The notes under the pieces: generated by a model
The model's database searches: none
Seen by the model: only the letters and a program-made list of their open reading frames with translations
Told to the model about the DNA's origin: nothing
Position numbers and translations under genes: made by a program
Shown: positions 1 through 64,000 of the stretch, piece after piece
How the letters are laid out: each line of letters starts with the position of its first letter
Numbering within the stretch: position 1 is the stretch's first letter
Assembly (NCBI GenBank): GCA_905221605.1
Contig: CAJNDS010000100.1
Coordinates: 62,001-126,000 of the forward strand
Direction of reading: 5' to 3'
DNA: 64,000 nt
DNA from: Symbiodinium natans
Lineage: Eukaryota; Sar; Dinophyceae; Suessiales; Symbiodiniaceae

Positions 1-89
1 TCCGATATGCCCAAAGAAGCCAAACGGTCCGGGCGCCCAAGCTCAGCTCGTGCACCCACTCCGCGGCCTTTGGGCCGAAGAGCTTCAGC
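1..89 (-). CDS. Candidate internal exon, cut by window edge
   Basis: On the minus strand the sequence CGTCAG|GCTGAAG gives an AG|G acceptor at 89, followed by an open frame to the window edge that reads like ordinary protein (LKLFGPKAAEWVHELSLG and on). The composition is unlike the telomere-like repeat just upstream. It is probably the next exon after the open segment at 252-370. No family recognised. The frame choice rests only on protein-like composition and the splice signal. Confidence 0.35.
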
Positions 90-251
90 CTGACGTGGGC
101 TTAGTTAGGGTTCAGGGTGTCAGGTTTAAGAGTAAGGTTTAGGCTTTGCGGTTTGGTGTTTCGGGTTAAGGGTTTGGGGTTGTTCAAGCTTTATAAAGGT
201 CAAGGGTAGAAGGTCCAGGGGGTTGGGGGAGTTCTCAGCAAGCTGGCTTGT

Positions 252-370
252 TCACGACTTGGGCTGATTACAAATACGCCACTTCTTCTCTGCGGCATCT
301 GTCAGATTCAATCCTTTACCACGGCCCAATCCGCCATCTGTTCCAATCCGTTGCCATGGTGGCTCATCGC
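252..370 (-). CDS. Candidate exon (open segment)
   Basis: Minus strand: acceptor CTTTAG|GCGATG at 370, then an open frame (DEPPWQRIGTDGGLGRGKG followed by LNLTDAAEKKWRI) to a TGA at 252-254. A GC donor (GTG|GCGTATT) inside the segment would end the exon earlier and leave an intron of roughly 160-190 bases before the exon at 1-89, a normal size for this window. Function unknown. The exact 3' end is not fixed. Confidence 0.3.
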
Positions 371-2402
371 CTAAAGTCGTATTTCCAGCTGCCCCTTTGA
401 GATGTCAGCGTGCTAGCGTACCAATGACAAAGTTTTACAGGAGCATGATTTGATGTTTATAGGGAGGTGTGAGATGTGGTTTCAGACAGAGATTTCCTTC
501 GCTTTTTGTTCGGATTGGCAAGCATTGCAGAGGTTTCTTGACATCTTGAACCCCCCCCCCCCCCCAAGGTTTCTACAGGGTGTCTGGGATGGGTGCAAAC
601 AATTTCTGGTCTGGGTGGGGTCCGCGAGGTTCATGGCTACGCTTTTGACATTGTGCGGACAAAGCCCAGGCCCAAGCCTAGCATGAGGTCGATTAAGCCA
701 GGAACCGTGTAGAACCCTACAAGACCTCTGGACTCCGGGGCTTGAGACCTGAACCCTGAAACCCAATTGCACCCTTGCTGAAATCCTAGGTAAAGATTCG
801 TGAGGGCGCGGCTTTCGCTTGGTCCTCTGCGGTAGTAGCCGCTGCACCTTTGGATGATCAAGCTGCATTTCCGGTGTAGGGTGCACGGCTCATTGGTTAG
901 TCTGAAGGATGCAGCAGTAGGGGGAAGGGTATACATGACAGTTTGTGCAACAAAGAGTCGAGGGTCCAGCATGTTCAGCATGGCAGGCTTTGGCAAGCCC
1001 CCCAAAGGGGGCAGTGAAACCCAAGACCCTCAACTGCACAGAGCCCAAAAAGTCTGCCAGTGTCCACGAACCCTCCTGAAAGACAAGAATGATAAGAACC
1101 TCATGTATCAATGGTCTCAATTGTGCAGTCGGGAATATTTGACTAATTGGAGCCCCAATTGCGTTTAAACACTCGAAGATTCATCAAGAACAGAGGCCAA
1201 CGCCACTCCGATAGGTCGAAAGCATGAGGCCCTGAGCCCTGAAGCCTGAATCCTAAGAAACGAAAACGTGACCATGATTCCCAAACCCTGTTGTCCTTTT
1301 AGGTCCAGAAAACTTAAAACCCAAACCCTCAGACCGAGGTCTCCATAACCCTCAACCTCCTCAGCCCATGAAATGGCATGGGGCTCCCGGCCAGGGTGTA
1401 TCCGTGATGAACAAGAGAGCTGGTCCCTTCGATGTCCCGGCTGAGAGCTCTGTTCCCTTTAAGGCAAAAAGCTTTGAGTCCCTATAACCCGAAACCCGAA
1501 AACCTAAAAACATCAAATGCTTGAGATGCTCAGGGCCCCTGAATCTGTGGGATTGAGACCTCCTTCTGCTGGCCAGCTTCTCTAAATTGTTGTCCTCTGT
1601 GTTCCTGTTCATATTACATTCGGGGCCTCAAACTGAGGGTGCCGCCCAGAAAGGGACCTAAATTTAAAGAACTGCGCTGCTGAGTCTGGCGACACTTCTG
1701 TCCGGGCAAGTGGAATTCACGGAGCCACACTTCCGTGAAAAGACCAAACGTGCCTAAAATACAGAGGGGTGTGTGAGGGCGAGCCGAGAAAGCGGGTCAT
1801 TGCTTGGGTTTCCAGTCAGGGCAGTCAGGGTTTATCCCCTCCTCCTAAACTTCCTGAACTTTATTTCGTTCATCCAAACCCCCGAAGTAAAAGGGCAGTC
1901 GAGCTTGACTTGATCGGGCTCGTCCGACCCCAACTAGCACCCAAGCGTCAGCTTGTTCAGAGGTTGTGGGCGCAAAAATATGATGTGTAGGAACTGTGCA
2001 TCTGAAGACCAAGGCCATGGATCACCCTTAGCCCTAATCAAGCATCCTAAGCCGTGAGCCCTAAACTCACATTTGAGATTTCTCGGCTTTGAAGACGGGC
2101 GGCTGATGATAAAGACTTTCCGCACGGTCTCCGGATAGTTCCCATCGAAGACCTGTACCAAAGCTTTGCAGCGTCTACACAGGATTGACGCGTAGAGCCA
2201 CTGAGAGCTTTGCGACTTTAGGTTTGGGTCGTCGGATTTGAGGCTCGTAGTCCTTATATTGATGTGGGATGAAATTCTTGGTAGGCCATTCTGAATTTCT
2301 TACAACGCTTCTTGGCATGATGCCGCTATGCAAATGGAGGGTCTCAGGATCTCGTTGCTAAAGCTCCAAGTTCATCCCCCAATAAGACCATCTACACGTG
2401 TA

Positions 2403-2570
2403 CTAACTCCACAGCAACGCGCTTTGCTTGGCACATAGGCAGGCCTTGTAGATGTCAGGGCCCAGGCGCAAGTTGTTCCACATCCGACCCGTCCTGCCAG
2501 CAGCAGAAACAGCCTCTGCGCCCCTACCGAACTCGATGACCTCGATAAACCTGCCCTCACCAATCTCAGC
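2403..2570 (-). CDS. Candidate terminal exon, unknown protein
   Basis: Minus strand: acceptor GTCGAAG|GCTGAG, then 55 in-frame codons and a TAG at 2403-2405. The peptide (AEIGEGRFIEVIEFGRG, later GRMWNNLRLGPDIYKACLC) looks like real protein, while the two other minus frames are Arg/Ser-rich. Upstream exons were not found. No family recognised. Confidence 0.35.
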   Translation of the reverse strand, partial: AEIGEGRFIEVIEFGRGAEAVSAAGRTGRMWNNLRLGPDIYKACLCAKQSALLWS

Positions 2571-3364
2571 CTTCGACGCTTAGCTGCTAAGAACTCTGTC
2601 CAGTTCGGCACATCTCCGTAGTCGCCAACGTCGAGAATTTGGATCTGACCACGGAACCTCGAAAGAGAGACAGAAAGAGACGTGCTTACTTTGCAGCCTC
2701 GGGTCCCTACATTGGCTGCCCCCCCCCCCCCCAGGCCCTACTACAATCAGCTCAAGTCTTGTCTCGAGCATATAAGGTCCCAAATCCCAAACCCGATTCC
2801 CTTCTGGGGCTTCCCCACATGACACGGCTGTTCCCTTACAATCATAAGCCAAAAGCCTTGTGAACCCTGAAAACCCTAAACCCTAAACCCTAAACCCAAG
2901 TATCATTCAATACATGTCAGGCCACAGCTTCCGGCAACGGAACATGGCGTTCCGGATCTGCTCGTGGGTCCATTCCAGCTTTGACAAGCCTGTGCTGGGA
3001 GAGCTTACAAATCGGTGCAGGGTTGCTTTGTGGTTTAGGGTTTAGGGCTTAGGGCTTAGGGTTTAGGGTTCGGGGTGGAGGGTTGCGTTGTGGTTGCGAC
3101 AGGCCTTTGAGGGGGCTCAGACCTCAAGTTTTGGGTGTTTTGCTGCAGGGCGGCTGCGTAAGGGCATCGCAATTCGAGGTGGAGCGCTTCTGTGGATGAC
3201 AGTAAACGTAGTAGATAACTACCATCATCATGATGTGAGTGATGGGGGATTCTCTGCAAACAGTTTTGGGCTGAAGCACAAGAACAACAAAACAGTGAAT
3301 AATTCTTGTTGTCCTGATGAGTGAGGACAAAGCCAGCATTTTTTCTAGCATGAGGAAGACTTAG

Positions 3365-3647
3365 ACCCTGCACAGCTGCTCATGAGGGCACGACTGTCCA
3401 CCAGCACAGCTTCTTGTCCAAATTCCCGGATCATGCCGGCCTCAGCACCAGAGTTCAGGATGTTGGAGTCCCTTCTCAAGAAGTCCCTGTCTTTACTTGG
3501 TGCGACGATGCCACTTCGTTCAAGTATGGATGGGCGTCGAAGAACATTCGGTACAAGTGAATGCATGTGAAGAGAGACAACAGTCAATTGCTCACCTGCG
3601 GCAGCAAGTCTCGATTCAACTTCGGAAGTTCTGACAGTAGAGTCCAA
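3365..3647 (-). CDS. Candidate exon cluster, unknown protein
   Basis: The minus strand holds protein-like segments: ELPKLNRDLLPQ ending at a GTGAGC donor near 3600; MFFDAHPYLNEVASSHQ ending at a GTAAAG donor near 3500; and a longer frame with SGIVAPSKDRDFLRRDSN. They lie in different frames, so only some can be right. The donors are good but acceptors are weak. I would treat this as a probable coding neighbourhood, not a gene model. Confidence 0.22.
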
Positions 3648-6185
3648 ACAAGGACCCCTCAGCGTACCCTGCCACGTGGATAGCAGCCACTCAGTCTGCT
3701 GAGTAGAATGGGTACTTTTGGGAAGTCTTTATGACAGGCATCTCAAATAAATTGTGAAGGCACGATACTGGTAATGAAACACATAAAGCGCCCCGAACTA
3801 CCAGAACCGGCGGCCTGCCTTCAACCCTAAACCCTTGAAGCCAGCTGCTGAGCAGTAGGATGGCTTGGGGAACTATTTGGGTTTTAGGGCGATGCAGCTG
3901 ACCCGACCCCAAACCTCTTGAACACCTAAAGCTTCGCGAAAAGACACCCAGCTCCTAATCTGGTTGTAGAAGCCATAAACGACTGACGATCCCTACGCCG
4001 GTCCAAGCAGCACTATCCGCAACACCCAGACGAAGTAACCTGTGCTGGGAGGGTTTCGGGTTGAGGGTTCTGGGCTTGCCTTTCAGGATGTAGTCCGGGT
4101 TCAGGATTGTGGGGTCAGCTTGGGGCCCAGGGTTGAGTTTTTTGCAGGGATCTCGGCGTAATTGGCGCCCGTCTTCTGGCCAGGGCAGGACTCAGGAAGA
4201 CAGTATGGGGCTCTGGGGTTTAGGGTTGCGCAGCCCCTACCAAACCTGTTCGGCAAACCCTGCCGCACAAATTTCTACGACACATTTCTACATGGTATTC
4301 ACTGCGCTCTACCCCAAAAACTCGCCCCACTTTTGCAACCCAGCCACCGCACCGGAATGCCGTACTTGTCGTTGCCTGTATATAGTTCATTCTTATCGTG
4401 GCACTGTTCAGACGGATCGTGTTAAGGCGTCACAGATCTATATGGGTTGCTATTGTGAACGAGGCTCCAGCGTAAAGTGGCGTCACTATGGCTTGTCTGA
4501 ATACTATGTGTATATGGTATGTTCGAGTTTGGGCCTTTAGACTATGTTTCACGTAGGTTGGCAGGAAACGGGTTACCAAGGCAATGCACTGTAGAGCCAA
4601 GCAGAGGCACAGCTCACTGCATGCCGATAGCACAGCATTGTACCTCAACCGTTCTTGGGAAGCATAGCCGCATGATGTCGGGCTGTCCGGATCAAATGCG
4701 CAACTTGACTGTAGATCGCCGAAGATCTGTCATACTTCAAGGTCGACGACGAAGCCGCAAATTAACATCGCAGTAGAATGCCAAGTCGAACTGACATCAC
4801 ATGGAAAATCCACGCGCGCGCTTCTCGACACGAGTGACCCAGTGGACCCCTGCGCTCAAACAACATCATATGCACCATGGCCAGAGCAATACCAATACTG
4901 TAACTGCCCGGGGCAGCTCTGGCCAGCTACGATGTAATGAGCTTTGCCAGCGATGCAAGCACAACTCGAGCGACTGGCACTTCCAAGCCACGAAGCAAAA
5001 GAAAGAACCACTTCGCGGGCCCTGAAACTCCAATGCAAGCCCAGCTTCCTGCAATGTAAAGTAAGCTACACTATAGGAAAGGTGACACGAGACAACCGAG
5101 GGTTACAAGCGCCGGCTTTGAGCTCGGGACAAATCTGCTCCTCGATGGCGAAGCGTTTGCAAAGCCGAGCACGCCTAGTCCCTCGGCGCGGGCGAGGGCT
5201 TTTCTATGCCTACCCCTCAAAAGTCGCTAATGGCCACGTGCCACCAATATTGACTTCAAGGCTACACGCTAAACCCTATAAACCCGAAACACTCTATAGT
5301 GTAAACCCTAAACCCTAAACCCTCAACCCAGCTCACCAAAGAACGCATGCCAGCTGGCTCAGGCGGGCACGATGCCTCTCCATCTCTCGCCTCCAGCTGT
5401 GCACCTCGTGGCTGTGGCTGAAGCTCTTTTTCCTGGAGGGTTAAAGATCTGAGTGCTAAGTTCGGACAGGATCTAAACAAAAATAGCCTGGTCAAGGGCT
5501 CATACTCAAGAAGGCACGCCGCCCGACTTGTGAGGAAGACGTGGAGGGTTTAGGGTTGAGGGTTTAGAGTTTAGGGTTTAATTAGGGTTGAGGGTTGGCT
5601 CGGTTCAGATCCTGCCAGTCAGGATCGTGGTGTCCGCTTGGCAGACACCCCCTGGTTGTTGGAGACTCAGAGTTGCTTGTGTTCGCGTTGTATCGGGATT
5701 GCTTGTTCAGGAAGATGGAGAATTCGGAGCACAAAACCGCGATCCCAAACTCCGGACACACTGGGTTTTAGTCGGAAAAGAGGGAGTTTGTGGTATGAAG
5801 CTGCACCGTGTCATGCGAAAGAAGAGATGTGGGGTGGAGGGAGAAGGGGGCAAGCATGGCGAATGTTTCGGAAGGCGCCAGAGATCATAAACCTTTTACC
5901 CCCCACTTTAAGTAGGGCAGTTCCCCGCATAAGGCAGGGTCTAGACTCCCCTATAAGCCCAAGCCCTAAAACCCTATTTTTCCTAGAGTGAAGCCTAGAA
6001 GCCCTGAGCATCCTAAACATCCTGACCCTACATCTTAAAACCCCAATGCCCTGAAACCCTACGCGCTTAAAACTATCTAACCCTAGAGCCCTAAACCAGA
6101 AACCCCAAAACCCCCAACTCCTCAAACGCGGGGGGCTGGCGAACCGAGAGCCGGTTCCATACAAACACTCACCAAGAAGGGTCAT

Positions 6186-6253
6186 ACCCTAAACCCTAAA
6201 CCCTAAACCCTAAACCCTAAACCCTAAACCCTAAACCCTAAACCCTAAACCCT
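6186..6253 (+). repeat. Telomere-type (CCCTAAA)n array
   Basis: About ten tandem CCCTAAA units, the complement of the plant-type telomere repeat TTTAGGG that dinoflagellates also use. It is interstitial, with sequence on both sides, and lies just downstream of the minus-strand exon at 6299-6408. Confidence 0.9.
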
Positions 6254-6298
6254 ATCGACCCTAACTCATACAAGCCACAAGCCCTTTGAGGCCCAGGC

Positions 6299-6408
6299 CT
6301 TTCCCTCAACGTCGAAGTCATGGCGCCACTCCAGCATGTCGCGGAACATTCTTTCTGCCTCTGCAGCAGATGCGACAGTCATCATGGCGCTTTCGGGCTT
6401 CCTGCTCC
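6299..6408 (-). CDS. Exon of Sec14/CRAL-TRIO-like protein (N-terminal helices)
   Basis: Minus strand: acceptor AATCTCAG|GGAGCAGG at 6408, GC donor GGAAAG|GCCTGG at 6299. The peptide contains AAEAERMFRDMLEWRHDFDV, which matches the helical segment before the CRAL-TRIO lipid-binding domain (pattern A..MF...L.WR....V). The lipid-binding part would be on exons at lower coordinates, which I could not find; a (CCCTAAA)n array lies directly downstream. The family call rests on one motif. Confidence 0.4.
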
Positions 6409-7090
6409 CTGAGATTGAAGCGCGGTTCCAGTAGCAACATTGTAAGAGCGGCCCGAAGGAAACGGGGGACTTTCTTAAGGGGGTCTTCAGCTTTCTTTCT
6501 CGTACTTTCAAAGTGGTGCAAGCTTTGAACTCCAGATGTGGAACAAGGCTGCGCAAACGGCGGGTTACAGCGAGCCGTAACGGGTTCAAGGGTGTTGGAT
6601 TTTGAAGTCGAGACCGTCAGAAGTGTAGCAGTGTGGCTCAGGGAGTTCAAAGACTTTTTTGGGCTATACAACTTGCACCCACACTTCCTGCATCCTACCT
6701 TCCTCTGTGTTTTTTTTGGGGGTGGAGGGGCTTCACAGTTTGGTGTATGCGAACAGGTATGTGCGATCTTCCGGTTGTTGCAGTCCTTTCTTGCTGGGCG
6801 GCGGCGTCATCAACATGCATCCCCAGTTCTCTCTCACCAAGGGTTGCAGGCTGTTGTGCGCGGGGTTTGACGGGGGTTTCGGCCTCCTGAACCCTAAACC
6901 GTAATCCCCAAACCCCAAACCCTAAACCGCCGTCAACTTCAGATTTGTCAGCCCTGGGCCGAGGTTGCGGGGCACAGTCAGCCCGAAGCTGGTTTAGAGC
7001 CTGCAGTATAGGACTGCTGACTTTAGGGCTTAGGGGCTGAGGGTGATTTCATGCCGGGTCGAGGGTTCAGAGTATAGCTTAGGGCTTAGG

Positions 7091-7142
7091 TTGGGATGTC
7101 CCCCCCTTGTACTAACAGTCCTTAGTACAAGGGGGAACATCC
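7091..7142. repeat. Short palindromic element
   Basis: GGGATGTCCCCCC and GGGGGAACATCC are inverted arms around a core CTTGTACTAACAG/TCCTTAGTACAAG. The outer arm sequence is the same as that of the larger palindrome at 7348-7454, so the two are related, one with a minimal centre. Confidence 0.75.
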
Positions 7143-7179
7143 TGAGGTTTAGGGTTTAGGGTTCAGGGTATAAGGACAG

Positions 7180-7335
7180 GATCGAGTCATGGAACCAGAG
7201 GGGCCTTAAGCACGTCGCCGTCCCGCGCTCGAAGGAAGCGCAAAAGAGTCTGAGCCTAGCGGGCATGAAGTTTTGCGACCGTGAAGCGGCCTTTTACCAT
7301 TTGATGCCCCATGTCACAAAACTTCAACTCCGGAA
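7180..7335 (+). CDS. Exon of unknown plus-strand gene (exon A)
   Basis: Acceptor AAGGACAG|GATCGAG. The 156-nt open exon (1+153+2) includes GLKHVAVPRSKEAQKSLS and AAFYHLMPHVTKLQLRK. It ends at a GC donor (GGAA|GCGTCT). The intron that follows is a palindromic element (7348-7454) plus short flanks. Phase joins exactly to the exon at 7460. An earlier exon may end at 7011 (GCA|GTATAG). No family recognised. The alternative is that the palindrome is simply inserted in one continuous exon. Confidence 0.45.
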
Positions 7336-7347
7336 GCGTCTCGGACT

Positions 7348-7454
7348 TTGGGATGTTCCCCCTTATACTAACAGTCCTGGATAGGGAGTATAGTACCCTA
7401 GTACCCCATTAGAGTCCCTATTAAGGACTGTCAGTATAAGGGGGAACATCCCAA
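7348..7454. repeat. Palindromic intron-like element (introner/MITE), family 1
   Basis: The arms TTGGGATGTTCCCCCTTATA and its complement (TATAAGGGGGAACATCCCAA) are near-perfect over about 29 bp, with an inner core that is also partly inverted. It lies between two in-phase coding segments, and its right end supplies a CAG acceptor (CAACTCAG|ACTCC). If treated as an insertion, a 2-bp CT repeat flanks it and the reading frame also closes. Confidence 0.7.
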
Positions 7455-7459
7455 CTCAG

Positions 7460-7522
7460 ACTCCTCAAAAGAAAAGCTTTGGAGCCCCCCTGGCCTGACG
7501 ATGTAATGGCTTTCGCCGGCAG
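7460..7522 (+). CDS. Exon of unknown plus-strand gene (exon B)
   Basis: A 63-nt exon (1+60+2) begins after CTCAG and encodes LLKRKALEPPWPDDVMAFAG. It ends at a good GT donor (GGCAG|GTAGGA). Phase agrees with the exons on both sides. Confidence 0.45.
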
Positions 7523-7839
7523 GTAGGATGCAACTGGCGTGAGCGCACGCCACACAACCCCCCCCCCCCCCAAAAAAAAAAAAAATATATATATATATAT
7601 ATATTATTAAAAAAAATCATATATATATATATATATATAACACATCCTAACTTCCTGCCTCAAACCCTTGAACCTCGGATCACATCCCCATATGAGGCAT
7701 GGTTGTTCAACACCACCAACATATATATATATATATATATAAGTGAACAAATATTTCTATGCGTATATGCTGCTACTCGTACCATATATGCATATATATA
7801 TATATACACAATCACCAATAACACAATAACAGCATGCAG
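7523..7839 (+). other. Intron with homopolymers and (TA)n
   Basis: Between a GTAGGA donor and a GCATGCAG acceptor. It holds C13-A13, several (TA)n tracts and little else. Open frames here are only poly-Tyr/Ile from the TA repeat. Confidence 0.45.
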
Positions 7840-8017
7840 AGCCTACCTCGTATCCCTCCCTGGTCTACCAGTTGCCGGTGTAGGGCGTGGGGTGCATTTA
7901 TCCCTGTCAGGGGTGGTAGGCTTTCCTGGGCGGCAAGTCGTGTTCATCCCATGTGAAAGCTTCCAGCGTCAAGGACTGGCGATCCTTAAGCCTACCAACT
8001 CGTGGCTGGTTTGGATG
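7840..8017 (+). CDS. Exon of unknown plus-strand gene (exon C)
   Basis: Acceptor GCATGCAG|A, 178 nt (1+177), donor TGGATG|GTACGG. It encodes AYLVSLPGLPVAGVGRGVH, then GFPGRQVVFIPCESFQRQG and LKPTNSWLVWM. The leading A completes the AG left by the previous exon. Function unknown. Confidence 0.45.
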
Positions 8018-8629
8018 GTACGGTAGTTGGTCGATTGGAAGGACAAGGGCTCTGAAAAATCCGTTGCGGGCCGTCACACCTCAGGCTTCAATGTGTTTGA
8101 AGCCCCACGTCCTGTACCCTACACCACATCATCAAGCAGTAAGCCTGCTTCAAGACAGCCTGGAGCCCCAGTCCAGCCTTGAAGCCCAAACCCCTGAATT
8201 CCTGAAAGCCCTTAATCCCTAAGCCCCGACACCTGCGAAATCTCTAGACCAAGCGACCCTTGAGAACCAAAGTCGATCCTGAAGCCGGTCTGCGCACCTC
8301 GCAGTCCTGAAGAACCTGATGGAGCCTGCAGATGCAGTCTTGGGCCTATGTAGCCTATGTGGGCTGGTTTGAGTAGCAGCAAACTGACATTCCCAACATT
8401 CCACGGCTCTTTCACGCTTAGTTTCCAGAGCAGGATTTCAGTGCATAGCGCAACGCCCGCCAAATCTGCAAGACCTCACACGACGAACGTCTCAAGAGCG
8501 TTCTGGCTTAGGGTTATAAAGGCTTGGGGTGCTCGGGTCTTTGGGTTTTAGGTTTGTTTACTCAGGGTCTACCCCCGAAATCTTCCGTTTTCTACTGTTT
8601 TCAAAAGACTCTATGGCGCAATCGTTCAG

Positions 8630-8713
8630 GTGTCAAGAGGACCAAGTCCGATGCTCTCGCAGCTTGAAAAGCTCGTCCTGCGGCAAGGCAGATTATTTGA
8701 GCTTGACTGCGAG
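8630..8713 (+). CDS. Exon of unknown plus-strand gene (exon D)
   Basis: Acceptor CGTTCAG|GTGTCA in phase 0, as left by exon C. 28 codons, including MLSQLEKLVLRQGRLFELDC. It runs into the element at 8711-8814. The exact junction is ambiguous: GA donor after TGC, or the direct repeat AGATG. Further exons may lie between 8018 and 8629. Confidence 0.42.
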
Positions 8714-8814
8714 ATGGGAGTTTACGACAGTAAGGGACCCTGATATAGACCCCCAAATAGTAGGATTCCTTTATAATAAGGACCCCAGTAAGGTACCCTT
8801 TTCGGAAACCCCAG
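8711..8814 (+). repeat. Palindromic intron-like element, GTTTACGA family (copy A)
   Basis: Left end ATGGGAGTTTACGACAG, right end CGGAAACCCCAG: degenerate inverted arms of about 20 bp. Flanked by the direct repeat AGATG. It separates two coding segments that join in phase (ELDC(E)|MQEAAINAVKHAEHDR). It shares its left half (GTTTACGA, AGGGACCC, ATATAG.CCCCC, AGTAGGAT) with the element at 24674-24843. Confidence 0.65.
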
Positions 8815-8957
8815 ATGCAAGAAGCTGCGATCAATGCTGTAAAGCATGCCGAGCATGACCGCACCATGCACGGCACCAACGAACTACAGAGCAGGAGTGC
8901 TTTCAAGAGTTGTCTGCTTTGGGGAATCCCGGCTCTCGGTTTAATGACGTGCACATG
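8815..8957 (+). CDS. Exon of unknown plus-strand gene (exon E), open to stop
   Basis: It starts after ACCCCAG with MQEAAINAVKHAEHDRTMHG and stays open to a TGA at about 8955. The protein-like part ends near NELQSRSAFKSC, so the true donor may be earlier. No family recognised. Confidence 0.4.
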
Positions 8958-9147
8958 ATAGACCTTTCATGCCGTGCATATCCACGCCAACCTCATCGAT
9001 GCTGTCGGCCACAATTGACCTAGGGCAGAGCAGCTGCTTTTCTTTGATTCATGCAAAGGTTTGTGCACAAGTCCTTGTGAACTCTGGCCACGCAAATGAA
9101 AGTTGGCGTGGGGGTTGCGGCTGGGTAGGGTCTCTTCCACTTAATAG

Positions 9148-9237
9148 CCCAGTAACAATATTTTGATAAGGGCACCCTTTTTGGGTTGGCTACTTTATAC
9201 GGGAACCCACAACCCAAAAAAGGGTCAAGGCTACCAC
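9148..9237. repeat. Inverted-repeat element
   Basis: Outer arms GCCCAGT/ACTGGGC and inner arms CCCTTTTTGGGTTG / CAACCCAAAAAAGGG, separated by about 30 bp. It resembles the other palindromic elements in size but its sequence is distinct. No coding sequence is evident on its flanks. Confidence 0.55.
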
Positions 9238-9239
9238 TG

Positions 9240-12200
9240 GGCAACCAAGTCCAAAATCGCCGATTATTGAACCCTACACCTAAAAAAACACATCCTCGAC
9301 AAACAAAAAAACAACCACAACGGTTGTAAGCAAACTGACTTTCGCAACATCTCACGCTTGTAAATTGGACAAATCGGACTGCTCACAAGCTTGAGACTGT
9401 GAAGAGAAAAGGAGCGGAACCGCACAAACACCCTTCACCGAAGACTGAGGAGCTGACCACTCCAGCTCATGTTCCGGGTCGTGCGGGACACGGGTGGACA
9501 TACGATCCTTGAACAAGGACAACAGCAACACAACTGCCAATATGAAACCTATAAAGTGATCATGATTCGCAGATGTGATAAGTCAGTCGTCTTTGCTTCA
9601 AAACGAACCAAGGAATTACCGTTCCAGGCAACTTTCGGCAAGGTGGCATCCCAACAAAAATCGCGACTGTACCTCAAGACCAGCGCCCAACCCCAGAATT
9701 TCACCAGAGTTCGGTTCACCATTCATAGAGACAAAATGCACGAGATATGCATATCCACTCGCTTGCAGCACAAAGCAGCGCTTTCGACATGTGGCCGTGG
9801 CCAGCGGGGCCCGGTACACTGTTCAATATACACGCCGATCCTGCAGAATCGCTCACCAACATCAATCCGCATCAATAACTACTTGATGTCCACTGGCTAC
9901 ATTGACATGCGGTTACACAAGCACGCGGCGCCAGCCCAACCGGGTTCCTACTTGAAAGCGAGACTGTCAGGCATTCAGCTTCTCGATGATACCCACAATT
10001 CGCACTTAGGGAGTTCCGACTGCTCTGTACATCGTTTGTCGCATCCGCGCGCGTTGCCAATTGCTGCTTCAACTCGCCACTCGGTGCATTAAATTTGTAG
10101 AAGATGCAGTGGCAACACGTGACACACAATTCATGTCGAGGTAGGCTACCTCCTATTCCAGTTGTTGAAAATGTAGAAGCCGCGCTTTTGTAACTTTGCT
10201 TTTGCGTGCTAAGATCAGTGTCGGCCTCGAAGTACTGCTGATACAGCTTAGAAGAGTCAGCTGTTGAATAACTCGATTGGACATGGCCGGTCTGGTTTGG
10301 ACGGTGTGGAGCGCACACCTATACAGGAGGATCCACATTGTCCACGAATTGGTGCTCTTCTATCGACTACAGAATAAGAATCTCATGTCTATAGAATCTA
10401 GGAGTCCAGGAGTCTGATGGCCATTTCCCTAGCCTGAATGAATGTCTTGATCTAGCACCCTAAGTCTGCGTCTGTCGGGTACTTCCAAGACACATTTGCA
10501 AGACACTTTGGAAGGTCCAAGCGTCAACCCTCAACCTGTAAACTGTAAACCCTAAGCCATCCCTGAGCCCATCAGACCCTGACTCCAAACCCCTGAGGCA
10601 AACCGAGCCGAGCTCGGAACCCAGGAGGGTGAGATGGCCTCATTCCTCGGGGTGGGGGCTTTCATTTGTGGCCCCTTTTGGGTGTCCGGAACTGTAGTGG
10701 AACACAGACAGACCAAGGGCCCCATTCTCATTGCGTCAACCTGTACATGGGTTCTGGAGATGATGGTTGGACTTGGGACGAGGGCCCGAATTCGGGATTC
10801 TTGAGGTTGAGGTGTGTCAAAGGGGCTGTCAAACTATGCGTGGTTCTTCCTGTTCCTGTGAGTAGTCGTGTTTTTTGTTTGAATTCGGGGGGGGGGGGGG
10901 GGAGATTCTTCGCATAACATTACTGAGAGAAGGGCTTGTAATGAGCGACTCCCAAACAGGCTTTGGTGCCGGCTTAGGGGGTAGAATTTGCTTGCATAAC
11001 CGGATACGGGCGCTCCTCAAAATACTTCTTACTACAAGGGCCCATAAATCGGAGTAACCTTCATGTGCACAAGTCCCCATTTACAGTTGGGACCGGAGAA
11101 GTGATGCGTTTTTGTTTTTTTCCTGCTGCGCTTGAGGTTCTGCACTTCTAAGCTGAAGACGCACAAGAACTCAACACTGGTCCGAAAATGGCAATTACAA
11201 GCAATCTGTTTAGTTCAGGTTCCTGAAACTTGTCCCAGCAAAAGCAGGCCATACAGGTTTTGGCCCGAATTACTTGGTCGCAGCGCCTTTCGCCGAATAG
11301 GCAGGGTTGAGAGATGTACTCCCGCTGTTGTGACTAGAAAACTAGGATCACGTGAGAATGGCACCGTGTTTACAAGTCCAACAACCTGATCTGCACATCC
11401 CAAGCCCGAAATACCCACCCTTCAGCCCAGGGCCCGAGGATTACGCGTCGGGGGATTTAGGAAAAGGCTACCGAAGTCATCCATCCAAAGATACAGTTCC
11501 GATCAGGCACCTTCCGTGCTCGTGCAGGACACTACCTTCAGCCTGAACCCGGCACTTTCAAGTCGATGCTCTTAAATACAAAGCTAAATAAAGCTCTCAA
11601 GCCACATGGCCTTACAAACCTTGAAGCGCCTAAGCCCTCAATCCTCGGACTGATCCAAGCCGAGCCCGTCGCGGTGTCGGAGGCACGGTGGAGGGCGTCA
11701 GGTCCCCTGTTGTGGAATTTAGGCAAATGGGGGCAGGGTCTCCTTGCTCTTGCTGCTGCTGCTCCTGCTGCTGCTTCTGCTGGTTCTGTCGCTACGGCTA
11801 CTCCGACTACTCCTGCCACCACCACCACCACCCCCGCTACTCAGAATAATGACCATCATAGATGCATAGTAACACTAAGCAATAATACAAGTAGATGCTA
11901 ATCACGACCATGCACGACGATGGTGACAACAAAAACTGCTACCACTGCATACACCTCATTGCCACAACTACCATTCTGCAAAACCTGAACCTGGGTCTCA
12001 GCTATCTACGACTGATGTTGAGCTCAGGGTTGCTATTGCGCTGTGCGCTGGCACATGGGCGTGCGCTGTCTTGTGTTGAGGGGTCGCCGACCACCCAAGC
12101 GACCGACACCGGGTAGCAGCGAACTGTGCCTTATGTGGGGGGGGGGGGGGGGGTCCGAACCCCTTAATATCCGACGCAAAATGCCGCCTTCTCCCTGCCG

Positions 12201-13443
12201 ACCCCCCGCCCAAGCCCGACTCCGCAGCCAAAGGCCCAACCACAAACCTCTTAAGGAAGCCTGAGAAAATCAATGCACAAACAAGTTCAAGAGGATGCAC
12301 AATAAGTAACCAACAAGATGAGGCACAGCAGCCCTCAGCCACAAATCACAAAGGTTCTTGGCGAAAATGGGAATACCGGTAGCAGCCTGCCCCCAAGCCA
12401 TATACAAGTGCCCGCGGACCAAGAAATCTCAACACCCTAAAACCCTGAAAACCCATGCCCGAAAGCAAATGGCAGCTCAACCTCCACCCATCCAATCGCG
12501 AGACAGCTCCGTCCGGATCTCACCTCGGGCACATTGCAAGGTGTTGATGGTTTAGGGTTTGGGGTCATACTGTGAAGGTAGAACCACCCAAGCTCCAAGG
12601 CCCCCGAGCGCCCAAAATCTACACCTTGAAACAACGAGAGCACCCTCCAGCACCCAAACATAGTGTGGCCCCGAGACTTCCGTGACTCTGCGAGGCAAAG
12701 CTCTGAAACCACTGACACAAAGACAAACACTGCATCCTTCAACCTCCACTCCTAACCCCCCCCTCCCTGGCCCCCCCCAAACAACAAAAAACACTGGCAC
12801 CGAGGAAGCGGCATGGCTTTCGTAGCCTGAAAGGCATTTCTAAAATCCAAGTTCTGGCTTGGTTGGAGGGCTTCAGGCTTCGGAATCACCATGCAGGGCA
12901 TGCTGCTTTACGCAAAAACCGCCCCTCCAACAGTACTATGGGATATCGGGGCTAGGGTATCCACCCCTGGGGCCCGAAAAGATATCTGCCATGCCTGTGG
13001 GATTCGCAACAGCTTGCTGCGCCCATGGCCAGCCACCGCAGCACAAAAGAATTCTGCTGCCGGCCCTCTTGATTTACTCGTTCTTGATAGGGAGTTAGGG
13101 AGTTAGGGAGTTAGGGAGTTATAGGGAGTTAGGGAGTTAGGGAGTTAGGAAGTTAGGGATTTGGGTGCCGTAGAACCTTTTGAGGGGTTCTGTCGGGATC
13201 TCTTGAGAACCTGTTCTAGAGTTAGGGGTTGTTGGGGTGGTATAGGTTCTACGTTGAGGAGACTGGCTTGCATTCGTATAGGCTCAGGAGGTTGAGGGAG
13301 TATCAGAAGTTTACCATTCTCTTTTTTGAATGAACCCTCATGTGGGCTCAAGCCAGGGGGCCCCTACCATGCACGCTTTGGGCCAGCTTCCAAGGTGCCG
13401 GCGCGGGTTTGGAGCGGCTCACACAGGGGTTTGCAGTTTTGGG

Positions 13444-13478
<35 letters not shown>

Positions 13479-14640
13479 TGTGTACAAGGGTTTAGCTGCT
13501 AGCTTTCTAGTCCTTGAGAAAGATTCAGGAGCGGTTGATGGTCCTACAGGAAGATCGTAAACATCCAAGCTTGCACCTCCCCTCATCCGAATAAGCAACC
13601 GAGAGCATGTACTCACACTGCACAGATAATTACGGCCGTTAACAGCCGAAAGTCTGAGCCATAGAACCTTAATCGGTCGGTCAGTGAGATGTGACCGCAA
13701 CTGCAGAACTGCAGAAATCCGAGCCCGCAAGATGGGTGAGGGTTGCGCAACCCAAGCCCTGCCGCCCACATTGTTAACCCTAAACCCTAAACCCCAAACC
13801 CTAGACTCCAGGCCCTAAACCCCAAACCCTACACCCTATACCCTTGTGCCACAAAACCCCTGGAAGGAGCCTTCGGACGCCGTATCTCCCGAAGTGCAAA
13901 GAGGGCCGTGGCGACTGTGGACACAGCGCACGCGAAGCCCACAGAGAGCCAGATGCTGCCTCGGGGCTCGCATACTAGACCAGAGTCTACCTCGAAGAAG
14001 GTAGCAAGACCCCCCCCCCCCCCAAAAAAAAAAAAAAAAAGAAAAAAAAACAAACAAACAATAATAATAATAATCTCGGCACTTGCCTCTTGATTGATTG
14101 GGAGATAACATGGGTAAATCCAAGGGTTGTAATACAAGACCACGCTTCAATCGATCACAAAACCCGGAACTCTGTGACTGGCCGAGGAGGGGCTTCGGAA
14201 TTCGGGTTGAGGTTTTCGAGTTTTAGGGTTGAGGTCTTTTCTCATCGAACTGGGCTTCAAATTGTTCAGGTAGGGGCACTCGCCGTATGAACCCAAGAAC
14301 CTCCCAATTTTGGGCCCTTAATAATGAGAATTGGGTTTTGGGGGTCATAAATAGGATAACTCTCTAGGGACCATAAGGGAAATTCCGACCCCTATATTAA
14401 ACGGCCACTGTTCTTTTGCACGTGCGGATCGCTATCGCCGCCCGAAGTGGAGTCCGTGGCTGGACTCCAGCATCCTCGGGGAAGGGGTCATCGGCTAAAA
14501 AGGACAGCAGGGTGAAAGTTACAGGGCTTGTAGGGTTTTGAGGTTTTTAGGGATGTAAAAGGTGGGGTGGACCTGTCCAACATAGGGCTTATCGGGTTTC
14601 AGGTCTATAGCTTTGTTAGAAGATGAGGTGTACCTGTCCA
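9240..14640. other. Region without a supportable gene
   Basis: Holds scattered degenerate CCCTAAA/TTTAGGG words, homopolymers (C/G runs near 10890, 12140, 14012), an 8-bp tandem repeat at 13086-13160 and (TG)n at 13441. Open frames up to 207 codons occur (9469-10092 plus) but have random-looking composition and no recognised motif. Short exons may be hidden here. Confidence 0.5.
13086..13162 (+). repeat. Tandem repeat, unit GGGAGTTA
   Basis: About nine copies of an 8-bp unit with small variants, a distorted telomere-like sequence. Confidence 0.85.
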
Positions 14641-14666
14641 ACATCTGCAGTAGAGGCAGCCCCGTC

Positions 14667-14795
14667 ACTTGTGCCCACGCGATCGCGGTCACTTGTGCCC
14701 ACGCGGTTTCGGGTCACTTGCGCCCACGTACCCCGTCACTTGTGCCCACGTACCCCGTCACTTGTGCCCACGTACCCCGTCACTTGTGCCCACGT
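14667..14795 (+). repeat. Minisatellite, GTCACTTGTGCCCACG unit
   Basis: Five to six copies of GTCACTTGTGCCCACG followed by a short variable TACCCC-type spacer. Reverse-complement copies (GGGCACAAGTGACC and variants) occur at 15899-16038, so the G-rich block between is flanked by inverted minisatellites. Confidence 0.85.
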
Positions 14796-15840
14796 TTCTG
14801 GGGGGGTGGGGGGGTGGGGAGGGGGGGGGGGATAAGAATAAGCTTGTTTGAGGCGGTCAACACAACCACATCCAGTCAACCACATCCAGTCCCAACGGGT
14901 GAGGAGGAGGGGGGGGGAGGGGAGGGGGGGGACAAGAATAACATCCAGTCACCCGCCCTGCAACGGGCGGGGGGGAGGGGAGGGGGGGGGGATAAGAATA
15001 AGCTTGTTTGACGCCGGTCACCCGCCCTGGGGGGGGCAACACAACCACATCCAGTCAACCACATCCAGTCCCAACGGGTGAGGAGGGGGGAGGGGGGGGG
15101 AGGGGGGGGGGGGGGGAACTAAGCTGTTTGAAGCGCTCAACACCCACAGAGCCAGCACCGCCCTGCAAACGGGTGGGGGGGGGGGGTGGGGAGGGGGGGG
15201 GGGGGGGGGGGGGGATAAGGAAACTTGTTTCAGGCCACACCCACACCAGTCACCCGCCCTGGAAACGGGTGAGGGGGGCGGGAGGGGGGGCAACACAACC
15301 ACAGCCATTAACCAAATCCCAGTCAACGGGGAGGGAGGGGGCTGGGGGGGGGGAAAGAAACGCTATTTGATGCGCTACGCAACGCATCCCTGCAGGGGGG
15401 TGGGGGGGGGGGGGGGGGGGGATAAGAATAAGCTTGTTTGACGCACACACCACACCCAGTCACCCGCCCTGGAAACGGGTGAGGGGAGGGCGGAGGGGGG
15501 GCAACACAACCACATCCAGTCAACCACATCCAGTCCTAACGGGTGAGGGAGGGGGGAGGGGGGCACGGTCAGCCGCAGTGCTTGGGAGGGGGTGGAGGGG
15601 GAAGGGGGGGAGGGGGGGGCTTGGGCGGGCTGGGCGTCTACAGACATCTGACCCAAGGGGGGCCTTCCACGCAAGGCCTCAGGTCAGTTGTTTCTGGGTC
15701 CAGGGTTCGGGTTTGGAGGGGCAAAAAAACGACTGTTGTTGCCCGATGCGCCCTGCACGGTCAGTCGGAGTGCTTGGGAGGGGGTGGAGGGGGAAGGGGG
15801 AAGGGGGGGGCTGGGTGTTTACAGGCATCTGACCCGCGCG
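14796..15840 (+). repeat. G-rich tandem block
   Basis: Repeated modules of long G runs (up to about 18) alternating with AACACAACCACATCCAGTCA, CACCCGCCCTGGAAACGGGT and GATAAGAATAAGCTTGTTT. Two copies of a longer module occur (about 15565-15640 and 15760-15815: CACGGTCAGYCGSAGTGCTT). Every predicted protein is Gly/Arg or Pro/Ser low complexity, so I read no genes. Strong potential for G-quadruplexes. Confidence 0.85.
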
Positions 15841-15898
15841 ACTTTTCAACCGACAAACACCTCATCCTGTGGCCCTGCCATATTTTAAGACCGAAAGG

Positions 15899-16038
15899 TG
15901 GGCACAAGTGACAGGTCTGCGTTTTGGCGGGAGGTGGCCCAAAGTGCGGCCCTGCTGTGATTTGAGGCACGTACGCGGGCACAAGTGACCCGCGTAAGGC
16001 GGGCACAACTGACCAGCCTAAAGCGGGCACAAGCGACC
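15899..16038 (-). repeat. Inverted copies of the 14667-14795 minisatellite
   Basis: GGGCACAAGTGAC at 15899, GGGCACAAGTGACC at 15978, GGGCACAACTGACC at 16001 and GGGCACAAGCGACC at 16024 are complements of the unit left of the G-rich block. Confidence 0.75.
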
Positions 16039-19000
16039 GGTCTGCCGGGTAGACCACTTGACCCCAAAAAGTCAAAAAACCCTAAACCCTAAACCCCAAA
16101 CCCTAAACCCTGTTCGAATCGAGAGAGAACGCTCCCAAGAGTCCATTCCACCGAGGAGTCCGGCGCCAGACGAGCGCAAAGCATCTGCTGAAAGACCCTG
16201 CGGAGGCCTCCAGGTACACATGGGGCTCAGTGCTCAATGTGTGATTTTGGGTGAACGTTTATTTTATTTTTGGGTGAAAGTTTAAAGCCCGTTTTTTAGG
16301 ATTCATCTGGGGAGCTCAAATCTGGGGCTGTCTCCGTTCCTGCTTCTATCATGCACAGCTTGCTTAATTAACCTGGAGACACCAGTATAAGAACAACAGA
16401 TGTACATAAGGCGTTTAGACGTATATGTATATACAACATAGTTACATGCATATAGTACATGTATGCAAGTCTATACTATATGTGTGCAATCTTACTATAA
16501 CATGCTTATGTACATCTTGATGCATGCGCGTCGACACGCGATGACATGTGCCCCCACGTGTTGCTTGCATTTGCTTGCCATATCCGGCACACCGATTCAC
16601 ACAACCAAGCCTCGGAAGTCACGCAAGCGGGTCAGCTCTGTTAGAATCGGGCTGAAGCTGACCTCAAAAGGCTCAAGGGTTGAGTCTCAGAATAAGTCGT
16701 CGACAATGCCTTTACACACCATCACAGACAGACACGCTCGCACCCTGCAGCCCATGGAAGCCTGAGGCACCCGAAGCCCAATCAACCGCCAAGCCCGAAA
16801 TCCGGAGCTCCTCTACACAAGCAGTCGTGCTGCTGCGTCGGGTGCGAGCTCTTGGGCTTCCATCTGCCGGAGCAATGCCTGCGCCGACGCCAGGGAGCCG
16901 GCACTGCAGTGGGCACTGATCACTGCCTTTGAAGACGGCAAGAATGCGAAATTGTAAGGATCAGGCCGGGGGAGGTTTCCGAGAGAAGCCTAGCGTTTCA
17001 AGCCTTGACCTCAAGATCGCTTCCTTTCGAATGAAACACCCAGCGGCCCTAAAACCTCTTGCTTGAAAGGCCATATGTAGGGCCCCTAGCGACCTAGCGT
17101 CTCCGAAATTGCGTGGGCCAGGGTGGAGTCCAGCATTATGCAAACAGCTAAGCTCGATAAATGCGCAGCGGCCTTCCTATCAGCCGAGAGCATGCGATCG
17201 CCATGCTCTGCCGAGCCACGTTGTAGCTGATCGTTGTTGGTCTCACGTGGCAGAAGGCCATGCGTTTCAGCAGCTGATCAGCCTACCAAGGCAAGGTCTT
17301 GATTTCAAAGCATCTGTCTTCCTCTTCGAGGACAGGCTGGGGGCTGGGGTTTGGGTTCGTTTAGAGGGAATCGGGTGCTCAATGTGTACAACAGAGGTTG
17401 AGGGGTTGGAGAAAAGCCTTGGCTGCCTCCTGACTCGTATAGGATCTCAATGCACGGGCAATGTACACAGCGACTCTGCCGAGGCCACTGTCACACGGTT
17501 GAAAGGGCTTTCTCAGTCTTCTCAAACTTCCTAGAGATTCTAGAGGTTCTAGAGGCTTAAGGCTGAAGAGTTGTATGGCTCAGGGTTTCGAGGCTTCGGT
17601 TCCAGTGGGTCCGCCGACTGGCCTCGTTGGCAAGGCCTTGCCGGGCGAAGGCATCCTTGCTTCGAGACTTTGGAGTCTCACTTTCCAAACCTCAAGATCC
17701 CTGCACTCTAGAAGCTCTTGAGATGGACAGAGTAAACGAAGACAAGTTGGACTCCCAGCGATCAAAAGGGGGCAAGGTGCAAAAGGAGAATCTCACACAA
17801 AGTATCGGGGAACGATGGGGAACCAGGAAGAGGAACACCCCAAAGCAAACACAACGTCACCCATAACTCAGGCACTCGTGTCCGGCGCAGTTTCTTCCAC
17901 GCTTGCGGCTCGCCCTGAGCCCTCGAACCATCAAGCACCTCCCGACACTGAGACGCACACCTCGGACCAATAAACCGCAGCCAGCAGGCCAGGACACAGT
18001 TGAAGCTGATGACGTCAGGCGATGGCCCCTCCTGCGCTTATAAGGGCAATTCAAGTGTGCTTTGGCGCTAGTGTTTTTATGAAGGAAGGAACTATACAGA
18101 AAAAAGTGCAAAACTTAAACTCTTTCAGTCGGCCACGCGTAGTCAGTGCAACTTCTGAATGATACGAGTAGTTGAGCACAGACTGGATCCTGGGACATGG
18201 GGGTCGGACGCACAGGTCGGGGCCATGGCACGGCGGCCAAGAGCACCCTCCCTTAAGTTTATCTCTGACCCATTGAATTGCGCCGAGCCCTCCTGGCTCC
18301 CTGATGGGAACTAGAGGCCTTTGATGGATCACGGCCATAAGTGTGACAGCCTGGGTAATCTGAAGCAACGTGTAACTCCCGACTTGATGTCAGAAGTACC
18401 CGAACCCAAAAACCCTTAAGCCCTCAACCGGCATGGCAAGTTGTCAGCTCCTGCAGGAGCAATTCCAGGTAGCGATGTGCCCCAACGACCTCACCCTTCC
18501 GCGCGAAGGCGTGGATCAGCCTCATTCGCTTCGGCCGCTTCGGGATTCGTAATCTGCAACCATATGCCGAAGTCAACTGCCCAGCCCTGGCTGTCTTGAC
18601 CCCCCTAGCTACCTTGGTAACATTCAAGGAGGCTCACATGTGACATGTGAAGCGTCTCAGAAAGGACTTCCGGGCAACGTGGTCTCAGGTGTGAGGCTTG
18701 GTTCACACACTAGAGGACTACAGGTATTAGGTATCCCAGCAAGATTACAAGGCTCCGCCGTCCTGTCAACAGACATCTCAGAGCCCTCCAGAACATTGCC
18801 GTTGCACCTCTTTTAACGGAGACTTGTATGCCGGGCCCTTTACACAAATGATGTCCAGGAAAAATGTCAGGCACCAGCCGGCCCCCCAAACCCTCACCAA
18901 ATGAATGGGGAATTGGGGTAGCTGGTCATTAGCACGGACATGTCTGAGTTAGGGTTGAGATGACAGGGTTTAGGGCTTAGGGTTTGGGATTGCTTGTGCC

Positions 19001-19334
19001 AGCGGCGTGTTGTACGACACCAAGTCTGGCTGCCTTGGCACTGGGCTGGTTGCGACGCATACTTTTTCTCACAGACTAGCTTGGCCATTGGAGCCCTCCA
19101 TTGAGTACTAGTAAAACCCTGCAAAACAAGACATTCTTAAAGGACTCTTAAACCCAATAAGGAAGGATGCACGCACATATGAGAATCCCACAGGTCTTAT
19201 CTATCAAGCTGCCTTTTGTGCTCATCCTCATACATCGAATCGAGGCTCCACCCTCACCTGCTCATTCTCTCACGCTGACTTGCTCTCATGCGCCTCAGCC
19301 TCAGTCTGAGCGACAGGCTCTTGCTCAAACCCTA

Positions 19335-19389
19335 TAGGGTTTAGGGTTTAGGGTTTAGGGTTTAGGGTTTAGGGTTTAGGGTTTAGGGT
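19335..19389 (+). repeat. Telomere-type (TTTAGGG)n array
   Basis: About eight TTTAGGG units, interstitial, in the orientation opposite to the array at 6186-6253. Confidence 0.9.
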
Positions 19390-20743
19390 AATTGCCGATA
19401 TGATGGGTTCGGCCAATGGAAGAGGACAAGAGATGAAACGAAAGAGGTGGCGCTTCCAGCAAGGCTACTGCTGCAAGATTTCATGGACAGCTGTCTGCAG
19501 TGCCAGCTGTGGTCGTTCATGTACTCAAGCATAGGGACAGGAAGTTCAGGGAGTTCACGGCGATTAGAAGGCGTGTAGTTCAGAGCCTAGTCGTGCCGGT
19601 TGCCCAGCAACCGAGAAACACAAACGGGAGTGTTTCCGCTGCATTGAAACGGAAACTTAATCCCTAAAACAGGAATATGGGTGGAGCCTTTACGTCGAAC
19701 TTCAGGCTATGCATCCGACATGCTCCATCAGCCAAGGTACTGGCGCGACTCGCAAAGAACCTTGGCCGTTGTAAAGCACCCCTAAACAAAACCAAGGGAG
19801 CGACTTTCAGCAGGATCCTTGAGCCCCAGCCAGTCGGGTGTAGGGCTTAGGGCTGATGAATCACAGACTTGATGGGGCTCATGTGCAGAAGGGCCTTCAC
19901 TCTCTCCAAGGCTTGTTGCAAGCAACCTTCAGCCCCACGCCCCCAAATCTCAAGCCTTCCCTCCCTTGACCCCAAATCCCAGAAGGCACTGGATTTGAAA
20001 TGAACACTATAGACTGCATTTGGCAAGCTCACTGAGCTGTGGTCTATCGCGAGGTGCTTGAATTTGGAGCCCCGAAGATGGACCATCATCATGAGGCGTA
20101 GGCGACCAGTTGTTCACTAGGGTTTAGCTTTCTATATTTTACTGTTAAGCTGTGATTTTTTATTATAAGAATCATGATAAAGATTTCTATTGTTATTTAT
20201 ATATGCAAGCTCCACTCTCCCGCCTCCAGGACCCCTTCGGCAGCTGCCGCCTCGCCACGACGCGCCCTCGCCTGAGCTCAGCGGTTTCTTGGCGCTCAGA
20301 ATTTCTGGGGGTATCGAGCTTAGGAGGTTCAGAGGTTCAAATTTAGGGCTTGGAGGTTGCTTTGGTTTTCAGAATTCTGGGCTTCGGCTGATTTCCTCAC
20401 ACGTGTGTACAGGAGACACAGACCCAGTCAGTTGCGCACGGTGCTTTTGCAAGAACCTTCTGACTCGGCTTGAAATTGAGCCATGGTTTGGCAACTCTTG
20501 GCAAGACCCCTATAAGCATCTATTCGCCCTGCTCCCAAACCATAAGCCTCAATAAGGTGGCAAAGACGGCAAACAGGTGAAGACCAGCGTGCATAGATGG
20601 AAGCACGAGTCTCACGACTTCGAGGCAAATACTTGCACCGCGCCAAGGTGAGAGTCGAGAGCACCGTATTAGGAGTAGGAATACCCCCGTCGTGAGTCAG
20701 AAACCACTTACCCTAAGCCCTAAAACGACAAAAGCAATGAACT

Positions 20744-20941
20744 TCAAGCAAGCCAGAGCGCCGACATCAGGGCATTGCAGGCGATTAGGTCCTTGGTTCG
20801 AGCCGCTTCGTGAGTTGTTGGAGCGCAGGACCCTGGGCTTCGAAGGCTTGAGGACTTCAGAACTGAGCTTTCGAGAGCGGGCCGCTGTGGGGGCTGTGTC
20901 TTTGCTGGTGTCGTTTCTGGACTTTCCTTCGTGCTGCACAT
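20744..20941 (-). CDS. Possible PPR-repeat exon fragment
   Basis: The minus frame ends RTKDLIACNALMSALWLA. The core DLIACNALMSAL fits helix A of a pentatricopeptide repeat (typically D.V.YN.LI.A), a family that is large in dinoflagellates. Only one half-repeat is visible and the rest of the frame is Ser/Pro-rich, so this may be chance. Confidence 0.2.
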   Translation of the reverse strand: MCSTKESPETTPAKTQPPQRPALESSVLKSSSLRSPGSCAPTTHEAARTKDLIACNALMSALWLA

Positions 20942-21832
20942 CTAAATACGTACACAATATACACGAATATACAGACCTATGTTGTTTTAAGGCTATCATT
21001 TACTCATAACCCGTCTCCGTATTTGACACGTACCAATATATACATATATATATGTATACATATACATATATATATACATACATACATACATACATACATA
21101 CATACACATAGCTGGCACCCCTCGCCGCGAACTACCTAACCGTCGTTTCTATCGTAAATACCAACCTGCTGCTACTGTTGATCTTTGCGCTATGTTCATG
21201 GAGGATTCGTTGTGCATCGCTATGCTTATATTTACGAAAACTCAACTTCTCACTCTTGCCTTCCTTGAACATAATGCTATCCGGCATGAAGACATAGGTC
21301 TGCTGCAGGAACGAATAACAGCAAACATCAGCAAACCTAAATCGATGTAAACAACACAACAAATAATGATGAATGCACGAAATCAACTACTGAACATTTC
21401 TTTTAAGTTGTGGCGAGACACGGAAATGTAAGCAGGAGTCTCTTGTGTTTACGCTTGTTGGCAAGTACTGAATTAGTAACATGGTCCTTTACCTGAATAC
21501 TGCATATTCGAGCACGATCATCGTGCTTCTCATTTCTGGTTGGATAAGACTCCGAATTCTAGCCGAATCTTGCCAATGCAATAATTTGCGGAAGTTATTA
21601 GCTTAACCAGTTTACATGTGCAGAGGGCTCGTTGCGTGATGAAAACTTGCAGGCCTCCGGCCCGAACGATCTGACTCTCTCATGTCTTCTTGCTAGCTGA
21701 TCTACAGCCTGCAGTCGAAATGTCACGAAAAATGTGGCGGTAACCCAGCCATCTCAACTTGCAGTCGGAACTGAAGCCTCCACGGCAAAGCTTGTTTGCT
21801 GATGCATATCACTCTGCACCAGCGAATTCTCC

Positions 21833-21882
<50 letters not shown>

Positions 21883-24609
21883 CCTCCCCTCCGCCTCCGC
21901 CCACTAAAGCAAAGACTCGTCCTGCCGCCAAGATGCCGGAGAAATCCGGTGGCTTGTCATCTTCCGAAACCACACCTGGAAGCTGCTTCTCAGCACAGTC
22001 AGCCCCTGAGAGCTACGCATGCGCCGCACCGCTTCAATTGACGTTGCAGATGCATCAGCAGGGAACGCCGAGCGAAGCACTAAAAGCCTAAACGCGAGAA
22101 CCTTAAGAGCCCAGTTTTCAACATACGCGGGCAGACATCATCCAGCGTGCACCCTTGCTTCCACCTCGGCCCGTGCCGGCTTCGATGCCTTTGCCGCCGC
22201 GTTCAGCAATGCACCTTCCGAAGGCGGCTTGAGGCCAATCCCTTGCAACTTCTAATTGTATCTAAAATCGTACCCTTATAACCCAGGCCGTGCTCCAACA
22301 CTCTGATGCTGAAGCAGTGCGAGAGTGAAGCTTCAAAGGGCTGTCCTATGAGAACCCTGAACTTCCCTCCTAAGAAGACTATGCTAGCAGATGATGTGAA
22401 AGGTAGCCTCAGGCTTCCGACTGTCGGAGTCTTGAACATCACTCTGAAACGGGGGCACCGAAGCTGATGTGATCAGGCTGGATGTCTGAGTCTGTCATGA
22501 AGCTGAACCACCACTCCTTGGGCTTCCAGCTCTTGCCAGACATGTTGAACGCTCCAGGCCGTAACTACGGAAGTTGTCCTCTGTGAAGGCTGCGTGCCGC
22601 TAACAAACAGAGAGAAACAACTTTCATGTACAGCAAAAGATTTGTATACGTGTAAACACTAGCAAGATGTGATGTATGCACGTTTAAGAAAAGAAATATG
22701 TATAATATATATATATATATACACATATACATATATATTATATCTATATCTATACATATATATATATATATATATTTATTTATTTATTTATTTACACATG
22801 AAACGCAAGGGTTTGTATTGTATACAATATGTAAAATGCCGCGAAGCCGGAAATCTTAAATCCACAGAAGTCTACAGAAGTCCATGACCCAAATCTGCGA
22901 AGCATCTGCAGCCCGCAAACGCCCGCGCTTTGCAAAGGCGTCGAGGACGGCGTTGCCTCCCGAAGCACGGAGAGGAGAGGTGTCAACTTGATCTGGGAGC
23001 TATATAGAGCTTGCTGGGAAGAAGTTCTGGCATTTGCGAGGATTTGTGCCTCAGCTAAAGAGAGCAGTCCTCCAAGCCAGCAAGCAACGACACGGACTTG
23101 CAGCCCCCTCTCTCGCGCTTGTGTTACGTACATGGACCTCTGCCTTGGCCCAATTTGTCCGGCTTGTTTCCCCTGAGGACGTCTCCTTAGAATTATAGCT
23201 TTCTGTAGCAGAACTTTAGGCCTTAAGTCCCCTTCAACAGCCCCCAAAAGCCCTGCCGAGGGGCAGGTGGCAACAGGCACCCGCAGGCCCCGGAGCTCCA
23301 TGCGGCGGAGCCAGGCTTCGGCGGCCCGGGGCTCGCCTGGGCCGGGGTTAAAGTGTGGGAGCTCGGGGGTTATAGGGCCTCTGTGGGAAAACTGGAGTTT
23401 TTAAGGGTTCTGCGAGGTTCTGTGGCCTCCAATGTTGACGCGAAGTCTTGGAAACTGAAGGGACACCCTCAGTGTGTTGAGAATTTGGTGGTCGCGGCAA
23501 AATACCCTAAAGCCTTTCATGTGCTGCAGCTGCGAAAGCCGACGGTCGTCAAGTTGCGCGACTGGCGTGTACAGGTTCCGGCACACTCCAGCCCGGAAAC
23601 AAGAAGGGTCACGACCCTGTGCGTCCTGTGCTCCCGTGCTGTTGAACACTGAAAGTCCCCCCACCTCCCACGACCTCACTTTCAAACACGTCGCCCGCGC
23701 GGGCAAAGGCCGCGATGACAGAGGTGTAGCTTGCCACGTCCGGCGCGCACTTGCTCCAGACCATCCTGCTGGGGCCGAGACTCTGAGAGGGCCTCTTAGG
23801 GCGTCCGTGTGTACCTTGAGAGTCCCAACGCTACTCATTGCGTTTGGCGGGCTATGTTCGTCAAGAGCCGTTTCAGCTTGTTACTTAAGTGCACAACGTA
23901 TAAAAGGTGTTGGGCTCTTTGAAACTTTCATTAGGTATGTTTGGGATTCTGTGGGTGCTCGCATACTTTAAGCCCAAAACCCTAAACTGCCTGGTCTCCT
24001 TCTGGGGCATGCGAGGTTGCAAAACTGTTGCAATGTTGACTATGTCCAGTTGGTGGAGGTGTGCAGATACGTTCACAGCCAGCCCAAGGTCTTGGGGCAT
24101 TTTGCCATTCGAACCAGAGCCGTCACGAAGGTTCTGGAGCTTCTGGGGCTATGAGGGATATTACATGACATTACTACGGTCTTCGGGCCATCAGGTTTAT
24201 TTCAATTGTGGACTAGGGTGGGTTCTGAGGGATGAGGAGTTCAGGGCTTCTGCACTTGTATCGCTCACTTACCGATGCGCCGCTGAGGTGAGTTGAAGGC
24301 AGAAGCCAAAGGCAAAATGTTTCGGGTTTAGGGTTTAGGGCCTTTGAAGTCAGGTGTGTAGAGGGTCTAGGAGTCATGCTTAAGGTTCAGCGTCCCCAAC
24401 GAAGAAGATCACAGCAAGCTTGCGCCGGCGAAGCCCGGGCCAAGCATTCAACAGATAGGCTCAAAGAGGTGTTTTTACCCGATGCGCGAGTACCAATGCG
24501 AGCGGCCCCCGAAAAGCACCAATACCTTGAGCCCTAAACCCTGACAGCCCAAGATCCCAAAAAGACGTCAACATGAAACTCTATCAACCAAAGAACCCAA
24601 CCCAACCCA

Positions 24610-24672
24610 ACCCTCCCTCCCGACAAAAAACCTGGCAAATTCCGCCCTCTCTCCCCCTCTAAAGCTGTGAAA
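24610..24672 (+). CDS. Candidate exon before palindromic element
   Basis: An open plus frame with LPPDKKPGKFRPLSPSKAVK runs into the element at 24674. It is paired with the exon after the element (24849-24926). The start is not fixed and the upstream sequence is low complexity. Confidence 0.25.
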
Positions 24673-24673
24673 T

Positions 24674-24843
24674 GGGGGTTTACGAGGGAATAGGGACCCC
24701 CAATATAGTCCCCCATAATATCGCAACTCCCATAATACCATGGGCGAAATAGCCTTAATTATCGGGGGGGGAACCTAGGGGGATGATACTGAAGCTTAAA
24801 AGTAGGATCCCCTTCTGAAAGGACCCTAATATCGTAAACCCCC
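24674..24843. repeat. Palindromic intron-like element, GTTTACGA family (copy B)
   Basis: Perfect 12-bp arms GGGGGTTTACGA and TCGTAAACCCCC, continuing imperfectly (AATAGGGACC / GGACCCTAATA). A CCCTCAG acceptor follows at 24848 and a coding-like exon begins there. The left half matches copy A and the internal AGTAGGATCCCCTT matches copy C. Confidence 0.72.
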
Positions 24844-24848
24844 CTCAG

Positions 24849-24926
24849 GGCCTGCGGAACCAAAGCTCCGCGCGGTACCCATCGCCGGCTTTGGCTTCGC
24901 CAGCCAGGAGCTGTTGGAACGCGGTG
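24849..24926 (+). CDS. Candidate exon after palindromic element
   Basis: Acceptor CCCCTCAG|GGCC, 78 nt (2+75+1), peptide PAEPKLRAVPIAGFGFASQ then ELLERG, donor GGTG|GTAGCG. Both splice sites are good. No family recognised. Confidence 0.4.
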
Positions 24927-24964
24927 GTAGCGGGATGAATCCTGGGTTTAAGGCTTAAGGCTTT

Positions 24965-25075
24965 ATAGGGTTTAGGGTTTATAGGGTTTATAGGGTTTAT
25001 AGGGTTTATAGGGTTTATAGGGTTTATAGGGTTTATAGGGTTTATAGGGTTTATAGGGTTTATAGGGTTTAGGGT
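24965..25075 (+). repeat. Tandem (TTTATAGGG)n, telomere-derived unit
   Basis: About twelve 9-bp units TTTATAGGG, which is TTTAGGG with an inserted TA, grading into plain TTTAGGG at 25066-25105. It looks like a variant telomere unit amplified locally. Confidence 0.88.
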
Positions 25076-25585
25076 TTGAGGTTTAGGGTTTAGGGTTTTA
25101 GGGTTAAGGTTTTTTGGTTTAGGCTCCGAGGTAGGGTTTAGGGTTCAGGGTTCAGGGTTTGGGGTTGAGGGTTGAGGGGTTAGGTTGCGCCCTTGGGCTT
25201 TTGAGATGAGAGATCTTCTATGATCTTCTCATGTCTCGATGAGTCGCTGCAGGCTGTTGATTGTAGTCGATAACCTCCACCTCCGATCTCATAAGACTTT
25301 TAATTTAACGCTTTTACCCCCACACGCTTAGCCAAATCGTTTAACCCTGAAATCCCTGGTTCCTGAGGCTGGTAACCCTACTACCCTATACTGCCATAAA
25401 CCTTGAACTCAGAGCTCCTGTACCCTAAGCCCTTAACTCCTCAAACGCCGAAAACCAACAAACCCGAAATTCTGACTGTCTTCTGTAACTCCAAACCCTA
25501 AACCCTGACCCGCACCCCCCCCCCCCCCCCCCCCTGAACCCCGAGAACAAAAAACCCTTATAACCCCCTTAACAATCCCATTCAG

Positions 25586-25894
25586 CTTTCACAAACTGCT
25601 CGTGCCTCTGCGCTCGTTTCGCTGTTAGCAGCTGCTGGAGCTGCACCTGCACGTAAAAAAAGTGCCCGACCGGCTTCGCAGCTCGAGGAGCTGTGGCTTC
25701 GGGATGAGTGGCGCAGGGCAGGCAGGGGCAAGGGCGTCAGCAACACGATGAAATCAAAAAGAACCTGGGCTGCCCCGCCTGCGATGGCATTGCTTGTTGC
25801 AACCACTCCCATGGCTCTCAGCATGACCCCCCAGCGTCAGCAAAATGAATGGACCAAGGATGCCCAGGGGCCCAGAGAAGTAGCCCTGACCTAA
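25586..25894 (+). CDS. Candidate terminal exon, unknown protein
   Basis: Acceptor CCCATTCAG|CTTTCA, then 102 codons to TAA. The peptide includes SALVSLLAAAGAAPARKKSA, QLEELWLRDEWRRAGRGKG and WAAPPAMALLVATTPMALS. It has no ATG start, as expected of a 3' exon. The minus strand is also open here (a hydrophobic frame at 25582-25824), so strand is not certain. Confidence 0.35.
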   Translation, partial: LSQTARASALVSLLAAAGAAPARKKSARPASQLEELWLRDEWRRAGRGKGVSNTMKSKRTWAAPPAMALLVATTPMALSMTPQRQQNEWTKDAQGPREVALT

Positions 25895-26849
25895 CTCCCA
25901 AGAGTTGTCCCAGTACAGGGGAATGATCGCAGCGCTGCAACTGAAGGAGTACAATTACAACTGCTGTCGGTGCCTTCGAGCCCGGATCTTGCATGGAGAT
26001 TGCAGGCGTGGCTTCAGGTTGGAGAACATCGGTCAAAGACCCGGCTCTTATAAACGTGGAATATTGATGCATATGTTGCAGTTCCGTACATACGCTGCGA
26101 CGTAAGCTGGCATCCCCCGGCACAGCGCATTGCCTAATTTGCAGTCCATACAGATCAAAAAGCCTATAGGGCCTAGACCAAGAAATGCCAACAGCACAGC
26201 ATCTGACAAGTGTGCCACCCCAAGACAGTCCCCGGAGTAGGCTTTGGACCCATGCACACACACCACAAATCAAGCCCGACAGGCCACACACACACACACA
26301 CATGCACACACGGACCTATGACCCGCAAAGCCCTCTACGCCAAGAAACGCTTGAAACCCATCCGGAGCCACACTTCCCCACCCCAGGTCCAAGCTCCCAG
26401 GCGCAGGGAAAGCATGCCGGAGACTGTCAGGATGTGCATCGCGGCGCCGGAGAGCCACCTCAGCGAACACAAGAGCGTGAAGACTTGAGAGCTCATAATA
26501 AGGCTTCGAGGGTTTCTGGGGACTTAGGGTGCACAGGGCTTCGGGTTTATCAAGGCTTGGTGTAGCGGGGTTTGAAAAATCAGACCGTGTAGGTCATCAA
26601 GCGGCTCTTCTGCACACATCAGGTGCAGTTGGCAAGGTCGCTTTTTTGGGAAGGCCCCAGTCTCCTACCAGTAGCCGAGCACCACGCCAGAACAAAGCGC
26701 TGAGGCACAAAACCGTGACGCGTTCCTGCAAGTATCGGCATGGGACCTATATAGAGTGGCGGCTGGGGTTAGGGGCCTGGTACCCTGATCGTTCACCTTT
26801 GGCTGTCTTCTGGTTTGTTTCTGATTTGTTTATGTTGTTTTTTGTTTCT

Positions 26850-26912
26850 GTGTCTGTTTGTTTGTTTGTTTGTTTGTTTGTTTGTTTGTTTGTTTGTTTG
26901 TTTGTTTGTTTG
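26850..26912 (+). repeat. (TTTG)n microsatellite
   Basis: About fifteen TTTG units. It causes a false Cys/Leu/Val/Phe frame on plus and a Lys/Gln/Thr/Asn frame on minus. Confidence 0.95.
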
Positions 26913-29900
26913 CATTGTATGTGTGTTGCCTGCACGTGTTACCATAGAAACGGCCTCATTCCGAAAATCCCCCCTCCGACCAAACCCAGAAAAAAGGAAA
27001 ACAAAAACCAGAAAAGACAAACGAAGACAACCAGAAGTTGCTGGAGGCCCAGGTTCTCTAAAACCTGGGAAGAAGATAAAAACAAAAACTGACCGCAGAG
27101 TCGGGTGGAGGACTCATGCTATGCGTCACTGCCGCTCGGCATGGCATTCACCACGTCCACCCAGGTCCCGAGCAAGTAACCCTAAACCCGGGCCCTAAAC
27201 CCTAAACCCTAAACCCTAAACCCTGGGGCACCAGGGCCTTGCTGTGCACTGCCCAAAAAATCTAAAGTCGCAAAGGATTGGTCTAGGCCCCAAGCAGACT
27301 TGAAGAAGTGGCGGGTGTGGTCTGTTACCTTTTCTGTTGTTCTGTCTTGCTTTTCCCTGTTTGCTTTGGTGATGTTGCTCTTTTTTGCGTCCGTCTTGTG
27401 TTTACGTTTTATTTAGATTTATTTCTGGGGATTCTCAAAAACTGCTTTCGGAGGCTGTGTGGTGCAACGGTAGTCTTAAATTAAAGGTAAGGCTCTGTGG
27501 GGAACTCACACGACGCTTGAGGCACAGCACAATCACTGCAGGAATAAAACTGTAGTGAAGCACTGTGTGGTCGTGTGGGCTACAGGACACGCACCTCCAC
27601 ATGCAAGCAATAGCTGGTTGGCTCATTGCACTCGATGTAACAGTGCAACCCGCGACGAAGCACCCTTTACAGAACTAAGAGTGGCATAGGCTACTTGCAG
27701 AACTGGCCAATGTTCCCCTACCCCTGGCTGAGGAAGTTAAGGAAGTGCAGGGCACCCAAAGCAGGCTCCTGCGCACCGTAGAGCGCTCCCTGCAGCAGGG
27801 CAACTGTTCGCTCCGACGTTGGGCATTGATTGAAGCTACGGCAAGATGTCGAAAATTCCTCACGGTTGCATGAAAGTTGAAGAACACTGACAAGTCTTGG
27901 ACAGATGCCCGACCTGTTGAATGTCATTCACAAGCACATGAACTTACGTAAGACTTCGGCGCGTTCCCGACACCCTCGTTGCCTGAATGGCAACCAAGGC
28001 AATTTCAGCAGACAATGCCCAAGGCAAGCGAAGGATGCAACAAAGCGACCTTTCACCCAAACCTTCGAATTCAAGACAAGCCCGTGTTGACCCTATTTCT
28101 TCACCCCCCGCCCCCCCCCGGGCGCCCTCTCCCCGAAAACACCCTGCCACTGAACGTCGCAGGCGGATGGTTTTGGGATTCTCAGTGGAGCAAGCTGGCT
28201 CTTTGGCCATGTGGGTCTTATGCGCCTTTCTTGCAAACTAGGTCATCCTTATTGGTACCATCACGCTCGAGACTCACACCAGCTATCTAGGACTGCGCGG
28301 TGGGCACCGCTGGATGCCTTTAAAACAACGGGCTTGATGTTCGCAGGCTGCTAGTCAGACATGCCGCAGAGAATCTCTCGTCCGCACCCAGTGCTGCGCA
28401 AGCTTCGTTTGCACGAGCTCACCCTGAATCGGCAACTCGCGAGTGCTCCAACTAGCAGCCCGACCGGTACAGGCAACAACTAACTAACTGGGAGAGCCAG
28501 ACAAAGGGAGGTGAAAGCCCAGTAAACCATATAATCGCCCGCGACATCTGAGGGATTAGACACTCTTGATTAGAAAACCCCATGAGATTCCTAAGCTTCT
28601 CACTCGCTGCGCGGGTCCCGGCGCGGGATTGGACGCCCACCCCGCCGACCATGGAAAGGCCAAAGCTTCCTTGACAAGGGGGCAGGGTTGAAGGTTTAGG
28701 AGGCCAAATGAGCTTTTGAAATGAGCTTTTGGTGGTGGGGTTCTGCCCGTAGGCGTTGAGGTTTCGGCCTGAAGGGGTCTGAAGATGTTCAGAGTCCCTA
28801 AACCCGAAATCTTAGTTGTGGGGATTGCAAGGTACTTTCTTGAAAAACTCGTCGGTCAGTCGCCCCCCCAGCCCCTTGCCGCACACCTCAGCGATGCTCT
28901 GAGAGGCAGCTGGAAAAGTAAGTCACACATAGTCACACTACATCCCTGCATGTGATGGCAAGCCCGGTTGTGAGGGTTCCCCTCCTTGTCCTTGCTGAAC
29001 TTCCCCATGCCCTCAGCACCCATCCCCACACCGGACCCCCAACGCCAGCACTGGCTTCACAACCAGACTCTTCTAAGGCCCCCTCCAACTTGCAACCTGA
29101 ACGCCACAATGACCGAATCCGAAATCTTCTTCCGACGCAGGGTGGGCGGGGGAGGGGGGGTGGGTGACGGGTCAGTTTATGAAGTACGTCCACAAGCACG
29201 ATCGACCACATTGAGTGCCAAAGCCCACTTGCATCAGCTGTAGGTCATAGGGGGCATTACGAATGGCATCTTTGCCTAGTTGCACACAGTCTCGCATATG
29301 CTGATTGCCGCCATGCTGCGTGGTCTGGTCGCAGCCGTATCGTGGCATTGGCAGCCTGGAGAAGCATGAAAGACCAGCAAAGTGCTAGTGAGGGATTGAC
29401 AGCACGCAGCTTCTTGCGCGCGCTGTTCTGTGACGAGACAGCTGCAAACTGAGATAATCTGGTCCACATGATTCGGCTAGGCAGCACCTTGCTTACTAAA
29501 TCGCTATGCTCAAGTGTGTTTGTAGGTAGGTATGATCGGAATGCAAACAAAAGCCGAGAAAAAACCCGAGGTCCAACCAAAACCCTACAAGCCTCTTTAG
29601 GAATGCCTGGCCGGGGCACGTCATCAAGTCATAGTCGACGCAGCGGAGGTCGTGCTCCGTGAGGGACGTAAGACCTTTGGCTTACGATGGCTTGTGGACA
29701 GATAGGGTTTGTAGTGGTACTTCACAGGGTTTTTAGGTGGGGTTCACTGGGTTCACGGCAAGTTGTAAACATTACAAGTAGGGCCGCGCTGCACTGCGTC
29801 AAGTCCTTCGCAAAACTGGTAGCACCCGTGCGTTGCCGAAAAGATGTTACGTGATGCCCTTGGGGTCTTCTTCTGCATCTTTGTCTTCGCGCAACACGGC

Positions 29901-31520
29901 CGGTTCAATTTTTCTCAGCCATGGCCTGTTTGGAGTACCACTGACCACATTCTCACAGCTCGTATGACAATGGGTGCCCAAAAATGGAGAGCCTACCATG
30001 TTATGCTCCTCCCAAGGTCGTAATCAGAAACCTCCATAGAAGGGTTTCAGCATGCTATGCCTGCTGGCGAAACCCAATGAAACTTCAAGCCCTTAACTAC
30101 AGGTTGAGCTGCGTCCCCAAACCCGACACTCGAAATGGGGTCTACAGGAACCTGGACCTGCGTCTCAGTGGCCTAAATGGTCCGCGAGCTTGCGGAGCAC
30201 CGCCAGAGCCCCAATCTTTGCGGGATCCTCTGGCTGGTCCTTGTCCTTTGCGCGTGCCGCGATGCTTTGGGACTCATGAGCGCCGATGTTTGGGGGCTTG
30301 CAAGTTTACTGACGTGGCTTCTGCCAAGGACGTGGAGTACGGAAGTAAGCTTATCGGATATCCGGGCTCGCCGGGAAAATAGGGCTTTTCTGGTCCGAAT
30401 TGCGCACAGCCGCCACCGCAAAACCCACATTTCAGAGCCCCCAAGCTGTTCTTATCATTTTACATTCTGAAGCCCAGCTCCACAAATCTTGAAGACGCTA
30501 CAAGCCCCATACCCTTCAAGAGCCCTGCCATCATAATTGGGTTGACCACGGTACACTCGACTTCAGATTCTTGGGCCGCTTGGGCCCCTCATAATCAGAA
30601 GCGACCAGTTTTCCGAGGGACGCTGCAAAACGTTGGGAAAATGACCCTCTTGGGATTCAGATCCGCAAGAGTTAGGGCCTTCCATCGGAGTGGGATCGGA
30701 GTGTGGAGGTTGTGGTCAAACAAGCCTGTGTGCAAAGACCTTGCACCTTAAGGTCACGAGAAGACTTTTCCCCGCCTCTGCGTCAGAAGCTTTATTGAGA
30801 CACACACACACACACACACACACCCCTCCCACCCCCCATCCCTCGGTTTTTGATTCTCGATCACATTGTTGATGAAGATGCCGGGTGCTGTTGGTTGTGA
30901 TGGCGGTCAGGACGCAGAAACAAGCCCCTTTGAAGCACATCCATCCATGGGTCGTAGGCCACGAGCTCCTCAAAGTTGATGACCTGGCCCACGACTCTGA
31001 ACCACTGGAGCAAACAGAGCAAAGCCCCCTTAAGACCCAGAAGCAGTGTGCCCTTCTCTCATGTTTTATAAGGTTTGGGGCATCTTTACAGGTGCAGAAA
31101 TCCCGAACCTCGATCAAAGCACTAGCAGCCCGGTCACGTGCGTAGCCGCCTTCATCCAAGCTGGGTCCTTTTCCGAGTCCAAGGACTTTCAAGGGAAGCT
31201 GTGAGTAGGGAGTGATTCTTGGATCGAAGCCGAGGACGAACGGAGTCTTGAAATTGGGATGGTTGAAGCAGCTCGGGAAAAAGAAGCCAAAACGAACCCC
31301 AAGACACATTAGCCAGCTTGGGGCGGAAAGCACCTACGCACTACCTAAGATTTCACCATAGTGATGCCACAATCGAGGAGGGGCTCGATACGGTATGGGC
31401 TTAGCCTCTGAAATGCTCTGGCGTAGTAGGAAGCGTTGAATCCACCAGAACCCCACCCTCTCAAACCCTCATCGTCGAGCCCGCCCCCAAGTCCTGTAAA
31501 TCCATCTGCCGGCTTGCAAG

Positions 31521-31589
31521 AACCCTAAACCCTAAACCCAAAACCCTAAACCCTAAACGGCCCTAAACCCTAAACCCTAAACCCTAAAC
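31521..31589 (+). repeat. Telomere-type (CCCTAAA)n array
   Basis: About nine CCCTAAA units interrupted by CCCAAAA and CGG. Confidence 0.88.
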
Positions 31590-32899
31590 AGGATCTTTAG
31601 TGTCCGGCCTCTGCGAATCCTTGCCTCACACTCACGATCACGTGCGTGAACATCGGCGACACCTTCGGCGTGTAATCGGAGACCCAGGGGGTGATTCGAG
31701 AAACCTCCAACCAGCTCAGGGCTTCGATCTGCCATCATGGAGGTCTCCACCGGAACACTCAGAAAGTTCTCGGGTGCGGACATTAGGGCATTAGAATGCC
31801 TCCACCCTGCTGCTGATTCCGTGCCATGAATATCCAAATCTAACATAGTCTCCCCCCCCCTTCCACAGCCAGAGATACTCATGCTAGGCCCTTCAGCTCG
31901 GACGGTATTCAAGACTTGACGAGGAGCGCCTCGTCAAAGGATGTTTGTGACATCTCGCCAGTCCACTCGTGCGTCTTGATGACCTTGCTTCGGATTTGGA
32001 CTCAGGGCACGGGACCTGTCGGCAGTGGCTGCTCAAAGCTTCCATGTTCCTACGCCACACCCTCTGTGCTTCCTTGATTATGCTGGAATTTGGTACCAAC
32101 GGGTGCACCCCAGACCTTCAACCCTAAACCTTAAACCCTAAACCCAAAACCCACCCTGCCAGTTTCTGAATGCATCCCAAAGGCTACGTGGGCGCCCATC
32201 TCCAGGCGCTGCTGAATCTTCGAGCGGTCGAGGCACCGCATCCAGTAACTGGGCTGGGAATATGTCACACAACGAATGCTTAAATGCTTGTGTATATATA
32301 TATATATATATGTTATATACGCGTCTCTCAGATCTGATAAGGATGGACCAACGGGGCTTTCAGGTCTATGACAACCTGCCCTACTGAGAGTTCGGGCCAT
32401 CCTTGACCCGCGTGTCAGGGAGCACTGGCGTCAAATAAACCCTACTTATCCCAGAATGTCTCGCAGGGAAATGAAAAAATGCAAGCCGACAGACAAATCA
32501 TGGGTGGGCTGACTCGAAGTTGTTGAACAGGCCTGGAGGGTTTGTGGGTCAAGGGTATCTGAGGAAGAAAGAGATTCCGAGCAGGGCAAGCTGGGCATAC
32601 TTTCTTCTGCGAATCCTCTCACCCCTCGACCCGAACCCTAAACCCTAAACCCTAAACCCTAAACCCTAAAGCCCTTAAGTTGAAACTCCTTAAGCCTGAA
32701 TTGGGCTGATCGAGCCGCGAGTCGCAGGCCTCTTTGGCCTGCAAGCTGCAGGTCGTCACAGTGCTTTGGAGTCAGGTTTAGTTGCGAAGGGTTCGGGGGC
32801 TAGGAGCTTAGTGTTAACAGTCCTCAATTTAATCCGGAATATACATATACGGAAGATGTTGGAGGTCGGCATCCATGCCTTCAATCCAACGTGACGGAA

Positions 32900-33154
32900 A
32901 TGGGCAAATTTCCCAAATCAGGGCTACCCCCTTATGTACCCCCTTATGTACCCTCACATACTCTGCCCCTCATTTTAGGAGCCCCCCCCCCCCCGCCCCC
33001 CCAACCCCACCTATAAAAAAGGCCAAATTTTCGAAAGCCTCCACATTGAGTGCAGAGCGCTTCAAGGTTTAAGGGGATCCGATTATATCCTTGAGAGGAT
33101 CCTATGATATTTTGGGTTATAGTTGGGGTGCCCCTTATAGTTGGGAAATGCCCA
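32900..33154. repeat. Inverted-repeat element, possibly intron-like
   Basis: Arms ATGGGCAAATTTCCCAAATCAGGG and the complement of CCCCTTATAGTTGGGAAATGCCCAC pair imperfectly. The interior carries GGATCC-type palindromes (AAGGGGATCCGATTATATCC, GAGGATCCTATGATATT) that resemble the AGGATCCCCTT core of the GTTTACGA elements. A C-run and CCCCCTTATGTA tandem also lie inside. Confidence 0.45.
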
Positions 33155-33287
33155 CGTGGACGCATGTGAGTTCCCATGTCACACAAAGCCACAGAGCAAG
33201 GAATGGCCTGCCGGAAAAGCAATCGCGTGGCGTTGAAGACCCATGTGGAGGCAGTGCGGCCCATGTCGCGGCTTGCCTTATCAGGAT

Positions 33288-33346
33288 GGGTTTAGGGTTT
33301 AGGGTTTAGGGTTTAGGGTTTAGGGTTTAGGGTTCAGGGTTTAGGG
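33288..33346 (+). repeat. Telomere-type (TTTAGGG)n array
   Basis: About eight TTTAGGG units with one TTCAGGG variant. Confidence 0.9.
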
Positions 33347-36300
33347 CACCGCCATGAAGTGCTCTGAGCGCCGAGGGTGTCGAAGGTTCAGATTCAATGT
33401 GAAGAGTGGATTGGGTCACCGTCCTTGGCGCCCTCACCCCTTAGCTTTCGGCTTGGGTGGTGGCCCCAAGTCCTACGCCTGCAGCACTCTTCGATCAACC
33501 AGGACCTGAAAGACTTCCAACCGCTAAGCCCTGACCATTATACCGCTTGCAGGGCCCTGCAGACCGCGGCCTGCACTAGAGGCTGGCCCTGAAAAAACTG
33601 CTTCAAAAACCTTTCATGGAGCTAAATCAAATCGGCGTTGTTCTCTAAGTTGGGCCCAGGCGGCTCTAACTCAGAACAGGCCCCGATCCTTCAAGCCAAA
33701 ACACCCTGAACCCGAACCCTCAAGGCCCTCAACTCTGGCAGGTCGGGTTGCAGTAATCACCACCTGCGGCCTCGAGGGGTAGCGAAACCCAGCGCCTCTC
33801 GAGCATGCCCCTAGCTTCTTTCTAAAGGGCTGAAAGACAAGAGCTGGAGAAGGGGTGAGGGTGTTAGGGCTTGTTGTTGAGAACCGGCTTCGGTTCAGGA
33901 GTTAGGCTGAAACCGAAACCCGAAGCCCTGAAAAACCCTGAGCGCATGAACTCGAAACAGACATTCGGCCCTTAACCGCGCGCATCCCAAGCCTGACAAT
34001 TCTACATGGGCCCAGATCAATTAAAACCTGTAAATCTGCACCCTCAAGCCCTTGCAAGTAAAAGAGGTTCCGGGTTTATCCGAGAAACATACTGTACAAC
34101 GCAACCATCAAGAGAAGAGGCTTGAGTCTTATTGGACCGCAAAAGAGCCACTGTAGGGGCCCAAAGCATACAAAGCCTTTTCTCTCAGAAGAAACATACT
34201 GCCTCAAGTCAATGTGCTCATGCGTTGTGGGTGTACCAGTCTACTGAAATTGAGCAGTCTCGTCTGAGTCGTGAAGAGCTTTGGCAGCTCTGGCACAGCT
34301 TGTGGTTGCTTCGGGAGTCTTCATTTTGTTTTGCCAGCTGTGGCATAGCAACAGCTGCTGCACCTAGCAAGCCCAAGATGTCAGCAGCTGGCACGAACAA
34401 GCCAGACGCGTGATAATGTGCAGAACTTCGCCATCGATGGTGCAATTTCAGCCGTTGCACCTGCTTTGCCAAAAGGATGGCGCAGCGTAAGCTGCCCATC
34501 TCCACAACTGCGCACGGTCGATTGCCTCCCCTTTCAGCATTTCAGCCGATTCAGCCTCTTCCGACGTAGCCCACACTATGAGTTACAACCGAAGCTTGAA
34601 GCTGTGGCAATCCTGCCAAGCCTACATGACCAGCAAAAAAAACTGTCGCTCTGAACAGTAGTCTATGGAGGACGGCGGAGTAATGCATGATGGTTTCGTC
34701 TTAGCCTGGCTAGTGCAGGAATTAATCCACCGGAATAAATGCCATTTTTATCGATTCCAGTTCAGGACCTGTGCTCTTGGAATGCAGAAGTCCAAAGGGG
34801 AGAAGCAGTCTCCCGATGTGTTGTAGTTTATGTTGCGAGCGCGACGAACTGTCGACCTGTTGCTGTATCTCCAAGGCATCGGGCGAGCTATATTTAGTAA
34901 GTTAAAACGTTTTGTCATAACGAAATGGTACCCCTACAAGCCCTTGACCAGCCTTCGTCAAAGCGGCGCAGCTCGATCGGGTCAAGGTGCCTGGCTTGGC
35001 AATCAACTTATGGACTGAGAGCCCATTACAGAGTTGAGGCTGAGTTGAGGAAGTAAACAAAAAACTGGATTTTTTTTGAAAAAAACAATCAATCCTAAAA
35101 CTTCAGCACCTTTCGCTTGGGTGATCTTTGCCGTACAGGGTTGCCGATTTCAGGCTTCAGGCCCCTATGATCAAGTGCAAAGCTGCCTCAAATACATAGC
35201 AGAAACCTTGGTCCAGCCTCCCCCCCGCCCAGCAAACAACGAGCTCCTATGAGTCGTTCAACCTTAGAACCCCGCGCCGAGCCCTGAAGGAAAGACCCAG
35301 CAGCAGAAACCCTGAACCCTAAACCCCAAAAAACCCTGAACCCTAAACCCCCAAAAAACCCTGAACCCTAAACCCCAAAAAACCCTAAACCCGGAGATGT
35401 GAAGCCTTATCATACTCTGGAGCCCCTGGACTGGTGGACTGGTGTGAGGAGCGCAGCAAAAAATGATATGCCGTATATGCAAAAAACAGGATCTGTCTGT
35501 CTATCTGTCTGTCTATCCATCTATCTGTATACATATATAAGCATAAACATGTGTATATATATATATATATATGTATATGTATATGTATATGTATGTGCGA
35601 CATATTTGGTGCGTTCATGCTGCTTCTCCGATTCACTTGTAGACCTTCTTGTGATGACCTTAAGGCCATAAGCTTAGGATGTCATGTTCTATATTGGGAA
35701 GCCCATTGGCTGTGAAGGAGGGGCTTTCCTCGCGCACACCTTTGGGAATCTTTTCGGCCTCAGGAATCACCTCCACAACCCGGACGCAATGTGCGCCGAG
35801 TGTTGCGCAGTCCGGTGGGTCTGATCATGGAATAAGTGCTTCTCGAATTCCCCCCAGAAGGTTGCGGTGACGATTGGGCAGTTCAAGTAAGGGCGCACGG
35901 GCCGGAAGTTGAACATGAGCGAGAAGTACGCGGCCAAGTCTGTGGCCAGGCGGCACATTCCTTGAACAGGCTGGGGATGGCTAGACGTGGGTTTAGGTCT
36001 ATATAGTTCCCGAACTTCGCAGTAGGTTGGCACACGCACACATACGCACACGCAAACAAGCACACACACACACACAACGCATGCACGCACTCAGAGAAGG
36101 CAGACAGCGAGATGATAGCAAATAAGAGATTCAAAGAGATCGGAAGGCCGGAGAGACAAAGGGGCAGAGGGCAAGCTGGAGAGAGTGAGAGAGAGACAGA
36201 GAGAGTGAGAGGGAGGGGCGGGAGGGAGAAGGAAGAATCAAACCGACAACTCCGACAACAAAGGACAGAAGGGAGAGATGAACAAGTATGTTCATGGTGC

Positions 36301-36370
36301 CCAAGCCTAGATGAGTCGCAGCACGACGCGCAAACTACAAGTTTCATTGAGAACCGTTTGCTTCAAAGAA

Positions 36371-36415
36371 AACCCTAAACCCTAAACCCTAAACCCTAAA
36401 CCCTAAACCCTAAAC
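36371..36415 (+). repeat. Telomere-type (CCCTAAA)n array
   Basis: Six CCCTAAA units, just right of a purine-rich GAGA tract (36170-36240). Confidence 0.9.
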
Positions 36416-36606
36416 TCAGCTGCAACCTGGGTACTATACCTCTCTGCAACACCCAATACCGGCTGGCCGGCAGGTGTGCCGCTCACCACGAAATGCTGGC
36501 CGTAAATGGGAATAAGTCGTGGCACGCCTTTCCTCACAGTTTCAAGGTCAGGGTCAAACTGCGACTACCTGCCTGGATCTTGGTACCATGGTGAGCCCTT
36601 CTAGCT

Positions 36607-36711
36607 CTGTTTCGAAATTTGGGGTTTACGAAAATAGGGGGCTTTAAATAAAAGACTCCCAAATAATAGGATAGGATCCCCTTATGCTACTGAATTTAGG
36701 AAATCCCCATT
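36607..36711 (-). repeat. Palindromic intron-like element, GTTTACGA family (copy C)
   Basis: Read on minus: ATGGGGATTTCC ... AAGGGGATCCTATCC ... TCGTAAACCCC, ending at the acceptor CGAAACAG|AGC (plus 36607-36609). The plus-strand left arm GGGGTTTACGA is identical to copies A and B. A coding-like minus exon lies upstream (36712-36880) and a short open piece (RRAHHGTKIQ) downstream. Confidence 0.62.
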
Positions 36712-36880
36712 TGGTTCCGCCGAACTGCCTCGCTGAGCCAAGGAGCAGGTGCCTTTTTGTCAGCGAGGCCCGCTCATTCCTGTCCTCTGGCCGGGGGCCC
36801 CACTCCTTAAGCAAGAAGGACCATGATCCAGGCAGGGCCCCGTAGGGCCAGGTAGGGCTTCGAAATTCGAAACGTTCCAC
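36712..36880 (-). CDS. Candidate exon upstream of palindromic element
   Basis: Minus frame with SWSFLLKEWGPRPEDRNERA then SLTKRHLLLGSARQFGGTKW, running into element copy C at the ATGGGGATTT boundary. It looks like genuine protein. An ATG at 36880 is present but may not be the true start. Function unknown. Confidence 0.33.
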
Positions 36881-37623
36881 GTTCTTACCCCGAGATTGGG
36901 GTATTAGAGGGTGGGGGAAGGGGCCGGTGCAACAGGCCTGATCGGATGGAAAGGTGTATTGATCTTGGGGGGGGGGGGGGGAACACTCTCAGTCATCCCA
37001 AACCCGATAAACCCCCAAGTTCTTAGGCCTTGCCCTTGTGCAACAACGACTCTTCCAACCCCTGGCGCCCTGCATGCTCGTTTGTGTGGGGGGCATTTCG
37101 AGGGGTGCCAGAGTTTCGGGTGCGGGTCATTGTGTGGGTTGGGGGGGGAGAGGGGGGGTGGTGGGGAGGGGGTGCGTGAGGGATCCAGCCAAAACAGTGC
37201 TGAAGCTTAAGGGGTCTTTCGCCACTACCAGGAGGAAGTAACGAGATTAATTGGAAAGGCAGCCCCGCTCTCGATGTTCGTTGTAGAAGGTCGCGAGTTG
37301 GTTCCTTTGCGTGGGGCTTACGGCCAAAGCTCCTTAAAAGGACGGATTCGCTTCAAAGCAGTCACCGTTGTACGGTCTAAACCAGGCCAAGGCTCAGAAT
37401 ACCAAAAGCTCTCTACACCTCCCAGTCTCTCGTGAATGTCATCTCGCATCACCGCATGGTGGTCATGTACACTGACGGCAACGGTCCGGCGCCAGTTCCT
37501 TGGAGGTCTAGCTCGCAGCGATGCATCTTTAAATTAACATCATAATCATAGAGCATCTTGTTGCTTTCATCCAGTTTTCTTCAGTTTTTTTGGGGGGCTG
37601 GTACGAGCAGCAGGCAAAAGGAC

Positions 37624-38052
37624 TCAGCGGAGCTTCGGAAAGTCGGGCCCCTCGGGCATGGCAGTCTGCAAGAAGAGCCTCAAGTCTGGCGGGAAGGAGA
37701 TTTTACAGTTCTCCTCCGCGTTCTGAATCTCTGCGTCCGTCATTCCGGGCGAGAAAACCACACCGGCAGCCCTCATGTTGTGAATCAGCTGGTCAATGAC
37801 ATCCTGCGACAGGAAAGGCTGCACCAGCACTGACACCTCATGCACGGAGTCGTGGTCAGTATCATGCAGCTTCCTTCCACCATGGAGCAGCGCCACCTCG
37901 AAACGATGGAGCCCCAGGCGGTGGGCCACTTGGCCCCGGATTTCGAAGACACCGGATCTCGAGGGAAGCTCGACCTCGAGCACCTCCCCACTCAGGAGGC
38001 AGGCACGAACCTTCTCACCTCCACGTGGCTCGCCGTCCGAGGATGAGGCCAT
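37624..38052 (-). CDS. Ubiquitin-like + SMI1/KNR4-like protein, 5' exon
   Basis: The minus ATG at 38052 has CC before it and starts MASSSDGEPRGG. Residues about 12-75 (VRACLLSGEVLEVELPSRSG ... RFEVALLHGGRKL) have the look of a ubiquitin-like beta-grasp domain, as is often seen at the N terminus of dinoflagellate proteins. Residues about 85-143 (GVVFSPGMTDAEIQNAEENC, then FPPDLRLFLQTAMPEGPDFP) match the start of the SMI1/KNR4 (SUKH) domain: G.T..EI..AE......FP.DLR.LLQ..LP.GP.FP. The frame stops right after FPKLR, so an intron must begin there (CTCC|GCTGAG is a possible GC donor). Downstream exons were not identified. A 5' extension to 38250 is open but not protein-like. Confidence 0.62.
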   Translation of the reverse strand: MASSSDGEPRGGEKVRACLLSGEVLEVELPSRSGVFEIRGQVAHRLGLHRFEVALLHGGRKLHDTDHDSVHEVSVLVQPFLSQDVIDQLIHNMRAAGVVFSPGMTDAEIQNAEENCKISFPPDLRLFLQTAMPEGPDFPKLR

Positions 38053-38850
38053 GGCAAAGGGGGCCCTCCTAAGCGACCGGATGGACCATGGTGTGTGACC
38101 CTGTCTTCTCCAACTCATCAGCTCATCAGAAACCCCGCACTGACCGGAGCAAAAGTGAGCATGAGCGAGCATGAGTGAACATGAGCAACTCCAAAACAGA
38201 GCTCGGTGAGTCGGACTTAAACCATGGAAACTTTGAGTCGAACCAAACACATAGACTAGGCTGGGAGCCTGCAGCTTCGGAGATTATGCATGGTCTGGAC
38301 TCCACCAACGAGCACCACACGGGGGGGGGGGGGGGGGGGGAAAGAAACCCAAAAAACAAACGCCGGAAGGGGGGGGGGGCAACGTGTCCAGGCCTACCCT
38401 CGCACTCGTCGTGGCAACGTGAGCCTCCAGAGCTCAGACTCAACTTGAGGTCAGGAGTCAGGAGTTTAGTGGCTTTGCAGAGATTTGGGAGATTTGGTGA
38501 TGTCTGGGATAGTCGCAGGGAAAAGCCCTAGCAAGGCATGAAGTTTTGAAACTGATGCAGGGATTTAAGGTTTAGGGTTCAGAGTTTATGTGGCCCTGCA
38601 GAGACAGAAGATACCGGAGTGCTCTCCAAAGTCAAGAAGGCCATTGCAGTTTACACATACACACACACACACATCTCTACGTCACAAAGCCACGTTAATT
38701 AAGTTCCCTGGCCTACTGTGGGTTTGGCACTGAACGGCACACGCGGGTCTCTGGGATGTACCATCGCTGGTGCAGGGCTTAACATGAGAATGAGTTGTCA
38801 CCTTCTGAGCCAACCGAACTCTGAGCCGCTGAACAATTACCCAAATGATG

Positions 38851-38882
38851 CCCTAAACCCTAAACCCTAAACCCTAAACCCC
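38851..38882 (+). repeat. Telomere-type (CCCTAAA)n array
   Basis: Four to five CCCTAAA units. Confidence 0.85.
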
Positions 38883-39307
38883 CCGCCCTGAATGCCCCAA
38901 ATGCTCGGAGTAGCCTGTGGCTTTGCTGCCGCGGCCATGGCAATCAAATGGACCATGGCCTGGTCCATGGCTCGGGGTTAAGATTTGTCAGCTTGGGGGT
39001 TTAGGGTATAGGGTGTAGGGTTTAGGGTAGGAGTTCGGGCTTTGAGGGTTTAAGGACCTGATTGGGGCCTTATAATTAGGGCTTTGAGTTAGCTCCAGGT
39101 TCTGGCATTTGTTGAAAGGGTTTGGGTTTGGTTCTGAGCTTGGGGTTGAGCATAGGTCCAGGAAAAACGCATAACAAACGAACGTGATTGCACGACCCAA
39201 GGTTTTGGCGCTATAGCTCACGTGCAAACCCCTGCTGGACGAGGAGGAGCTATGGTTGATATGTACTTGTATGAGTTGTCTTTTCGTGTTTATATATACT
39301 GTTTTTC

Positions 39308-40015
39308 ATGCGGACAGTTCTGTTCATAGATTTGTACTTCGTCTATTTGTGTATACTCGTACTCCATTTGGTGTTGATGCTGCCGATGCAGTCATCGGAT
39401 CCGAGGAATCTTAGGTTGGCCAAGCTGCAACTTGGATCATTGCTGCGTGGCGCGCCACCTCAGGAACAACCGAACAACCCCGTGCTTATGGCCCTCACTC
39501 AAAGCATGTGCCAAACTCAAGCTCGCTTGTTGCTGAGTTCTGCTAGGTGGGGCAGCATAGCCGTTTGGGTTGTGCCTACAATAAAAGTCCCGAACACAGG
39601 GCACTTCGCAGTAGCGTTGGGGCCGGATTTGTTCCCCAGCCCGTATAGCAATTAAACTCTAACGCGCTCAGTGCCATTTTCTCACCAGGTGTGGGCCGTT
39701 CCGCTTGGACACCAGCCGCACGGTGATTGCTCCTGAACAACATGCACATAAAGATTCGGAGTTTTCCACAAGCACTTTATGAGTAGCTGCGGTTTCCAGG
39801 TCGAGGGGAGGGGAGCTTGTTGGCTCTGCAGCCGCTGCTGTGCATGACTTGAGCCCTCGAAGTATAAGACAAATTAAGAGGAAGAAACAACTCGTCACAC
39901 CCGTTACCATTGCCATTCTATCACCTAAGGGAAGGCACAGCCAGAGAATGCTTATCAGCGAGCGGAGCGGAACGCAAGCACCGTCGCTATGTGGACGCGA
40001 TGTTGCTGAATGCAA
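39308..40015. other. Two back-to-back open frames of about 115 codons
   Basis: Plus 39308-39655 (PMQSSDPRNLRLAKLQLGSL ...) and minus 39668-40015 (a hydrophobic stretch MVTGVTSCFFLLICLILRGL, then SSPPLDLETAATHKVLVEN). Both look somewhat protein-like but neither has a recognised motif. They could be single-exon genes or chance frames. Confidence 0.2.
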
Positions 40016-40545
40016 CCATCAAATCAACGTCTTATACTGCTGTCCTTTCATTTGCGACAGCCACGGTTTTATAGGCCACCTTACGTTAGCAGCGTGCCAT
40101 TAATGATGAGCTACTATAAGACGATTCGTACAATTTCCATCGTTCGTCATTCATGCGATGAGTGTATGAGAAAATGCCACTTCAGGCTTCTTGCTCCATT
40201 ACACCCTGCAACAGCTTGCTCTTAATGGCGGTATCATGTCACAATAATTAGCCTGCTAGTAAACCACCCCCAGAACTCTAAGACTTAAACCCACAAACCT
40301 AAACCTGAACCTGTGAGGCTGCCCTATCGCAATCTTTGCCGGAACGCGCATGCGCGAGAGCCACCAGGGTGTCGAGCCGCGTGCAGACCTCGGCATTTGG
40401 AGCGTTTGCTGTCTTGGGAACCACACCCTAACCATCCCTAACCTTAAACAGCCTACTGGAACTCTAACATCTCCAAATCTCACAGCTCCGAACCCTGAAC
40501 CCTTAACCGACCCCCCCTTTCCTAACCTCACGCTGCAACCTGAAG

Positions 40546-40641
40546 GTCTGCGGTCTACGTCTTCCCTGGATCACCTTTCAAGGGGGCTTGTGCACTGGTC
40601 GGGGAACCTTGCCGGTAGCATGGATGATGGAAACCCGAAAC
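40546..40641 (+). CDS. Candidate exon before inverted-repeat intron
   Basis: Acceptor CCTGAAG|GTCTGC, 96 nt (2+93+1), peptide LRSTSSLDHLSRGLVHWSG then NLAGSMDDGNPK, donor AAAC|GTAGGG. The donor is the first base pair of the inverted repeat at 40642-40710. No family recognised. Confidence 0.35.
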
Positions 40642-40710
40642 GTAGGGAATTAGGTACCCCGTATTCTGCATTCCAAGGGTATTAGGGTACCTAGCTCCCT
40701 CACTCCCTAC
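40642..40710. repeat. Short inverted repeat at a splice donor
   Basis: GTAGGGAATTAGGTACCC pairs with GGGTACCTAGCTCCC...CCCTAC. It begins exactly at the GT of a putative donor, so the palindrome may be the intron's 5' part. Confidence 0.6.
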
Positions 40711-41300
40711 GAAAGACCCTAATTTAGTGTAACCCTCACAAGAAGTCCCGATACCCTGAACCCAGAGAGCTCCAAACTCGTAGGAAAACTGAAGCCCTAA
40801 CCCCTTTTGAATCCTGAAATCTTGCAACCCTCAAACAACGCTAAAAACTCCTTAAGCGTTCAGTCCTAGAGACCCTATAAATGCTCTAAACCTCGGGCCG
40901 TGGCGTCGGGCTCGAGATCGACCAGTCCACGCGCCAGGGCGCCACAAGGACTTCAATGGTCCAACCGGTCTCCTGAACTGGTTTTACTTGATGCGAACCC
41001 CTACTGGACCAAGAACCCTACAGCCTAAAGCCTCAAAGTCCATGCATGAAGCTTGTACTGAAAAAACGAAACCCGCAAATCCTACCGCGCCATTCTGAAA
41101 ACCTAAACCCTGAACCCTAAACTCTCATTCAGAAGGTCTTCAGCCTCACGAGTTTTCACTTGGAAGGATGGGGATGGAAAGGTCTAAGGGGTTCTTAGGG
41201 CCTAGATGGACTGCCATCCTATGGCATTTTTGGTGCCCCAGATACTGCCCCTTGAAACAGCCAGCCTTCTGTTTTGGCTTTGACCATCTTTGATCTGGTG

Positions 41301-41382
41301 TCAGGCCTGGATAAACTCGTAGAAGGCCTGCAGCGCATAGCCTTCAAAACCGGCATAGTTCAGGATGTCGTCGAAGGTCAGC
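41301..41382 (-). CDS. SAM methyltransferase, terminal exon (exon 6)
   Basis: Acceptor GTGCCAAG|GCTGACC at 41382; 82 nt (1+81) to TGA at 41301-41303. Encodes LTFDDILNYAGFEGYALQA and FYEFIQA. Joined to the preceding exon it gives PGSLLTFDDILNY, the conserved PG...FDE strand/loop of TylF/Methyltransf_24-type class I methyltransferases. The 156-bp intron upstream (41383-41538, GC donor) contains TTTAGGG repeats. Confidence 0.7.
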
Positions 41383-41538
41383 CTTGGCACCGGGGCAACT
41401 GAATTAACACTTATAAATAGGGTTTATGGTTTAGGGTTTAGGGTTTAGGGGGCCTCAATATAGGCTTGCTAAAAAGAATCTTCGTCCTGCAGCGCTGCTT
41501 AAGGTCTTCTGGAAGTGCTGGACTTCTGTCCAAGTTGC

Positions 41539-41627
41539 AGGGACCCTGGCGCCAGGTAGGGTGCCAGGAGGGAGAGGACAAGGCGGTGGCCAGCATAGGT
41601 GTCACAGTCGAGGTGAAGCCACTGGAC
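41539..41627 (-). CDS. SAM methyltransferase, exon 5
   Basis: Acceptor TTCGAG|GTCCAG (an upstream acceptor ACAAG|CGGG is also possible), donor TCCCT|GCAACT. 89 nt (87+2). Encodes VQWLHLDCDTYAGHRLVLS and LLAPYLAPGS. The HLDCDTY motif corresponds to the metal/substrate-site strand H(I/L)D.D.Y of the TylF-like family. Confidence 0.7.
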
Positions 41628-41783
41628 CTCGAAGGCACCCGCTTGTTGCCGGCACCCTAATCTTAGGGCTACAGCCTTTTTAGGCTCAGAACCCTAGTGC
41701 TGCAACCAGAAGTGCGCCGGGACAGCTGCAAACAGCTTTGGCGTTTTTCGGACATCCTGCTGTGTCAGCCGAGCTTCCTTCGC

Positions 41784-41910
41784 GCCGCCGAGGAGATTCT
41801 TCTCGATGAAGGCCGGGAGAGTCTTGTTGTACCATCCGACTACCAGCTTGGCGTTCGGAGGCAGATGTTTCGGGATTCGCCCGTCCGTGCTGAACTGGAA
41901 GCGGTCAAAC
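41784..41910 (-). CDS. SAM methyltransferase, exon 4
   Basis: Acceptor GTGACAAG|GTTTGACC at 41910. Encodes FDRFQFSTDGRIPKHLPPN and AKLVVGWYNKTLPAFIEKN. This matches the family's FSTGG..P..PPNV.LV.GW...TLP.FL segment. The 3' end is a guess: the GC donor GGCGGC|GCGAAG at 41784 keeps phase 0, but the frame stays open to 41694. Confidence 0.62.
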
Positions 41911-42115
41911 CTTGTCACGCAAGAGCAAAGGTCTTGCATATCAGCCACCGTCCCGACGCCTGCCGTATCAATCCTAGAAACCCCAAAGCCCTGTCGGCCC
42001 TTGAACTTCTGCGAATATAATCTAATGCAGAGCTCTTGACGTGTTGAGGATGCTTATGATGATATTGAGAACTGCTCACCCTTGATCCCTCATCAACTTC
42101 CAAGATATGCAAGGC

Positions 42116-42179
42116 CTGCCCCAGTCCTCATCCAGCCCGCGGAAGGAGTCGAAGCCGTAGACGGGATGATGCCCAAACC
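42116..42179 (-). CDS. SAM methyltransferase, exon 3
   Basis: Acceptor GGTCAG|GGTTTGG, GC donor GGGGCAG|GCCTTG. 64 nt (2+60+2). Encodes FGHHPVYGFDSFRGLDEDWG, containing the diagnostic VYGFDSF.GL.E.W motif (acidic residue after motif I that binds the SAM ribose). Confidence 0.75.
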
Positions 42180-42303
42180 CTGACCGTACAACAGCTTCAG
42201 TACATAGGGGCTTCTGCTATAAGGTTGGGAGCTGGGTTTCAAAAACTGCACTGGGGATCCGGAACACCTGAACACCATCTGCCTTCAAAATCCTACAGCG
42301 CGC

Positions 42304-42357
42304 CTGTGCGCATCAAGTGGATGGCGGTGCTCCGCAGAGTGGCACCAAAGAACACAC
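42304..42357 (-). CDS. SAM methyltransferase, exon 2
   Basis: Acceptor TTATCAG|GTGTGT, GC donor CACAG|GCGCGC. 54 nt (2+51+1). Encodes VFFGATLRSTAIHLMRT, the C-terminal half of SAM motif I (EFGV..G.SLR..A). The intron downstream (42180-42303) is 124 bp. Confidence 0.72.
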
Positions 42358-42426
42358 CTGATAAGGCCGACAACTCCCCTGAGAAGCTTTAAGCTGAGAG
42401 CAACAACTCTTATCTGCACTACCCTT

Positions 42427-42462
42427 GAACCCTAAACCCTAAACCCTAAACCCTAAACCCTA
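42427..42462 (+). repeat. Telomere-type (CCCTAAA)n array inside an intron
   Basis: Five CCCTAAA units within the inferred 167-bp intron (42358-42524) of the methyltransferase gene. Confidence 0.88.
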
Positions 42463-42524
42463 TGCAAGGGAAGACTCAACACCAAATGCAAAGCAATGCA
42501 CAGCACTGAAGACAGCTCAGGCAC

Positions 42525-42562
42525 CAAACTCCAGCCAGTAGCCCCAGGGGCTTGAGGACAGC
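42525..42562 (-). CDS. SAM methyltransferase, exon 1 found (upstream part missing)
   Basis: Acceptor TCCCAG|GCTGTCC, GT donor GTTTG|GTGCC. 38 nt (1+36+1). Encodes LSSSPWGYWLEFG; the WLEFG completes SAM motif I with exon 2 (EFGVFFGATLR). The gene must begin further right (above 42562), but I could not place the first exon. A Pro/Ala-rich open piece near 42880-43000 is possible. Confidence 0.62.
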
Positions 42563-45056
42563 CTGGGACTGTGGGGTTTGTCCGGGGATTATAAATATAG
42601 GGTTTACACATATAAGGTTTGTAAATAACATAGGGTTTAGAGTTTATACATCTTATAGGGTTTATAACTATAGGGTTGAGAGTTTCGTGTGTGGGGTCGA
42701 GTTGTGCTACAGGGGACACCCTGGGCTCAAGCCTTTCCAAGCGAGCTGTGCAGGAAAAGCAACCCCCGGATGTGGCTCCACGGAATTAAACAAAAATAGT
42801 GCCAGGTGAAAAAAAAACCTACGTCGCCTCTGAACCCTACAACTCCCCAATTAACCCAATATCATCACAGAAAATAGAAATATAATATACCATCAACTCA
42901 TTCGCCAAGAGGCTGTTCGGAGCTGGGGCAGCTGCGCCGCCGGAGGGAGAAGCAGGAGGGAAGCGCGGTCCATCCTCGTACTTTTTTTGGCCAAATGTCG
43001 CAGAAGGCTTTGATTTCGGCTGGGGCTAAAGGGGAAGTGGGTTTAGAGAAATTGTAGGGTTTATGGGTTCAAGCTTCAAAGTTCAGGGTTCACGGATTCG
43101 TGGTATTCAGGGCAACTGCCTGGTTAACGTGCCTGTATTTCCTTGGTTGCTTCGGCAAGGCAAGCATGCCGGTTGAGTTTAGTCCAAAACAAGTATCTAA
43201 GGTATCTTTGTTTAGAGAGTCTGAAGACAGTTTGATTCCCGAATGTTTCGAATGCTGCCCTTCACAAAGCATTCGAAACATTTGAAATGTGACTTGAAGG
43301 GGTCGGGATTTTGAGTTGAAAGCGGTTTGGAGCTTTGTCTGCGAATTGAGGGTGCAAAGCTGCTTCGGGTGTCCATGGGTTTAGCTTTGGAGGGACGTTA
43401 TTACTCTCCTCACCCAAATACACCAACAAAACATGCGTAACACCAAACAACCAACCAACCCTGCGAAACAGAGGAACTAACCATGGGAAAACAAAGTCGG
43501 GCAAGCACCTGTGTGAACCTGCTAGTTTCATCCTCCCGGCCGCCTGGAATTCATGCCGAAACCTGAATCCTCAACCCAGCCCTGAATGCTTGTGCAGCTC
43601 TGAAGCCCTAAGCCCTTATCTAACCCTGAAGGGGTACTCCGTTCTTCTGACCCGGGCTAGCGGTTCAGGGCTTGGGTTTGATGCTTATAGGCCTCATTGG
43701 GGTGCCTGGCGGGATTTTTGGGGGCTTTGGCCTGGAAGGGTTTCAGGGAGGTCAAGGGGCCTCACGGATTAAGGTTTAGGGAGGTCAGAAGTGACCCTTC
43801 AAAGACTTTAAGAGCAGCCGAGTTGCTGCTGTGGTTCTGCACGCATCCCCAGCAGCCTGCGTGCTCGCAGCAAAAGGCTTCACCTCAGGCATCTGCTCCA
43901 CACTTCAGCCTGCTTCTTAGAAGTACATGGACGACGTAGCTCATACATTGATGGAACATGTTGCACTTGGCCAAGATCACTCAGCTACTTTCTTGTGGAG
44001 CCTTTACTCAGTCTATAGGGCACTGAACACTGCTGGATTCATGGGTCTTGGGTTCTGCGTTTAAAGTTTAAGTGCTATGCAAGAACCTCAAGCAGCAGCT
44101 GCAGCACAGCACCACGTTAGCAAAACAACGGCTAAACAAGAAACCACCTCCATAAACACCAGCCGGTAATTCGAGTAGGACCTCTGGTCACAAGTCAGTC
44201 ATGCACCGTATACAGCCTGTGACCAGAGGCTACACAAACCCTAAACCCCAACATGCTGCCAGGGTACAGTCGTCTCGGCTAGGCAGGCTTGCCAGGGCTC
44301 GGCGACCTTGGTGACAGCAGGCGCGTGCCTGGGCCACACCCCAGAAACCCTGCACGGGTGGAGGTTGAGGATTGTGGTGATATATGTTCACACACACACC
44401 CACGCACGCACGCACACACACACACACACAGTTATATATATATATATATATATATAACTATGTGCACATGTTCATTCATGTAAACGTGCCCGAATGCCGA
44501 ACCAATGAAAACAAGTGGACTCAGAGCTTACGGCTCTTTCGGGGTTCAGGCCGCTTTGGAAGGCTGACGAGACGCTGGGCTTCAGTTGCTTGGGTGCTCT
44601 CGGCAAAGATTCTGTGAAAATAAACACCTTCGGCCTGAATCGGGCTTCTCCAGTTCCCTCTTCTGTTCGCGAATCTCGGTTTTAAGAGCCGGCTCCAGGG
44701 ACGTTTAGGGCTTGTAGGTCTTCTGTAGCCATAGGGCTGCTGGACTGTGCGGAGTGTCGGCTTGACACAGGCCTACGCCAATGTCGCAGGTCAAGTATGC
44801 ACTCGCTCCCCCCCTCCTTCTCTCTCTCTCTCTCTCTCTCTCCCTCTCCCTCTCCCCCTCCCACTGCATTTTTTAAGATACACAATACCTACGCAACGGC
44901 TACGGAGGAGCTGCAGCTTTCTGGCTGATGCCATGTTGCGTGATCCCGCACGACGCTGCACGAAGAGGGGGCCTTCCTTTGCATGGGCGAATAACATGAT
45001 ACTGATGCCTCCGGGCTGAACACAGTACATTCAGCGCTGCACTTTCACGGCCAAGT

Positions 45057-45206
45057 TCACATGTGTACGTCCTCTACCATTTCTTCAGAAAAGCCTCGCC
45101 GAGTTCTGACGAAAAGAGCTGAGACAAGCGGCAGCAAATCCAGTAGGGCGGAATCCACGCCGTAGCCTGTTGCCACGCGAGAGCCAAGCTCATCGGCCAC
45201 GTCGGC
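45057..45206 (-). CDS. Candidate terminal exon, unknown protein
   Basis: Acceptor CCTTCAG|GCCGAC, 49 codons and TGA. The peptide ADVADELGSRVATGYGVDSA, LLDLLPLVSALFVRTRRGFS, EEMVEDVHM is acidic/hydrophobic and protein-like. A possible previous exon near 45262-45320 reads LLIDRLIGVHWAARQYM. No family recognised. Confidence 0.42.
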   Translation of the reverse strand, partial: ADVADELGSRVATGYGVDSALLDLLPLVSALFVRTRRGFSEEMVEDVHM

Positions 45207-45989
45207 CTGAAGGATTCGTCGAGCATGCCAGAGTCAATTTGACGTCCTGTATACAAACATCCATGTACTGTCGAGCTGCCCAGTGTACACCGATGAGCCG
45301 ATCGATAAGGAGCACCCGAGGCCTCCAGAAGAAAGCTATAGGGTCATGAGACTCTTGGATCGACTAGTAGCTAAACCTAGAGGATCTGAATGTCTGAGCT
45401 TTGCTGGGGGTCGAATTTGGGATGGCTTCCAGCACAGCCATTCGCCTGGCGCCGGAACCTCCAAAGTCCCAACCAAACCTCATCAACACATTCGAGAAAA
45501 GCAAAGGCAAACCTTCGAACAACATGAACCCTAAACCGCCTAACTACTTCAATAAGCCTCAAGCCAGAACACAAAGGGGGTGTCAAGGTTCACCGACCTC
45601 GCGGCAAGTGGGCCCTGGAGGGTCCGCTGCCAAACATCTTGCGAGACTGCCTCCTCGGCTTGCTGGTTCAGGGTCTACAGAATTCATACGCTTCTCAATG
45701 ACAGCAAGGCTAAAGACAACAGGAACCCATTACAGGTTCTTTTCAGGGGCTTCGTCTTCGTTCGGGATTCGGAGGAAAGGGCTTGGTTCTTTCATACTTA
45801 TCAGGGACTTTCTATAGTTGCCTCGTTTGGAATGTTAGGTCCAAGGTGGCTGGAAGCCCATCTTGCTGAGCAGCGGCCAGATCATCTAGGAACTGGAATC
45901 CAAGCGCGCCCAGCGACCCCAACGGGCCCCAACTGTTCAAGGAAGGATCGCGTGCAAAAGCTGCGCTGGTCTCCCATGCATTCCTCCCT

Positions 45990-45994
45990 TATCC
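45990..45994. repeat. Target site duplication, left copy (TATCC)
   Basis: TATCC directly abuts the left LTR and is repeated directly after the right LTR at 58393-58397. Five bp is the usual duplication for Ty1/copia integrases. Confidence 0.9.
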
Positions 45995-46137
45995 TGAAGT
46001 TTTCAGGTCAGCACATGAGGGAACATATAAACCGTTAAGTACGCCTCTTTTTATCGGCAACTTGAGCCACAGTCAAGGGTAAAGCGATAGTATGCACAGC
46101 TCGCAAAAGGAGTGTAATTCCTCCATGAAAAACTACA
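45995..46137 (-). repeat. 3' LTR (143 bp)
   Basis: Begins TG and ends CA with short inverted ends (TGAAGTTTT / AAAACTACA in plus orientation). No difference from the 5' LTR was seen. In element orientation it contains TGGCTCAAG (46061-46069), the last nine bases of the dinoflagellate spliced leader. Confidence 0.93.
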
Positions 46138-46148
46138 CCCCCCTCACC
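46138..46148 (-). promoter_or_regulatory. Polypurine tract
   Basis: On minus GGTGAGGGGGG lies immediately 5' of the 3' LTR, the position where plus-strand DNA synthesis is primed in LTR retrotransposons. Confidence 0.75.
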
Positions 46149-46284
46149 GTGCTTGGCACAAGCTAAGGTGGACAGAGGATTACGACACACCCTTTCGGGT
46201 GGCCCGTGTTGTCCCACCCGCTGTGACCGAAACAAAGGTGAAGGGAAAGCAAAACTTGAGCTATAGTGCATACAAAGTGGGCAT
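46149..46284 (-). other. 3' untranslated region of the retrotransposon
   Basis: 136 bases between the ORF2 stop and the polypurine tract. It includes one copy of the short GAAA hairpin (46188-46201: CACCC-GAAA-GGGTG on minus). Confidence 0.6.
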
Positions 46285-49200
46285 TCAGCGGCTCCACCAC
46301 TGCGATCCGCGCTGACTGCTCCAGCGGGATGAGCCCCAACCCTGACTAGTTGGCTCACGCCACTCACGCCACTCGCGCCATTCACGGTCTGACCACCACT
46401 GTTCTTGCCCTTGATGCCAGGGTGCTTCACGAACAGCTGTGTCCCTTGATGAGGCGCTCTGCGTCGATGGACGGGTAGTAGTGGCAGCCTCCGTTCGCTG
46501 CTGTGCCGTCTCTCGATTCTTGGCGGCGTGGTAGGCGGTGATTCTTTCCTGCTCCTCGGCAGAGTGGATGCATTCTGCTGCCAGCATTTGCAGCTCGGCG
46601 ATCATGCCTTCCGGCGTATCATGCTTGATTTCCACAATGCCGTTGAAGCTGTAGATCGTGCGGGCACCGGACAAGCGGGTGGCGATATCGGCATAGAAGC
46701 TGAAGCCGATGAAGGCGCCGCCGTAGGCCATCCCGATGGGGTTCTCGGAGAACTGGTCAATCAGTCCAGCCGATTTTAGGCCATCCATTGGCGCATCGCC
46801 ATAGTAAACCAACTTGCCCGGCATTCCCTTTCGGGAAGCTCCGCTGAGGTAGTTCGACCCCGCCTGCAGAAGCCGCTGCTCTTCTGTGCGGCCTGGGTCC
46901 GGGAGCACGGCCTTCACCAGGAGGTCCATTCGGCACGCATCCTGAACCGTGATCCCGTTCCTCATCATCTGCAGGAAGAAGGTGGCATCACGCTCCAACC
47001 GATCTGCAATGGAGTCGAACTTGAGCTTTCTCGCACGTTGGAACTTGTCTTTGGCATCGCGTATGATCAGCGCATCCAGGGAGACTGAGCCCCGTTGTTT
47101 GCTGAACTTTTCTGCGATGCCACGGAGGTGTCCCAGGAGATCGTCATTCCGAGCATTGTACGTCAGCTTGAGGAGTGTGGTGCGACGGTTTTGCTGGAAC
47201 GAGGAGTACTGACGGCTTGCCTTGTTGGACTCCGGGAACTGGTTTTCACCGCATGTCATGCAAAAGCGCTGCCCAAGCAGGACGATGCGTTGGCAGGCCG
47301 AGCATGGATAGCTCCCGTATGGGGCTTCGCTGTCGCTCTCTGCCTCTTCCGTGTCGGATACCTCCTGTGCAGGCTGCGTTTGGTCATCCACCGATTCCTC
47401 GTCTTGCTCTTCAATGGATTCCAACGCAGCAGCCTCGATCCTCGCCTTCTTTGCCTCGATGAAAGCGCCAACAGTGCCCTTGACTCGCTTGGGTTGGTCT
47501 TCTGGGACAGCCCTTGACGCCAAGGCTTTGACTGTTGAGCTCGAGGAGGCTTGTTCAACAGTATCCGGCTCACCCTCTCGGGTGGCTGCAGGCTGGGCCT
47601 CTCCCGCTTTTGCATAGATCACCTTGTTCGTGTTGGTGTCCACACATGACAGGATATACTGAGGGCCAACGACTGCACGGGTCAAGATCCCGCGGGTACT
47701 GTTCTCGAAGAAGACGAGGCCATCTCGGAGGGCTTCATGCAGGTTCACCGCAATCTGGAACGGCTGCGTCGACCTGAGTCCAGAGGTGTACTTCTCGTCC
47801 TTGAGGGTGGTAGGTGAGAAATACGCATGGGCACGCCCGCCCTTTCTGCCGCCAGCAACCTTGATCCCGGATTTCAAAATCAACTCCACGCTCTTCGCAT
47901 CCGTGCGGTGGTATACGACCTGTGGAGCGACATCCAAATTCTCATCGGTGAGAAACCTCCGGGCAAGGAACTCGTCTGACTCGATGCGCATCACTTTCTC
48001 CGAGTGGCCGGTGACTGCTCTGATCCGCACAGGAAAGAGGGAGAGATTCAGGCTGCTGCTGATCTCGTGTCGGATCCCAAGAATCTCGAACCTCCTCTTT
48101 TTGTCCTGCGCTGTCACCTGCAGTAGCTGTCTTACGCCCCATTTTCGACGAGTTGCTTCATTGAAGCGGTCCAGGAGCTTATCGACATCCGTCCACATGG
48201 CGATGTCGAAGTCCAGCCCATACCAGTCATTCTGGTGTCCCCTCAAGAGCAAGCTGAGCAGCTTGAGGTCGCCGTGCCTGAAGTTCACCCGCTGTTCATA
48301 CTTGCGGAGATCGGCACTTGGCAGAGGCTCAAGGTCGTGGAGCTCCCCGTTGTACCAGTAACCGGTCATCGGGAGGTCCTGCTCCAGGCTTTCCTCTCCA
48401 CCATGGGTTTTGGACGCGTCCTGGTACATCTCGCGGGCGTAGACATCCTCGCTTTGCCCCGACGACTTACCCTTTCGGGTAGCTGCGCTTGTTGCCCGGC
48501 CGTCTGACGCCAGGGGAGGTCGGTAATCCCCATCATCGGCGAGCACGACCTCGTTCAGGGGAAGGTACTCAGCCTTCTCTGACTCGGCCTGGACGACTTC
48601 ACCCTTGACCTCATCGATCTCCGATACGTCCGAAACCACAGGGTATTCCACCTCGGATCGGGCGATCGTCTTGTCTTGCTGAGCGGGTGCGGCAACTGGT
48701 TCATGCGCAGTGTTAGCGTCGGGGACCTCCCACCAGGTGTCTTCCTTGCTGATCTTCACGGGCACAGGCGCCTTGATCTTGTGGACCTTCAGGTCTTTTC
48801 TGCCGCTTTCAACCACCTCCTTGTAGAGGCGTAGGGCTTCACGACCTGCTGCACTGTCCATCCTGTAGCCGCCTTCCACCTCGACGTAGGGGAAAAGATC
48901 TCCTAGTCGATCCAGAACATCTGCATACCGTGACGCTTCCCTTTCTAGGTCGCCAAGGAGCGCCGTGGTGTAGATGTAGTCTTGGATCTGCTTGCGGTTT
49001 TCGGGGGTATCCCAAAGATGAAAATCATCGTAATAGGACAGCTTCATTGCCTGGGATGTGGCGTTCTGAACTTGCAATCCGCGACTCGTGAATTCATCAA
49101 ACATCTTGGAGATGAATTCATTGTACGCGGGATGCAAGTTGTAGGTCTCGTGGTCAACGTTGCCGACGATGCGGACAAACCCGATATGCGGCTCACCCGC

Positions 49201-52200
49201 TAGGGTGGCTAGCGCGTCGGCGCAGCGCCTCACCTTCCTCGCAACATCTTCTGCCGAGGTCTGGGAGGTCGAATATGCCGCGCCCGGAGCGAGCCGCGTG
49301 GGGATGCATCCTCGTCGTCCAGCAACTTCATTTCCTGACCACCAAACGATCACATCGATCTCGCACTCCGACCCATACTTGGCACGGATTGCCTGGATCT
49401 CCTCCTGCACCTGCCAAGTGAGCCACGAAAGCGTTTTTCCCCAGCACATGTGGAGTTTATCGCTCGTGTACCTGAGGGTCAGTGCTGCCATGAAGATCTC
49501 CTCTTCGGGAATGGAGAATTTCCATTGCCCCTTGGTGTTCTGTCGCCCAAGGGATGTGACTGAGTCCGTCACCACTAGCAGAAAGCGACTTCGGCGCAAC
49601 CTTTCGGTTGGCTGGAGCTTGCTGAGACCCTCGTTCGAGATGCGAGCCAGCTTAAGCAGATTCGGCGTTGGAATCTCGGGGTCATTGAGGCTGAGGCTGG
49701 CGATGGTCTGTGGGGGGAAGACCTCATAGGACTTGAGGAGCGCGTCATACTCCTTCCCCGCCTGGAGCTGCAAGTACTCCACGCTCAGTCCGGCGTTGAC
49801 GAGCATGTTGAGATGTCCTTGCAGTGCCAAAGGTCGGCCCTCCATGCCAGTATCGCAGGAGTAGCCCGCACCATGGGCGACCAATCGCGACATTGTTCCT
49901 AGTGCCTCAATACTGCTGACCACTTGGAGAGAGCCAGCTAGCACAGAGAGAGTCGGTACAGCAGGCTCAACCGAAGCACTTGTGCACGTGGTGTATGTTT
50001 GTGCGTTCCCGATCGATGCGCGCAAAACCGACGCGACCGTTTCGGGAGTGGTTTTGGGACTTTTACCCCCCTCATCGTGAGGGGATGCACATGAACAAAC
50101 GCACGCATGTTTCAACTGAGCCCGGGGCGTCCTAAAATCAGTGTCTTGTAGGAGTTGCTTGTCATCGTCACCCAGCTTTGTCCACCCCCCTGATGAGTAG
50201 GCAATGAGAGAATGCCTGTTTCCTGTAAAGGGTTGGACAGCATGTCGAAGGTGAGGGTTTAGGAGCACGGGTTTTCGACAAGTTTGAAGGTTACGGCCGA
50301 ACCAGGTCTTACCGTCTTTGTCAGTGAAAGCGTCCATTCTTTGGTCGGGATCCTCCACCCAGAGCTCGCCCCCCTGATAGGGACCGAAGCCGAAGGACCA
50401 GTTTTGGCTTCCTCTGAGATTAAACTTGTCGCTGTGAACGCCAGCCCTGCCCATAAAATTGATGACAAACGAAGTCCAGGTAAAATGCTTTGGAGCGTGC
50501 TTGCGGATGAAACCATTTATGTAGCGGCACAGTTGGGACATTTGGCCAGTACGCTTTGTTAGGCCGAAGCACCCACCATGTGTCCACAGTCCAAACACGA
50601 AGTATTTGGGAGCCAACTCGGTGCCGGAACGAACAACACTGCGAAGTCTTGAGCTCGACATACGAAGGTTGTCGTACATCATTTCGGCGACCTGCTCGAA
50701 ATCTTCGAAATCATAGCGGTCAGCTCGGCGAAGCAGTTTTGCAACGTGTTCCAGTTGCTCTGTGGTAATGCACACCGACTTCGGAGCAGCGGGAACAGAT
50801 TTCGACACGGAATTTCTTCCGGCTTGAGGGTCGACCGACTTGTAGGTGTGAGCAATGAGCTTCAACGCATGTATCCATTTTGTTCGCTCCGTAAAAGGCT
50901 TTGTGAACACATCTGCAACTTGCTCGCTGGTGTCAACATTGAGGAGGCGAAAATGTCCTTCTTCATATTGCTGACGGAGCCATCCGAAGCTAACCTTTTG
51001 TGTGCGATCTGTATGTCGAAGCACACCTGCACGCCCTGATAACAGCAGAGTAATGGTCGCTTGGTTGTCTTCCAAATGCCTAATCTGAAAACATTTGGGA
51101 AGCTGAACGTGCAAACCATTGATATCTGCAATAGACATGCCATCGGGTCTGGTAGTGCCATACCGAATCTCATCAAGTTCAGGGTCTATGCGTGCCACAA
51201 CAGAACTGTTCGTAGTCTTCATTTCAGCCCTCGGCCCAACCTCGCGGTCGGCTTTGCCGCGCCAAAGGAAGTACCAGAGGCTGAGGCTTGGAAGACCTTG
51301 GGCGCGTACACCCTGATTAGCCGACACCACTTCAGACTCGGTAGAGCTCATTGTTATGGACGTTTGTTTCTTACTGAAGGCGTTGATGGGGTAGTACGTG
51401 TTAGGGCCCACCAGAAACAGAGCACATCCAGTAGTAGATTTTGAATCATACTCACCTGCGAAGTCAGCGTCGCTAAAAAGCCAGAGCCTGCAATCATGTA
51501 TCGAATCCCCAATGAACCCACTCATAGTGAGGTCAATAGAGGAATTGATGTACGATACAAGACGATGTAATGCTAGATCACAATCTGGGCTCCATTTTGT
51601 GACTCGCGAGGCCAAGGATTGGGTTGCTCGTAAAAGGTCCCATCGTGCCATTCTTGCAGCAAACAGGATTTTCATGAGGACCTTACTTGCAATAGGTTGG
51701 AGCCGCCCTGTCTTCTCCGTTTCATTGACGATAGGAGTGGCAGTCCGAAGTTCATGGAATGGTGTGCTCACTGACTTCAACGAGCTACGATCCACCTTTG
51801 CCAATTCACAGTAGCGATCCACACAAGAATGCAAGAAATCCTTCATGTCATAGGTGATTCTTGTAACCGGTTTAGTCATAGAGCCCGGCTTGTCCTCCTG
51901 ATCCCTGGAAAGAGTAACGAACTTGTTCTGTTTGACCTCCTTCTTTGCCTCGGCCTTGTTTCGAACCGACTTACCCTTTCGGGCAGCTGCAACAGCCAGA
52001 CCGAACTCTTCAGGCCCCCGGGCAGCGAGGTCGAAGTACGTCGTACCTGTCCACCACTGTTTGAAGCATTTGTCCCTAGCGATGTTCATATTGTCTTGGT
52101 GTTCTTCTGTCACCCCATCTGCAGCCTGAAAGGTGTATCTTTGAGGTCCAATCGTAGGGAACATCTGAACATCTTCTTCAGTGGGCATATACAACCTCTT

Positions 52201-54912
52201 TCTGGGATAGCTATGGTGCCGAACTGCAAGCATGACTTCCGGGATTACGTCCCACCTGTCCTCAGCAATCTTAGCTGGGGCTGCAGTTTCATTTTCGGGT
52301 TCGAAGACATAGTGAAAAGGGTGGTGCTCTTTGGAAAGCGTGACGTTCTTTTCCTCGATGTGTTGACATCCGAAGTAACGTCCAATCACCTCAGCGGGAT
52401 CCATGTCTATTACTGTTGCAATAGATTCCCAGCCTTTCTGGATGTTCTTCGTGGGTCCAGCGAGTTTAAAGTCGTCAACATAAATAACCATTAAGAGCTC
52501 CAAATCGGCGTTGTAAAACACGCTCTTCCATATGTCAGTGAGCACAGGCTCGAATCCCACCTTCTTGAGCTCAGTCTCGCAATGACGTTCCCATATCCCC
52601 CCTGAATCTGGGTGCCCATAAAGAGCCAACTTCAGGGGAACGACCGGGTCCTTCATAGACCTCCAGCCTTTTGGCCATCTATTGCGAGGGAGCCTTACCC
52701 AAGTTTCAACCCCAGTGAAGAGAGCCTGCGTATACGCCTGTCGTGCATCCGCTTGCTGAATCGAGAAGCCGGGCTGAGATCCAAAGACATCCAATATTTT
52801 GCCCGCCTCCATAGAAGCAGGACTGCTCGACATCTCTGCGAAGAGAGCATGATCAGAGTTCTCATCCAAGACCTTGTTGCCCTGAAACACTGACCGACCC
52901 TTGTAACGGCGGTTCGGGTCGTTCTCCTTCAACTCAGAACCTTTTAGAGTCCCGATTTCGAAGATCTTCCCGAAGTGCACTTTCTCATTGGTTTTTCGTG
53001 CTTCTGCCGCAACGGAGTCGTACTCTCTCACTCGTTTCTCTACCCAACAACCCTTATCAACAAGCTTCTTCCACTCTTTGTCGAGGGCAGCCTGCGCTTC
53101 GGGACTGGATTCAATCTCCTTCGCAGACAGGATCTTGGCCACGACCGCGTACATGTCCTGGGCAATCTCCAGGAGCTTAGACTCGTAGAGGGAACACATT
53201 TTCTTTCGGTGGTCTTCGGGTTTCCCATACAACACCGGCATTGCTGGAACGTGCTTTATCGCCTGGTTGTAGTCCTCGTCGACCTTGGCTTGCTTTGAAG
53301 CTTGATGTTCTGCAAGCGCTTTGTGTTTTTCTTCGACGGTCAGCTTGCTCCATACTTTAGCTTGAACGCCCGGAAGCGAGGAAAGGCCTTTTTGCTTGAT
53401 CAGTCTCTCCCCATCCCAGCGATAGCCATACGGAATGCCGATTCCGTCTTTTGTTTTGAACGATGGAGTTGCAGGTGCCAGTCTCTCTCGGACTGAGAAG
53501 GGTACATCATCTAGAGGATCATATCGTGCAGGATAGACGATGTCGTCCCATGCTGACCCCCCTGATGGCCGATCTCCTTCATCGAGTGGTCCCACTCCCC
53601 CTTCGAAATCTTCTTCTTCTTCTTGATGCGGGTTTCTTTCTTCAACGGCGTTGTGATGTTGATCATCGAGTTCGGGCGGCTTCTGGTTTCCCAGAGCTTC
53701 AAGATCCTGTGACAATGGGAACTGGAACTTCCCTTCCAGGAGTTCAAGCCTTTTGGCCCTGAAAGTCCTGAAGGCGTCATTCTCGATGGCCTCGTTGATT
53801 CCCTGCAAAGGAGCAACTAAGTACTCTTCCTTGAAGACGAAGCCAGGCTGGATATGATACCCGAGGAAAATTCCTTCAATACCCGTCCCCGCAAACTTTG
53901 ACCTTTTGGGCTGCTTCTGCTTGGGGTCGGCCCAGTACAAAATCTTAGCCCCAAAGGGAACAAGGACCCCTTGGAAGTCGCTCCCGAACCTTTGATTCCA
54001 TGGCACTAAACCGTTGTCAAGACGTTTACTAACGTTCAAAGAAATAGCGTGATGTTGGGATGCAAGTGGCCAGAACTGATCAGGTAAACCAGATTGTACC
54101 AAATTGGCACGCGTACCTTCCAAGATCGTTCGTATTTCACGCTCGATCACTGCTTTGTTCTGATCCACATACTCCCTGGATGTATTGTGCCTAGCTTGGA
54201 GTTGCTTAACCGCGTAGTCGAACTCATGAGCGTTGTCAGAGTAAACAACCTTAACATTATCATCGACCTCGAAAAAGTGCAGTAAATCTTCGTAACACTG
54301 CTCACCACTTTTGTTGTCGGCCGGGTAAACATAACGAAACTTCGTAAAGACATCCTTCACAACATGTGCTACAGTTTGTCCTTCGAATCCGTAGTCCTTG
54401 GCGTCTTTCGTGATGATGTGGTCGATGGTGATGTGGTCACCGAACCCCTTGCTGTGCACAGTGCTAGAACCTCCCTTTCTTCTGGCATGCGGAGCATACA
54501 TTTTGGCTCGTTGGCATACCGGACAGAAAGGGTTCTTTGGACGATGACTCAAAAGATGCTGCACGGATTCCGCTTCAGCTCTTAGAGACGCCTCGTCCTT
54601 CTTCGACTTTGGAATGTGGGCCTCAACGTCGCTATCGGGCACATCTTCACCGCCATCGGGCATGGTAAAGACAGTGATGGTCATGTCGGTACCCTCAGGT
54701 ACCTTCCCGTAGACGGCGTCGAGCTCGTCCATGTTGACCTTGTTCTCCAGCTGCTTCCACTCGCCATCTTTGTATCCCCAGGTGGAACGAATTCGATACT
54801 TGGGGTAGCGAGGTGCAGGTGTTCTGAAGGTCTTTGGGTTATGGGCAACCTTGACGTGGGGATCACCATTCACAGTAACCCATCCAGCCTTCAACAGTTG
54901 CTCTTTCTTCAT
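46285..54912 (-). CDS. pol: ORF2: copia Pol with long multi-enzyme C-terminal extension (2875 aa)
   Basis: Domains in order. Integrase: HLLSHRPKNPFCPVC (about 95-110, zinc-binding remnant), catalytic D164 (TIDHI), D226 (YSDNAHEF), E257 (VIEREIRTIL). Reverse transcriptase about 640-900 with YVDD at 811-814. RNase H about 1145-1345, from SDADFAGEYDSKSTTG (D1148) to ADVFTKPF. Then a 1530-residue extension: a 2OG-Fe(II) dioxygenase-like domain about 1400-1580 (H1493-S-D1495, GGELW, H1557, R1566); an SGNH-hydrolase-like domain about 1680-2010 (TD-S1784, SG-N1861-E, D1962-DF-H1965); a Tpt1/KptA-like domain about 2205-2420 (R2224, R2298 in IRAVTGHS, H2335 in VYHRTD, R2380); a zinc ribbon (C2537, C2540, C2551, C2554); and a Trp/Arg-rich tail. 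Typical copia Pol ends at RNase H. The frame is open without ATG to about 55103, overlapping ORF1 in the -1 frame, so a Gag-Pol fusion by frameshift is possible. The first two extension calls rest on catalytic-motif spacing. Confidence 0.9.
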   Translation of the reverse strand: MKKEQLLKAGWVTVNGDPHVKVAHNPKTFRTPAPRYPKYRIRSTWGYKDGEWKQLENKVNMDELDAVYGKVPEGTDMTITVFTMPDGGEDVPDSDVEAHIPKSKKDEASLRAEAESVQHLLSHRPKNPFCPVCQRAKMYAPHARRKGGSSTVHSKGFGDHITIDHIITKDAKDYGFEGQTVAHVVKDVFTKFRYVYPADNKSGEQCYEDLLHFFEVDDNVKVVYSDNAHEFDYAVKQLQARHNTSREYVDQNKAVIEREIRTILEGTRANLVQSGLPDQFWPLASQHHAISLNVSKRLDNGLVPWNQRFGSDFQGVLVPFGAKILYWADPKQKQPKRSKFAGTGIEGIFLGYHIQPGFVFKEEYLVAPLQGINEAIENDAFRTFRAKRLELLEGKFQFPLSQDLEALGNQKPPELDDQHHNAVEERNPHQEEEEDFEGGVGPLDEGDRPSGGSAWDDIVYPARYDPLDDVPFSVRERLAPATPSFKTKDGIGIPYGYRWDGERLIKQKGLSSLPGVQAKVWSKLTVEEKHKALAEHQASKQAKVDEDYNQAIKHVPAMPVLYGKPEDHRKKMCSLYESKLLEIAQDMYAVVAKILSAKEIESSPEAQAALDKEWKKLVDKGCWVEKRVREYDSVAAEARKTNEKVHFGKIFEIGTLKGSELKENDPNRRYKGRSVFQGNKVLDENSDHALFAEMSSSPASMEAGKILDVFGSQPGFSIQQADARQAYTQALFTGVETWVRLPRNRWPKGWRSMKDPVVPLKLALYGHPDSGGIWERHCETELKKVGFEPVLTDIWKSVFYNADLELLMVIYVDDFKLAGPTKNIQKGWESIATVIDMDPAEVIGRYFGCQHIEEKNVTLSKEHHPFHYVFEPENETAAPAKIAEDRWDVIPEVMLAVRHHSYPRKRLYMPTEEDVQMFPTIGPQRYTFQAADGVTEEHQDNMNIARDKCFKQWWTGTTYFDLAARGPEEFGLAVAAARKGKSVRNKAEAKKEVKQNKFVTLSRDQEDKPGSMTKPVTRITYDMKDFLHSCVDRYCELAKVDRSSLKSVSTPFHELRTATPIVNETEKTGRLQPIASKVLMKILFAARMARWDLLRATQSLASRVTKWSPDCDLALHRLVSYINSSIDLTMSGFIGDSIHDCRLWLFSDADFAGEYDSKSTTGCALFLVGPNTYYPINAFSKKQTSITMSSTESEVVSANQGVRAQGLPSLSLWYFLWRGKADREVGPRAEMKTTNSSVVARIDPELDEIRYGTTRPDGMSIADINGLHVQLPKCFQIRHLEDNQATITLLLSGRAGVLRHTDRTQKVSFGWLRQQYEEGHFRLLNVDTSEQVADVFTKPFTERTKWIHALKLIAHTYKSVDPQAGRNSVSKSVPAAPKSVCITTEQLEHVAKLLRRADRYDFEDFEQVAEMMYDNLRMSSSRLRSVVRSGTELAPKYFVFGLWTHGGCFGLTKRTGQMSQLCRYINGFIRKHAPKHFTWTSFVINFMGRAGVHSDKFNLRGSQNWSFGFGPYQGGELWVEDPDQRMDAFTDKDGKTWFGRNLQTCRKPVLLNPHLRHAVQPFTGNRHSLIAYSSGGWTKLGDDDKQLLQDTDFRTPRAQLKHACVCSCASPHDEGGKSPKTTPETVASVLRASIGNAQTYTTCTSASVEPAVPTLSVLAGSLQVVSSIEALGTMSRLVAHGAGYSCDTGMEGRPLALQGHLNMLVNAGLSVEYLQLQAGKEYDALLKSYEVFPPQTIASLSLNDPEIPTPNLLKLARISNEGLSKLQPTERLRRSRFLLVVTDSVTSLGRQNTKGQWKFSIPEEEIFMAALTLRYTSDKLHMCWGKTLSWLTWQVQEEIQAIRAKYGSECEIDVIVWWSGNEVAGRRGCIPTRLAPGAAYSTSQTSAEDVARKVRRCADALATLAGEPHIGFVRIVGNVDHETYNLHPAYNEFISKMFDEFTSRGLQVQNATSQAMKLSYYDDFHLWDTPENRKQIQDYIYTTALLGDLEREASRYADVLDRLGDLFPYVEVEGGYRMDSAAGREALRLYKEVVESGRKDLKVHKIKAPVPVKISKEDTWWEVPDANTAHEPVAAPAQQDKTIARSEVEYPVVSDVSEIDEVKGEVVQAESEKAEYLPLNEVVLADDGDYRPPLASDGRATSAATRKGKSSGQSEDVYAREMYQDASKTHGGEESLEQDLPMTGYWYNGELHDLEPLPSADLRKYEQRVNFRHGDLKLLSLLLRGHQNDWYGLDFDIAMWTDVDKLLDRFNEATRRKWGVRQLLQVTAQDKKRRFEILGIRHEISSSLNLSLFPVRIRAVTGHSEKVMRIESDEFLARRFLTDENLDVAPQVVYHRTDAKSVELILKSGIKVAGGRKGGRAHAYFSPTTLKDEKYTSGLRSTQPFQIAVNLHEALRDGLVFFENSTRGILTRAVVGPQYILSCVDTNTNKVIYAKAGEAQPAATREGEPDTVEQASSSSTVKALASRAVPEDQPKRVKGTVGAFIEAKKARIEAAALESIEEQDEESVDDQTQPAQEVSDTEEAESDSEAPYGSYPCSACQRIVLLGQRFCMTCGENQFPESNKASRQYSSFQQNRRTTLLKLTYNARNDDLLGHLRGIAEKFSKQRGSVSLDALIIRDAKDKFQRARKLKFDSIADRLERDATFFLQMMRNGITVQDACRMDLLVKAVLPDPGRTEEQRLLQAGSNYLSGASRKGMPGKLVYYGDAPMDGLKSAGLIDQFSENPIGMAYGGAFIGFSFYADIATRLSGARTIYSFNGIVEIKHDTPEGMIAELQMLAAECIHSAEEQERITAYHAAKNRETAQQRTEAATTTRPSTQSASSRDTAVREAPWHQGQEQWWSDREWREWREWREPTSQGWGSSRWSSQRGSQWWSR
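47490..48300 (-). other. Tpt1/KptA-like RNA 2'-phosphotransferase domain in ORF2
   Basis: Residues about 2205-2475. The N-terminal winged-helix-like part has LKLLSLLLRGHQNDW and a VD.LL...W...LL.V...DKK.RFEI pattern, as in Tpt1 (VDDLL ... V..DKKRF.L). Then IRAVTGHS (Tpt1: IRA.QGHS), VYHRTD...SVELILKSGI (Tpt1: .YHGT....I...GL), RAHAYFSP (Tpt1: HVHLS), and SGLRSTQPFQIAVNLHEAL followed by GLVFFENSTRGILT (Tpt1: G.R....V...VD...M..DG..FY.S.NGV.LT). The family's catalytic set is Arg-His-Arg-Arg. Three Arg positions are present, but the LRH is replaced by LRGH, so activity is uncertain. Confidence 0.78.
48880..49880 (-). other. SGNH/GDSL-hydrolase-like domain in ORF2
   Basis: Residues about 1678-2010. 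Block I is FLLVVTDSV (Ser1784 as nucleophile candidate), block III IDVIVWWSGNEV (Gly1860, Asn1861), block V YYDDFHLWDTPENRKQI (Asp1962, His1965), with hydrophobic strands before each block. The order and spacing fit the SGNH fold (esterase/acetylhydrolase type). The classic GDS is TDS here. Confidence 0.6.
50170..50720 (-). other. 2-oxoglutarate/Fe(II) dioxygenase-like domain in ORF2
   Basis: Residues about 1398-1580. GVHSDKFN supplies HxD (H1493, D1495), followed by YQGGELWVED, then NPHLRHAVQPFTGNRHSLIA with distal His1557 and 2OG-binding Arg1566 nine residues later. This H-x-D ... GG.LW ... H.V.P..G.R.SL pattern is that of 2OG-Fe(II) oxygenases, including the TET/JBP-type branch. Substrate cannot be read from the sequence. 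Confidence 0.65.
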
Positions 54913-55103
54913 GCCTTCAAGAGGGGGATCCTTGGTTAGGATCTCTGCCAGCCATGGTGGATGATCTCCCTCGTCCGCCGCAGGTACCGGGACTACACCG
55001 TCTGGAGCTCCTGGAAGTGGTCCGGCTGCTGCGGCATGCCCTTTCGGGCAGCTTATGCGTGAAAATCCTGCTGCAAGGAGCAGGTAGGCGCCATTCGTTC
55101 ACC
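54913..55103 (-). promoter_or_regulatory. ORF1/ORF2 junction with overlap and hairpin
   Basis: The ORF1 frame ends with TAA at 55053-55055. The ORF2 frame (-1 relative to ORF1) is open from just below a TGA near 55105, giving about 50 nt overlap and about 60 codons before the first ATG. The sequence GATTTTCACGCATAA followed directly by GCTGCCCGAAAGGGCA (hairpin 55037-55050, with an outer GCTGC/GCAGC pairing) is suggestive of recoding: -1 slip on the TTTT run or reinitiation. The slippery heptamer is not canonical. Confidence 0.4.
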
Positions 55104-58100
55104 TTCATCGCGATGCGCTACAGCAGCTGGGTGTCCGGAATCATTCCCAATACTGCTGAACACTGGAACATTCCCCCGTAGCGTGCAAGTGAGCTTCTGG
55201 CCATCGGGCTTCACGAAGTACGGAACTTGCCCTGGAGGCCAGTAAAAACCGTACCCTTGCTGCATGCACTTCTTCCCCACAGAGCAAACCGGTGGGGTAT
55301 CCGGGAGTTCCACGAATTCCAGGCTGCCATTCATTGACGGAACCTCGACTTCTGTCCTGGACGATGCCTCCACGATGCCATTGGCCGTGTGAAGGTTGAC
55401 TGGCGTTGCGTCGACTTTTCTACCGACTCCTTCGAAACACTTTCTCAAGTCCGAAGAGCTGATAAGGTCCTCTTCACTTCCCGTATCGGCAATGATGTCC
55501 AAGTTCTGAAGTTCCTTGCGCGCTGGAGCGGCAGTTCCTGACATCATATTTCCTGCTGCACAATGCCGGCAAGCGAAATCAGGCTTGCAGCAGCGATGCT
55601 TGCATTTTGTCTTTTCACCATGGAGTTCCGAGTACACTGAGGCCTCAAGATTTTGTGCGTTGATGACTGCACACTGAAGATCACCAGGGTCGGACATAGG
55701 GCAATCAGCATTGGTTTTGAATCTTGCCACACATTTGCGCTTATGGGGAACAAATTTCCAACCATCTCCGACGCTTTCAACTGGGTGTATCTCAGGGTGC
55801 CTTTCAAAACACACACTCATGTCTTTAGGCTTCAGCTTGAAACTCGTAACGCCCGTCCAATTGGGCAGAGGTGCTTGCTTGTCGCACGTTTTCCAATTGT
55901 ACTGTAACGTTCGCTCTTCGCCGGTTTTCAGCTTCATGGTGATGCTCGCAACAGACTTGATTCTCCATGCTGGAACGGGGCAGCTTTGGGGAATATAATA
56001 GTTGTTTCTCAGAACAACATGTTCCCTAGACAGCGTGAGTGACTTCTCATCAAGACGCCATGTGTCTGCATGCCTACCATCCGGCTCACCCTTTCGGGCG
56101 GCTAAGGCGTACACGCAACAGGCAGCTGCTTTAGCTTCTGTCCTCTTCTTCCGGCTCGGCCTTCGCTTAGCCGGGGAGGGTGCACGTGCCTTAGCCTTGG
56201 CCGGGACAGAGGGCGATGCGGACTTGTCCTTGTGCAAGAACTTGCATTTGTCCCCATTCCTGCAAGTACCCTTGGCATAAAATACGCATGGGATATTGGA
56301 GGTATCTTTGCTGTTGCTCTTCTCTCTCTCGCGAGAACCTGACTTAGGCCGGTTGGGAGATCTCTCCCTTGAGGATGCTTTGGGGTCTTTCGTGTGTTCA
56401 TACTTGCAACGCTCCCCAAACTTACACTTACCCTTCTGAAACAACATGCAAACCTGCCTACCCTGACGTCCTCTGGATGGCTGTCGTCGCTCCGAGGGAG
56501 CGGGCGCCGACGGCTTCGCAGGGGTAGGAGGGGCAGGTGCACCATACTTTGCGCCATGGGCCTTAGCAATCTTGTCCCTGTTCTTCCTAATTCGTTCTCG
56601 TGTGAGGAGATTCTTGATGCTTTCCATGAGGAACTTGTAGGTGTGCTCAGGGGTCCCCTCACGAGCCCGATCGTAAATGTCGAGATCATACTTCAAACGA
56701 TGGGACTTGCGAAGCTCACGAAGGAATATGTCTCGCAAAGTGGTTTCGTCTGGAGGATGCGACAGTCCAGCAATCACTGAATCCCAGTTATGCACGAAGG
56801 TAGCGAGGTCATCATTGATCAGTGCCACTTTCAAGAGGTCTTCGACCGAGTAGAGGGAGCCAACTTCTTCGTTGGTTTTAAAGTAGGCTTCAAACATTAA
56901 CAGCACTTGCCTACCTCTCACTGCTCTACCACAGGTGGCCTCCGTCTCCTTGTAGTTGAGTATTTGTCTCGCAAGCTCGCCCTTCGCCACCCTAGACAAT
57001 GCTGCAAGGATTTTGGTGTCTAGCGTGAGGAATTTCCCTACATCGTTGAGGCTATCTAGTGACGCACCCTTTGCGTACACCTGCTGAATCCACGCAAATG
57101 CTTCATCAGGGTGATCAGATGCTGCTCGAACAGCCTCACGCACTGCCGTCTTCCACGATCTGTACGTCTCCGCTGAGGGAAAATCCGGAAGTTTCACTGT
57201 CTCGGCTTCCTTAGTCTTAGGTTTCGTCTCATCCTTGGTAGCAAAGTCCTTGAGCGCTTTTGCAATCGCTTCATGCACTTCATTAGGGGCTTGCGAAACA
57301 GGAGTAGATGCCCCCAGATTAAACCTCTGGGGCCGTCTCTCAAAGAGACCCTTCATGCTCTCTGGAATCTGCAACGGATTTGGCAAATCAGCATGCGTGA
57401 CATGTGCATTACCGCATGCGGCACCCCCTTGCGGGGGGCTTGCTTCGGCAGTGTTCAAACCCGGTGGAGGTGCTGAGGCCATGGGAACAGCCTGCTGGTG
57501 CTCGGCACCACCTTTCGGCAGGCTAGATGACGCTGTAGCGGTTGCCTTAGCCTCATCAAGTTCAACCATCAAACGCTGGTTCGACTCAGCCAACTCCTGG
57601 ATCAAGACATCACATGCACTCTCTTCTTCATGCATGGCATATGTGAACATGTTCTCTTCATACTGCATTTGCTCTCTAAATTCGTTGCCTAAGAATTCCA
57701 GCTGGGTTTCCCTGTTTTGATCGTACACAACCCTGAGGTTAGCAAGGGAAAATTCACTTTGTTCGAGATGGGTCCTGAGGCGAGTTTCCGATTCGAGAAC
57801 CATGTTACCTCGTGCCTCAAGCTCGAGATTGTGCATCCTGAGTGTGTGTGCGTCCTGTGCGGCTTGGTCAAGCTCCGCCGTTCGACCTCTTAGTGCTGCC
57901 TTGGTCTCCAGTAGTTGTTGTTGTAGCTCACGAACCACAAAGTCCATGCGGTCACTGATGACTTCAATCCGTGCACGATGTTGGGCATCAGCGTGTTGCT
58001 CGAGTTCTCCCATTTCTGCACGGGCCTGCCTTGTAGCCATGTCCAGGATTTCCGCATGTCTGCGTTCGGCTTCGATACGAACTCGCTCTGCATCCTCGTT

Positions 58101-58223
58101 TTGTTGCACGATGATCAGCTGCTGCTGTACCCGGTACTGGTTGAACTGTTGGTAGTTGGTTGTTGCAGACTGATCATGTTGCGCATTGGGATCAATGGTC
58201 CCATCTTGCAGCTGCAGAGCCAT
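55053..58223 (-). CDS. gag: ORF1: copia Gag plus aspartic protease (1056 aa)
   Basis: The ATG at 58223 lies 26 bp after the 5' LTR. N-terminal about 260 residues: Gln/Glu-rich with heptad-like coiled coil (AERVRIEAERRHAEILDMA). Residues about 350-560: a Gag-like helical region (LPDFPSAETYRSWKTAVREA ...). Two zinc fingers, C592-x7-C-x5-C-x3-H610 and C646-x7-C-x5-C-x3-H664, are CCCH type, whereas most copia Gags carry a CCHC knuckle. A Cys/His-rich region (about 700-890) follows. The protease begins at ADTGSEEDL (D913) and runs to the end. It is a structural capsid protein with its own protease, upstream of and partly overlapping the ORF2 frame. Intact, no frameshifts. Confidence 0.92.
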   Translation of the reverse strand: MALQLQDGTIDPNAQHDQSATTNYQQFNQYRVQQQLIIVQQNEDAERVRIEAERRHAEILDMATRQARAEMGELEQHADAQHRARIEVISDRMDFVVRELQQQLLETKAALRGRTAELDQAAQDAHTLRMHNLELEARGNMVLESETRLRTHLEQSEFSLANLRVVYDQNRETQLEFLGNEFREQMQYEENMFTYAMHEEESACDVLIQELAESNQRLMVELDEAKATATASSSLPKGGAEHQQAVPMASAPPPGLNTAEASPPQGGAACGNAHVTHADLPNPLQIPESMKGLFERRPQRFNLGASTPVSQAPNEVHEAIAKALKDFATKDETKPKTKEAETVKLPDFPSAETYRSWKTAVREAVRAASDHPDEAFAWIQQVYAKGASLDSLNDVGKFLTLDTKILAALSRVAKGELARQILNYKETEATCGRAVRGRQVLLMFEAYFKTNEEVGSLYSVEDLLKVALINDDLATFVHNWDSVIAGLSHPPDETTLRDIFLRELRKSHRLKYDLDIYDRAREGTPEHTYKFLMESIKNLLTRERIRKNRDKIAKAHGAKYGAPAPPTPAKPSAPAPSERRQPSRGRQGRQVCMLFQKGKCKFGERCKYEHTKDPKASSRERSPNRPKSGSREREKSNSKDTSNIPCVFYAKGTCRNGDKCKFLHKDKSASPSVPAKAKARAPSPAKRRPSRKKRTEAKAAACCVYALAARKGEPDGRHADTWRLDEKSLTLSREHVVLRNNYYIPQSCPVPAWRIKSVASITMKLKTGEERTLQYNWKTCDKQAPLPNWTGVTSFKLKPKDMSVCFERHPEIHPVESVGDGWKFVPHKRKCVARFKTNADCPMSDPGDLQCAVINAQNLEASVYSELHGEKTKCKHRCCKPDFACRHCAAGNMMSGTAAPARKELQNLDIIADTGSEEDLISSSDLRKCFEGVGRKVDATPVNLHTANGIVEASSRTEVEVPSMNGSLEFVELPDTPPVCSVGKKCMQQGYGFYWPPGQVPYFVKPDGQKLTCTLRGNVPVFSSIGNDSGHPAAVAHRDEGERMAPTCSLQQDFHA

Positions 58224-58249
58224 CGTGTGAGACTCTACGGCTGATAACC
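58224..58249 (-). promoter_or_regulatory. Primer binding site and short leader
   Basis: The 5' LTR ends ...ACTTCA and the next bases on minus are GGTTATCAGCCG. This resembles the plant copia PBS (TGGTATCAGAGC, initiator Met tRNA) with one extra base. The leader before the Gag ATG is only 26 bp, unusually short. Confidence 0.5.
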
Positions 58250-58392
58250 TGAAGTTTTCAGGTCAGCACATGAGGGAACATATAAACCGTTAAGTACGCC
58301 TCTTTTTATCGGCAACTTGAGCCACAGTCAAGGGTAAAGCGATAGTATGCACAGCTCGCAAAAGGAGTGTAATTCCTCCATGAAAAACTACA
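58250..58392 (-). repeat. 5' LTR (143 bp)
   Basis: Identical to 45995-46137 by eye. It holds TTTATAT near its end in element sense as a possible core promoter and the spliced-leader-like TGGCTCAAG at 58316-58324. Confidence 0.93.
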
Positions 58393-58397
58393 TATCC
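58393..58397. repeat. Target site duplication, right copy (TATCC)
   Basis: Directly abuts the right LTR and matches 45990-45994. Confidence 0.9.
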
Positions 58398-58674
58398 TAA
58401 AGGCCGCAGCACTGTTACCTCTATCGGTACTGTATCAATACGACTCTTAGCACAGCCAAAGGAGCATGCGGCACAAGCCCGAGATTGGCGCCGCACACCT
58501 CTGCAAGCAGGCAACATCAAGTCAAGAAGTCTTACATTGCGGGGGGATTGAGTTTTGGGGGTTAGTGTGCTGTTTGTGTCAGGGTCAAAGCCCCTAAATG
58601 GTTTTTGGTTTACAGCCGGGTTTATGGCCTGGGGTGGTAGACAGTGCACAGCTAACAAAAGCACGCGTGAAACA

Positions 58675-58999
58675 ATGGCGACCGGCACTGCTGCTGAACG
58701 TCAACCTGGTAAGTCGCCACATCCCTTCGCCTCTGAGACCTGAACTTGAGACCCAAAAAAACCAACAGATTCAGGGAGTTCACAAAACCCTAGCTTAGTT
58801 CATCTCAAACTGTTTATGCGGTGCTGATTCTGTGTATTCCTTTGTCAGCGGGGATTTGGGGCACTCTTTTGTTACCCAAGCCCACCTGGTCTATGAGCGG
58901 AATGGAGGGGTCCGCGTGTGTCCACAGATGGAAAAAGTGGATATGGGCGGCCCGGTTCATGTCCTGATGGAGGGAAGGCTTGTAACGAGCACCCTCTAA
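58675..58999 (+). CDS. Candidate two-exon gene end, unknown protein
   Basis: Exon 58675-58708: ATG GCG ACC ... (MATGTAAERQP) ending at a strong donor CCTG|GTAAGT. Acceptor TTCCTTTGTCAG|CGGGG at 58849 after a 140-bp intron. In exon 2 the most protein-like frame (VTQAHLVYERNGGVRVCPQM ... VHVLMEGRLVTSTL, TAA at 58997) is not in phase with exon 1. The in-phase frame (GIWGTLLLPKPTWSMSGME ...) stops at 58967. So one exon or an unseen middle exon is wrong. The minus strand is also open. Confidence 0.3.
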
Positions 59000-59729
59000 A
59001 CCCTGAGCCCTAAACCCTAAAACCAAAAACTTTAAGTCATCTCCTTGTGGTTTGGCTTTGGGCAGGTGCCCTTCTCTACACACTTCCACACACCCAGCCG
59101 ACCCGGTACAAAGTAAAGATTTCCGGACTCATTCAGTTGCGCCAATGTGTTGAGGTCTGTAGGAGACACACGCCCCACACAAAACGTCCGGGGACTCAAA
59201 ACGCGCAGCACGGATGCAATCTGAGACTTCTTTCCCGTCAGGCATTAAGAGGGCCTTTCTTTCAGGCAGCCTGGCAGCCAAAGCCTAGTCAATCCAAGAA
59301 ACAAACTCGAGCTAGCTCATCTAAAACCACTTCGCTTTTTTTCCATGCACAAAAAAAAAAGACCCCCCGGCCAAACAAACTTCCACAATACTATGTAAGA
59401 CGAAAATGGTGAAATCCCACGCAACAGCCTGAGCCGCAGCCCGCAAGACACAGGACACACCACGAACGAAAGACTCTTATTCCTGACTGGCTGCGCATCC
59501 GGGGACCACCTCAGAGATGCTTTGAGGCGTGGAGCTCAGGGGCAACTGCTCAGGGTTCAAAGGGTTTGGGGGCCCTTCTGCAACTTGACGCCTTAATTCC
59601 TATAGAGGCGGTGTTCAAGCAGAGCAAGCTCAAAGACTTATGGCATTAGCCTTCGACTGCCAGCATAGGGGTTTGTGCGTGGTTCGAGTAAAATTATAGA
59701 GCTCATAGTACTCGTACTAGTACGAGTAC

Positions 59730-60062
<333 letters not shown>

Positions 60063-60067
60063 CATGA

Positions 60068-60174
60068 TCATGTATCCTGCTGGCGTTGCACCTCGCCCAG
60101 CAGCTTGCCCATGTCCCCCAGCGCCACGTAGCCCAAGCGAGGCCAGTAGTGCATCAGGACCGACATCCAGGAAG
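60068..60174 (-). CDS. Candidate terminal exon, unknown protein
   Basis: Minus acceptor TGCGGCAG|CTTCC at 60174, then SWMSVLMHYWPRLGYVALGD and MGKLLGEVQRQQDT to TGA at 60068-60070, right beside the (TAG)n array. The peptide is clearly protein-like. A possible upstream exon with RQRVASVPAAPWEMRTWG lies near 60400-60470 on minus. No family recognised. Confidence 0.45.
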
Positions 60175-60954
60175 CTGCCGCAGGGTGCATGATAAAACGG
60201 CCCCTAAAACCTAAACCCTAAACCTTGGTTGCAAGGATTGGGAAGTCTAAGGAGGCTTTCCGGTCGGATGAACTGCGGCTCTGTTGGACAGCCATGTCCA
60301 TGATACCCGCTGGACCTAAACCCTCCCAAATCCCCAAGCCTTCATCTAGAGGGTATCAGGGCCCACTCTGGGTCCTGGCTACAATCCACCTTCCTAGAAT
60401 CTCAAGTGCAGGCCATGAGCATCCCCACGTGCGCATTTCCCACGGAGCAGCGGGCACGCTGGCCACTCGCTGCCTGAATGCGGCAGTCACACACTGGGAT
60501 CTGTGAAAGTCGTTTATAAGGTTTCTCGGGTCAGTTCAGTTTTATTCATGTAGGGCTACTCGATGTGAAACCCACATCCTTAAACAGGGAGCATGCAGCC
60601 AGGGAAGCTTTTCTCAACACAACCGGTGCTGCCTGAATAAGCGTATTGCTTGTGGCTGTCTAGGCTTCATCGCACAGTCCCGATCATAAACCGAGCTGCC
60701 TGTTGGAATTGTTATGCTGTTATGCTGACAGCAACAGCTGAGACAAAAGCAGCACAACAGAACACGGTACTCTGGTTCAGGTCTCCATTTGCCAATTCGA
60801 GCTCGAGCCATGTGCAATCGTTCTGTGTGCCCCTGGCTGCTAAGGATGATAAGGTTTAGGGCAATAGATCCTAAACTCCAAACCCGCTTATAGGGTTTCA
60901 TCGAATGCAAGGTTATACCGCCTTATCCATAAATATACTAAACTAAATATATAC

Positions 60955-61004
60955 AAATGTATATATATATATATATACACACACCCTAACCCTATATACA
61001 AAAA

Positions 61005-61076
<72 letters not shown>

Positions 61077-61080
61077 CCTA
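60955..61080. repeat. (TA)n and (CA)n microsatellites
   Basis: Alternating (TA)n and (CA)n with two copies of CACACACCCTAACC beside the TA tracts. Confidence 0.93.
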
Positions 61081-62065
61081 ACCCCCCTGAACAACCCTAC
61101 ACAAATCGCCGCTGCGTGGCGCCAGAGAAATGAGGCTCAGGGCCTGTCCGACCATCGCTGCGTCGCGAAAAGTAAGGGCCGCATACATGGTCCCGAAAAC
61201 CTTGGGGGCTAGGGTTTAGGGTTTGGGAATTTTGGGAATGTTTGGGATTCAGGCCTACAACAAACTCGAAAAGCATCAAAGTTCTATACTCTAAACCCTT
61301 TAAACCCCAAACCTTTCGAATTTCCTAAGGTCACTAGGAAGCTGGGAATAACAACAAGGGGGTGCCTTCCCTGCTTCCAAAAACCAAGAATGCGGGCACA
61401 TACGGGCACCGCCGGGCATCTTAGCTACGCCCCTAAGCCAATGCCAAAGAAGCCTCATGTTGGGGGAGTGTGCCCTGAATTTGAGTCTGAGATGTGGTAG
61501 AGCGAAACGGGTATGAATATCATCTGCCATCGGACAAGTTCAAGTTTCACTTGCCAGCCGCCCTCAGGGCCTTTAACGATGTCAAAAGCAAGGCTATAGG
61601 TTTTTGCGGCTTTGCCAACCGCGCTTAACATGCCTCAGCTATGGAATTCTGGCTCGCCTTCTTCAGGGTGTATAATGTAGAAAGGTGCTACTGCGCGCGT
61701 TTCGGTCCCTGACCCCCCAAACTCAGCAGGCGGCCGAGAGGATGGAGCTTAAAGTCTTATGGGTTTAGGTTTTGAGTCCAGGGTTACTCCTAGACCTGTA
61801 TAAGCCCTATATGGCCTTCTGGTGTAGGTCCGTCGTTGCCGGGGCGCCGGGATCAGAGGGCAAATCCGCAGGATCTTGAGGAAGTGTGCTCCCAGCACAT
61901 TGACCGTTAACCTCAGGGGGGGGCGGGTCTGAACTGTCCCTGGAAGTGAACGAAACCCGAAAAGTACGTCTGAAGTGGAGGGTGCCTTTGTGAAACTTCT
62001 CAGCGGAACACCTCAGCGGAACACCAGTGTCATTCCATTTCCCACATAATATACCCCCTAACCCT

Positions 62066-62205
62066 ATATACAATATATATATATATATATATATATAATA
62101 ATCATAATAATAATCAAAAAATATAATATAATATAATATAATATAATATAATATAATATAATATAATATAATATAATATAATATAATATACTATACTATA
62201 ATATT
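62066..62205. repeat. (TA)n followed by (ATAAT)n
   Basis: A TA tract, then about 17 copies of a 5-bp TATAA unit, ending with a small TACTATACTATAATATTAATA variant. Confidence 0.93.
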
Positions 62206-62239
62206 AATATCCGCCGACCCCTGCTTTAGCGGGGGAGGC

Positions 62240-63395
62240 GTCAGTGAAGACCCATTTGCCCTCATGCCCAAACCCCCCCCGCCCTCACCCCCTCGACCTC
62301 ACCCTTACCCTCTTAGGCCCCCCCACCTCCCCCCTCACCTTACACTTGGAAATGAAGTGTTTTAGGGGCTCCAGTGCATGCCCGGACCCCCCGCCCCCCC
62401 CCGCCCACCCCGCCCACCCCGCCCGCCTCCCCCCTTCTCACCCCATTTTGGCCCCCACAGCCCCCCACCCCGCCCGCCCTCACCCCTTACCCCCCACCTC
62501 ACCCCTACCCCTGACCTTTTACTTGGAAATGAAGTGTGTCAGGGGTTTAGGGCACGCCCGGACCCCTACCCCCACCTCACCCCGACCATTTGCCTTTTAC
62601 TTGGAAATGAAGTGTTCCCGGACCCCCCCGCCCCCCCCGCCCCCCCCCCCCAACCCTTCCTCGCCCCCAACCTTGGCCCCCACCCCCCCCCCCCCCACCC
62701 CCCCCAACCCCCCCCCCCCCCCCCCACCCCACCTGCCCCTGACCTTACTTTGGAAACAAAGTGTGTCAGGGTTTTAGGGCATGCCCGGACCCCTTGCCTT
62801 TTACTTGGAAATGAAGTGTTTGAGGGCTCCAGGCATGCCCGGACCCCCCCGCCCCCCCCCCCCCCCCCCCCCCCGGCCACCCCCGCCCACCCCGCCCACC
62901 CCGCCCACTGCACCCCTTCGCCTCTGCCCCCAACCTTGCCCCCCCCACCTCACCCCTCCCACCTTTACTTGGAAATGAAGTGTGTCAGGGGTTTAGGGCA
63001 TGCCCGGACCCCTTGCCTTTTACTTGGAAATGAAGTGTTTGAGGGGCTCCAGTGCATGCCCGGACCCCCCGCCCCCCCCCGGCCCACCCCGCCCACTGCC
63101 CTCACCCCTTCGCCTCTGCCCCCAACCTTGCCCCCCCCACTCACCCCTACCCCTGACCTTTTACTTGGAAATGAAGTGTGTCAGGGGTTTAGGGCATGCC
63201 CGGACCCCTTGCCTTTTACTTGGAAATGAAGTGTTTGAGGGATGCCCGGACCCCCGCCGCCCCCCCCGCCCACCCCCGCCCACCCCCGCCCACCCCGCCC
63301 ACCCCGCCCTGGAAATGAAGTGTGTCAGGGGTTTAGGGCACCCCTTGCCTTTTACTTGGAAATGAAGTGTTTGAGGGGCTCCAGTGCATGCCCGG

Positions 63396-63441
<46 letters not shown>
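62240..63441 (+). repeat. C-rich satellite with TTACTTGGAAATGAAGTGT units
   Basis: At least ten copies of a module starting TTTTACTTGGAAATGAAGTG and ending GCATGCCCGGACCCC, separated by C-rich stretches. Two alternating subtypes: GTGTCAGGGGTTTAGGGCATG and GTTTGAGGGGCTCCAGTGCATG. Subtype 1 contains a TTTAGGG unit. All frames are Pro-rich and unlikely to be genes. The array runs into the assembly gap, so its true length is unknown. Confidence 0.88.
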
Positions 63442-63541
63442 NNNNNNNNNNNNNNNNNNNNNNNNNNNNNNNNNNNNNNNNNNNNNNNNNNNNNNNNNNN
63501 NNNNNNNNNNNNNNNNNNNNNNNNNNNNNNNNNNNNNNNNN
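63442..63541. other. Assembly gap (100 N)
   Basis: Exactly 100 N, a conventional scaffold gap following a 40-C run. Confidence 0.99.
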
Positions 63542-63700
63542 TTAAATAATTTAAATAATTTAAATAATTTTAAAAAATTAAATCCGAAAAGGGGGGGGGG
63601 CAGGACCGGGCCCCCCCCCTTCCCAGAATTAAATAATTTTAATAATGTAAATACGAAACGCCCCTTTCGGATTTAAATTATTTAAATTATTTAATTCTGG
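63542..63700. repeat. AT-rich inverted repeat right of the gap
   Basis: TTAAATAATTTAAATAATTTAAAT with CCGAAAAGGGG on the left pairs with CCCCTTTCGG and ATTTAAATTATTTAAATTA on the right; CCAGAATTAAATAA (63624) also pairs with TTATTTAATTCTGG (63684). It may be real foldback DNA or a gap-filling artefact. Confidence 0.7.
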
Positions 63701-64000
63701 GCAGACGTTGCGCGTGGACCTTGCCGTACTTCATCATGTCCCTCTTCTCGGCCTACTTCTGCTCTTTTCCTTACTCTTCTCCTTTTCATAAATTCTTCCT
63801 CTTTAGTTGTTCTTATCTGGAAAAGACAGAGGGAAGGGAGAGATAAGGGAGATAGGATAGATAAAGAAGAGTGCCATCTTCTCTGCGCCTCGTTTTGTCT
63901 CTCCCTCTTCTCTATTCATCTCTCTTCTATTCTTTTCTTTGCTGTTCTATTGAAATTGGATTCCCTGTATCTCTCCTCTGTCCTTCTCTCTCGCTCCTCT
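63701..64000. other. Pyrimidine/purine-biased tail
   Basis: Long CT-rich and GA-rich tracts. A short hydrophobic plus frame near 63715-63765 (WTLPYFIMSLFSAYF) after a GGGCAG acceptor might be an exon. Nothing else is supportable. Confidence 0.3.

Follow-up and report, generated by a model that had tools for sequence, protein, structure and literature searches.

A Ty1/copia-like retrotransposon family in Symbiodinium natans with an enzyme-like module at the C terminus of Pol

The window, the whole 64,000-nt stretch of Symbiodinium natans DNA analyzed here, contains an LTR retrotransposon on its minus strand whose Pol continues past RNase H into a C-terminal enzyme module. We consider the element to belong to an LTR retrotransposon family of the Ty1/copia type, with recent activity, in which Pol has this module at its end and the element itself seems to need it; we give this reading a probability of about 55%. 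Several diverged lineages have the module joined in frame to Pol, with the catalytic residues retained and purifying selection acting on it, and we regard this anatomy and the selection as nearly certain.

Organization of the element

The element is bounded by a 5′ LTR (58250..58392, TGTAG...CTTCA) and a 3′ LTR (45995..46137) of 143 bp each; all features lie on the minus strand. The two are the same at 143/143 bp, end in TG..CA, and are flanked on both sides by GGATA, read as a target-site duplication (upstream copy, 58393..58397; downstream copy, 45990..45994). A putative primer-binding site, GGTTATCAGCCGTAGAG (58233..58249), adjoins the 5′ LTR and has 35 exact occurrences in the element's own genome, the window's counted, against 0 for the reversed control. 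Its complement resembles an anticodon arm with the loop CTGATAA and so suggests a copia-type half-tRNA as primer; no matching tRNA gene was found within the 64,000-nt window. The polypurine tract, GGTGAGGGGGG, with one T, adjoins the 3′ LTR (46138..46148).

ORF1 (55053..58223) encodes a Gag of 1056 aa with two CCCH zinc fingers and the aspartic protease motif DTG at residue 913. ORF2 (46285..54912) encodes Pol and its extension, 2875 aa in all, and its frame stays open to 55098, within the end of ORF1, which uses a different frame. The reverse transcriptase and RNase H (50893..52932) were placed by motifs and by a Pfam search of ORF2, in which RVT_2 matched residues 662-859 (6.7e-9, above cut-off) and the integrase part had no match. 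The RT motif YVDD lies at residue 811, and we take residues 1146-1339 to hold the RNase H motifs. We likewise assign the integrase (approximate limits, 53473..54558) by motif position, presuming HHCC-like residues at 119-133 and a candidate triad of D164, D226, and E257 or E259. With integrase and RNase H placed by these presumed motifs, the order is integrase, RT, RNase H, as in copia. The first-pass annotation had described a single unbroken ORF of 2875 codons, a copia-type polyprotein with a long in-frame extension past RNase H, and identical LTRs as a sign that the intact coding capacity is recent, and each of these descriptions holds: the ORF is free of stops, the RVT_2 match and motif order are those of copia, the extension runs from about residue 1341 to the end of ORF2, and the LTRs and their flanks are as given above.

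Conservation of and selection on the tail

The tail begins near residue 1341, and the chance of an open frame of 1535 codons at the observed base composition is about 6.5e-26 under a crude model; codon selection is an independent argument against a chance open frame. The dN/dS of the tail is 0.09-0.13, and that of the zinc ribbon and C-terminal region jointly is 0.04-0.05; purifying selection on the module is about as strong as on RT-RNase H. Our conservation alignment has eight rows, which count as only four lineages because P0001/P0003 and P0005/P0007/P0008/P0010 are near-copies. The tail is conserved in lineages 35-48% identical, and the element's own genome holds 16 copies with the tail, their catalytic residues conserved. 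The relatives, these 16 copies, and the dN/dS values together rule out a one-off or read-through tail. The extension is present in the further copies and the relatives, Symbiodinium ones among them, that were recovered by searches queried with the tail or the whole Pol.

Domains of the tail

A Tpt1/KptA RNA 2′-phosphotransferase domain occupies residues 2206-2430 (47623..48297). Pfam PF01885 matches it at 5e-21 (76 bits versus 26) over profile positions 8-176 of 177, both lobes included, and PHROG and NCBIfam match it at 1.3e-13 and 1.9e-13, the latter far under the model's own equivalog cut-off. It was also matched by a PDB sequence search and by fold searches of the predicted model, which returned the ART-type NAD+ lobe fold. 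The active site of Tpt1 is described as an Arg-His-Arg-Arg tetrad (PMC6333775). The corresponding R2224, H2226, R2298, and R2360 are invariant in 8/8 rows, but an extra Gly separates His from the first Arg (R-G-H), and HRT takes the place of HGT; the structure model of this lobe is too poor for placing the tetrad residues. The domain may remove RNA 2′-phosphates in the NAD+-dependent manner of Tpt1/KptA enzymes. A protein search with this domain alone gave 12 matches, all of them pieces of the same element family, as judged by their 52-94% identity to P0004 or P0006. Among open PMC papers, judged by title and the start of the abstract, we found no report of Tpt1/KptA within retrotransposons, which does not prove absence.

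An SGNH hydrolase-like domain spans residues 1741-1990 (48943..49692). S1784, G1825, N1861, D1962, and H1965 come in the order of blocks I, II, III, and V in 8/8 rows and 4 lineages, with [ST]DS rather than GDS in block I and GNE rather than GND in block III. Fold matches of the predicted model include the flavodoxin-like SGNH fold; Foldseek with the model holding this domain gave no match as good as E 1e-3. When the SGNH profile was compared by hhalign with 17 single E. coli proteins, TesA came sixth, not above decoys.

The tail probably also includes a 2OG-Fe(II) dioxygenase (residues 1426-1600; 50113..50637), as suggested by an HxD..H..R signature. Its HxD..H triad and downstream Arg (H1493, D1495, H1557, and R1566) are invariant in every row that has letters there, 6/6 rows in one of the alignments. 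The signature also occurs in two other retroelements, and the 2OG-like domain is common to several retroelement families, at differing positions. In the same hhalign comparison (17 single E. coli proteins), the 2OG profile placed YbiX second, on a par with QmcA and below RlmF, a decoy; the YbiX alignment set YxGGELxVxD in register, although it ranked below the decoy. The curated HMM libraries, including Pfam, PHROG, and NCBIfam, returned neither 2OG nor SGNH, and PDB profile searches with the two alignments returned nothing save one unrelated weak match. The 2OG part of the model has a pLDDT of about 22-44 and was barely tested by the fold searches, whose listed matches include no 2OG fold.

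Further downstream lie a zinc ribbon of the pattern CxxC-x10-CxxC (C2537-C2540/C2551-C2554; 47251..47304), with its four Cys kept in 8/8 rows and 4 lineages, and a conserved C-terminal region with no fold assigned (residues 2561-2800; 46513..47232), 37-66% identical between lineages. Overall, the two structure models are of low quality, with mean pLDDT values of 41 and 39. Weak HMM matches to Ntox37 and PHD were judged chance. The first-pass annotation had placed a Tpt1/KptA ADP-ribosyltransferase-fold domain, an SGNH hydrolase, a zinc ribbon, and a 2OG dioxygenase in the extension. The first three are recovered here, Tpt1 by three HMM libraries as well as by PDB sequence and fold, SGNH by invariant residues and fold matches without an HMM match, and the ribbon by its cysteines; the fourth stands as an invariant signature, without HMM or fold confirmation.

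In tblastn searches of phages, Tpt1 matched 14 records (best E, 2e-4), SGNH gave two matches at chance level, and 2OG gave none; phage DNA compared with the element also gave no match. Pattern matches in viral contigs (3, 21, and 146) and in prokaryote genomes (118) yielded no confirmed relative.

Possible roles and comparable systems

The first-pass annotation had suggested that such enzymes could protect, modify, or repair the RNA/DNA of the element or else act on host defense. We tentatively favor a role for the tail in cleaning RNA. Made together with Pol, the module would enter the virus-like particle, probably be released by the protease, and ready RNA for reverse transcription. Tpt1, using NAD+, could strip 2′-phosphates either off the element's RNA or off a cleaved half-tRNA primer at its 3′ end, the 2OG enzyme could add or remove an oxidizable mark such as N-methyl on RNA or DNA, and the SGNH domain could take off acyl groups or serve lipid or membrane targeting, as proposed for CR1/L2 elements; these substrates are guesses. 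It is rather unlikely that the module is a Pol-borne repair kit for RNA ends and RNA marks, with Tpt1 making a cleaved half-tRNA with a terminal 2′-phosphate usable as primer or clearing repaired genomic RNA of 2′-phosphates, which would let reverse transcription begin or proceed, and 2OG and SGNH removing other blocks. If so, we know of no earlier retroelement that encodes a repair enzyme of such a kind for its own primer or template. It also becomes testable how a cleaved tRNA provides the primer 3′ end used by copia-type elements. Since Tpt1 is reported to be inessential in some bacteria possessing it (PMC6333775), a Tpt1-dependent mobile element would be a natural assay for other Tpt1 roles.

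The module could instead reverse or block host attack, with repair of nuclease-damaged RNA, ADP-ribosylation or capping of nucleic acid ends by Tpt1, or erasure of host marks by 2OG. Phage KptA has been interpreted as RNA repair against host attack, and between P0001 and P0004 the enzyme domains are 43-47% identical versus 78% for RT-RNase H, a faster divergence such as conflict proteins may have. Within the family, however, selection on the domains is purifying, not diversifying, and we know of no host defense of this kind; we regard counter-defense as possible but somewhat unlikely.

An epigenetic or chromatin role is improbable: 2OG would oxidize thymine or methylcytosine in DNA, marking or unmarking new insertions, and the remaining domains would be accessory. 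5-Hydroxymethyluracil is present in dinoflagellate DNA. Most repeats in Breviolum are reported to be enriched in it, a related 2OG-like domain occurs in further retroelements, one of which carries the name Symbiodinium microadriaticum, and Symbiodinium retrotransposons are described as carrying DNMTs (PMC5890265). Yet nothing ties the 2OG domain of the tail to TET/JBP, its substrate is a guess, and Tpt1 is left unexplained. Passenger genes, whether host exons that were captured a single time and persist unused or in-frame read-through, are highly improbable given the dN/dS, catalytic residues, and lineage conservation reported above, although GC3 is 0.52 in RT and climbs to 0.71-0.72 in SGNH, Tpt1, and the C-terminal region, suggesting a different origin.

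The module adds Tpt1 RNA 2′-phosphotransferase to the enzymes captured by retrotransposons, and its three enzyme-like domains are Pol-fused and retained by selection. Jumbo-phage KptA/Tpt1 is likewise borne by a mobile genetic entity (PMC7824862) but as a stand-alone gene, 24-27% identical in the best 12 of 14 matches. The DNMT-bearing Symbiodinium elements are also dinoflagellate retroelements that have captured an enzyme modifying nucleic acids; that enzyme differs from those found here, and the LTR Copia elements there are described as being without any DNMT domain (PMC5890265). Orchid Ty3/Gypsy elements are likewise LTR retrotransposons to which a 2OG-Fe(II) domain (HxD..H) has been added, an AlkB-type, ALKBH5-like m6A RNA demethylase active in vitro and encoded by a separate ORF2 (PMC9289625), whereas the present element is copia, with a Pol-fused domain that is 2OG-like by signature alone and two more enzymes. 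Retroelement-encoded SGNH hydrolases include the ORF1p esterase of CR1/L2-type LINEs, active in ZfL2-1, a non-LTR element with the esterase in a gag-like position (PMC3905857). They also include the GDSL esterase that, with or in place of a DEDDy exonuclease, makes up ORF3 of bdelloid rotifer LTR retrotransposons, both being joined in a single ORF3 in one species (PMC5408684). That ORF3 is separate and typically spliced, the accessible text mentions neither Tpt1 nor 2OG, and it reports no significant departure from neutrality (PMC5408684), in contrast to the low dN/dS of the present tail.

Structure of the element and its Pol frame

The window (G000:C100:62001-126000, from a 759-Mb assembly of 2543 contigs) contains a complete LTR element on its minus strand, from 58392 to 45995, with LTRs, flanks, a putative primer-binding site (PBS), a polypurine tract, ORF1 and ORF2. 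The two LTRs (143 bp each, TGTAG...CTTCA) are identical and carry GGATA on either flank, and ORF2 (46285..54912) encodes 2875 amino acids; the LTR identity and the ORF length agree with the first-pass annotation. Its motifs, which we take to be integrase-like, reverse transcriptase (RT) and RNase H, follow the copia order; Pfam found RVT_2 in ORF2 and gave no match for an integrase. Since the open frame reaches as far as 55098, it shares a stretch with the 3' end of ORF1, which is read in a different frame; such an arrangement would fit frameshifting. ORF1 encodes Gag and an aspartic protease motif. CCHC knuckles are the usual zinc motif of retroelement Gag; two CCCH zinc fingers are present here, at residues about 590-665 (window about 56229-56456).

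The tail is fused to Pol, conserved and under selection

From about residue 1341, ORF2 continues into a tail with 2OG-like, SGNH-like and Tpt1/KptA (Tpt1) domains, a zinc ribbon and a C-terminal region. With the tail as query, about 5.8 billion proteins were searched and 7998 candidates scored, which yielded 11 proteins: P0003, P0004, P0006, six Symbiodinium sp. CCMP2592 gene models, P0012 and P0013. The tail is not a one-off. The first nine cover 77-100% of the query; P0012 and P0013 match it in the 2OG part only. P0003, whose 90% cluster has 41 member sequences, is 99.6% identical to the query and may originate from the same genome as the window; P0006 has 116 members. P0004 (2898 aa) carries RVT_2 and Tpt1, and the CCMP2592 models bear the tail. 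The Symbiodinium relatives suggest that the host is a dinoflagellate. In the CCMP2592 models most of RT-RNase H is missing, probably due to predicted introns, and P0006 starts within RT, so RT and tail are seen in one protein only in the near-copies P0001/P0003 and in P0004. Some CCMP2592 models also lack part of the 2OG domain. In P0004, protease and integrase are absent and Gag continues directly into RT in the same frame, a junction that reads as a deletion or splice-like join. All 12 matches in the Tpt1 search were pieces of the same element family. The public name of one tail-bearing gene model, P0007 ("Wrn"), fits an N-terminal exonuclease domain fused to this tail and is misleading.

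We scored 16 copies in the element's own genome, window copy included, from 2157 first-look candidates; 13 of them have no stop and the others have 1, 4 and 1 (matches of L014, L016, L017 and L018 span less than the whole query). The dN/dS of the 15 other copies against the window copy was estimated by Nei-Gojobori counts, skipping stop-containing codons. For copies L013, L015 and the 13 closer copies pooled, respectively, it was 0.12, 0.13 and 0.09 in the tail, 0.10, 0.09 and 0.07 in RT plus RNase H, and 0.09, 0.14 and 0.11 in the part before them. Within the tail, the corresponding values were 0.15, 0.22 and 0.04 (2OG), 0.03, 0.02 and 0.09 (SGNH), 0.13, 0.13 and 0.09 (Tpt1), 0.04, 0.04 and 0.05 (zinc ribbon and C-terminal region) and 0.20, 0.24 and 0.14 (linkers and end tail). 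All these estimates are non-independent, given the common ancestry of the copies pooled and the low counts for some domains. Counted over distinct variants, the tail gave 0.14 versus 0.10 for RT plus RNase H. Across 17 catalytic or zinc residues in 16 copies, 271 of 272 cells are kept, the sole change being R2298K in L008. Between lineages (P0001-P0004), identity is 78% in RT plus RNase H, 43-47% in the three enzyme domains and 22-36% in linkers and end tail.

Domain identity, possible origin and proposed working

The claimed 2OG-Fe(II) dioxygenase holds as a residue signature and found no confirmation in HMM, fold or hhalign tests of the 2OG part. H1493 and D1495 are invariant in all eight alignment rows, and H1557 and R1566 in 6/6 rows (the other two are gapped there). 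The assignment, which stays provisional, rests on this signature and its YxGGEL...H.V.P..G.R context, typical of prolyl-hydroxylase-like 2OG enzymes and displayed by E. coli YbiX. The pattern also occurs in two other retroelements, P0012 and P0013, whose similarity to the query is confined to this part: at the N-terminus of P0012, and before the integrase in P0013 and in P0026 (identical to P0013 across the 216 residues searched; annotated as a Copia protein of Symbiodinium microadriaticum). Related domains lie upstream of RVT_2 in protein P0028 and at the end of predicted protein P0027. Third-position GC (GC3) is 0.52 in RT and 0.57 in 2OG, and steps to 0.71-0.72 in SGNH, Tpt1 and the C-terminal region (window 46285-50900). 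This step suggests two acquisitions; 2OG may therefore have been acquired apart from the rest.

The tail would be produced together with Pol, packaged and cleaved off, and Tpt1 might then clean RNA. The PBS complement resembles an anticodon arm and copia elements prime from half-tRNA, so such a primer may serve here; a tRNA matching the putative PBS was not found. Exact PBS matches occur at 35 places in the genome versus 0 for the reversed control, and are presumably element copies.

Already published are LTR elements that carry a GDSL esterase or DEDDy exonuclease (PMC5408684), others whose AlkB demethylase works in vitro (PMC9289625), LINEs that encode an SGNH esterase (PMC3905857) and dinoflagellate elements with a DNMT (PMC5890265). 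Searches of open-access PMC papers listed no report of Tpt1/KptA in a retroelement, judged by title and start of abstract.

Other features of the window

All 17 period-7 tandem repeats, at 17 places between 2871 and 42462, are rotations of TTTAGGG; judged by this unit, they are telomere-type repeats scattered within the contig. A 208-aa ORF (37624-38250, minus strand) has a weak, below-cut-off match to SUKH/SMI1-KNR4. Positions 62000-63680 hold C-rich repeats with strong strand skew, a recurrent TTTACTTGGAAATGAAGTGT unit and a run of N.
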